Below are positions 1 to 40,759 of a stretch of 40,759 nt of DNA, piece by piece (position 1 is the first letter of the stretch; each line of letters begins with the position of its first letter). Position numbers and translations under genes: made by a program. Under the pieces are notes generated by a model. It ran no database searches. It was not told the origin of the DNA and was given only the letters and a program-made list of their open reading frames with translations. The stretch comes from Eubacterium sp. (lineage in GTDB: Bacteria > Bacillota > Clostridia > Lachnospirales > Lachnospiraceae). Location of the stretch: NCBI GenBank assembly GCA_017965495.1, contig JAGCPW010000033.1, positions 1 to 40,759 on the forward strand, read 5' to 3'.

Positions 1-4
1 GTAT

Positions 5-33
5 TTGACAAACATATAACAGATATGTATAAT
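5..33 (+). promoter_or_regulatory. Sigma-A type promoter of rpmF
   Basis: A perfect consensus pair is visible: TTGACA at 5-10 and TATAAT at 28-33, separated by exactly 17 bases. Transcription would start near base 40. The transcript would then begin almost directly with a small hairpin, GTCTT (43-47) pairing with AAGAC (53-57) around the loop CGAGA. The promoter means that rpmF can be transcribed independently of whatever lies upstream of this window (often a DUF177/YceD gene in related genomes, by family knowledge). Confidence 0.85.
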
Positions 34-90
34 TGTTAAAGTGTCTTCGAGAAAGACTAGTAAAATACGAACTTTAAGGAGGTGTATACA

Positions 91-273
91 ATGTCTATAT
101 GTCCTAAAAATAAATCTTCTAAAGGAAGAAGAGATAGAAGAAGAGCTAACTGGAAAATGAAGGCTCCTAACCTTGTAAAATGTAGTAAATGTGGTGCATT
201 AATGATGCCTCATAGAGTTTGCAAGGCTTGCGGAAGCTACAATAAAAAAGAGATTATTGCAGTAGAAGATTAA
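91..273 (+). CDS. rpmF: Large-subunit ribosomal protein L32 (bL32)
   Basis: This 60-residue protein is ribosomal protein L32, a small basic component of the 50S subunit near the peptidyl transferase region. The N-terminal half is the typical Lys/Arg-rich stretch (SSKGRRDRRRANWKM). The second half carries a four-cysteine zinc ribbon with CSKCG and CKACG pairs, so this is the zinc-binding form of L32. The ATG at 91 is chosen because AAGGAGG at 76-82 lies 8 bases upstream; a GTG at 82 in the same frame falls inside that ribosome site and is not a plausible start. The gene stands alone between its own promoter and a terminator, directly before plsX, which is the usual neighbour. Confidence 0.95.
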   Translation: MSICPKNKSSKGRRDRRRANWKMKAPNLVKCSKCGALMMPHRVCKACGSYNKKEIIAVED

Positions 274-290
274 TAAATATTTTAATTATA

Positions 291-328
291 AAAAAAGAAA
301 CTCTTTAGCTTAAGAGGTTCTTTTTTTT
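291..328 (+). terminator. Intrinsic terminator after rpmF
   Basis: GAAACTCTT (297-305) pairs with AAGAGGTTC (312-320) with one mismatch around the loop TAGCTT. The stem can be extended by the A-run 291-296 and the T-run 321-328. It closes the single-gene rpmF transcript. Confidence 0.85.
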
Positions 329-376
329 ATGCCTTGAAAACCCTTTATTTATCAAGTTTTTAGGGAGTTTTTTATC

Positions 377-405
377 TTGAATTTAAGTGCTTTTTTTAGT
401 ATACT
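377..405 (+). promoter_or_regulatory. Promoter of the plsX operon
   Basis: TTGAAT (377-382) and TATACT (400-405) are separated by 17 bases, close to the sigma-A consensus. It lies between the rpmF terminator and plsX and probably drives the run of genes up to the terminator near 9850. I saw no clear FapR- or FabT-like operator next to it. Confidence 0.7.
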
Positions 406-431
406 CGTAATGATGTGAAAAGGAGAAAATT

Positions 432-1457
432 ATGTCAAAAACTATAGTTGCGCTTGACTGTATGGGTGGCGATTTTGCCCCTGTGGAAACAGTGAAAGCT
501 GCAGTAGAAGCATTAAGAGAAAATGATGAAGTCTTTATCCAATTGTATGGTAAAGAAGATGATATAAAACTAGAACTAGATAAGTATGATGATGCTGAAA
601 AGTTCTCAGATAGATATGAAATAATAGATGCACCTGAGATCATTGAGATGGATGATTCACCTGTTATGGCTATCAGAACTAAGACAGAGTCATCTATCGT
701 TAAGTGTCTATATGCTGTTAAGCATGGCGAAGCAGATGCTATGGTTTCTGCTGGTAGTACAGGCGCTAACTTAGTAGGTGGACATGTAGTTATCGGAAGA
801 CTTAAAGGCGTAGAGAGACCACCTTTGGCTCCGTTTCTTCCTACCAAGAAAGGTCCAGTTCTTTTGATTGACTGTGGTGCTAACGTGGATGCTAGAGCAA
901 GTCACTTAGTTCAGTTTGCAAAGATGGGTTCTATTTATGTACAAAATGCTTTAGGCATTGAAAGTCCTAAAGTAGGCCTTGTAAATATTGGTGCTGAAGA
1001 AGAAAAAGGAAATGCATTAACTAAAGAAACTTTCGAACTTCTTAAAGAAGTTGATGATATTAATTTTGTAGGAAATGTAGAAGCAAGAGATATTCCAGCA
1101 GGTGCTGTAGATGTGGCGGTATGTGATGCCTTTGTCGGAAACGTTTTCCTTAAAACTTACGAAGGTGTAGGGTCACTTCTTTTGAATGAGATCAAGTCAT
1201 CACTTATGTCTAGTTTAAAGACTAAGATTGGTGCTCTTTTAATCAAAGGTAAACTTAAAAAGACACTCAAAAGATTTGATATTGAGCAATACGGTGGAGC
1301 ACCTATGCTAGGACTTAAAGGCTTGCTAGTTAAGACACACGGTAATTCAAAATCTGTTGAGATTAAGAATTCAATTTTACAGTGTGCAATGTTTAAAGAA
1401 TATGACATTAGTAATAAAATAAAAAATAGTATCGCAGATACGCAGGAGGAAAAATAA
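432..1457 (+). CDS. plsX: Phosphate acyltransferase PlsX
   Basis: PlsX converts acyl-ACP plus phosphate to acyl-phosphate, the acyl donor used by PlsY in the first step of phospholipid synthesis. It acts at the cytoplasmic face of the membrane. The 341-residue length is normal for the family. The N-terminal family motif is present as DCMGGDFAP (residues 9-17), followed by the conserved GSTGANL and the LLIDCGANVDA segment. The start has an AGGAG site at 421-425. The stop codon TAA overlaps the acpP ATG by one base (TAATG), so the two genes are translationally coupled. The pathway partners plsY and gpsA lie later in this window, at 18911 and 19606. Confidence 0.97.
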   Translation: MSKTIVALDCMGGDFAPVETVKAAVEALRENDEVFIQLYGKEDDIKLELDKYDDAEKFSDRYEIIDAPEIIEMDDSPVMAIRTKTESSIVKCLYAVKHGEADAMVSAGSTGANLVGGHVVIGRLKGVERPPLAPFLPTKKGPVLLIDCGANVDARASHLVQFAKMGSIYVQNALGIESPKVGLVNIGAEEEKGNALTKETFELLKEVDDINFVGNVEARDIPAGAVDVAVCDAFVGNVFLKTYEGVGSLLLNEIKSSLMSSLKTKIGALLIKGKLKKTLKRFDIEQYGGAPMLGLKGLLVKTHGNSKSVEIKNSILQCAMFKEYDISNKIKNSIADTQEEK

Positions 1458-1684
1458 TGGAATTAGAGAAATTGATCAATGTAATAGCTGAAGTTTTAGA
1501 TGTTGATGCATCAACTATTACAGCAGATAGCAGATTTGTTGAGGACTTGGGAGCAGATTCATTAGACTTTTTGGAAATTGTAATGAGCGTGGAAGATGAG
1601 TTCGGAATCAAAGTTCCTGTAGAAGACGTAAAAGATATAGCAACTGTAAAGGATGCTTACGAAGAGATTAAGAAAGCATTATAA
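1457..1684 (+). CDS. acpP: Acyl carrier protein
   Basis: This 75-residue acidic protein is the acyl carrier protein that carries growing fatty acids on a phosphopantetheine arm. The attachment serine is Ser35 in the motif GADSLDFLE, and the usual four-helix pattern with the late helix KVPVEDVKDIATV is present. Its ribosome site AGGAGGA (1444-1450) lies inside the end of plsX, and its ATG overlaps the plsX stop by one base. The pairing with plsX fits, since acyl-ACP is the PlsX substrate. Confidence 0.97.
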   Translation: MELEKLINVIAEVLDVDASTITADSRFVEDLGADSLDFLEIVMSVEDEFGIKVPVEDVKDIATVKDAYEEIKKAL

Positions 1685-1695
1685 TTAATGTATTA

Positions 1696-1720
1696 TTTAA
1701 GCCCTATTTCAGGGCTTAAA
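1696..1720 (+). promoter_or_regulatory. 10-bp perfect hairpin between acpP and rnc
   Basis: TTTAAGCCCT (1696-1705) pairs perfectly with AGGGCTTAAA (1711-1720) around the five-base loop ATTTC. There is no T-run after it, so it is not a standard intrinsic terminator. It ends 18 bases before the rnc start. It could be an attenuator, a transcript-stabilising element, or a processing site that lets RNase III act on its own mRNA; the role is inference. Confidence 0.6.
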
Positions 1721-1738
1721 TCTATGTAATGGATTAAT

Positions 1739-2419
1739 ATGAATACAAATATTGATGATTTACAAAATAGCATTGAGTATAGTTTTAAGAATGAAAAACT
1801 ATTAGTAACTGCGCTCACTCATAAGTCTTATGTGGTAAATGAGACTGAAGGTGAAGTTAATAATGAGCGTATGGAGTATTTGGGCGATGCCGTACTTGAA
1901 TTAGTTACAAGTGATTTTTTGTTTAAGAACTACAAAGAAATGAGCGAAGGCGAGATGACAAAACTTCGTGCAAGTTTAGTTTGTGAACCAGCGCTTGCGA
2001 TTGATGCTAGAGAAATAAATCTTCAAGATTTTATATTCTTAGGCAAAGGCGAAGAAAACACTGGCGGAAGAAGTAGAGACTCCATAGTGTCAGATGCCTT
2101 TGAAGCATTAATCGGTGCGATTTATCTAGATGGTGGTATGGATGAAGCCACTAAGTTTATTTGTTCTTTTGTCTTAAATGACATTGAGCATAAGCAAAAG
2201 TTTTATGATAGCAAAACTACTTTACAAGAGATGGTGGATGCTACTAATCTAGGCGTTTTGAAATATGAGATTGTAAATGAAAGTGGTCCGGACCACAACA
2301 AAACATTTGACGCGGTTGTTAAACTAAATGACGATGTTGTTGGAAGTGGAACTGGTCAGACTAAGAAACACGCAGAACAAAACGCTGCCATTGATGCACT
2401 AAATAAGATTAACAAGTAA
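1739..2419 (+). CDS. rnc: Ribonuclease III
   Basis: RNase III cuts double-stranded RNA and matures rRNA and some mRNAs as a homodimer. The 226-residue protein has the catalytic signature NERMEYLGDAVLE at residues 42-54, with Glu46 and Asp50 in the expected metal-binding positions. A second acidic motif, DAFEALIGAIYLDGG, lies near residues 119-133. A double-stranded RNA binding domain fills the last 70 residues (TTLQEMVDAT to KKHAEQNAA). The ribosome site in front of the ATG is poor (only GG near 1731), so expression may depend on the preceding hairpin or on coupling. It sits in the usual acpP-rnc-smc order, 30 bases before smc. Confidence 0.96.
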   Translation: MNTNIDDLQNSIEYSFKNEKLLVTALTHKSYVVNETEGEVNNERMEYLGDAVLELVTSDFLFKNYKEMSEGEMTKLRASLVCEPALAIDAREINLQDFIFLGKGEENTGGRSRDSIVSDAFEALIGAIYLDGGMDEATKFICSFVLNDIEHKQKFYDSKTTLQEMVDATNLGVLKYEIVNESGPDHNKTFDAVVKLNDDVVGSGTGQTKKHAEQNAAIDALNKINK

Positions 2420-2449
2420 TAAGAATTTAAACATATAAGCGAGGAAAGT

Positions 2450-5400
2450 ATGTATTTAAAGAGCATTGAAATTCATGGTTTTAAATCATTTGCTAACAAG
2501 ATTAATTTTGAATTTCATAACGGAATTACGGGTATCGTTGGTCCTAACGGATCAGGTAAGAGTAATGTAGCCGATGCCGTAAGATGGGTTTTAGGTGAAC
2601 AGAAAACTAAACAGCTTCGTTCATCCAAGATGGAAGATGTTATCTTTTCTGGTACAGAGAACAGAAAACCTATGGGTTACGCATTTGTATCAATTACCTT
2701 CGATAACTCGGACCACAAATTAAATGTAGATTACAACGAAGTAACAGTATCTCGTCGTCTATTTAGATCAGGCGAAAGTGAGTACATGATTAATGGAACT
2801 CAAGTTCGTCTTCGTGATGTGCACGAAATGTTCTATGACACAGGTATTGGTAAGGAAGGTTACTCAATCATTGGTCAGGGACAAATTGATAAGATTCTAA
2901 GTAGTAAGCCAGAAGATAGACGTGAACTATTTGACGAGGCTGCTGGTATCGTTAAGTTTAAGAGAAGAAAGAACGAGGCGATAAAGAAACTTAATGACCA
3001 AAACCAGCACTTAGTTCGTGTTACTGACATTTTGACAGAACTAGAGCGCCAAGTTGGACCACTTGAGAAACAGTGCGAGAAAGCTAAGCGTTATCTTGAA
3101 TTAAAAGATGATTTAAAGACTAACGATGTAAATATGTTCTTGATTGAAATGGATGAAATCAAGACTAAGACATCAGACATCAATGAGAAGTTAGATATTG
3201 CAACTAACGACATGAACAATGCTAACGAAGAGTTTGAGCAGATTAAGACTGACTATAAAAAGTTAGAGGAACTTCTAGAAGAGTTAAATGAGACTATCGA
3301 GACTAAGCAGTTTACTCTAAACGAGACTACTCTAAATATTGAGAAACTTGAAGGTCAGATTAACGTTATTAAAGAGCAGATTAATTCTGCTAAGAGTAAT
3401 GAGTCGTTTATTAATTCTAGAATTGATTCTGTAAAGGGTGAGATTGAAGCTAGAAATAAAGAATTGGCTGATAGAGAATTAGAGAAGAATGAAAATGAGA
3501 TTCTTCTTAATCAGGCTATTGAGAGACAGACTAAAGAAAATGAAGTAATCAGCAAACTTACTTGGGATATAAAAGCAATTGAGTCTGAGATTGAGCGCGA
3601 TAAAGAAGAGATTATTGAACTTCTAAGTACTAAGTCATCCATCGAATCTAAGATTGAAAGATTTGATGCTATGCTTGAGCAGATCAATATTAGAAAGACT
3701 CAAATCAATCAGAAGTTAGTAGACTTCGAGAGTAAAAAGTCTAGTAAAGAAAATGTTATCAATCAGTTAACTCAAGAGTTAGAAGACATCAACAAAGAAA
3801 TTGCTAGTTTTAATGAGACATTAGATGACTACAGTAATCAGTTAGCTGATTTGAAAGTTAAAAAACAAAATCTATCAAAGAGATTAGAAAATAATCAGCA
3901 ATTATACACTAAATCTATTTCTAACCTTGAAGCTCTTAAAAATATTACTGAGCGCTATGAGGGATATGGAAATAGTGTTAAGCGTGTAATGGAACTTAAG
4001 GATTCTAAAAAAGGAATCGTGGGTGTAGTTGCTGATATTATTAAAGTGGATGAGAAGTTTGAGACAGCTATCGAGACTGCACTTGGTGGAAATGTACAAA
4101 ACGTGGTAACTGATTCAGAAACTACAGCTAAAGAGACTATCGAGTATTTGAAAAAGAATAAACTTGGTCGTGCTACATTCTTACCACTAAGCAGTATGAG
4201 TGGAAAGACTAACTTTAACACTCCAGATGCTTTGCAGGAGACTGGTGTGCTAGGACTTGCTAGTGACTTGGTAGATGTTGATCCAAAGTATGACGGTGTT
4301 TCTAAATACTTGCTCGGTAGAGTGATGGTGGTAGATACTATTGATCATGCTATCTCAATCGCTAGAAAATACAAATACAAAGTTCGTATGGTTACTCTTG
4401 AAGGTGAGTATCTAAATGTTGGAGGATCTATTGCAGGTGGTACTTTCAAAAATGCAACAAACCTTCTAAGTAGACGTAGAGAGATTGAAGAACTAGAAGC
4501 TAAGATTAAACAATTATCTGATGAGAAGATTCAGTTAGATAAAGATATAGTTAAGAACAATAGCGAGATTAGCGTTTTAAATGAAGAACTTGCTAAGGTT
4601 AACAAAGGCCTACAAGAGCAGACCATTCTTAAGAATACTTGCGAGATTAATCTTAAGACTGCAAATGAAGAAAAAGAAAATCTTGTTCTTGAATTTGCTG
4701 ACGTTAATAAAGAGAACGAAGAAATTGCTAACGAGATTAACGATATTAACAAGAACAGTTCAGAACTTAAGAGCAGTTTGTCTGGTCAGTCAGATAAGAG
4801 TAGCGAGTTAGAAAAAGGTGTTAACGAGAAGAATACTAAACTTGAAACTATGCGCAAAGAACTTGATGAGAAGAACACTGCCATAGAAGAAGTTAATATT
4901 GAGATTGCTAACATTAAAACTAAACATCAATTTATTTCTGAAAAGATTGATGTATCTGTAAATGCTATTGAATCTTTGACTCAGGAGTTACAAGGTATCG
5001 AGGCTAATTCTAAAGAAAATACTGATGAGATTTCTGCTAGAAACGAAGCAATTGAAAATTGCCAGAAAGAAATTGAAACTTCAAAAGCATCTATCGTTCA
5101 GTTAGAAAAAGATATAGAAGATGCAAAGGCTAAAAAAGAACAGCAGAATAAAGAGCACAAAGAATTCTTTGAGAAGAGAGAGCAATTAAACGAGAAAATT
5201 ACTGAGTTAGACAAAGAGATTTACCGTTTGACTTCTCAGAAAGAGTCTTTGGAAGAAAAGACAGCCAACAAAGAAGCATATATGTGGGAAGAATATGAAC
5301 TCACATACAGAAATGCTTTGGAGCTTAAGCCAGAAGAGGCTTTGGCTAAGACTGATATTAAAAATGCAATTACTGAGATCAGACGTGAGATGAGAAGTCT

Positions 5401-6028
5401 TGGTGACGTTAACATTAATGCTATCGAGGAATACAAAGAAGTTAATGAGCGTTACACATTTATGAAAACTCAGCACGATGATTTAATGGAAGCGAAAGAA
5501 AATCTTTTGAAGATTATCGATGAGTTAGAAGTTGGAATGCGCAAGCAGTTCAAAGAGAAGTTCGCTGAGATTAAAGTGGAATTTGATAACGTATTCAAAG
5601 AGTTATTTGGCGGTGGTAAAGGTACAATCGAACTTACTGAAGCTGATGATATTTTGGATGCAGGTATCGACATTATTTCACAGCCACCAGGAAAGAAACT
5701 ACAAAACATGATGCAGTTATCAGGTGGTGAGAAAGCACTAACAGCTATTAGTTTGATGTTTGCAATTCAGAACTTAAAACCATCTCCATTCTGTTTGCTT
5801 GACGAGATTGAGGCAGCACTTGATGGTACAAACGTTATTAGATTTGCGGATTACTTGCACAAGCTAACAACTAATACTCAGTTTATTGTTATCACTCACA
5901 GACGTGGTACAATGAACTCAGCTGATAGACTATATGGTATTACAATGCAAGAGAAAGGTATCTCTACATTGGTATCAGTAGACTTATTAGAGAGTACATT
6001 TGAGGACAATCCTTTAGATAAAAAATAA
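2450..6028 (+). CDS. smc: Chromosome segregation ATPase SMC
   Basis: SMC is the ATPase of the bacterial condensin complex, working with ScpA and ScpB to organise and segregate the chromosome. The 1192-residue length is typical. The N-terminal head has Walker A GPNGSGKS at residues 31-38. Two long, Glu/Lys-rich coiled-coil stretches flank a central hinge (about residues 510-680, including [16 protein letters not shown] at its end). The C-terminal head has the ABC signature [11 protein letters not shown] near residue 1090 and Walker [11 protein letters not shown] near 1116. AGGAAAG lies before the ATG. It is followed after 9 bases by ftsY, as in most Firmicutes. Confidence 0.97.
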
Positions 6029-6037
6029 GGTGTAAAT

Positions 6038-6955
6038 ATGGCAGGAAAGTTTTTTGACAAATTGGTAAGTGGACTTACAAAAACCAGGACTAGTATTAGT
6101 TCTGGTTTTAATAGTATATTCAATGCCTTTTCGAGCATAGATGATGAATTCTATGAAGAGCTCGAAGAAATGCTTATCATGAGTGATATAGGCGTAATGA
6201 CCACTGAAGAAATAATTGATTCCTTGAAGGACGAAGTCAAAGAAAAAAACATTAAAGAACCAGCCGAGTGCAAAGACTTATTAAAAGAACATTTGACAGA
6301 GCAAATGAATCTTGGTGAAAACGCATATGATTTTGAAAACGAAAAATCAATTGTTTTAGTTATTGGTGTAAATGGTGTAGGTAAAACCACATCCATTGGA
6401 AAACTAGCTTGTCAGTTTAAGAATAATGGCAAAGATGTAATGCTAGCAGCATGTGATACTTTTAGAGCGGCCGCCAAAGAACAACTTGAAGAGTGGGCTA
6501 ATAGAGCTGGAGTTTCTATTGTTTCTGGCAATGAAGGACAAGATCCAGGCTCAGTATTATTTGATGCTATAGCTTCTGCCAAAAATAAAAACTCAGACAT
6601 TATTATTTGTGATACTGCAGGAAGACTTCATAATAAAAAGAATTTGATGAATGAGTTAGCTAAACTTGATAAGATTATTGATAAAGAAATGCCAGGTGTA
6701 AGAAGAGAGAACTTTATCGTTTTAGATGCAACAACTGGTCAAAATGCTTTGGCGCAGGCTAGAGAGTTTAAGGAGTGTGCTGATATTACAGGAGTTATTC
6801 TTACTAAAATGGATGGAACAGCTAAAGGTGGAATTGCTGTGGCTATTCAGTCAGAACTTGGAATACCTGTTAAATATATTGGAATTGGTGAGTCTATTGA
6901 AGATTTGCAAAAATTTGATTCAGAAGAATTTGTTGAGGCATTATTTGTAGAATGA
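6038..6955 (+). CDS. ftsY: Signal recognition particle receptor FtsY
   Basis: FtsY is the membrane-associated GTPase that receives the SRP-ribosome complex and hands it to the Sec translocon. The 305-residue protein consists essentially of the NG domain, without the long acidic A domain of E. coli FtsY. The P-loop GVNGVGKTTSIGKL lies near residues 110-123. The DTAGRLHNK motif is near residue 191 and the TKMDGTAKGG motif near residue 258. Its partner Ffh is encoded at 10213. The stop codon overlaps the next ATG (ATGA at 6952-6955), so the YfhO-type gene is coupled to it. Confidence 0.96.
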   Translation: MAGKFFDKLVSGLTKTRTSISSGFNSIFNAFSSIDDEFYEELEEMLIMSDIGVMTTEEIIDSLKDEVKEKNIKEPAECKDLLKEHLTEQMNLGENAYDFENEKSIVLVIGVNGVGKTTSIGKLACQFKNNGKDVMLAACDTFRAAAKEQLEEWANRAGVSIVSGNEGQDPGSVLFDAIASAKNKNSDIIICDTAGRLHNKKNLMNELAKLDKIIDKEMPGVRRENFIVLDATTGQNALAQAREFKECADITGVILTKMDGTAKGGIAVAIQSELGIPVKYIGIGESIEDLQKFDSEEFVEALFVE

Positions 6956-9834
6956 GTTTAAAAATTAAAGACTATAAAATTAAATACACTATCATTTTTG
7001 CTTTAACAGCTATTTTGACTTATCTATATTTTATTATTAATAGTAAGTCTTTTGTTTGGCATGTGGACGGATATGATCAACACGTAATTGCACTTTCATA
7101 TTACGGACAGTGGCTAAGACAAATAGTTAGAAGTATTTTTATTGAGCATACATTTACGTTCCCAATGTGGAACTTCACAATTGGTTATGGTGGTGATGTT
7201 TTAACTACCTTTAATTACTACGTGATAGGTGATCCGCTTAATCTTTTGTCGGTGGCGGTTCCTACTAAATATACAGAATTCCTTTACGCTTTCTTGGTAT
7301 TGGTACGCATGTACTTGGCTGGATTGTTCTTTATGTATTACACAAGAGAAAGAGGAGTTAGAGGAAATGGTAAGGTAGTGGGCGCTATCATTTATGTATT
7401 CTGCGTCTATGCTATGCATTCAGGTGTAAGGCATCCATTCTTTATATTGCCGATGATTTTCTTGCCACTTGTTTTGGCTGGTTTAGAAAAAATCCTCAAA
7501 GGCAAAAAGCCATATTTATTTATTGTTTCAATTGCTATTTGTGTAATAAGTAATTTTTACTTTTTCTATATGGTGGCAATTATTACAATTGTTTACGCAT
7601 TAGTTAGAGTTATTTATTTATATAGAAATGAAAAGCCTAAGATATTTACTACATTATTAAAGTTGCTTGGTTTTTCTTTGGTGGGAGTTTCAATAGCGTG
7701 CATCTTGTTTATTCCAACTGTACTTATATTTATACAGGATTCAAGAACTATTGAAGGTGGAATGGTCCCAATAGTTTATGAATTCAAGTATTATCAAAAA
7801 CTTTTATCTGGAATGATTTCAAATGATAGTAGTGGACACTGGAATTATATTGGAGTTTCTCCAATAGCTTTAGTGGGAGCTTACTATGCATTCCACAAAC
7901 GTGATGTACAAAAGATTATTCTATTTGTTATATCTATATTGATAATGTTAATTCCATTCCTTGGTTCGTTTATGAATGGTATGTCATATGCTTGTAACAG
8001 ATGGATTTGGGCATATGTATTCTTGTGCGCATATACCGTTGCTTATTATTGGAAAGACATTATTTCTATAAGAGTATTTACGCATAAAAAACTAACTGGA
8101 TTCTTGATGATTTATTTTGTGTTGATTCTTATCATGAGAAACACTAGAAAAGAGAGTGTTATATTCCAAATTCTATTGTTCTCAGTAATGTTGTTCTTGT
8201 TAAGCTTTATTAATAATCACAAGACAAAATGGTTTAAATATAAAATCAAAATTATATTTGTATTTGTAGTAGCTGGAATTGCGCTCAATGCATTCTATAT
8301 ATTTAGTGTGTCAGAAGGAAACTATGTATCTGAGTTTATTGATATGGGTGAGGTTTACCCTTCCTATGAGAGTACAGTATCAAATGACATTAAAAAGCAT
8401 ATAGATGATAAATCATTCTATCGTTTTGCGTCTACAGATGATGAGTACTTGAACAATAAAGATATGAATATGAAGGTGAACGAAGTACTTAAGAACTCAA
8501 TTTATTCTGATATCAGCACTAAATATTTTAAATTAGATAACGCAAGTAATGCAGCCACAATATTTAATAGAAATGGTATTGGATATTATTGGAGTTTAGG
8601 TAATATTAATATCCAAAATTATCTAAGCGAAATTGATAATAAAGAGTATGGATTATTCTATTACTACGGCAATGATCAAAGAACCATACTTTCTTCTTTA
8701 TCCTCAGTTAAATATTTTGTAGCAGAAGAGGGTGAGATTGCTAAGGTACCATACGGTTTTAAAACAATTGATACATTTTATAAGTATGCACCAAACATGC
8801 TTAGAAACAAAAAGATAAACGAAAAGACGAGAATTAAGAATTCGGCAGACTACTATATTTATGAGAACCAGTATGCTATGCCGCTTGGATACACTTATGA
8901 AAATACTGTAACTGAGAAACAGGCAAGCAAGTTAGACGGCGTTAAGAAAGAAGAATTAATGCTAGAATCTGCGATTATAGAAAAAGAAGATGAACTAGCA
9001 AGACCTGATGAGTTTAAATCATCTGACAAAAAGCTTAATTATACAGTAGATACAGAAGATAAAAACTACGTCAAAATAAGCAAAAATCAAATTGTTGTTA
9101 ACAGAGGCCAAAGTAAAATTGATTTAACTTTTGATTGTAAGCCTAATAAAAACTTATTTGTATATTTTAAAAACTTCACATTCGATCAGATAAGTGAAAT
9201 GGATGCCAATAAAAATATGTATGATACATTATCTGTTGGCGAGAAAAATATAATTAGCAATAAATACAGATATTATACTCAAGATGATTACGCTAGAATC
9301 TATGTAAATTGTGGTGATGTAAACAAACTGCTTCTAAATTATAGAGATGATAAATCATACTTCAATAACAGAACTAACTTTGCTATTAATATGTGTTATT
9401 CAGAAGCAGAGAGGACTAAAGCCACAATTACTTTTGAACAACCAGGAACATATCGCTTTGATGATATAGAAGTGGTTGAACAATCATTTGACGGTTTTGA
9501 AGACAAAGTTAATGCTCTAAGAAAGAACAGTCTAGAGAATGTAAAAATAAACACTAATAAGATTACTGGAAACATAACCCTAGACAAAGAAAAACTATTG
9601 TGTCTAAACATTCCGTATTCAGATGGATGGAAACTGAAGGTAGATGGCAAAGAAACATCGCTTAAGAAAGTAAACTATATGAATAGTGGTGTAGTCTTAA
9701 AAGCCGGCAAACATAAGATAGAGCTTACATATTGTACTCCAGGTGTAATGATTGGTTTGATATTTACGATTGCTGGAATACTGATCTTATTAATAATAAT
9801 TATAGTTTATAAGGTGTCAAGGAAAAATGCTTGA
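6952..9834 (+). CDS. YfhO-family multi-spanning membrane protein
   Basis: This 960-residue protein matches the YfhO family of large integral membrane proteins with a GT-C like topology; B. subtilis YfhO is implicated in lipoteichoic acid glycosylation. About a dozen hydrophobic segments fill residues 10-450. The loop after the first one has the family hallmarks WHVDGYDQH, PMWNFTIGYGGD and YYVIGDPLN. A large polar extracellular region covers about 460-925. It ends with the typical PYSDGWKLKVDG and LKAGKHKIELTY motifs and one last membrane helix. It is inserted between ftsY and ylxM-ffh, which are usually adjacent, and shares a 4-base overlap with ftsY. Its substrate cannot be told from sequence. 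Confidence 0.88.
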   Translation: MSLKIKDYKIKYTIIFALTAILTYLYFIINSKSFVWHVDGYDQHVIALSYYGQWLRQIVRSIFIEHTFTFPMWNFTIGYGGDVLTTFNYYVIGDPLNLLSVAVPTKYTEFLYAFLVLVRMYLAGLFFMYYTRERGVRGNGKVVGAIIYVFCVYAMHSGVRHPFFILPMIFLPLVLAGLEKILKGKKPYLFIVSIAICVISNFYFFYMVAIITIVYALVRVIYLYRNEKPKIFTTLLKLLGFSLVGVSIACILFIPTVLIFIQDSRTIEGGMVPIVYEFKYYQKLLSGMISNDSSGHWNYIGVSPIALVGAYYAFHKRDVQKIILFVISILIMLIPFLGSFMNGMSYACNRWIWAYVFLCAYTVAYYWKDIISIRVFTHKKLTGFLMIYFVLILIMRNTRKESVIFQILLFSVMLFLLSFINNHKTKWFKYKIKIIFVFVVAGIALNAFYIFSVSEGNYVSEFIDMGEVYPSYESTVSNDIKKHIDDKSFYRFASTDDEYLNNKDMNMKVNEVLKNSIYSDISTKYFKLDNASNAATIFNRNGIGYYWSLGNINIQNYLSEIDNKEYGLFYYYGNDQRTILSSLSSVKYFVAEEGEIAKVPYGFKTIDTFYKYAPNMLRNKKINEKTRIKNSADYYIYENQYAMPLGYTYENTVTEKQASKLDGVKKEELMLESAIIEKEDELARPDEFKSSDKKLNYTVDTEDKNYVKISKNQIVVNRGQSKIDLTFDCKPNKNLFVYFKNFTFDQISEMDANKNMYDTLSVGEKNIISNKYRYYTQDDYARIYVNCGDVNKLLLNYRDDKSYFNNRTNFAINMCYSEAERTKATITFEQPGTYRFDDIEVVEQSFDGFEDKVNALRKNSLENVKINTNKITGNITLDKEKLLCLNIPYSDGWKLKVDGKETSLKKVNYMNSGVVLKAGKHKIELTYCTPGVMIGLIFTIAGILILLIIIIVYKVSRKNA

Positions 9835-9850
9835 CACCTTTATTTTTTTG
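9811..9850 (+). terminator. Intrinsic terminator containing the YfhO stop codon
   Basis: AAGGTGTCAAG (9811-9821) pairs perfectly with CTTGACACCTT (9830-9840) around the loop GAAAAATG, followed by TATTTTTTT. The TGA stop of the preceding gene (9832-9834) lies inside the 3' arm, so the last codons of that gene encode the 5' arm. Confidence 0.9.
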
Positions 9851-9859
9851 TTGTAATAT
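9831..9859 (+). promoter_or_regulatory. Promoter of ylxM-ffh overlapping the terminator
   Basis: TTGACA (9831-9836) is followed after 17 bases by TAATAT (9854-9859). The -35 box is therefore the 3' arm of the terminator and includes the stop codon of the YfhO-type gene. Transcription would start near 9866, about 20 bases before the ylxM ATG. The pair is a good match to consensus and there is a need for a promoter here after the terminator. Confidence 0.7.
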
Positions 9860-9886
9860 ATGTCTTGGTCAAAAAAAGGGGGCTTT

Positions 9887-10201
9887 ATGCAAGACATTTA
9901 TAAGAGTTCATTGTTATATGATTTCTATGGTGAGTTACTTACTGAACACCAAAAGGAAATATATGAAGATTATGTTTTGAATGATTTGTCTTTGGTGGAG
10001 ATTGCTGAGCAAAAAGGAATCTCTAAACAGGGCGTACATGATCTTATAAAACGATGCGATAAAATCTTAAATGAGTATGAAGCTAAATTAAAGCTTATTG
10101 AAAAGTTTAATGACACTAAAAAAGATATTGAAAAAATCTGTAAAATTACTGACGATGATGAGATTAAACAGATTGCAGAAAGTATTTTAGAAAACTATTA
10201 G
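9887..10201 (+). CDS. ylxM: SRP-associated DNA-binding protein YlxM
   Basis: YlxM/p13-like proteins are small helix-turn-helix proteins encoded directly before ffh in Firmicutes and Mollicutes; in streptococci a YlxM protein associates with SRP. The 104-residue protein has a sigma-70 region 4-like HTH: LTEHQKEIYEDYVLND followed by SLVEIAEQKGISKQGVHDLI. The ATG at 9887 is chosen because of the GGGGG site at 9878-9882; an earlier in-frame start at 9860 has no ribosome site and would fall at the transcription start. The stop TAG (10199-10201) overlaps the GAGG site of ffh. Confidence 0.92.
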   Translation: MQDIYKSSLLYDFYGELLTEHQKEIYEDYVLNDLSLVEIAEQKGISKQGVHDLIKRCDKILNEYEAKLKLIEKFNDTKKDIEKICKITDDDEIKQIAESILENY

Positions 10202-10212
10202 AGGTATGAATT

Positions 10213-11559
10213 TTGGCATTTGAAAGTTTATCTGACAAATTACAAAATATATTTAAAGGCTTAAGGAGCAAAGGAAAACTTACAGAAGATGATATTAAAG
10301 CATCTATGAAAGAAGTTAAAATTGCTTTGTTAGAAGCTGATGTCAATTTCAAGGTAGTTAAGAACTTTATAAAAGATGTTACCGAGAAGTCTTTGGGTGA
10401 GGAAGTTATGAATTCTCTCACACCAGGACAAATGGTAATTAAGATTGTTAATGAAGAGTTAACAGATCTTATGGGTTCAGAAACTACAGAGCTTACACTT
10501 AAAAATGGTAACGAGATATCTGTCATTATGATGATGGGTCTTCAAGGTGCTGGTAAGACTACTACAGCATCCAAGATTGCTGGAAAGCTTAAAGCAGAGG
10601 GAAGAAAACCATTACTAGTGGCACTTGATATATACAGACCAGCAGCCATTGAACAGTTGAAAGTAAATGGCGAAAAACAAGACATTCCAGTATTTTCGAT
10701 GGGAGATAAAAACAAACCTGTCGATATAGCAAAAGCATCTATTGAACATGCCAAGCAGAACAATTACAATACAGTTATTTTTGATACGGCTGGAAGACTT
10801 CACATAGATGAAGATATGATGAGTGAGTTAGTTGAAATCAAAAATGCTATTGAGATTGATGATGCTGTGTTAGTGGTTGATGCTATGACAGGACAGGATG
10901 CTGTCAATGTGGCTAAAGAGTTTGATGAAAAGATTGGCATCGATGGAATTATCGTCACAAAGCTTGACGGTGATACAAGAGGTGGTGCCGCATTATCAAT
11001 TAAAGCTATCACTGGTAAACCTATCTTGTACGTTGGTATGGGAGAAAAACTTTCTGACCTAGAACAGTTTTATCCAGACAGAATGGCTTCAAGAATTCTA
11101 GGAATGGGAGATGTTTTATCTCTTATAGAAAAGGCTGAACAAACTATTGATGAAGAGAAAGCCAAAGAGATGGAATCCCGTCTTAAGAAGGCAGAGTTTA
11201 CTTATGATGATTATCTAGAATATATGGGCCAAATAAACAATATGGGTGGACTTTCTTCTATATTAAAGATGATGCCTGGTATGGGTAATAAAGTATCAGA
11301 AGATATGTTACCTAGTGAAAAACAGCTTACACAAATTGAAGCAATCATTTATTCAATGACACCTGAAGAAAGAAACAATCCAGATTTGATTAACCCATCA
11401 AGAAAAAGAAGGATTGCAGATGGTGCTGGTGTAGATGTGGCTCAAGTTAATCGTTTAACTAAACAGTTTGAACAAGCCAAGAAGATGATGAAAAACATGA
11501 ATGGTATGATGGGTGGCAAAAAAGGAATGAAAGGTATGAAGTTACCTTTTGGATTTTAA
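10213..11559 (+). CDS. ffh: Signal recognition particle protein Ffh
   Basis: Ffh binds 4.5S/scRNA and the signal sequences of nascent membrane and secreted proteins, then docks with FtsY. The 448-residue protein has an N domain and a G domain with P-loop GLQGAGKTTTASK from residue 109, DTAGRLHIDE and TKLDGDTRGG. A methionine-rich M domain (about residues 300-448) ends with MKNMNGMMGGKKGMKGMKLP. The start is a TTG at 10213, preceded by GAGG at 10201-10204 with 8 bases spacing; it gives MAFESLSDKLQ, which matches the usual N-terminus of the family. The nearest ATG (10206) is out of frame and opens a five-codon dead end. Confidence 0.96.
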   Translation: MAFESLSDKLQNIFKGLRSKGKLTEDDIKASMKEVKIALLEADVNFKVVKNFIKDVTEKSLGEEVMNSLTPGQMVIKIVNEELTDLMGSETTELTLKNGNEISVIMMMGLQGAGKTTTASKIAGKLKAEGRKPLLVALDIYRPAAIEQLKVNGEKQDIPVFSMGDKNKPVDIAKASIEHAKQNNYNTVIFDTAGRLHIDEDMMSELVEIKNAIEIDDAVLVVDAMTGQDAVNVAKEFDEKIGIDGIIVTKLDGDTRGGAALSIKAITGKPILYVGMGEKLSDLEQFYPDRMASRILGMGDVLSLIEKAEQTIDEEKAKEMESRLKKAEFTYDDYLEYMGQINNMGGLSSILKMMPGMGNKVSEDMLPSEKQLTQIEAIIYSMTPEERNNPDLINPSRKRRIADGAGVDVAQVNRLTKQFEQAKKMMKNMNGMMGGKKGMKGMKLPFGF

Positions 11560-11568
11560 TTAGTTATC

Positions 11569-11617
11569 TTAGAAATTTGTTTCTAAAAAGAGTTAATCTA
11601 GAAATTAAAATTTCTTG
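11569..11617 (+). repeat. Two adjacent short inverted repeats before rpsP
   Basis: TTAGAAA (11569-11575) and TTTCTAA (11580-11586) form one dyad with a four-base loop. About 15 bases later AGAAATT and AATTTCT (near 11600-11615) form another with the same half-site. They lie in the 91-base gap between ffh and rpsP. They are AT-rich and not followed by T-runs, so I do not call them terminators. They could be leader structure or a protein-binding site; I could not find a convincing promoter in this gap. Confidence 0.4.
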
Positions 11618-11650
11618 ATATATATTTACAAATTATTTGGAGGTAGAAAA

Positions 11651-11896
11651 ATGGCAGTAAAAATCAGATTAAAGAGAATGGGTAAAAAGAAAGCTCCTTT
11701 TTACAGAATCGTTGTAGCTGATTCTAGATCACCAAGAGATGGTAGATTTATCGAAGAAATCGGTACATATGATCCAAGCAAAGACCCTAGTGTATTTGAC
11801 GTAAATGAGGAGTCTGTAAAGAAATGGTTAGCTACAGGAGCTAAGCCAACTGAAACTGTTGGAAAGCTTTTGAAGATTGCCGGTATTGAAAAATAA
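11651..11896 (+). CDS. rpsP: Small-subunit ribosomal protein S16 (bS16)
   Basis: This 81-residue protein is ribosomal protein S16, needed for assembly of the 5' domain of the 30S subunit. It begins with the invariant [20 protein letters not shown] and continues with the [20 protein letters not shown] stretch that defines the family. GGAGG at 11639-11643 selects the ATG at 11651; an upstream in-frame start at 11615 lacks a ribosome site. It begins the conserved rpsP-khpA-rimM-trmD-rplS block. Confidence 0.97.
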
Positions 11897-11914
11897 TATT
11901 AGGAGGAAGTATTC

Positions 11915-12142
11915 ATGAAAGAATTAGTTGAGACAATTGCTAAAGCACTTGTTGACTCTCCTGATGAAGTTGTTGTGACAGAGACAGAGAATGACAGAGA
12001 AATCGTTGTTATTTTGCATGTTGCAGACGGTGACATGGGCAAAGTTATTGGTAAGCAGGGAAGAATAGCTAAGGCTATCCGCTCAGTTGTAAGAGCAGCT
12101 GCTTCTAAGACTGACAAAAGAGTTAAGGTTGAAATCCAATAA
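11915..12142 (+). CDS. khpA: KH-domain RNA-binding protein KhpA (YlqC)
   Basis: This 75-residue protein is the single-KH-domain RNA-binding protein found between rpsP and rimM in Firmicutes (YlqC/KhpA). The RNA-contacting GxxG loop is seen as VIGKQGR within GDMGKVIGKQGRIAKAIR. KhpA pairs with KhpB/Jag in several Gram-positive bacteria and affects cell growth and division, according to work on the family. AGGAGGA before the ATG gives strong initiation. Confidence 0.94.
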   Translation: MKELVETIAKALVDSPDEVVVTETENDREIVVILHVADGDMGKVIGKQGRIAKAIRSVVRAAASKTDKRVKVEIQ

Positions 12143-12160
12143 TTTGAGCAAGTGTAATTT

Positions 12161-12190
12161 ACTGGGATAGTCCTTTTTGGGCTACCCAGT
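12161..12190 (+). promoter_or_regulatory. Intercistronic hairpin between khpA and rimM
   Basis: ACTGGG (12161-12166) pairs with CCCAGT (12185-12190), and the stem continues inward to the loop TTTTT (12174-12178) with one bulged A and one G-T pair, about 12 pairs in all. No T-run follows it. It may modulate expression between the two halves of the operon or be a processing site. Confidence 0.55.
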
Positions 12191-12212
12191 ATTATGATTT
12201 TAAGGATTAAGA

Positions 12213-12722
12213 ATGTTAGATTATTTTAGAGTAGGTGTGATAGCAAATTCACACGGAGTAAAAGGCGAGGTAAAAGTTTATCCAACTACGGATGATGTAA
12301 ATCGCTTTAAAGATCTAGAAACTATATATTTGGATGAAAATGGTACTTACAAAGAACTACACATCAAGAGTGTTAAGTTCGTTAAAAATATGGTAGTTCT
12401 AGGTTTTGAAGAATACAACAATATGAATGACATCTTAGGATTAAAAGGAATGGATCTTTATGTAGATAGAGAAAATGCTATTCCTTTAAAAGAAGGTGAA
12501 TTTTATGTTGCAGATATGGTAGGTGCTGATATTGTAACAGATGATGGAAATCATTTTGGCACACTTAAAGATATTATTAAGACAGGCGCCAACGATGTCT
12601 ATGTTATAGATTCTGATGATGGAAAAGAAGTTTTATTCCCATCTATTCCAGAATGTATATTGGAAAAAGATTTAGACAATAAAGTAATTAAAGTTCATAT
12701 AATGGATGGATTGTTAGATTAG
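12213..12722 (+). CDS. rimM: 16S rRNA processing protein RimM
   Basis: RimM binds S19 and helps mature the head of the 30S subunit. The 169-residue length is normal. The N-terminal domain begins with VGVIANSHGVKGEVKVYP, the family signature. A PRC-barrel domain follows after about residue 95 (EGEFYVADMVGADIV to VLFPSIPECI). AAGGA at 12202-12206 serves the ATG. The stop lies two bases before the trmD ATG. Confidence 0.96.
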   Translation: MLDYFRVGVIANSHGVKGEVKVYPTTDDVNRFKDLETIYLDENGTYKELHIKSVKFVKNMVVLGFEEYNNMNDILGLKGMDLYVDRENAIPLKEGEFYVADMVGADIVTDDGNHFGTLKDIIKTGANDVYVIDSDDGKEVLFPSIPECILEKDLDNKVIKVHIMDGLLD

Positions 12723-12724
12723 TT

Positions 12725-13456
12725 ATGAATTTTTATGTTTTGACGCTGTTTCCGGAAATGATACAAGAGGCAGTTATGACAAGTATCACTGGAAGAGCAA
12801 TAACTGATGAAAAAATTAGCGTAAAAGCTATTAATATAAGAGACTATGCTGATAATGATTATGGTCAGATAGATGATTATCCATATGGTGGAGGTGCTGG
12901 TATGGTAATGCAAGCGCCACCTATTTACGATGCATATCAAGATATCGTAAAGGAACTTGGTTATAAGCCTAGAGTTATCTATATGACCCCACAGGGTAAA
13001 ACCTATGAGCAAGCGGATGTTAAATCCTTTGCCGAAGAAAAAGATATAGTAATTCTTTGTGGTCATTATGAAGGTGTAGACGAGAGAGTACTTGAAGAGA
13101 TAGTCACTGATAATATTTCTATTGGCGATTATGTACTAACTGGTGGAGAGTTGCCTGCGCTAGTTGTTATTGATTCAATAACAAGACTTGTCCCAGGTGT
13201 GCTTAACAATGAAGATTCTGCGGCTACAGAAAGCTTTGAAGATGGATTGTTAGAGCATCCACAGTACACAAGACCTGCTGAATTCAACGGCAAAGAAGTG
13301 CCAGAAATACTTTTATCAGGCAATCACGCAAAGATTGATGAATATAGAAGACAAGAATCGCTAAGAAGGACTTATGAGAGAAGACCAGATATGCTAGAAA
13401 AGGCAGATTTGAGCGAAAAAGACCAGGATTTCTTGGATAGTATAAATAAGGATTAA
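12725..13456 (+). CDS. trmD: tRNA (guanine-37-N1)-methyltransferase TrmD
   Basis: TrmD methylates G37 next to the anticodon of several tRNAs using S-adenosylmethionine, which prevents frameshifting. The 243-residue protein is a SPOUT-fold enzyme. Visible motifs are DDYPYGGGAGMVM, the knot segments YMTPQGK and LCGHYEGVDERV, and SIGDYVLTGGELPALV. The C-terminal domain has the usual EHPQYTRP stretch. It follows rimM after two bases and precedes rplS, the conserved order. Confidence 0.97.
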   Translation: MNFYVLTLFPEMIQEAVMTSITGRAITDEKISVKAINIRDYADNDYGQIDDYPYGGGAGMVMQAPPIYDAYQDIVKELGYKPRVIYMTPQGKTYEQADVKSFAEEKDIVILCGHYEGVDERVLEEIVTDNISIGDYVLTGGELPALVVIDSITRLVPGVLNNEDSAATESFEDGLLEHPQYTRPAEFNGKEVPEILLSGNHAKIDEYRRQESLRRTYERRPDMLEKADLSEKDQDFLDSINKD

Positions 13457-13470
13457 ACAGTAATTTATTC

Positions 13471-13499
13471 TTGCACATAGCCCTTATATGTGTTAGTAT
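13471..13499 (+). promoter_or_regulatory. Internal promoter of rplS
   Basis: TTGCAC (13471-13476) and TAGTAT (13494-13499) are 17 bases apart, and TG at 13491-13492 gives an extended -10 element. Transcription would start near 13506, leaving a leader of about 70 bases. It would give L19 an mRNA separate from the rpsP operon. Confidence 0.65.
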
Positions 13500-13519
13500 A
13501 CATAATGCTGTATTAATAA

Positions 13520-13560
13520 AAGATGGTCCTCTGTTACAAATGTATTAAGAACATCGTAAT
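13520..13560 (+). ncRNA. Candidate L19 autoregulatory leader
   Basis: Firmicutes often carry a short structured leader before rplS that is thought to bind L19 (the L19 leader family in Rfam). Here GATGGTC (13522-13528) can pair with GAACATC (13549-13555), one G-A mismatch apart, around the conserved-looking CTCTGTTACAAATG. An alternative pairing is ATGT (13540-13543) with ACAT (13551-13554). I assign it from position and resemblance remembered from the family; a covariance search would decide. Confidence 0.5.
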
Positions 13561-13577
13561 AAAAAAGGAGGCAAATT

Positions 13578-14243
13578 ATGGCAGATGAAAAGAAAGATGT
13601 TGTAGAAGAAGTTAAAGAAGATCTTGCTGAAGCAGCTGAAGAAGTAGCTGAAAAGGTTGAAGAGACTGTTGAAGAAGTGAAAGAAGCTGTAGAAGAAGCA
13701 GTGGAGACTGTGGATGAAGCGGCTGAAGAAGCTGAAGCAGAGGTTGAAGAAGCTGTAGAAGAAGATGCAGCTGAAGAAACTGAAACTACAGAAGAGGCTG
13801 AAGAAGCTACAGAAGAAACTGAGGAAGCAGAAGAAACTGCTGAAGAAACTGAAGAAGCTCCAGCTGAAGAAGAAAAGAAAGAAAAAGTTCCAGTTAAGAC
13901 TCATGAATTAATTAAGGATATCGAAGAATCACAGAAGAAAGAAGTTGCAGACTTCAAAGTAGGTGATACTATTGTGGTATCAGCTAAGATTGTGGAAGGT
14001 AACCGTGAAAGAATTCAGAAGTTTTAAGGACTTGTAATTAAAAAGCAAGGCGGCGGAAACAGAACAACATTCACTGTAAGAAAAGATTCAAACGGTGTAG
14101 GTGTTGAGAAAACTTGGCCATTATACTCACCAACAATCGCTAAGATTGAGGTAGTAAGAGAAGGTAAGGTTAGACGTGCTAAACTTAACTACATTAAGGC
14201 TAGAGTTGGTAAAGCTGCTAAGGTAAGAGAATTAGTTAAATAA
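13578..14243 (+). pseudogene. rplS: Ribosomal protein L19 (bL19) with acidic N-terminal extension and in-frame stop
   Basis: L19 sits at the 30S-50S interface. The frame from 13578 is opened by AAAAAAGGAGG and encodes two parts. Residues 1-106 are an extension absent from ordinary L19 (about 115 residues): 45 Glu and 5 Asp in the first 100 residues, no aromatic residues, much Ala, Val and Thr. From about residue 107 it is clear L19 (THELIKDIEESQKKE, GNRERIQKF). A TAA at 14025-14027 then replaces the glutamate of the conserved Phe-Glu-Gly. The rest, [19 protein letters not shown] to [10 protein letters not shown], is intact in the same frame to the TAA at 14241-14243. It contains no ATG, GTG or TTG codon in frame. 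As written the gene gives 149 residues instead of 221. One G-to-T change in GAA explains it, either a sequence error, a fresh mutation or recoding. Confidence 0.85.
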
Positions 14244-14252
14244 GAACTTTTT

Positions 14253-14285
14253 AAGGAACGAGATATACTCGTTCCTTTCTTTTTG
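14253..14285 (+). terminator. Intrinsic terminator after rplS
   Basis: AAGGAACGAG (14253-14262) pairs perfectly with CTCGTTCCTT (14268-14277) around the loop ATATA, followed by TCTTTTTG. It ends the rpsP-rplS transcript. Confidence 0.9.
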
Positions 14286-14294
14286 TGTTATTAT
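14286..14294 (+). promoter_or_regulatory. Possible extended -10 promoter before rbgA
   Basis: TGTTATTAT (TG at 14286-14287, TATTAT at 14289-14294) looks like an extended -10 element. No good -35 box is present at the right distance, since that position lies in the terminator stem. A promoter is expected here because the terminator just upstream is strong. Confidence 0.35.
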
Positions 14295-14321
14295 ATTAAG
14301 GGTGCGAAAGGAAGGAATAAT

Positions 14322-15158
14322 ATGGATTATCAATGGTATCCGGGCCATATGACAAAGGCCATCAGACAAATGAGAGAAGATATTAAATTGGTAGACCTAG
14401 TGATCGAATTATTAGATGCTAGGATTCCTTTGAGTAGCCGAAATCCAGATATCGATAACCTTGGACAAAACAAATCGCGCCTTGTAATTCTAAACAAAGC
14501 AGATCTAGCTGATGAATCACAAAACAATTTGTGGGACAAATATTTCAAAGACAAAGGTTACACAGTTCTTAAAGTAGATTCTAGAGTTAATTCTCTTGCG
14601 AAAATTGTTGATAGAGCAATTGAGGAAGCTTGCAAAGAAAAGATAGAGGCTAATAAGAAAAAGGGAATTAATAGACCGATAAGAGCTATGGTAGTTGGAA
14701 TTCCTAATGTTGGAAAGTCTACTTTTATTAATTCTTATGCTAAAAGATCTGTTGCAAAAACAGGAAATAAGCCGGGTGTAACAAAAGGAAAACAGTGGAT
14801 AAAGATTGGTAAGAATCTAGAACTATTAGATACTCCAGGAATTCTATGGCCTAAGTTTGACGATGAACAAATTGGACTTAATTTAGCTTTGGTAGGTTCT
14901 ATGAATGATAACAATTTAGATGCTGCAGAACTTGCTTTTCAGTTTATTAAAATGACAAGGGAAAATTATCCTGACATATTAAAGGATAGATTTAATATAG
15001 AAGGGAACGAAGATATTGTAGAAGAAATGTATCAGGTGGCTGATGTTAGAAACTGTAAGTTGCCGGGCAATAAACTAGACTTAGACAAAGCTTCAAAAAT
15101 AATTCTAGATGAGTTTAGAAGCGGCAAACTTGGAAAGATAACACTAGATAGGATTTAA
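14322..15158 (+). CDS. rbgA: Ribosome biogenesis GTPase RbgA (YlqF)
   Basis: RbgA is a GTPase required for a late step of 50S assembly. The 278-residue protein is circularly permuted: the G4 motif NKADLAD comes first (about residue 60), then the P-loop GIPNVGKSTFIN, then DTPGILWPK. The N-terminal DYQWYPGHMTKA is the family signature. The ATG at 14322 is chosen for AAAGGAAGG at 14307-14314 and because the protein then starts as its relatives do; an upstream in-frame start at 14283 lies in the terminator. It precedes rnhB by one base, the usual pairing. Confidence 0.95.
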   Translation: MDYQWYPGHMTKAIRQMREDIKLVDLVIELLDARIPLSSRNPDIDNLGQNKSRLVILNKADLADESQNNLWDKYFKDKGYTVLKVDSRVNSLAKIVDRAIEEACKEKIEANKKKGINRPIRAMVVGIPNVGKSTFINSYAKRSVAKTGNKPGVTKGKQWIKIGKNLELLDTPGILWPKFDDEQIGLNLALVGSMNDNNLDAAELAFQFIKMTRENYPDILKDRFNIEGNEDIVEEMYQVADVRNCKLPGNKLDLDKASKIILDEFRSGKLGKITLDRI

Positions 15159-15159
15159 T

Positions 15160-15915
15160 ATGAATAGTATTTCTGATATTAAAATTGAATTAAATGAATG
15201 CAAGTTTGAGTCATTGAATGATTTTATTTCAAAATACTCTGGCGATGAACGTGCAGGTGTTAAAGCACTAGTAAAAAAAGCGAACAAACAAATTACTGAT
15301 TATAAAAAAGAACTAGAAAGAATTGATAAATTATCATTCTATGAGAAGAAGTTTAGAGACTATGAGTATATCTGCGGTGTGGATGAAGTGGGACGCGGTC
15401 CTTTGGCTGGTCCTGTGGTGGCAGGTGCAGTTATTTTGCCGAAAGATTGCGACATACTATACATTAACGATTCTAAAAAACTATCAGCTAAAAAGCGTGA
15501 AGAGTTATATGATGAAATTACATCTAAAGCGGTGGCATGGGCTACAGCTTTGTGCACTCCAGAGGAGATTGACGCTATAAACATTTTGCAAGCTACATAT
15601 AATGCTATGAAAATGGCTATTCATCAGTTGAATCCTCAACCTAATCTTTTGCTAAACGATGCAGTTAAAATACCTGATTTAGATATTAAACAAGTTCCAA
15701 TCATTCGCGGTGATAGTTCAAGTATATCGATTGGAGCAGCTAGTATTGTGGCTAAAGTTACAAGAGATAGAATGATGGTGGAATACGATAAGATTTATCC
15801 AGGTTATGATTTTGCATCTAATAAGGGATACGGCTCAGCCAAACATATAGAGGCTATAAAAAATTTGGGACCGACACCAATACACAGAAAAACATTTATT
15901 AAAAATTTCATATAA
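15160..15915 (+). CDS. rnhB: Ribonuclease HII
   Basis: RNase HII removes RNA from RNA-DNA hybrids, including single ribonucleotides in DNA. The 251-residue protein has the signature VDEVGRGPLAGPVV, with catalytic Asp75 and Glu76, then NDSKKLSAKKRE and a later acidic residue at Asp167 (LLNDAVKIP). An N-terminal extension of about 65 residues before the catalytic domain resembles the longer Firmicutes form that helps bind the hybrid. The start follows the rbgA stop by one base and its ribosome site is weak, so coupling is likely. Confidence 0.95.
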   Translation: MNSISDIKIELNECKFESLNDFISKYSGDERAGVKALVKKANKQITDYKKELERIDKLSFYEKKFRDYEYICGVDEVGRGPLAGPVVAGAVILPKDCDILYINDSKKLSAKKREELYDEITSKAVAWATALCTPEEIDAINILQATYNAMKMAIHQLNPQPNLLLNDAVKIPDLDIKQVPIIRGDSSSISIGAASIVAKVTRDRMMVEYDKIYPGYDFASNKGYGSAKHIEAIKNLGPTPIHRKTFIKNFI

Positions 15916-15932
15916 GTACAAAGGGGGATTGT

Positions 15933-16280
15933 ATGAATACGAGAGTAGTTGGAAGTCTACAGGAAGATATTGCCATTTCGTATTTGAAAGAAAATGGTTT
16001 TGAAATATTAGAACGTAACTTCAAATGCAAAATAGGCGAGATCGATGTTATTGCAAAGAAAGACAATATCATTCGCTTTATAGAAATTAAATATAGAAAA
16101 AGTAATGTGGCAGGCGGAGTGTTTCACGCAATAAGCCAAAAGAAGCTCATTAAGATTTCTAAAATCGCTAACTTTTACATTATGATAAATGGACTTACTA
16201 ATTCTATGTTTAGTATAGATGCACTTTTAATAGAAAACACTGAGATAACGTATTTAGAAAATATATTTGGTGGAATGTAA
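15933..16280 (+). CDS. yraN: YraN family (UPF0102) nuclease-like protein
   Basis: This 115-residue protein belongs to UPF0102, a restriction-endonuclease-like fold of unclear cellular role usually next to rnhB. The PD-(D/E)xK-type residues are visible as Glu36 and Asp38 in KIGEIDVIAKK and Glu51-Ile-Lys53 in FIEIKYRK. AAGGGGG lies before the ATG. The stop overlaps the next ATG by one base (TAATG). Confidence 0.92.
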   Translation: MNTRVVGSLQEDIAISYLKENGFEILERNFKCKIGEIDVIAKKDNIIRFIEIKYRKSNVAGGVFHAISQKKLIKISKIANFYIMINGLTNSMFSIDALLIENTEITYLENIFGGM

Positions 16281-17596
16281 TGAAAAAGCATTTAATTAAA
16301 GATGTAGTAGAAAATTCCATAGCAGATCAACTAGAAATTAAAAGCGGCGATTATCTAGTATCAATCGATGGTAATGAGATTAAAGATATTTTTGATTACC
16401 ATCTTTTTAGTGAGTCATCAGAACTCACTGTAGAGATAGAAGATGCAGATGGTGAGATTTGGGAGATTGATATAGAAAAAGACGAAGATGAAGATTTAGG
16501 ATTCATTTTCGATAACAGTTTGCTTGATGAATATAAATCTTGTACTAACCAATGTATCTTTTGCTTTATTGATCAAATGCCACCAGGTATGAGAGAAACA
16601 TTGTACTTTAAAGATGATGATTCAAGGTTATCTTTTATTCAAGGTAACTATGTCACTCTAACTAATATGACAGACGACGATGTGGATAGAATAGTTAGAT
16701 ATAATTTATCTCCTATCAATATTTCAGTCCACACAATGGATAAAGAATTAAGATGCAAAATGCTTAATAACAGATTTGCCGGAGAAAAGTTAGATTACAT
16801 TAATAGACTTAATGAAAATAATATTACAATGAACGCTCAGATTGTTCTTTGTAAAGGATACAACGACAAAGAAGAACTAGATAAGACATTAGAAAAAATG
16901 ATGCCTTACGTTCCGAATATGAAGAGCTGTTCTGTAGTGCCAGCAGGTCTTACAAAGTATCGTGAGGGATTGGCAAAACTTGAACCTTTTACTAAAGAAG
17001 AAGCTAAAGAAGTTATAGCTCAAGTTGATAAATGGCAAAAAGTATTTAAAGAAAAGTATGGCATAAATTATGTTTATGCTGCCGATGAGTTTTATATGAT
17101 GTCAGATACACCTATTCCAGACGAGGATTATTATGATGGATATCCTCAAATAGAAAATGGAGTGGGTATGACAAGGTCGTACCTTAATGAATTTTATGAG
17201 CATTTGGAAGATTACTCTGGCGATGATAGAACTAGAGATTTAACAGTAGTGACAGGTGAACTTTTCTACAAGTGTAGTTTGGAAATGGCTGATGCTATAA
17301 ATAAAAAATATCCTAATGTAAATATAAGAGTTTATAGCATAATTAATGATTTCTTTGGACATTCAATAACAGTTACTGGACTTTTGACCGGACAAGATAT
17401 TATCAACCAATTGAAAGATAAAGAATTGGGTGATGAGGTATTACTTCCTGCCAATACACTTAAACATGGAGAAGATGTATTCTTGGATGATGTCACTTTA
17501 GACGAGTTAAAAGAAGTTTTACAAACAACACCTATTATTGTAAAATCTAATGGGAAAGATTTTATAGACAAAGTACTAGGAGAAGACAATGAGTAA
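16280..17596 (+). CDS. DUF512 / radical SAM-like iron-sulfur protein with PDZ-like N-terminus
   Basis: This 438-residue protein belongs to the DUF512 family (COG1625, related to NifB/MoaA-type Fe-S oxidoreductases), commonly encoded next to der in Clostridia. Residues 1-70 look like a PDZ-type fold ([20 protein letters not shown]). A cluster motif CTNQCIFC gives Cys88, Cys92 and Cys95, the radical-SAM CxxxCxxC spacing, in the phrase [19 protein letters not shown]. The C-terminal DUF512 region includes [12 protein letters not shown] and VVTGELFY. No biochemical function is established to my knowledge. It overlaps der by 8 bases. Confidence 0.9.
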
Positions 17597-18914
17597 ACCA
17601 ATCGTAGCCATAGTTGGACGTCCAAATGTGGGTAAATCCACATTGTTTAATGCTTTGGCTGGCGAAATGATCTCTATAGTTAAAGACACACCGGGTGTTA
17701 CTAGAGACAGAATATATGCAAATATTGACTGGACAGGTCATCAGTTTACTATGATAGATACTGGTGGTATTGAGCCAGATAGTAATGATATCATCTTGAA
17801 GCAGATGCGTGAGCAAGCGCAAATTGCTATTGATACAGCTGATGTCATTATTTTTATGACTGATATTAAACAGGGTTTAGTAGATGCTGATTCAAAAGTG
17901 GCCGATATGCTTAGAAGAAGCGGAAAGCCTGTGGTTTTGGTTGTAAATAAGGTGGATAATTTCCAAAAACTAGAAGCTGACGTTTATGAGTTTTACAATT
18001 TAGGAATTGGTGATCCATATCCTATATCTTCAGCTAATAGATCTGGATTTGGAGATATGCTAGACCAAGTTGTTAAGTACTTTGAAAATCTTGAAGATAA
18101 TGATGAAGACGATGGGACACCAAAGGTAGCTATTATCGGAAAACCAAATGTTGGAAAGTCTTCGCTCATCAACAAGTTATCAGGCGATAATCGTGCAATA
18201 GTTTCTGATATAGCAGGAACGACAAGAGATGCTATTGATACTAAGCTAGAGTTTGAAGGTAGAGAATATATCTTTATTGACACTGCAGGTATGCGAAGGA
18301 AATCAAAGGTCAAAGAAGATATTGAAAGATATAGCGTGATTCGTGCAGTTACAGCTGTGGAGCGAGCAGATGTAGTTATTGTTTTAATTGATGCTGTGGA
18401 AGGTATCACAGAACAAGATGCTAAGATTGCAGGTATAGCACACGACAACGGCAAAGGAATTATAGTAGCCGTAAATAAGTGGGATGCTATAGAAAAGAAC
18501 GATAAGACTGTTTATAAATATAAAGATAATATAAAGAAAATTTTATCATTTATGCCTTATGCTGAAGTTATATTTATTTCAGCGCTTACTGGTCAGAGAT
18601 TAAATAAAATATTTGAAGCTATTGATGTAGTTATTTCGAATGCTTCACTTAGAATTGAGACTGGTACGCTTAATCAGATTATGGCAGAGGCAGTGGCACT
18701 TCAACAGCCACCTTCTGACAAAGGTAGAAGACTTAAACTTTTATATATTACACAAGTGGCAGTTAAACCACCTACTTTTGTTATATTTGTAAATGACAGA
18801 CAACTAATGCATTTCTCATATACGAGATATATAGAAAATAAAATAAGAGAGGCTTTTGGGTTTACTGGAACGCCACTTAGATTTATTATTAGAGAGAGGA
18901 AAGAAGAAAAATGA
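17589..18914 (+). CDS. der: Ribosome-associated double GTPase Der (EngA)
   Basis: Der is a GTPase with two G domains in tandem, needed for 50S subunit assembly. The 441-residue protein has P-loops GRPNVGKST (residues 10-18) and GKPNVGKSS (from 184), DTGGIE and [10 protein letters not shown] switch II motifs, and NKVD and NKWD G4 motifs. A KH-like C-terminal domain closes it ([10 protein letters not shown] to [12 protein letters not shown]). Its start lies 8 bases inside the previous gene, with AGGAG of that gene as the ribosome site. Its TGA overlaps the plsY ATG (ATGA). Confidence 0.97.
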
Positions 18915-19606
18915 CAATAGCTTGGAAACTAATAATTTCATTTATAATAGGATATGTATTTGGAATGTTCAAAACAGGTCCAGTTTTAGCAAAGGTTAGA
19001 GGAATTGATCTATCAAAAACTGGCTCTGGTAATACTGGCATGACAAACACTATGCGCGCCCTAGGCAAAAAGGTAGGTATTTGGGCATTTGTCGGAGACA
19101 CACTCAAGATAATCATTCCTGTGTTTATTACATATTTTCTATTTGCTAAGTGCGGACATCCATACCCACAAGGAGAACATGTTTGCCTATTTTTAATGGT
19201 AACTTCTTTTGGAGGTATTCTAGGAGATATGTTCCCATTTTATAATGGATTTAAAGGTGGTAAAGGAGTGTCTAGTTATTCAGGAATGGTATTAACTCTT
19301 TTATTCTTAACTGGTGATTGGAAATTTACTGTTTTAGGACTAGCAGTATTCTTTACAACAATGTTTATCACAAGATATGTATCAGTAGGTTCACTTGTTT
19401 TGATTGTTTCTATATTTATTGAGTTTGTAGTATGGGGACAGTTGAATATGATTTATTCATTAGAAAAAAATCCTGAAGATAGAATTTATATTTATATCAT
19501 AGTATTTATTATAATGGTATTAGTATTTATAAGACATCGAGAAAATCTTAAACGTTTGGCTAACGGAACAGAGAATAAGATTGGACAGAAAAAGGAGGTC
19601 AAATAA
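18911..19606 (+). CDS. plsY: Glycerol-3-phosphate acyltransferase PlsY
   Basis: PlsY is an integral membrane enzyme that transfers the acyl group of acyl-phosphate (from PlsX) to glycerol-3-phosphate (from GpsA), giving lysophosphatidic acid. The 231-residue protein is somewhat longer than the roughly 200 residues common in the family, mostly by a polar C-terminal tail. The conserved motifs are present as [18 protein letters not shown] and [13 protein letters not shown]. Five or six hydrophobic segments are visible. It overlaps der by 4 bases and gpsA by 1 base, so enzyme and substrate supplier are coupled. Confidence 0.95.
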
Positions 19607-20625
19607 TGTCAAAAGTTACAGTATTAGGTGGTGGCGGATGGGCCATCGCTCTTGCAATGGTTTTATGTGAAAACGGAAATGACGTAACTATTTGGTCAGC
19701 TGTAGACAGAGAGGTAGAGGCTTTATCAAAAGATCGCGAGAACAAAGTTAGTTTACCTGGCATTATTATTCCAGACGAGATGAAAGTAACTGGAGATTTA
19801 GATGCTTGCGTAAAAGACACAGACGTTATTATCATGGCTGTGGCATCTTCATATGTCAGAGCTACTGCACATTCTTTGCAGGGCAAAATCAAAAAAGGTC
19901 AGATTATAGTTGATGTAGCAAAAGGTATCGAGCATGATACTTATAATACTATGACAGAAATTATTGTTGATGAGTTGCCTGATTGTGATCCAGTTGTTTT
20001 ATCTGGACCTAGTCACGCGGAAGAGGTTGCTAGACGAATTCCAACATCTGTTGTTATTGGTTCAAAGAACGAAGATACTGCAGAGTTTGTTCAAAAACTT
20101 TTTGCAAATGAATATTTTAGAGTATATAGAAGTCCTGATATGAAGAGTATTGAGTTGGGCGGAGCATTGAAGAACGTAATTGCTCTTGCCGCAGGTGTTA
20201 TTGATGGACTAGGCTTTGGTGATAATACTGAAGCTGCACTTATGACAAGAGGTATCAGCGAGATTACAAGACTTGGTGATGCTATGGGTGGCCATAAGAG
20301 AACTTTCTATGGCCTATCTGGAATGGGTGATTTGATTGTTACTTGTGCAAGTAAGCACTCTAGAAACAGAAGAGCCGGTGTACTTATTGGAAAAGGGTAC
20401 ACACTAGAAGAGGCTATTAAAGAGGTTAACATGGTAGTTGAGGGTGCTGTATCAGCTAAGGCTGCATACGAACTAACTCAAAAGTACGATATTGATGCGC
20501 CTATTATTAAGGCGGTTAATAAAGTTTTGTTTGAGGGTATGCCTCCACTTGACGCTATGAAATACTTAATGAACAGAAGATTAACTAACGAGTATATTGA
20601 TTTAGATTGGGAAGAAGACGAATAA
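19606..20625 (+). CDS. gpsA: Glycerol-3-phosphate dehydrogenase [NAD(P)+]
   Basis: GpsA reduces dihydroxyacetone phosphate to sn-glycerol-3-phosphate, the backbone for PlsY. The 339-residue protein begins with the dinucleotide-binding stretch VTVLGGGGWAIALA (Gly8-Gly11), a variant of the common GAGSWGTALA. The active-site region GGALKNVIALAAG holds the expected lysine at Lys189, followed by DGLGFGDNTEAALMTRG. AAGGAGG precedes the ATG, which overlaps the plsY stop. In spore formers spoIVA usually follows; here a cardiolipin synthase does. Confidence 0.96.
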   Translation: MSKVTVLGGGGWAIALAMVLCENGNDVTIWSAVDREVEALSKDRENKVSLPGIIIPDEMKVTGDLDACVKDTDVIIMAVASSYVRATAHSLQGKIKKGQIIVDVAKGIEHDTYNTMTEIIVDELPDCDPVVLSGPSHAEEVARRIPTSVVIGSKNEDTAEFVQKLFANEYFRVYRSPDMKSIELGGALKNVIALAAGVIDGLGFGDNTEAALMTRGISEITRLGDAMGGHKRTFYGLSGMGDLIVTCASKHSRNRRAGVLIGKGYTLEEAIKEVNMVVEGAVSAKAAYELTQKYDIDAPIIKAVNKVLFEGMPPLDAMKYLMNRRLTNEYIDLDWEEDE

Positions 20626-20631
20626 AACATA

Positions 20632-22206
20632 ATGAGAAAACAACACAGAAAAATTAATAAACCAGAAGGTAGAGCGAAGAGTGGTATTGGTTCATTTATC
20701 TTTAGTCGAATCTTTGCATTCTTCTTAATGGTTGCATTGCAGGTTGCGGTTTTTATTGCAATCACATATTATGCTGCCAGCTCTCAGATTATTTACGTAA
20801 TAATAGCAATCATTACTATTATTGTAATTATTTATATAGTGAACGATGACTCTGATCCTAACATGAAAATATGCTGGGTTATGCTTATGTTATTGCTTCC
20901 TACATTTGGAACATTAATGTATTTATATTTCAGATTCCAGCCTGCTTCACATTCACTTAAGAAAAAGTTAAAGAGAATTAGTGTGAAGTCAGAACGATAT
21001 TTGGTTCAGGATGAAAGAATGCTCAATGAGCTATTTTTACAAAATAAAAATATTGCATCATTAGCAAAGTTCGTTTACAAAAGTAATGATTTGCCAGTGA
21101 ATAGGAATACTAATGTAACGTATTTTAGAAGTGGTGAAGAAAAGTATAAAGCGCTAATTGAAAAGCTAGAAGAAGCTCAGGACTTCATTTTTATGGAGTA
21201 CTTTATTATTGGTCGTGGTAAAGTGTGGGATTCTATTTTAAGAGTTTTAGAAAAGAAAGTTCAGCAGGGTGTAGAAGTTCGCGTTATGTATGACGGAATT
21301 TGTTCATTCTCAAAACTTGATATCGGATATTATAAGAAACTACAGAAGAAAGGTATCAAGTCAAAGCCTTTTGCGCCAGCTAGACCATTTATCACAACTA
21401 ACCAAAACAACAGAGATCATAGAAAGATTTTAGTAGTAGATGGTAAGGTTGCTTTCACTGGTGGTATTAACTTATCTGATGAGTATATGAACGTGGTAGA
21501 ACACTACGGTTATTGGAAAGATACAGCAGTGATGGTGGAAGGCGATGCCGCCAAAAGTTTCACATTGTTATTCCTTAATATGTGGAATGTATCCGAAAAT
21601 ACTATTAGTAGTTTTGATAGATATCTAAATGTTGATATTCCGCCAGTCTATTCGGACAACGGATATGTAATGGCGTATGCAGACAATCCATTCAATCATT
21701 ATCAAGTTGGACATTCTGTATATTTGGACATCATTAACAATGCGACAAGATATGTGCATATTATTACACCATATTTGGTTTTGGATAATATTATGCTCAA
21801 TGCACTTAAGTTCGCCGCCAAAAGAGGCGTGGATGTAAAAATCATTATGCCAGGTATTCCAGATAAAAAGTATGCGTATTGTTTGGCGAGAACTTATTAT
21901 AAAGAATTAATTAGATGGGGAGTAGAAATTTATGAGTACGCACCAGGATTTACACATGCCAAGTCCTTTGTGGCGGACGATGAAGTAGCCACTTGCGGTA
22001 CTTATAATTTGGACTACAGAAGCTTATATTTGCATTTTGAAAATGGCTGTTTTATGTATAAATGTAGTTGTATAAAAGATATGGAAAAGGATTTCCAAGA
22101 GACTATGGAACAGTCTAGCAAAGTTACTTTGATGGGCTGCAAGAACAGACCGTTGTACTATAAAGCGATAGGAAAAGTGATGAGACTTATCGCTCCAATG
22201 CTATAA
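20632..22206 (+). CDS. cls: Cardiolipin synthase (phospholipase D family)
   Basis: This 524-residue membrane protein makes cardiolipin from phosphatidylglycerol. The N-terminus has three hydrophobic segments (about residues 20-45, 50-68 and 80-102). Two HKD catalytic motifs follow: HRKILVVDGKVAFTGG with His263 and Lys265, and HAKSFVADDEVATCGTYN with His442 and Lys444. Spacing and length fit bacterial cardiolipin synthases. The ribosome site is weak (GAAG in the end of gpsA), so it probably depends on coupling to gpsA six bases upstream. It completes the phospholipid cluster plsY-gpsA-cls. Confidence 0.93.
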   Translation: MRKQHRKINKPEGRAKSGIGSFIFSRIFAFFLMVALQVAVFIAITYYAASSQIIYVIIAIITIIVIIYIVNDDSDPNMKICWVMLMLLLPTFGTLMYLYFRFQPASHSLKKKLKRISVKSERYLVQDERMLNELFLQNKNIASLAKFVYKSNDLPVNRNTNVTYFRSGEEKYKALIEKLEEAQDFIFMEYFIIGRGKVWDSILRVLEKKVQQGVEVRVMYDGICSFSKLDIGYYKKLQKKGIKSKPFAPARPFITTNQNNRDHRKILVVDGKVAFTGGINLSDEYMNVVEHYGYWKDTAVMVEGDAAKSFTLLFLNMWNVSENTISSFDRYLNVDIPPVYSDNGYVMAYADNPFNHYQVGHSVYLDIINNATRYVHIITPYLVLDNIMLNALKFAAKRGVDVKIIMPGIPDKKYAYCLARTYYKELIRWGVEIYEYAPGFTHAKSFVADDEVATCGTYNLDYRSLYLHFENGCFMYKCSCIKDMEKDFQETMEQSSKVTLMGCKNRPLYYKAIGKVMRLIAPML

Positions 22207-22213
22207 AAGATTT

Positions 22214-22246
22214 AACCCCCATTCCCTTAGAAAATGGGGGTTTTTA
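22214..22246 (+). terminator. Intrinsic terminator after cls
   Basis: AACCCCCATT (22214-22223) pairs with AATGGGGGTT (22233-22242), followed by TTT. It ends the rbgA-cls run and lies 15 bases before the tyrS -35 box. Confidence 0.88.
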
Positions 22247-22260
22247 ATTGTTTGGCTAAC

Positions 22261-22289
22261 TTGTAAATGGATGTTTGTTTTGTTATAAT
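22261..22289 (+). promoter_or_regulatory. Promoter of tyrS
   Basis: TTGTAA (22261-22266) and TATAAT (22284-22289) are 17 bases apart, and TG at 22281-22282 makes an extended -10 element. The leader to the tyrS ATG is only about 25 bases, so there is no room for a T-box. Confidence 0.8.
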
Positions 22290-22320
22290 TTACACTTGAA
22301 TGCACAGTAAGGAGATTATT

Positions 22321-23547
22321 ATGAATACATACGAAGAATTAAAAGCAAGAGGACTTATTGCTCAGGTTACAGACGAGCAAAAGGTTGCAGATTTAATAAA
22401 TAAAGGTGAAGCTACTTTTTATATTGGATTTGACCCTACAGCAGACAGTTTGCATGTAGGTCACTTTATGGCGCTTTGCCTTATGAAAAGACTTCAAATG
22501 GCTGGAAATAAGCCTATAGCGCTTATCGGTGGTGGTACAGCAATGGTTGGAGATCCTACTGGAAAGACTGATATGCGTCAAATGATGACAAAAGAGACTA
22601 TTGATCATAACGTAGAAGCATTTAAGAAACAAATGAGCAGATTTATCGATTTTGAAGATGATAAAGCTCTTTTGGTGAATAATGCAGAATGGCTACTTGA
22701 TTTAAATTATGTTGATTTTATAAGAGAAATTGGTCCACATTTCTCTGTTAATACAATGCTTAGAGCTGAGTGTTATAAGCAGAGAATGGAAAAAGGACTA
22801 AGTTTTTTAGAGTTTAACTACATGATTATGCAAAGTTATGACTTTTATAAATTATTCCAGGATTACGGTTGTAATTTACAGTTTGGTGGAGATGATCAGT
22901 GGAGTAATATGCTTGGTGGTACTGAGCTTATTAGAAGAAAATTAGGTGAAGATGCATCAGCTATGACTATTACTTTGCTTCTAAATTCAGAAGGAAATAA
23001 GATGGGCAAAACTGTTTCAGGTGCCGTTTGGCTTGATCCTGAAAAGACTTCTCCATACGATTTCTATCAGTACTGGAGAAATGTTGATGATGCTGATGTA
23101 ATCAAATGCTTGAAGATGTTAACATTCCTACCTCTAGAGGAAATCGAGAAGATGGAATCTTGGGAAGGTAGTGAACTTAATAAAGCCAAAGAGATTTTGG
23201 CGTACGAGCTTACAAACTTAGTACATGGTGAAGAGGAAGCCAAAAAAGCTGATGCCGCCGCCAAGGCTATGTTTGAAAATGGTGGTGTGTCTGGTGACAT
23301 TCCAACTACTACATATCCAAAAGCAGAACTTGACGAAGGAATAGATATTCTTACTCTTTTGGTCGATGCAGAACTTGCTAAATCAAGAGGTGAAGGCAGA
23401 AGACTAGTTCAGCAAAATGGTGTGTCAGTAAATGGAGAAAAGGTTACAGAGATAGATGCCACATTTACTACAGATGATTACAACGAAGATGGAGTTATTC
23501 TTATTAAGAAGGGTAAGAAAGTATTCCATCAGATAAAAGCAGATTAA
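22321..23547 (+). CDS. tyrS: Tyrosyl-tRNA synthetase
   Basis: This class I synthetase charges tRNA-Tyr. The 408-residue protein has the HIGH motif as HVGH (His45-His48) in FDPTADSLHVGHFMAL. The KMSKS loop is KMGKT (Lys227-Lys230) and the tyrosine pocket is seen in YMIMQSYDFYKLFQDYG and GGDDQWSN. An S4-like RNA-binding domain forms the last 70 residues. AAGGAG at 22309-22314 selects the ATG at 22321 over an earlier in-frame start at 22300. alaS follows after 16 bases. Confidence 0.96.
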   Translation: MNTYEELKARGLIAQVTDEQKVADLINKGEATFYIGFDPTADSLHVGHFMALCLMKRLQMAGNKPIALIGGGTAMVGDPTGKTDMRQMMTKETIDHNVEAFKKQMSRFIDFEDDKALLVNNAEWLLDLNYVDFIREIGPHFSVNTMLRAECYKQRMEKGLSFLEFNYMIMQSYDFYKLFQDYGCNLQFGGDDQWSNMLGGTELIRRKLGEDASAMTITLLLNSEGNKMGKTVSGAVWLDPEKTSPYDFYQYWRNVDDADVIKCLKMLTFLPLEEIEKMESWEGSELNKAKEILAYELTNLVHGEEEAKKADAAAKAMFENGGVSGDIPTTTYPKAELDEGIDILTLLVDAELAKSRGEGRRLVQQNGVSVNGEKVTEIDATFTTDDYNEDGVILIKKGKKVFHQIKAD

Positions 23548-23563
23548 TATATTGGAGTTTATT

Positions 23564-26203
23564 ATGAAAAAATATGGTCTAAATGAATTAAGACAAATGT
23601 TTTTGGATTTCTTCAAGTCTAAGAACCATTTAGTAGTAAAGAGTTATTCTCTAGTTCCAGAGAATGATAACAGTTTGCTACTTATAAATGCTGGTATGGC
23701 ACCTCTTAAGCCTTACTTTACAGGTAAAGAGATTCCACCTAACACAAGAATGGCATCATGCCAGAAATGTATCAGAACTGGTGATATTGAAAACATCGGT
23801 ATTACTGACAGACATGGTACTTTCTTTGAGATGCTTGGAAACTTTTCTTTTGGTGATTACTTTAAGACTGAAGCTATCCATTGGTGTTGGGAGTTCTTGA
23901 CTGAAGTGGTTGGATTTGATCCAGACAGACTTTATCCATCAGTTTATGTGGAAGATGATGAAGCGTTTGCTATTTGGAGAGACGAAATAGGCATCTCTGA
24001 AGATAGGATTTTTAAATTTAATAAAGAAGACAACTTCTGGGAGCATGGCGCAGGTCCATGCGGTCCTTGTTCTGAAGTTTATTATGATCGTGGTGAGAAG
24101 TATAGTTGTGGAAAGCCTGACTGTACTGTAGGTTGTGACTGCGACAGATACATTGAAGTGTGGAACAATGTGTTTACACAGTTTGAAGGTGATGGTAATG
24201 GAAATTATACACCGCTTGACTTTAAGAACATTGATACAGGAATGGGTCTAGAAAGACTTGCTACAGCTGTTCAGGATGTTGAATCTATTTTTGACGTAGA
24301 TACAATTAGAGCAATCAGAGAGCATGTATCAAAGATTTCTGGAAAAGACTATAAAGAAAAACACGAGTGGGATGTTTCAATCAGAATTATTACAGACCAC
24401 ATTCGTTCAGCTACATTTATGATTTCTGATGGTATTATTCCATCAAACGAAGGTAGAGGTTATGTATTAAGGCGTCTTATCAGACGTGCTTGTCGTCATG
24501 CTAAGTTACTTGGAATAAATGAAGAGTTTTTGATTCCTTTGGCTGAGACAGTTATTAAGTCTTCTAAAGTTGGTTATCCAGAACTAGAAGATAAGAAGAG
24601 CATGATCTTTAACGTTCTAAAAGAAGAAGAGTCTAAGTTTAATAAAACTATTGATACAGGACTTCAAAAGCTTAATGAACTTTGCGATAAGATTGAAAGA
24701 AATAAGAAAGATACAGTCCGCGGCAAAGATGCATTTATGCTTTACGATACTTATGGATTCCCGCTAGAGCTTACAATTGAGATAGTGGAAGAAATGGGAT
24801 ACAAAGTAGATATCGATGGCTTTAACGAAGCTATGGAAGTTCAAAGAGAAACTGCAAGACAGGCTAGAAAAGAAACTAACTATATGGGAGCAGACGCTAC
24901 TGTATATGAAAAGTTAGATACTTCTTTGTCTTCGAAGTTTGTGGGATATGAACTTCTAGAAAATGAATCTAAAGTGACAGCTCTTACTTCAGAGACCGAC
25001 GTGGAATATGAATTAGCTGAAGGCGAAGTGGGAACTGTAGTGGTAGAAGAGACTCCTTTCTATGCTACTATGGGTGGTCAAAAAGGTGATACAGGTGTAA
25101 TCACAACTGAAAAAGGCGAGTTTGAAGTAACTGAAGCTATTAAATTACCAGGTGATAAAACAGGTCACGTGGGTAAAGTGGTTTCAGGAACTATCAAAGT
25201 GGGTGATTATGCAAAACTTAAAGTAGATGAAATCAACAGAAATTCTACAGCCAAGAACCACAGTGCTACGCACTTACTTCAGAAAGCACTTAAACTTATT
25301 TTAGGTGATCATGTAGAACAAGCTGGTTCTTATGTAGATGGCAATAGACTACGTTTCGACTTTAACCATTATCAGGCAATGACTCCAGAAGAGATTGCTA
25401 AGGTTGAAAATATTGTAAACGAAGAAATTGTAAGAGGACTAGATGTTATCACTTCTGAGATGAGCATGGAAGAAGCAAAAGAGACTGGCGCTACAGCTTT
25501 GTTTGGTGAAAAGTATGGCGCTACAGTTCGTGTTGTTTCTATGGGTGATTTTTCAATTGAGCTTTGTGGTGGTACACATGTTCCTAACACTAATATCATT
25601 TCTTCGTTTAAGATAGTATCAGAAACAGGTATTGCTTCAGGCGTTAGAAGAATAGAAGCGCTAACATCTACAGGTCTTATGGATTACTACAAAGACCTTG
25701 AGAATACTCTTAACGAGGCAGCTAAAGCTGCAAAGACTACTACTAATGATTTGGTAGCTAAGATTGCATCAATGAATGATGAAATCAAGCAAGTTGAGAG
25801 TGAGAATGAAAAGTTGAAAGCTAAGATGGCTTCAGATTCATTGGGAGATGCTTTATCTGATGTGGTTGAAGTATCTGGTGTTAAACTACTTGCTAAGAAG
25901 TTAGAAAACATAGATATGAATGAACTAAGAAACTTGAGCGATTCACTTAAAGAACAATTGGGCGAAGGCGTGGTAGTTTTAGTTTCATCAATGGCAGATA
26001 AAGCTAATATGGTAATCACTGCTACAGATGGCGCAATCGATAAAGGAGCGCACGCAGGAAATATGATTAAAGAACTTGCTAGCCTAATAGGTGGAGGCGG
26101 TGGAGGCCGTCCAAATATGGCTCAAGCAGGTGGTAAGAACCCAGCAGGTGCTGATGATGTGGTTTCTAAAGCATCTGAGGTATTGGCAGATCAGATCAAA
26201 TAG
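23564..26203 (+). CDS. alaS: Alanyl-tRNA synthetase
   Basis: This class II synthetase charges tRNA-Ala and edits mischarged Ser/Gly. The 879-residue protein has the catalytic core at residues 1-240, including MASCQKCIRTGDIENIG and GPCGPCSEVYYD. The editing domain carries the zinc-site motifs HSATH (His566, His570) and CGGTH (Cys668, His672). A coiled coil and the C-terminal DHHA1 domain follow, with its glycine-rich GGGGGGRPNMAQAGG. The ATG at 23564 has GGAG at 23554-23557; a TTG at 23552 in frame is not used since it overlaps that site. It is probably co-transcribed with tyrS. Confidence 0.97.
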   Translation: MKKYGLNELRQMFLDFFKSKNHLVVKSYSLVPENDNSLLLINAGMAPLKPYFTGKEIPPNTRMASCQKCIRTGDIENIGITDRHGTFFEMLGNFSFGDYFKTEAIHWCWEFLTEVVGFDPDRLYPSVYVEDDEAFAIWRDEIGISEDRIFKFNKEDNFWEHGAGPCGPCSEVYYDRGEKYSCGKPDCTVGCDCDRYIEVWNNVFTQFEGDGNGNYTPLDFKNIDTGMGLERLATAVQDVESIFDVDTIRAIREHVSKISGKDYKEKHEWDVSIRIITDHIRSATFMISDGIIPSNEGRGYVLRRLIRRACRHAKLLGINEEFLIPLAETVIKSSKVGYPELEDKKSMIFNVLKEEESKFNKTIDTGLQKLNELCDKIERNKKDTVRGKDAFMLYDTYGFPLELTIEIVEEMGYKVDIDGFNEAMEVQRETARQARKETNYMGADATVYEKLDTSLSSKFVGYELLENESKVTALTSETDVEYELAEGEVGTVVVEETPFYATMGGQKGDTGVITTEKGEFEVTEAIKLPGDKTGHVGKVVSGTIKVGDYAKLKVDEINRNSTAKNHSATHLLQKALKLILGDHVEQAGSYVDGNRLRFDFNHYQAMTPEEIAKVENIVNEEIVRGLDVITSEMSMEEAKETGATALFGEKYGATVRVVSMGDFSIELCGGTHVPNTNIISSFKIVSETGIASGVRRIEALTSTGLMDYYKDLENTLNEAAKAAKTTTNDLVAKIASMNDEIKQVESENEKLKAKMASDSLGDALSDVVEVSGVKLLAKKLENIDMNELRNLSDSLKEQLGEGVVVLVSSMADKANMVITATDGAIDKGAHAGNMIKELASLIGGGGGGRPNMAQAGGKNPAGADDVVSKASEVLADQIK

Positions 26204-26210
26204 ATTTTAT

Positions 26211-26242
26211 ACTGTGTGAGAGTCACAGTTAAAAAATATAAT
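26211..26242 (+). promoter_or_regulatory. Dyad and possible -10 element before the YbjQ gene
   Basis: ACTGTG (26211-26216) and CACAGT (26224-26229) form a perfect 6+6 palindrome with a 7-base centre. A TATAAT lies at 26237-26242, but without a convincing -35 box. The dyad lacks a following T-run, so it is not a terminator. It sits where an operator would cover the -35 region. This reading is inference. Confidence 0.4.
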
Positions 26243-26262
26243 TAAATATAGGAGGAACAAAT

Positions 26263-26574
26263 ATGATTTTAACAACAGCTTATGAAGTACCAGGAAAAGA
26301 TTATGAAATAATCGCATTAGTTAATGGTAACACTGTTCAGTCAAAGAACGCATTGAAAGATATCGGTGCTGGTTTGAAGAGTATCGTGGGTGGAGAACTT
26401 GGTTCTTACAAGAAAATGATCTCAGAAGCTAGAGAAACTGTTACTGAGAGAATGACTCAGATGGCTGAAGAGTTGGGTGCAGATGCTATCATTGGAGTTC
26501 GTTATGGTTCATCTAGTATTATGGAAGGTGCATCAGAACTTTTCGCATATGGTACTGCAGTAAAATTTAAATAA
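26263..26574 (+). CDS. YbjQ family (UPF0145) protein
   Basis: This 103-residue protein belongs to UPF0145/YbjQ, small pentamer-forming proteins often described as putative heavy-metal binding; the function is not settled. Family features are the N-terminal VPGKDYEIIALVNGNTVQSK, the central IVGGELGSYKKMISEARE and the near C-terminal ADAIIGVRYGSSSIMEG. AGGAGG precedes the ATG. It lies between alaS and a terminator and could be read through from tyrS-alaS or from its own weak promoter. Confidence 0.88.
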   Translation: MILTTAYEVPGKDYEIIALVNGNTVQSKNALKDIGAGLKSIVGGELGSYKKMISEARETVTERMTQMAEELGADAIIGVRYGSSSIMEGASELFAYGTAVKFK

Positions 26575-26583
26575 AAAATGATT

Positions 26584-26610
26584 AAGGGTGGCTTATAGCC
26601 ACCCTTTTTA
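26584..26610 (+). terminator. Intrinsic terminator after the YbjQ gene
   Basis: AAGGGTGGC (26584-26592) pairs perfectly with GCCACCCTT (26598-26606) around TTATA, followed by a short T-run. Confidence 0.88.
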
Positions 26611-26619
26611 TGTTATAAT
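26611..26619 (+). promoter_or_regulatory. Extended -10 promoter of the secreted-protein gene
   Basis: TGTTATAAT (TG at 26611-26612, TATAAT at 26614-26619) is a perfect extended -10 element. The -35 position falls in the terminator stem just upstream and matches poorly, which an extended -10 can compensate. Transcription would start near 26626. Confidence 0.55.
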
Positions 26620-26658
26620 TAATCTAGTAATTATTAAAAATTGTGCGGAGGTAGTGAA

Positions 26659-27774
26659 ATGAAAAGAATTATAGCTTTAGTATTATCATTAGCATTAACA
26701 ATTTCTGGTTTGTATTTAGTACCTGTTAAGGCTGCTGATAAAACATTAACATTAGGCACCAAATACAGTGGTAAGTTGAGTTCATATGGATCAGATACAT
26801 ATACATTTACTATGACATCTAGTTCAAATGTTCAAGTACTTGTAGGAAGTGATAATGAACAACTATGGACATTGAGAAGCACGGATTATAGTGTGTCTTT
26901 TTCCACTCAGACAGCACCATCTAATGTAGGTTGTTATTTGCCTAAAGGAAAAACATATGAATTAACAATTAAGTATAGTGGAAATTATACACTCCAAGTG
27001 AATAAGATTTCCGGGGATAAAATAACTTCAAAAGGAAAGAAAGTTGTTATCAAGAGTGCTGATTCTAAAAGCATAGGTTTTACATTTTCTGGAATAGCTG
27101 ATTACGCTAGAGATAATTTAAAAATTAAAAGTTCTGTTCCAAAAGTTGCAACAGCAGCATTTTCAGTAAATGGTAATAATTCTGGAACGGTAACTATTTA
27201 TCCGAAATATATTGGAAAAACCATTATATCACTTAGTATGGTTGGTGGTAACACAATCAAGTATACAGTTCATTGCACAAATGGACACTGGTATGTTGCT
27301 AAAGGATCAAAAGCAAAAGCTCCAAAACCTAAGGGAGTTAAGAAGATAAAATGGTCAAGTAGCAAGAAAAAAAGAATTAAGATTAAGAAAAAATCAGGAA
27401 GAATCAAGGCTAAGAAAGGTGGCAGATGCACCTTGATTGCGAAGGCTGGCGGATTCAAATATAAGATTAGAGTTTATGTAACTGATTTTAAAAAACTAGC
27501 AAAAAGAACATACCGTGAAATCAAAGATGTGGTAAACAATCCTGATAAACTAAAACTTTATAATATTTATAAAGGTTATTACAAAATGAATGGTCATAAG
27601 GTTCCTGTTGTATACTTTGATTATGCAAGCACAAACAGTTATGGAGCTTATGTTAGAAACAAGATCATGGCTGCTTATGACGATGTTGGAACATGGAGAT
27701 GTTGGTATGTTTCTAATGCTAATAACATAATTAAGAAGAAGAGAATAAAAGCAAAAACAGTAAAGAAAAAATAG
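26659..27774 (+). CDS. Secreted basic protein with bacterial Ig-like segment, function unknown
   Basis: I do not recognise a function. The 371-residue protein has a signal peptide (MKRIIALVLSLALTISGLYL, cut probably after VKA near residue 24). Residues 25-110 look like a beta-sandwich (LGTKYSGKLSSYGSDTYTFT, like pre-peptidase C-terminal domains). About 130-200 is another beta-rich region. Residues 215-280 are very lysine-rich and carry the Ig-like (Big2) rhythm KIKWSSSKKKRIKIKKKSGR followed by IKAKKGGRCTLIAKAGG. The C-terminal 90 residues are unassigned. GGAGG at 26646-26650 sets the ATG. It is a monocistronic unit between terminators. A role at the cell surface or wall is only inference. Confidence 0.75.
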   Translation: MKRIIALVLSLALTISGLYLVPVKAADKTLTLGTKYSGKLSSYGSDTYTFTMTSSSNVQVLVGSDNEQLWTLRSTDYSVSFSTQTAPSNVGCYLPKGKTYELTIKYSGNYTLQVNKISGDKITSKGKKVVIKSADSKSIGFTFSGIADYARDNLKIKSSVPKVATAAFSVNGNNSGTVTIYPKYIGKTIISLSMVGGNTIKYTVHCTNGHWYVAKGSKAKAPKPKGVKKIKWSSSKKKRIKIKKKSGRIKAKKGGRCTLIAKAGGFKYKIRVYVTDFKKLAKRTYREIKDVVNNPDKLKLYNIYKGYYKMNGHKVPVVYFDYASTNSYGAYVRNKIMAAYDDVGTWRCWYVSNANNIIKKKRIKAKTVKKK

Positions 27775-27797
27775 AGCTGATTGTTAAATATAATTAT

Positions 27798-27842
27798 AAA
27801 ATAACCCCCAGTAAAATTGTTTTATTGAGGGTTATTTTTTTC
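27798..27842 (+). terminator. Intrinsic terminator after the secreted-protein gene
   Basis: AAAATAACCC (27798-27807) pairs with GGGTTATTTT (27829-27838), and an inner TAAAA/TTTTA extends the stem. A T-run follows. It directly abuts the rpsU promoter. Confidence 0.88.
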
Positions 27843-27870
27843 TTGACGAGTATAGATAATATGATATAAT
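27843..27870 (+). promoter_or_regulatory. Strong promoter of rpsU
   Basis: TTGACG (27843-27848) and TATAAT (27865-27870) are 16 bases apart, with TG at 27862-27863 giving an extended -10. It begins one base after the preceding terminator's T-run. Confidence 0.82.
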
Positions 27871-27875
27871 AACTC

Positions 27876-27918
27876 TTGTGTTTTTACACAATACCTACAG
27901 TTTTAGGAATCTAAAATT
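27876..27918 (+). ncRNA. Two-hairpin leader of rpsU
   Basis: TTGTGT (27876-27881) pairs with ACACAA (27886-27891) around TTTT. AGTTTTAG (27899-27906) pairs with CTAAAATT (27911-27918) around GAAT, with one G-T pair. The first hairpin would be at the very 5' end of the mRNA and the second ends 2 bases before the AGGGAGGG ribosome site. It may control S21 synthesis or stabilise the mRNA. I do not recognise it as a named leader family. Confidence 0.5.
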
Positions 27919-27936
27919 GAAGGGAGGGTAGAAGAA

Positions 27937-28110
27937 ATGTCAACAGTTATAGTTAAAGATGGAGAATCAATTGATAGCGCTTTAAGACGTTTTAAGAGAA
28001 ACGTGGCTAAGGCTGGTATCCAGCAGGAGATTCGTAAACGTGAGCACTATGAGAAACCTAGTGTTAAGCGTAAAAAGAAATCAGAAGCAGCTAGAAAGCG
28101 CAAATTCTAA
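27937..28110 (+). CDS. rpsU: Small-subunit ribosomal protein S21 (bS21)
   Basis: This 57-residue very basic protein is ribosomal protein S21, which sits near the anti-Shine-Dalgarno end of 16S rRNA and aids initiation. It begins [20 protein letters not shown] and ends in the usual basic tail [22 protein letters not shown] at 27921-27928 sets the ATG. It is transcribed alone, between a strong promoter and a strong terminator. In B. subtilis it is followed by yqeY and other genes before phoH; here phoH is next. Confidence 0.96.
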
Positions 28111-28111
28111 T

Positions 28112-28147
28112 AAAAAAAGCAGAAATATTCATTATTTCTGCTTTTTT
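28112..28147 (+). terminator. Intrinsic terminator after rpsU
   Basis: GCAGAAATA (28119-28127) pairs perfectly with TATTTCTGC (28133-28141) around TTCAT, flanked by an A-run and a T-run that extend the stem. With A- and T-runs on both sides it could work in both directions. Confidence 0.92.
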
Positions 28148-28154
28148 AATGCCT

Positions 28155-28189
28155 AAAAACACCCTTTTTGCACAATTTATAGTGTTTTT
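28155..28189 (+). repeat. Inverted repeat upstream of phoH
   Basis: AAAAACAC (28155-28162) and GTGTTTTT (28182-28189) form a perfect 8-bp inverted repeat with a 19-base centre, between the rpsU terminator and the phoH promoter. Its role is unknown. Confidence 0.4.
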
Positions 28190-28221
28190 GACTATAAAAA
28201 ACTACAAAATGTTGTATTTTA

Positions 28222-28230
28222 TGGTAAAAT
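28222..28230 (+). promoter_or_regulatory. Extended -10 promoter of phoH
   Basis: TGGTAAAAT (TG at 28222-28223, TAAAAT at 28225-28230) is an extended -10 element. No good -35 box lies 17 bases upstream. A TTGACT at 28188-28193 is too far for this box but could pair with TTGTAT at 28212-28217. A promoter is expected since the rpsU terminator precedes. Confidence 0.5.
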
Positions 28231-28258
28231 ACTAATAGAAATATAAAGGTGGGTTTAT

Positions 28259-29242
28259 ATGAGCGAAATTGAAAGTATTATGGAAATACCTTCCAATCAT
28301 GCTAGAAACGTTTTTGGCCAGTATGATGCTTATATTAAAAAGATCGAGAAGACTTTACATGTTTCTATAATAGTTAGAGATGGCAATGTAAAGATTGTTG
28401 GTAGTGATGTAGCAGCTAAGCGAGCTAAAAGCGTGTTTAACCAACTAATTGAATTATCAAAGCGTGGTAATGATATTACAGAACAAAATGTCGACTACGC
28501 TTTATCTTTATGTTTTGAAGACAAAGAAGAGTCTATAGTGGAATTAGATGACACTGTTATTTGCAGAACTTCTATGGGTAAGCCTGTCAAACCAAAGACT
28601 CTGGGTCAAAAGAAGTATGTTGACCTAATCAGAGATAAAATGATCGTTTTTGGTATTGGCCCTGCCGGTACAGGTAAAACATATCTTGCGATGGCTATGG
28701 CTATAGCTGCTCTTAAAAATAATGAAGTAACAAAGATTATTCTTACTCGTCCAGCTATTGAAGCTGGTGAAAACCTAGGTTTCTTACCTGGTGATTTGCA
28801 AGAAAAAGTAGATCCATACTTACGTCCTTTGTATGATGCTTTGTATCAGATTATGGGTGCAGATAGTTTTCTTGCAAATTTCGAAAAAGGAATAATTGAG
28901 GTGGCACCTCTTGCGTATATGAGAGGTAGAACTTTGGACAATGCTTTTATCATTTTGGATGAGGCGCAAAATACCACACCTGCTCAGATTAAGATGTTCT
29001 TAACTCGTATTGGTTTTGGTTCAAAAGTAATAGTTACAGGTGATAGAACTCAAAAAGACTTGCCTAAGGATGCTGTATCGGGATTAGATATTGCACTAAG
29101 GGTTTTGAAAGACGTGGATGATATAGGTGTTATGTGTCTAGATAATAATGACGTAATTAGACATCCACTTGTTCAAAAGATTGTTATAGCTTACGAAGAG
29201 TACGACAAAAAGATGGCAGAGAGAAAGAAAAAGAAAAAATAA
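28259..29242 (+). CDS. phoH: PhoH-family ATPase
   Basis: PhoH-like proteins are P-loop ATPases/NTPases thought to act on RNA; they are often linked to ybeY in gene order. The 327-residue protein has a KH-like N-terminal region of about 100 residues. The ATPase core has Walker A GPAGTGKT (residues 134-141), EAGENLGFLPGDLQEKVDPY, Walker B AFIILDEAQN and the downstream VIVTGDRTQKDLP. AAAGGTGGG precedes the ATG. Next comes ybeY, 21 bases on, without the yqfF/pgpH gene that lies between them in B. subtilis. Confidence 0.95.
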   Translation: MSEIESIMEIPSNHARNVFGQYDAYIKKIEKTLHVSIIVRDGNVKIVGSDVAAKRAKSVFNQLIELSKRGNDITEQNVDYALSLCFEDKEESIVELDDTVICRTSMGKPVKPKTLGQKKYVDLIRDKMIVFGIGPAGTGKTYLAMAMAIAALKNNEVTKIILTRPAIEAGENLGFLPGDLQEKVDPYLRPLYDALYQIMGADSFLANFEKGIIEVAPLAYMRGRTLDNAFIILDEAQNTTPAQIKMFLTRIGFGSKVIVTGDRTQKDLPKDAVSGLDIALRVLKDVDDIGVMCLDNNDVIRHPLVQKIVIAYEEYDKKMAERKKKKK

Positions 29243-29263
29243 TCTAATCTAGATTTAATATTT

Positions 29264-29758
29264 ATGATTTATATTGATAACAAATACAAAAACAATATAG
29301 AAATTGATTATGAAGATATTGCTTTCAAAGTGATAGAGGAAGTAGAGAATTTTGTCGGCTGCCCTTATGATTGTGAAGTTAATCTTTTGATTACAGATAA
29401 TGATGAGATTAAAACTTTAAACAAAGAGGCGAGAGATATAGATTCTCCCACAGATGTTTTGTCGTTTCCGGCACTAGAATATGATAAACCGGCTGATTTT
29501 TCCAAGGTTGAGGACAATGATTTTAACTTTAATCCGGAATCAGGTGAGCTAGTGCTAGGAGATATTATTATTTCCTACGACAAAGTAATTGAGCAGGCCA
29601 AAGAATATAATCATTCAGAAACAAGGGAATTTGCATTTTTAGTTGCTCATAGCATGTTACATTTATTTGGCTACGACCATATGAATGATGAAGAAAGAAA
29701 ATCTATGGAAACGGACCAGGAATCCATTTTAAATAATTTAAATTATAGGAGGGATTAG
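29264..29758 (+). CDS. ybeY: Endoribonuclease YbeY
   Basis: YbeY is a metal-dependent endoribonuclease used in 16S rRNA 3' end maturation and ribosome quality control. The 164-residue protein has the metal motif HSMLHLFGYDH with His129, His133 and His139. The preceding TDVLSFP and GDIIIS segments are typical. No clear ribosome site precedes the ATG, so it may be coupled to phoH or start weakly. Confidence 0.95.
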   Translation: MIYIDNKYKNNIEIDYEDIAFKVIEEVENFVGCPYDCEVNLLITDNDEIKTLNKEARDIDSPTDVLSFPALEYDKPADFSKVEDNDFNFNPESGELVLGDIIISYDKVIEQAKEYNHSETREFAFLVAHSMLHLFGYDHMNDEERKSMETDQESILNNLNYRRD

Positions 29759-29762
29759 AGAC

Positions 29763-30896
29763 ATGAAAGTCAAAATAATCACTGCAATCTTATCAGTAGT
29801 ATTGGTGGCAGGTGCTGGAACAGCTGTGTTCTTTTATTTGAATCAGAAGCAGCCATCACCTAAGAAAGAAGTGGTTGAAACTACTACTGTGGATCCATAT
29901 GCTGGAATGGCAAGAAGTTTCTTGACAGGAGAGTATATTAAAGAAAAGGATGCCAAGAGAAGACCATATGCTGTTATGATAAACAATATTCAGGATGCTA
30001 TTCCACAATCTGGTATTAGCAAAGCGTCTATTATTTATGAATCACCTGTAGAAGGTAGCATAACAAGAATGATGGCTCTGTTTGAAAAACCAGAAAAAGT
30101 GAATAAAGCAACACCTGATAAAAATGGCAAAATTGGTTCGGTAAGAAGCTGTAGAATCTACTTTGCTTATATGGCCAATGAGTGGGATTCAATTTATTGT
30201 CACTTTGGTCAATCTAAATACGCTAAGAGATTCTTAAAGTCAGGTAAGCTAGATGTTATCAATTCTTGGAAGGGACAAAATGCTTATTACAGAACAAGTG
30301 ATAAGCCAGCTCCTCATAACTGTTATGCAGATGGCAAGAAACTAACTCAGCAGAGAAAGAAATTGAAATACAGAAAGAATCATAAGGAATCTTATGGTGG
30401 ACATTTCAATTTTGCTGATATTGATAAACCATTCGAGATAACAGATCCTAATGCAAAAGATGCTTCTAAGAAAGTGGTTGTTGGATATAACTATAATAAT
30501 GCTACATACAAGTATAATGCAGACAAAAAGAAATATTATAGATATCAGTATGGTTCAAAACATATAGATGTTGCAAATCATAATAAACAACTTTCATGTA
30601 CTAACATCATTATTCAATATGTAAATACAGTTCTTTATCCTGACGGAAAGAGTTTGAAGATGACTCAGAAAGGTGATGGAAAAGGCTGGTACATTACTAG
30701 AGGTAAAGCTATTAAGATTAAATGGCATAAAGATAAACAAAAATCTGGTATGACTAAATACTACGATGAAAACGGTAATGAGATTACACTTAACACTGGT
30801 AAGACATTCATCCAGATAGTTCAGAAAGAAGACAAAGGCAGAACAAAGTTTAAAGGCGAAAAGAAAAAAGAAGCTGAAACTACTAAGAAACTATAA
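29763..30896 (+). CDS. DUF3048 (YerB-like) membrane-anchored protein
   Basis: This 377-residue protein belongs to the DUF3048/YerB family of extracytoplasmic proteins of unknown function. Residues 5-27 are a hydrophobic N-terminal anchor or signal (IITAILSVVLVAGAGTAVFF) with no lipobox cysteine, unlike B. subtilis YerB, a lipoprotein. The family core is seen in RRPYAVMINNIQDAIPQSGI, SKASIIYESPVEGSITRMMA and GSVRSCRIYF. The C-terminal part includes GKGWYITRGKAIKIKWHKD. GGAGGG lies before the ATG. It follows ybeY after 4 bases. Confidence 0.88.
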   Translation: MKVKIITAILSVVLVAGAGTAVFFYLNQKQPSPKKEVVETTTVDPYAGMARSFLTGEYIKEKDAKRRPYAVMINNIQDAIPQSGISKASIIYESPVEGSITRMMALFEKPEKVNKATPDKNGKIGSVRSCRIYFAYMANEWDSIYCHFGQSKYAKRFLKSGKLDVINSWKGQNAYYRTSDKPAPHNCYADGKKLTQQRKKLKYRKNHKESYGGHFNFADIDKPFEITDPNAKDASKKVVVGYNYNNATYKYNADKKKYYRYQYGSKHIDVANHNKQLSCTNIIIQYVNTVLYPDGKSLKMTQKGDGKGWYITRGKAIKIKWHKDKQKSGMTKYYDENGNEITLNTGKTFIQIVQKEDKGRTKFKGEKKKEAETTKKL

Positions 30897-30912
30897 GCTA
30901 AGAGGTTTATAA

Positions 30913-32628
30913 ATGTCACAAAGCAAACGTTTTAACAAAAACAGTTTTGTGATACAAGGTAGCATATTAGCAATCGCAGGTATTCTTGTTAGAGTGATAG
31001 GTTTAATATACCGAATTCCTCTAACAAGAATTCTTGGTGATGAGGGTAATGGATATTACTCCACAGCGTTTGATATTTACAATGTTTTATTATTGTTATC
31101 ATCGCAAAGTATGCCACTTGCCGTATCAAAAATTGTTTCGGAAAAACTAGAAAAGAAAGAATACAAGAACGCCAATAGAGTGTTTAAAGGTTCATTAATC
31201 TTTGCTCTAATACTTGGCGTTGTTGTTGGGTTATTCGCATTTTTTGGAGCGGACTGGTTAGCATCATCCGTTTATAAGAGCGCGCCATCAGCCCTTGCTT
31301 TAAAAGTTTTAGCACCTACACTTACAGTAGTTTGTGTGCTTGGTGTGTTTAGAGGTTATTTCCAGGGAATGGGCAATATGGTTCCAACAGCCATATCCCA
31401 AATCTTTGAACAAATCGTTAATGCTTTTGTGAGCGTATTTGCAGCAATGGAATTATCCATAGTTGGTATCACTGTTTATAAGGCAGTACATACGGCTCCG
31501 CCAAAATCTGATACGGCAGCTTATGCACAGTATGTGAAAGGACTGGCCACGTCCAAAGCTTCATATGGAGCTGAGGGTGGAACTATGGGTACTTTGTTTG
31601 GTGCTATAGCAGCCCTTATAATTATTGCTATAATTCTTTGGCGTAAAAATAAACAGTTTAAAGTACAGATACAATCTGATACTACAAGCACTTTAGATAA
31701 ATATCCTAAGATTACTAAGATTCTAACATTTACTATTTTGCCAGTGCTATTAAGCACAACAATTTACAATATTAGTAACTTGTTAGATAACCCGATCTTC
31801 CAAAATATAATGCACAAGTTCTTCCATATGAGTACAAGTGCAAGAGCACAAGATTGGGGAATATATAGTGCTAAGTATAGACTTCTTACAACAATGCCTA
31901 TTGCTATAGCGGCTGCCTTATCTACGGCTATGGTTCCGTCGTTAGTTAGATCATATGTAGCAAAGAATAAAGGCGAGTTAACTAACAAGGTTAATCAAGC
32001 ATTTAAGTTTTCTATGATGATTGCATTCCCTTGTGGTGTTGGTTTATCAGTGCTTGGTTTGCCAATTAACAAATTGTTATTTGGCGTAGCAAAGGGAACA
32101 GGAAACGAGATAGCTATAATGATGCTTTTTAGTGTTTTGACAGTAGTAGCATTTTCATTATCAACTATCAGTAATGCAATCTTACAAGGAATTGATCATT
32201 TGAGTATTCCAATTAAGAACTCAGCCATTTCTCTTGGAGTTCATTTGATTTTACTTCCTATTTTCTTAATAGTATTCAAACTTGGAATATATGGTGTAGT
32301 TATAGGTGATATAACATTTGCTGCACTAGTATGTGTTTTAAATGCTTTCTCTATAAAGAAATATATGGACTATAAACATGATTTCAAAGCAATATTTATT
32401 AAACCATTTATTTCTGCTTTGGTTATGGGGGCATTTGCATATGGTTCATATTTATTATTATCAAGGTTTACAAACAATATTGTTTCAACCATCATTGCTA
32501 TTGTGATAGCCGTAATTGTATACGGCATATTGCTTATTAGAATAAAGGGTATTTCAGAAGAAGAGATTTTAGACTTGCCAAAGGGTGCTTCGTTAGTGAA
32601 GCTACTTAAGAAAATCAAGTTAATATAA
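30913..32628 (+). CDS. MurJ/SpoVB-type polysaccharide flippase (MOP superfamily)
   Basis: This 571-residue integral membrane protein belongs to the MOP flippase superfamily, which moves lipid-linked sugars across the membrane (lipid II or polysaccharide units). About 14 hydrophobic segments are visible. The start (GSILAIAGILVRVIGLIYRI followed by PLTRILGDEGNGYY) is characteristic of the SpoVB/YtgP/PST group. It is longer than SpoVB (about 518), mostly by an inserted polar loop near residues 195-225. The substrate cannot be told; a SpoVB name would be misleading as no other sporulation gene is seen here. Confidence 0.85.
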   Translation: MSQSKRFNKNSFVIQGSILAIAGILVRVIGLIYRIPLTRILGDEGNGYYSTAFDIYNVLLLLSSQSMPLAVSKIVSEKLEKKEYKNANRVFKGSLIFALILGVVVGLFAFFGADWLASSVYKSAPSALALKVLAPTLTVVCVLGVFRGYFQGMGNMVPTAISQIFEQIVNAFVSVFAAMELSIVGITVYKAVHTAPPKSDTAAYAQYVKGLATSKASYGAEGGTMGTLFGAIAALIIIAIILWRKNKQFKVQIQSDTTSTLDKYPKITKILTFTILPVLLSTTIYNISNLLDNPIFQNIMHKFFHMSTSARAQDWGIYSAKYRLLTTMPIAIAAALSTAMVPSLVRSYVAKNKGELTNKVNQAFKFSMMIAFPCGVGLSVLGLPINKLLFGVAKGTGNEIAIMMLFSVLTVVAFSLSTISNAILQGIDHLSIPIKNSAISLGVHLILLPIFLIVFKLGIYGVVIGDITFAALVCVLNAFSIKKYMDYKHDFKAIFIKPFISALVMGAFAYGSYLLLSRFTNNIVSTIIAIVIAVIVYGILLIRIKGISEEEILDLPKGASLVKLLKKIKLI

Positions 32629-32632
32629 AGTC

Positions 32633-32665
32633 AAAAAATATGTGCTATTGCAGCATGTATTTTTT
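32633..32665 (+). terminator. Intrinsic terminator after the flippase gene
   Basis: AAAAAATATGTGCT (32633-32646) pairs with AGCATGTATTTTTT (32652-32665) around ATTGC, 14 pairs including two G-T pairs, ending in a T-run. It closes the phoH run. Confidence 0.85.
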
Positions 32666-32697
32666 GCTATTTAAGGATATACGTTTAGGAGTTTATT

Positions 32698-33876
32698 ATG
32701 AATGTGATTGTAATTGGAGCAGGAGCTTCAGGATTAGTAGCATCAATTATTGCTAGAGAAAAAGGCGATGATGTTACGCTTCTAGAAAAAGAAAATAAAG
32801 TTGGAAGAAAACTTCTAATGACAGGTAACGGTCATTGTAATATGGCGCATACTGGTATTACACCAAGTGACTATTACGATGATTCGTCTGATGATTCAAT
32901 CTTTGTATCGGAAGTATTAAATAGTTTTTCTTTTGAGGACTTCACTGATTTCTTCAAAAGAATAGGAGTGATCACTAAAAATGAGGATGGTTATATTTAT
33001 CCAGCAAGTATGCAAGCAACCACTGTCGTTAATGCTCTTAGAAATCATGCTGAAACTATTGGCGTTAAAATCAAAACAAATAACGAAGTAAAGAATATAG
33101 AATATAGAGATGAAATCTATTTTGTTGACTGCGGATACGTTTATGAGTGCGAGAAGTTGATTGTGGCATCTGGTGGATTGTCATATACCAATATTGATTC
33201 TCCTAAAAATGTTTTAGCATCACTTGAAAAACTAAATCTTGATATTAGAGACCCGGAACCTGCACTTACTGCTTTAATATCAGATTCTAACATTACAAAA
33301 GCAAGTGGTGTGAGAGTGAATGCTAAGATTAGTTTATTTAACAATGACCAATGTATTATTAAAGAGTATGGTCAAATTCAAATAACTGATTATGGTATTT
33401 CAGGAATTCCAGTATTTAATATTTCAAGATTTGCTAATACTGGAAATGAAGTTCATATAGATTTTGTAAATGACACCGACAAAGAAGACCTAATAAATGA
33501 TTTAAATGTTTTGTTATCAACAAATAATTTAAGCATTTACAATCTGTTATGTGGCTTACTTAATGATAAGATAGCTTCGCTTATTGTGGATGAACTTGGA
33601 GTGGAAAAAGAAGCAGATGTTACTTCTGATATTTTAGAAAGAGCAGTAAGTTTGATTAAGGATTACGTAGTTACTATTACCGGTAAAAGAGATTTTGACT
33701 TTGCTCAAGTAACTAAGGGTGGAGTTTCTACTAAATGCATAGCTCCTAATACAATGAAAGTTATAGGACATGATAATTTATATCTCTGCGGAGAATTGAT
33801 AGATGTGGATAGTAAATGTGGTGGATACAATCTTTACTTTGCATGGGCCACAGGTTTTATAGCAGGAAAGAATTAA
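32698..33876 (+). CDS. HI0933-family (BaiN-like) flavoprotein
   Basis: This 392-residue protein belongs to the HI0933/BaiN family of FAD-binding, NAD(P)-linked oxidoreductases; the physiological substrate is unknown in most members. The N-terminal Rossmann motif is VIVIGAGASGLVASIIAR, followed by the family-specific GRKLLMTGNGHCNM. The C-terminus has VTKGGVSTK and LYLCGELIDVDSKCGGYNLY. TAGGAG precedes the ATG. Its stop TAA shares one base with the next ATG. Confidence 0.9.
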   Translation: MNVIVIGAGASGLVASIIAREKGDDVTLLEKENKVGRKLLMTGNGHCNMAHTGITPSDYYDDSSDDSIFVSEVLNSFSFEDFTDFFKRIGVITKNEDGYIYPASMQATTVVNALRNHAETIGVKIKTNNEVKNIEYRDEIYFVDCGYVYECEKLIVASGGLSYTNIDSPKNVLASLEKLNLDIRDPEPALTALISDSNITKASGVRVNAKISLFNNDQCIIKEYGQIQITDYGISGIPVFNISRFANTGNEVHIDFVNDTDKEDLINDLNVLLSTNNLSIYNLLCGLLNDKIASLIVDELGVEKEADVTSDILERAVSLIKDYVVTITGKRDFDFAQVTKGGVSTKCIAPNTMKVIGHDNLYLCGELIDVDSKCGGYNLYFAWATGFIAGKN

Positions 33877-35441
33877 TGAGTTATATAAAAGTAAGCAATA
33901 TAAAACTTAATATTGATTCCACTAATGAAGATGCTATAAAACTAGCTCTTGAAAAAGTTGGGCTAAAGGAAGCAGATGATATCGAAATTGTTAAACTATC
34001 AATTGATGCTAGAAAGAAACCTGACATAAAGAAGATTTATACCGTCGGATTTTCTACAGATAAAAATATAAAAGCCAAAGATAATGTTTTGGTAATGGAT
34101 GAAAAGCCATCATATAAATATGAGATTACAGGAGATCGAGTATTAGACAAAAGAACAGTGGTGATAGGTTTTGGACCAGCTGGTATGTTTGCTTCATATC
34201 TCCTTGCTATTAATGGATACAAACCGATAATAATTGAACGCGGCGGAAAAGTAGAAGACAGAGTGAAATCTGTTGAAAAGTTTTGGGATACTAATGAATT
34301 AGATCCCGAATCCAATGTTCAGTTTGGAGAAGGTGGAGCTGGTACTTTTTCTGATGGAAAACTAAACACTGGAAATAAAGATAAGTTTAATAGAATTAAA
34401 TTTGTTTTAGATACATTTGTAAATTTTGGAGCAGATGAAAAAATTAAATATGACTTCAAACCACATATTGGAACTGATGTACTTACCAAACTTGTTAAGA
34501 ATATGAGAGAAGAAATCATATTAAATGGCGGAGAATTTTATTTTGACACTAAAGTTGTTGATATTAAAAACGATGGTTTAGTTAAAGTAAAAACTGATGA
34601 TAAAGAATTTGAGACTGATCTTGCCATTCTTGCAATAGGTAATGCAGCTAGAGATACTTTTAAGATGCTAATAGATAATGGGTTTGATTTAGAGTCTAAA
34701 CCATTTGCCGTAGGCGTTAGAATTGAGCATAAACAAAAAGATATAAACTTAAATCAATATGGTTTTGAAGATAACAGATTAGGAGCTGCTCCGTATAAAT
34801 TTGTCTATCACACAAATTCTGGAAGAAGTGTTTATTCTTTCTGTATGTGTCCAGGTGGCTATGTGGTCAACTCCACATCTGAAAATGGAAGAGTGGTAGT
34901 CAATGGAATGAGTTATAGTGGACGAGATGGAGAGAATGCAAACAGTGCTATAGTATGCTCAGTTAATTCTGATGATTTTGGAACAAATGACGCACTTTGT
35001 GGTATGGATTTTCAAATGTCTATTGAGAGAAATGCAAATAAAGAAGGCGAAGGGAAAATCCCTGTACAAAAACTAATTGACTTTAAAAATAATGTGGAGA
35101 CTACAGAACTTGGAAGCATAACACCAAACATAAAAGGTGCATACAAGTTAGGAAATCTAACAAATGTTTTGCCACCACATATTTGCAAAGAATTGATTGA
35201 ATCAATTGATCACTTTGGCGAAATAATAGATGGATTTAACGATGATGATGTGGTTTTATCTGGAGTTGAAAGTAGAACATCATCTCCAGTCAGAATTATT
35301 AGAGACGATAACTTCGAATCAAACATTAAAGGAGTTTATCCTATTGGAGAAGGCGCGGGTTACGCCGGAGGTATAGTTTCATCAGCTGTGGATGGAATTA
35401 AACTATTTGAGAAAATAATAGCCAAATATAAGCCGAATTAG
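33876..35441 (+). CDS. FAD-dependent dehydrogenase (COG2509 family)
   Basis: This 521-residue flavoprotein belongs to an uncharacterised FAD-dependent dehydrogenase family (COG2509) common in Clostridia. An N-terminal domain of about 90 residues (MSYIKVSNIKLNIDSTNEDA) precedes the dinucleotide fold VVIGFGPAGMFASYLLA. Family features are NVQFGEGGAGTFSDGKLNT, YSFCMCPGGYVVNSTSENG and the C-terminal YPIGEGAGYAGGIVSSAVDG. The ATG at 33876 overlaps the previous stop and is chosen over a longer in-frame reading starting at 33816 inside the preceding gene, since the shorter form begins as homologues do. Confidence 0.88.
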   Translation: MSYIKVSNIKLNIDSTNEDAIKLALEKVGLKEADDIEIVKLSIDARKKPDIKKIYTVGFSTDKNIKAKDNVLVMDEKPSYKYEITGDRVLDKRTVVIGFGPAGMFASYLLAINGYKPIIIERGGKVEDRVKSVEKFWDTNELDPESNVQFGEGGAGTFSDGKLNTGNKDKFNRIKFVLDTFVNFGADEKIKYDFKPHIGTDVLTKLVKNMREEIILNGGEFYFDTKVVDIKNDGLVKVKTDDKEFETDLAILAIGNAARDTFKMLIDNGFDLESKPFAVGVRIEHKQKDINLNQYGFEDNRLGAAPYKFVYHTNSGRSVYSFCMCPGGYVVNSTSENGRVVVNGMSYSGRDGENANSAIVCSVNSDDFGTNDALCGMDFQMSIERNANKEGEGKIPVQKLIDFKNNVETTELGSITPNIKGAYKLGNLTNVLPPHICKELIESIDHFGEIIDGFNDDDVVLSGVESRTSSPVRIIRDDNFESNIKGVYPIGEGAGYAGGIVSSAVDGIKLFEKIIAKYKPN

Positions 35442-35472
35442 GGCTCTATGGCTAATGACATCAGACTTAAAA

Positions 35473-35513
35473 TATAGTAAAATATACTATTGAGAAACAC
35501 ACGGGAGAATGTT
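35473..35513 (+). promoter_or_regulatory. Possible weak promoter and dyad before the 393-residue unknown gene
   Basis: TATACT at 35483-35488 resembles a -10 box, and ATAGT/ACTAT (about 35474-35490) form a small dyad around it. No good -35 box is seen at normal spacing. The GGGAG ribosome site is at 35503-35507. The element is uncertain. Confidence 0.3.
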
Positions 35514-36695
35514 ATGAATATTCGATTTCTAGCACAATTTGAATACTTTAACGCGGTTCATTTGAAGGACGATATTATACTCGAAAAAGAGTATGAAGCA
35601 GGTCCTTTTGAGAACATACCTAAGGTGCGTTATTACTTATATTTTCTTGAGGAAAATGTAAGAAAAGAAGTTGCTCCACATTCAGATAAAGTGGATATTT
35701 TTGAGATTACAAATTGTGTTCACCATTCTGATTTTATTTATTTTACAGAGTACGATAAAGATGTGGATGGTGGATATGTTTTTAATATAATTAGATACAA
35801 TATCACAGACCATACTTTTGGTAAGATTATTACACTTAGAGATGATATTAATCTTTATCCAAATCATAAACAGATTAAAATATTTGTTTTGGATGATCAA
35901 AACTTGATTATTCAGAGAGCTTTGCCGAAGGTATCTGAAACTGATCCTGATAAGTATGGATTTCATAAATTTTCACAAATTGTATTTAACTTTGTGAAAA
36001 ACAAACAGATTGTGATTCATAATCAAAACTTAGTTGATAATGGAATTGATTACATTATTCCTTATAGTGAGAATGACTGTATTATGAAGACTGGTTATCC
36101 AGTGTTTGATCAAGGTGTGGTCTCTGAGGAAGACGCAGCTGTAGAGTCTATTGTTTCATTAAACATCCAACAGTTTTTGAGTGACTTGCAGCTTGAACAA
36201 CAAAATGTTGTTTATAACAATATAGACCAAAGTTTCTTTGATTCAACCATTGGTAAAGCGAAGATTCAAGGTGAATATTTGATTTACTCTAAGTACAATC
36301 ATGACGATGATGAAGAGAGTACTATATTCTACAATTTAGAGACAAAAGAAACATATACATGTGTAAACAAAACTTCTCATAAGCACTCACTTATTAATTA
36401 CGCAACAGTGATTGATAATGTGCCTTATATGCTTATGAAAAAATCTTATGGCACTGAGTTTTTGAATCTTATGACTGATGAGATTGAAAATACTTATCCG
36501 CCTGAATACAACATTGAATACATTAACAACACTACAGTAGTTGCTTCGTTCAAAGAAAAAAATATTTGGAACAAGGAAAAAACAGGTGTTGCCATTATAA
36601 AATATCCTGGAAAGAAAGTAGTTTTACAAGAGAACGGAATCTATATTGGTGCAATTGCATCTAATGATGAAACTACTTATATCTTCCTAGAGTAA
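35514..36695 (+). CDS. Unknown protein, probably cytoplasmic and beta-rich
   Basis: I do not recognise this 393-residue protein. It has no signal peptide or membrane segment. It is acidic and rich in Asn, Tyr, Ile and Asp. Alternating short beta-like stretches with turns recur (DFIYFTEYDKDVDGGYVFNI, EYLIYSKYNHDDDEESTIFY, VPYMLMKKSYGTEFLNLMTD), suggesting a beta-propeller-like or repeat architecture; this is only an impression. The ATG at 35514 is chosen because GGGAG at 35503-35507 has good spacing. It lies between a flavoprotein and the folate gene, 9 bases before the latter, so it is likely co-transcribed with fthC-miaB. Confidence 0.7.
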   Translation: MNIRFLAQFEYFNAVHLKDDIILEKEYEAGPFENIPKVRYYLYFLEENVRKEVAPHSDKVDIFEITNCVHHSDFIYFTEYDKDVDGGYVFNIIRYNITDHTFGKIITLRDDINLYPNHKQIKIFVLDDQNLIIQRALPKVSETDPDKYGFHKFSQIVFNFVKNKQIVIHNQNLVDNGIDYIIPYSENDCIMKTGYPVFDQGVVSEEDAAVESIVSLNIQQFLSDLQLEQQNVVYNNIDQSFFDSTIGKAKIQGEYLIYSKYNHDDDEESTIFYNLETKETYTCVNKTSHKHSLINYATVIDNVPYMLMKKSYGTEFLNLMTDEIENTYPPEYNIEYINNTTVVASFKEKNIWNKEKTGVAIIKYPGKKVVLQENGIYIGAIASNDETTYIFLE

Positions 36696-36704
36696 GGAGA
36701 ACAT

Positions 36705-37232
36705 ATGGATAAAGAGACTTTAAGAAAAGCGGTTATTAAAGAAAGACTTGAGTTGACTAATCAGGAGATTTTGACGAAGAGCAGAATTATTTGTCAAAAG
36801 ATTATTAATACTCCTGAATACAAGAGTGCGAAAGTAGTTTATATGTACTATGCAGTCAACAACGAAGTATCACTTCGAATGATTTATGATGACTGCAGGA
36901 AGAATAATAAAATTATGGCCTTTCCAAAGGTTGTTGGAGATAAGATTAAGTTTTGTGTGGCAGAATCTGAAGATGATTTTGAAATTGGAAAGTTTAGTAT
37001 TCCTGAGCCAAAGTCCAATGAAGAAGCACCAGCTCCAGATATCATCTTGGTTCCTGGTGTAGCATTTTCACAAGACTGTATGAGAATAGGATATGGCGGA
37101 GGATTTTATGATAAATACTTATCAGAAGTTCCTGTCCATTCATTGGGAGTATGTTACTCGTTCCAAGTACTAGAAAGCATTCCAACCACTTCTCATGATG
37201 AAAGGCTAGATGAAATAGTTTTTGACGATTAG
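36705..37232 (+). CDS. fthC: 5-formyltetrahydrofolate cyclo-ligase
   Basis: This enzyme converts 5-formyltetrahydrofolate to 5,10-methenyltetrahydrofolate with ATP, recycling a folate dead end. The 175-residue length is normal. The N-terminal Lys/Arg-rich LRKAVIKERLELT and the signature VPGVAFSQDCMRIGYGGGFY with DKYL are present, the glycine-rich part being the ATP-binding loop. AAGGAG precedes the ATG. miaB starts 7 bases after its stop. Confidence 0.94.
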   Translation: MDKETLRKAVIKERLELTNQEILTKSRIICQKIINTPEYKSAKVVYMYYAVNNEVSLRMIYDDCRKNNKIMAFPKVVGDKIKFCVAESEDDFEIGKFSIPEPKSNEEAPAPDIILVPGVAFSQDCMRIGYGGGFYDKYLSEVPVHSLGVCYSFQVLESIPTTSHDERLDEIVFDD

Positions 37233-37239
37233 AGGTTTT

Positions 37240-38646
37240 ATGGAGTTTCAAACTGAAGAAGAGAAACAATTATTTTACATTGATAAATGTAGAGAAATAA
37301 TTAAACAAAAAGAGAATAAACTTGGAAGAAAACTAACAGCGTGTGTCGTCACATTTGGATGCCAAATGAACTTTAAAGATTCAGAGAAATTAGTTGGTAT
37401 CTTGACTGAAATGGGTTACGAGGAGACTGATGACGAACATGCTGATTTAGTTTTATATAACACATGTACTGTAAGAGAAAATGCCAACTTTAAGATTTAT
37501 GGGAGGCTAGGATATCTTTCTAAGATTAAAGAAAAGAATCCTGAGATGATAGTCGGACTTTGCGGCTGTATGATGCAGGAGAAGCATGTTGTTGATAAGT
37601 TAAATAAAAGTTATAAATTTATAGATTTAATCTTTGGTACACACAACTTATATAACTTTGCAGAACTTATGTATGAAAGATTGAGCGAAGATCATAAGGT
37701 GGAAGAGATATTAGAAGGCACTGATAAGATAGTGGAAGATCTTCCAACTGTAAGAAAGTATTCTTTCAAGTCTGGTGTTAACATTATGTTTGGCTGTAAT
37801 AACTTTTGCAGCTACTGCATAGTTCCTTATGTAAGAGGAAGAGAACGTAGCAGAAAGCCAGAAGACATCATTGAGGAGATTAAAAGACTTGTGGATGATG
37901 GTGTGGTTGAGATAATGCTTCTTGGTCAAAATGTTAATTCTTATGGTAAGACATTAGATAAACCAATCTCATTTGCTGAATTATTAAGACAAGTCACTAA
38001 AATTGATGGTCTTAAGAGGATTAGATTTATGACATCTCATCCAAAAGATTTGTCTGATGAACTTATTGAAGTGATGCATTCATCTGACAAGATTTGTAAG
38101 CAGTTCCATTTACCTTTGCAATCAGGTAGTGATCGAATCTTAAAGGAGATGAATAGACATTACACAAAGGATGGATATTTAGAACTAGTTGAGAAATTGA
38201 GAAAGTCAGTTCCTGATATTGGTTTGTCTACAGATATCATTGTTGGTTTTCCTGGAGAGACTGAAGAAGATTTCCAAGATACATTAGAAGTTATAGAAAA
38301 ATCTAGATTTGATTCTGTATTTACTTTTATCTATTCTAAGCGAACAGGAACTCCAGCGGCAGAAATGCCAGATCAAGTAGAAGAGTCTATAATTAAAGAT
38401 AGATTTAATAGATTACTTAAAGTTGTTAATCAGATATCAAATGAAAAGATTGATGAAAAGCTTGGCAACATTGAAGAAGTGTTGATTGAAGAGAAGAATG
38501 AGCGACTAGATAATTATGTTTCAGGAAGACTAAGTAATAATACAGTGGTTCATGTGCCAGGTGATGATACTTTAATTGGTACATTACAAAAAGTAAAATT
38601 AAACGAAGCCAAAGGCTTTTATTATATGGGAGAATTAGTAAATTGA
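37240..38646 (+). CDS. miaB: tRNA-2-methylthio-N6-dimethylallyladenosine synthase MiaB
   Basis: MiaB is a radical SAM methylthiotransferase that modifies A37 of tRNAs reading codons starting with U. The 468-residue protein has the N-terminal cluster cysteines Cys41 (TFGCQMNF), Cys76 (NTCTVRE) and Cys110 (CGCMMQE). The radical SAM cluster cysteines are Cys186, Cys190 and Cys193 in CNNFCSYCIVPYVRGRERSR. A TRAM domain ends it. The ATG at 37240 has AGAGG at 37231-37235, overlapping the fthC stop; an in-frame TTG at 37222 lies before that site. It overlaps mutS by four bases if that gene starts at TTG. Confidence 0.95.
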   Translation: MEFQTEEEKQLFYIDKCREIIKQKENKLGRKLTACVVTFGCQMNFKDSEKLVGILTEMGYEETDDEHADLVLYNTCTVRENANFKIYGRLGYLSKIKEKNPEMIVGLCGCMMQEKHVVDKLNKSYKFIDLIFGTHNLYNFAELMYERLSEDHKVEEILEGTDKIVEDLPTVRKYSFKSGVNIMFGCNNFCSYCIVPYVRGRERSRKPEDIIEEIKRLVDDGVVEIMLLGQNVNSYGKTLDKPISFAELLRQVTKIDGLKRIRFMTSHPKDLSDELIEVMHSSDKICKQFHLPLQSGSDRILKEMNRHYTKDGYLELVEKLRKSVPDIGLSTDIIVGFPGETEEDFQDTLEVIEKSRFDSVFTFIYSKRTGTPAAEMPDQVEESIIKDRFNRLLKVVNQISNEKIDEKLGNIEEVLIEEKNERLDNYVSGRLSNNTVVHVPGDDTLIGTLQKVKLNEAKGFYYMGELVN

Positions 38647-40759
38647 GTTTACCAAAACTTATGCAGGATGTTTGGGACAATCAGTTAGATTCCTTAACAC
38701 CAATGATGAAATCATATCTAGAAATCAAACAAGAACACAGTGATTGCATTGTGTTCTTTAGACTGGGCGATTTTTATGAAATGTTTTTTGATGATGCACT
38801 TACTGGTTCAAAAGAAATGGAAATTACTTTGACTGGAAAGAACTGCGGACTAGATGAGCGCGCTCCAATGTGTGGAGTTCCACATCATGCAGTTGATTCG
38901 TATATCAACAAATTAGTTTCTAAAGGTTATAAAGTTTGCATTGTTGAACAAACTGAAGATCCAGCCCAAGCCAAAGGTTTGGTAAAAAGAGAAGTAGTTA
39001 GAATAGTAACACCAGGTACCAATTTAGATTCCGCATCACTCGATGAGGGTAAGAACAATTACATTATGTCTATTGTTTATATTGGTGACATGTATGGTGT
39101 TTCTATTTGTGATGTAACTACAGGTGATTACTATGTGACTGAAGCTAGTTCTGAGCGAGATGTATTAGATGAGATTTATACATTTATGCCAACTGAGATT
39201 GTTTGCAATGCTGCATTTCTAGCACAAGGTATGAATCCATTTAACATAGATGAACTTAAAAATAGAATGAATGTTTCAATCTTTGAATTGGAAGATTGGT
39301 ACTTTGACGAAGATACATGTAATAACACTTTGAAAGATCATTTCAAAGTTTCATCTTTAAGTGGTTTAGGAATTACAGATTCGAAAGTTTATATATTAGC
39401 GGCTGGATCACTTCTTAGATATTTGTTTGAAACTCAAATGACAAGTCTAGAGCATATAACAAATCTTAAGCCTTACACATCTAGCACATTTATGATGCTT
39501 GATACATCTACTAGAAGAAACCTTGAGCTTTGTGAGACTATGCGTGATAAACAAAAACGTGGCTCGCTTCTTTGGGTGCTAGATAAGACAAAGACAGCAA
39601 TGGGCGCAAGAACACTAAGAAGTTATATAGAACAGCCTCTTATTTCTAAAGATGAAATAATAGCAAGACAAGAAGTGATAGAAGAACTTAATAATTCTTT
39701 AATTACTAGAGACGAATTAAGAGAATATTTATCACCGATTTATGACTTGGAAAGACTTTTGAGTAAGATTTCTTATAAGTCAGCCAATCCAAGAGATTTG
39801 ATTGCATTTAAGACTTCACTTGAAATGATTCCACATATCAAAAATGTAATTAAGGATTTTGAGTCTCCATTGTTTAGAGAGATTTTCAACTCACTTGATC
39901 CATTAACAGATATTGCCGAGTTAATTGATAAATCAATCAATGATGATCCACCTCTAAGTATTAGAGAAGGTGGAATCATTAAACTTGGTTACAATGATGA
40001 AGTAGATAAACTTCGAAATGCCAAAACAGAAGGCAAACAATGGTTAGCAGAACTAGAAGCTAAAGAAAAAGAAGATACAGGAATTACTAAACTTAAAATC
40101 AAATACAATAAAGTGTTTGGCTACTACTTGGAAGTTTCAAATTCATTTAAAGATCAAGTTCCAGAGCATTATATTAGAAAACAAACTCTTGCAAACGCAG
40201 AGAGATACACTACAGATAAGCTAAAAGAGTTAGAAGATATTATTGTGGGAGCCGAGGATAAATTGTTCTCACTTGAATACAATATATTCTCTGAGATTAG
40301 AGATGAGATTTATAATCAAATTTCAAGAATTCAATCTACAGCTAAAGCTATTGCAAAGATAGATGTTTTTGCATCGCTTGCATATGTGGCTGAACGAAAT
40401 GGTTATGTTAGACCAGAGATAAATGAAGATGGAAAAATTGATATCATCGAGGGAAGACATCCTGTAGTTGAAAAAATGATGGCTGAAAATATGTTTGTCA
40501 CAAACAACACACACTTAGATGAGGATGACAATAGATTTGCGATTATTACTGGTCCTAATATGGCTGGTAAGTCTACATACATGAGACAAACTGCGCTTAT
40601 CGTTTTGATGAGTCAAATTGGTTCATTTGTTCCAGCTGCTTCAGCCAATATTTCTATATGCGATAAAATATTTACTCGTGTGGGTGCATCTGATGATTTG
40701 GCGAGCGGTCAAAGTACATTTATGGTTGAGATGACTGAGGTTGCTAACATTTTAAGAAA
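38643..40759 (+). CDS. mutS: DNA mismatch repair protein MutS, cut by the window end
   Basis: MutS recognises base mismatches and recruits MutL. The open frame gives at least 705 codons and runs off the end of the window, so about the last 170 residues of a usual 870-880 residue protein are missing. The mismatch-binding motif Phe44-Tyr45-Glu46 is in RLGDFYEMFFDDA. The core domain is followed by the ATPase with Walker A GPNMAGKST at residues 637-645 and the later GASDDLASGQSTFMVEM. The TTG at 38643 is chosen because GGGAG at 38628-38632 is 10 bases upstream and the start overlaps the miaB stop (TTGA). An ATG at 38661 is in frame but has no ribosome site. miaB-mutS is a common order in Firmicutes. 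Confidence 0.93.
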   Translation, partial: MSLPKLMQDVWDNQLDSLTPMMKSYLEIKQEHSDCIVFFRLGDFYEMFFDDALTGSKEMEITLTGKNCGLDERAPMCGVPHHAVDSYINKLVSKGYKVCIVEQTEDPAQAKGLVKREVVRIVTPGTNLDSASLDEGKNNYIMSIVYIGDMYGVSICDVTTGDYYVTEASSERDVLDEIYTFMPTEIVCNAAFLAQGMNPFNIDELKNRMNVSIFELEDWYFDEDTCNNTLKDHFKVSSLSGLGITDSKVYILAAGSLLRYLFETQMTSLEHITNLKPYTSSTFMMLDTSTRRNLELCETMRDKQKRGSLLWVLDKTKTAMGARTLRSYIEQPLISKDEIIARQEVIEELNNSLITRDELREYLSPIYDLERLLSKISYKSANPRDLIAFKTSLEMIPHIKNVIKDFESPLFREIFNSLDPLTDIAELIDKSINDDPPLSIREGGIIKLGYNDEVDKLRNAKTEGKQWLAELEAKEKEDTGITKLKIKYNKVFGYYLEVSNSFKDQVPEHYIRKQTLANAERYTTDKLKELEDIIVGAEDKLFSLEYNIFSEIRDEIYNQISRIQSTAKAIAKIDVFASLAYVAERNGYVRPEINEDGKIDIIEGRHPVVEKMMAENMFVTNNTHLDEDDNRFAIITGPNMAGKSTYMRQTALIVLMSQIGSFVPAASANISICDKIFTRVGASDDLASGQSTFMVEMTEVANILR

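Follow-up and report, generated by a model that had tools for sequence, protein, structure and literature searches.

An in-frame TAA codon within the single rplS gene of a draft Eubacterium genome most likely reflects an error of sequencing or assembly

The stretch of DNA analysed here (the window; 40,759 nucleotides) is the whole of contig C21:1-40759, whose last gene runs off the contig end, and belongs to the draft genome of a Eubacterium species (G000; 97 contigs totalling 1,658,693 bases, with 92.83% completeness and 1.97% contamination). It carries a frame for ribosomal protein bL19 (rplS) that starts at ATG 13578, directly 3' of an AGGAGG-type ribosome-binding site, and that is interrupted by an in-frame TAA at codon 150. 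The features of the locus are as follows:

12725..13456, plus strand: upstream neighbour of rplS, intact relative to congener G021
13578..14243, plus strand: rplS (bL19) frame of 222 codons with an internal and a terminal TAA, identified by profile matches
13578..13880, plus strand: acidic, Glu-rich N-terminal extension of L19, ~100 residues, shared with small-genome congeners; its border with the core is approximate
13881..14024, plus strand: N-terminal part of the conserved L19 core, in which residues 110-149 correspond to rplS_bact positions 2-43
14025..14027, plus strand: internal in-frame TAA at the Phe-x-Gly position, where the seven nearest loci have GAA
14028..14240, plus strand: intact remainder of L19, 71 codons, rplS_bact positions 45-113
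14241..14243, plus strand: normal terminal TAA of rplS
14322..15158, plus strand: downstream neighbour of rplS, intact relative to congener G021

Pfam model PF01245 scored 146.2 bits over the rplS frame (cut-off 22), the tool passing over the internal TAA. With the NCBIfam model rplS_bact (TIGR01024), 13578-14024 matched model positions 2-43 (36.4 bits, below the cut-off of 90.7) and 14028-14240 matched positions 45-113 (93.1 bits, cut-off 90.7), which places the internal TAA at model position 44. The latter part alone also matched solved bL19 chains (E about 4e-23). The frame and the profile matches thus bear out the preliminary description of this DNA, which had reported a TAA at 14025-14027 within rplS, followed by 71 further L19 codons and a second stop. 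Under translation table 11 rplS is not an uninterrupted frame, due to the TAA at codon 150, and a product truncated there would keep 42 of the 114 rplS_bact positions and lose positions 44-114. Translational restart had been considered unlikely since no ATG, GTG or TTG lies in frame downstream; this holds, and CTG is absent as well from the frame 3' of the internal TAA, in which ATT occurs three times and ATC once.

Gene order around rplS is colinear with that of congener G021 across the window. We take the upstream neighbour to be trmD-like and the downstream neighbour to encode an RbgA/YlqF-like GTPase, presumably giving the usual order trmD, rplS, rbgA. The window gene resembles known bL19 genes (rplS; PF01245, TIGR01024) in that its two parts jointly cover the model, in its gene order, shared with G021, and in being single copy. 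It differs from them in the in-frame TAA at the Phe-x-Gly position and in the acidic N-terminal extension, which is common to the window L19 and those of seven congeners.

The codon at the stop site was compared in the best 80 of 401 related loci, a set that overlaps with the 60 genomes discussed below. It was GAA in 45, GAG in 20, CAA in 5, CAG in 5, GAC in 2, ACT in 2 and GCC in 1; a stop was found at the site in none of these 80. The preliminary description had stated that the stop replaces the glutamate of L19, which is accurate for the 65 loci (best 80 of 401) with Glu, while the other 15 have Gln (10), Asp (2), Thr (2) or Ala (1). All of the seven nearest loci, which are among the best 80, carry GAA. 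This comparison of the same base in close relatives, which had been recommended as a check, agrees with the proposed origin by a single change from GAA to TAA, the two codons being one base apart. The nearest genomes are those of congeners, with about 82-89% DNA identity around rplS; near loci carry the record titles Eubacterium, Lachnospira or Lachnospiraceae, and some come from reindeer and sheep. In a set of 60 genomes, 58 (G000 included) had L19, with exactly one match each, and the stop occurred in G000 only; L19 was free of stops in the remaining 57. In a sample of the order, L19 was matched in 368 of 392 genomes, and no stop within L19 was present among the matches listed. Searches for a same-species copy gave no match in viral contigs to a stop-spanning pattern with N at the changed base, and in plasmids five distant matches, each spanning no more than 36% of the query; records very close to G000 may be missing from the collections searched.

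We next consider whether the frame has decayed. Relative to the seven nearest relatives, the 48 core codons 5' of the stop displayed 7-17 synonymous and 0-1 amino-acid-changing differences, and the 71 codons 3' of it 5-19 synonymous and 0-4 amino-acid-changing differences. Changes found only in the window were all synonymous, the stop itself aside, with 1 located 5' and 3 located 3' of it, although these counts are small. Judged by these substitutions, the codons 3' of the stop are under the same constraint as those 5' of it. The absence of a frameshift and of relaxed constraint 3' of the stop speaks against a decayed pseudogene, and old decay in particular is disfavoured because a long-dead 3' part would not exhibit such a pattern of synonymous and amino-acid-changing differences. 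The earlier argument that decay is unlikely because both halves are intact is thereby upheld.

A Pfam search for L19 across the whole assembly (92.83% complete) found no second L19 in G000, the sole match being the place with the TAA inside; the suggested check for a second rplS was therefore negative in the assembled genome. An intact rplS might nevertheless reside in the unassembled or unbinned part of the genome, rendering the window copy dispensable, given that about 7% of the genome is missing from the bin and that one contig or more seems to have been misassigned to it. However, none of the 58 genomes with L19 shows more than a single match to it, and the window copy lies in a gene order common to G021 and is without relaxed constraint, so that we view a hidden second copy as very improbable.

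With respect to bin purity, contig C94 (180,054 bases; L154, L166-L168, L173) is phage-type and was binned with G000; it encodes an RNA ligase, a DNA polymerase and a RecJ-like protein, has one weak match to a virion-protein PHROG, and bears 23 ARAGORN tRNAs within 17.5 kb, none of which reads a stop. The end of contig C47 (L223) and the start of C65 (L161:1-985) share an overlap of 985 bases with 87% identity. The final 172 bases of C47 are an exact match to the start of congener contig G011:C137, which suggests that the C47 end may derive from a sister species and have been binned here in error. Because of the phage-type contig and the 87% overlap, G000 is not a clean single-strain assembly. 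Two other G000 contigs, C49 (L157:1249-1447) and C97 (L160:1454-1652), have a stretch of 199 bases in common at 99% identity.

Alternatively, L19 may be dispensable in this lineage, or functional when truncated. No L19 match was found in 24 of the 392 order-sample genomes, 7 of which have ≥90% completeness and ≤5% contamination (one is listed as 98% complete), and congener G009 likewise lacks an L19 match. Against this, the other 17 of the 24 fall outside that quality class, and missing contigs can explain the rest; within the class, L19 was present in 292 of 299 genomes. G009 (84% complete) gave only three short, weak matches to a 5.7-kb rplS query and none to the rplS neighbours, which points to a missing stretch. 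Since the truncated form would also retain just over a third of the model, as noted above, we consider the chance that L19 is expendable here to be minimal.

Stop-codon recoding or suppression occurs in code-variant bacteria and phages, and the window gene resembles such cases in that its frame is open and constrained after the stop. If the TAA were translated by readthrough, suppression or recoding, full-length L19 would be made. G000 contains 56 tRNA matches, and ARAGORN called an anticodon for 54 of these, the two others being weak matches on contig C94. In this ~93% complete genome, none of the 54 called anticodons reads TAA, TAG or TGA, and the window itself has no tRNA gene. Two release-factor-family genes are present in G000, both free of internal stops. 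TAA is moreover the commonest terminal stop in the window, ending 20 of 31 genes, in 4 of which it is followed by G, as is the internal TAA of rplS.

As a broader test of recoding, we looked for other internal stops. Within the window, 32 of 33 plus-strand genes were stop-free in their best match with G021, the exception being rplS. The window and contig C33 were then compared with G021 using 152 G021 frames, 122 of which had a counterpart at ≥55% identity (46,230 aligned residues), the other 30 query frames falling outside the comparison. Apart from that in rplS, we recognised no stop inside a conserved protein in these 122 genes of the window and C33. Six rows of this forward comparison contained a stop, namely rplS and five that were set aside. 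In one, a protein that we take to be RbfA-like is 5 residues shorter than in G021, and in another a 168-residue protein is merely 2 residues shorter; a 545-residue frame has two stops, both 5' of where it probably begins; and a 93- and a 97-residue frame on the minus strand lie opposite, respectively, a short frame open in both genomes and an intergenic stretch plus a gene end. Two further, stop-free rows reflected, in one case, unequal lengths and, in the other, a gene truncated by the window end. In the reverse direction, 122 of 137 queries had a counterpart (45,383 residues), and we recognised no case of a conserved G021 protein broken by a stop; the nine flagged rows comprised five with a stop in the first 14 residues, one length difference and three minus-strand frames. 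Closer inspection covered four minus-strand frames, those of 93 and 97 residues and two more. A 190-residue minus-strand frame with two stops and a frameshift-like match in a second frame was rejected, as it lies opposite a 150-residue frame, presumably MraZ-like, that is intact in both genomes. An 86-residue minus-strand frame is open and overlaps only a 45-residue frame; a further minus-strand frame lies at window 40323-40514. An unfiltered version of the comparison, in which overlapping frames were retained, flagged 43 of 182 rows, mostly minus-strand or shadow frames, and is superseded by the filtered test.

According to PMC11126739, E. coli reporters leak least at TAA, their means being 0.01-0.05% of the wild-type value, although a G after the stop is reported to lower termination accuracy and readthrough can reach 80% under stress in a context-dependent manner. 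Readthrough of 0.01-0.05% would be too little for a stoichiometric ribosomal protein. The open, constrained frame and the following G of the window gene favour readthrough, but the gene differs from established recoding and suppression in that no suppressor tRNA was found among the called anticodons, no other recoded gene was recognised, and the stop is not conserved, being absent from all relatives examined (the best 80 of 401 loci; 57 genomes). The readthrough option of the preliminary description hence finds no support in the 54 anticodons, the release factors, the usage of TAA in the window or the 122 compared genes, and we judge it highly unlikely. Were the TAA real and fixed in this lineage, full-length L19 might come from efficient gene-specific UAA readthrough or from a suppressor tRNA encoded in the missing 7% of the genome, a combination to which we assign a very slight chance. 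A core ribosomal protein reliant on readthrough of the tightest bacterial stop codon would be remarkable, and ribosome production would then depend on termination efficiency.

L19 is essential in E. coli and B. subtilis. In C. difficile, 52 of 55 annotated ribosomal proteins were scored as essential, rplS not being named in the available text of PMC12548448. For a ribosomal gene of expected essentiality, sequenced within a draft bin, an error explains the TAA more economically, and the finding that rplS has the only recognised internal stop in a conserved protein among 122 genes fits an isolated error. We consider a sequencing or assembly error most likely, in preference to new biology. More specifically, the TAA is probably a wrong or minority base in the consensus of a draft bin, the cell itself having an ordinary rplS. 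A single wrong consensus base could have arisen if the G that follows three consecutive T was itself called as T, for instance through phasing or low depth; alternatively, a base from a minority strain may have been carried into the consensus. In either case normal L19, with Glu at codon 150, would be made.

The principal competitor to a consensus error is a genuine nonsense mutation of very recent origin, carried by the sampled cells or by a sub-population, that cuts L19 after residue 149 and leaves its carriers impaired or killed. A single base change suffices, and both halves are intact and constrained, as expected for a young lesion. The local consensus also looks accurate: in five genes near rplS, the window has 13 residues found in one species only (the stop counted; 9 are in an rnhB-like gene), which is inside the range of 3-21 observed for seven relatives and indicates no general excess of errors. 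In contrast, the affected gene is the sole L19 in the assembly, L19 is nearly universal among the higher-quality genomes of the order, and a lethal allele would be unexpected as the consensus of a growing population. We therefore regard a fresh mutation as unlikely, though a good deal less so than readthrough. Both explanations fit the sequence evidence equally well, and our preference for error follows from the expected essentiality of L19; on that ground we infer an erroneous base in place of a very young mutation. Thus, of the three options originally put forward, error is preferred, fresh mutation is retained and readthrough is not.

The case is similar to premature-stop artefacts of draft assemblies in being an isolated one-base lesion that no examined relative shares, in a core gene whose two halves are intact. 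It may differ in read type from the gene-fragmenting errors described in PMC12007338, which concern long-read assemblies. In literature searches we recognised no account of this rplS case. Taken together, these results indicate that the observation is true and its cause likely ordinary, and they argue that one-base lesions in single-copy core genes of draft bins be checked against reads before a biological reading is attempted.

Apart from the stop, the acidic Glu-rich N-terminal extension of L19 (~100 residues; window 13578-13880; L032-L038; L190-L192, L194, L195) has relatives of its own. Long L19 frames (214-228 aa) occur in G000 and seven congeners with genomes of 1.1-1.7 Mb, whereas 14 other L19-bearing congeners, of 1.8-2.9 Mb, have short frames (119-152 aa), these sizes being rough since several genomes are incomplete. 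In the genomes compared, the extension appears confined to small-genome congeners. Extension DNA at 13602-13847 shows 79% identity, across some 250 bases, to L161:2034-2273 on G000 contig C65, which encodes the C-terminal extension of another protein, presumably of S1-domain type, and is 68-78% like the L19 extensions of five congeners. This resemblance suggests that an acidic module may have been copied between ribosome-associated proteins. A long acidic C-terminal tail is also present in the protein encoded at L162:3963-4949 (G000 contig C55), which we take to be L10-like, and likewise in three congener stretches (L189, L196, L197).
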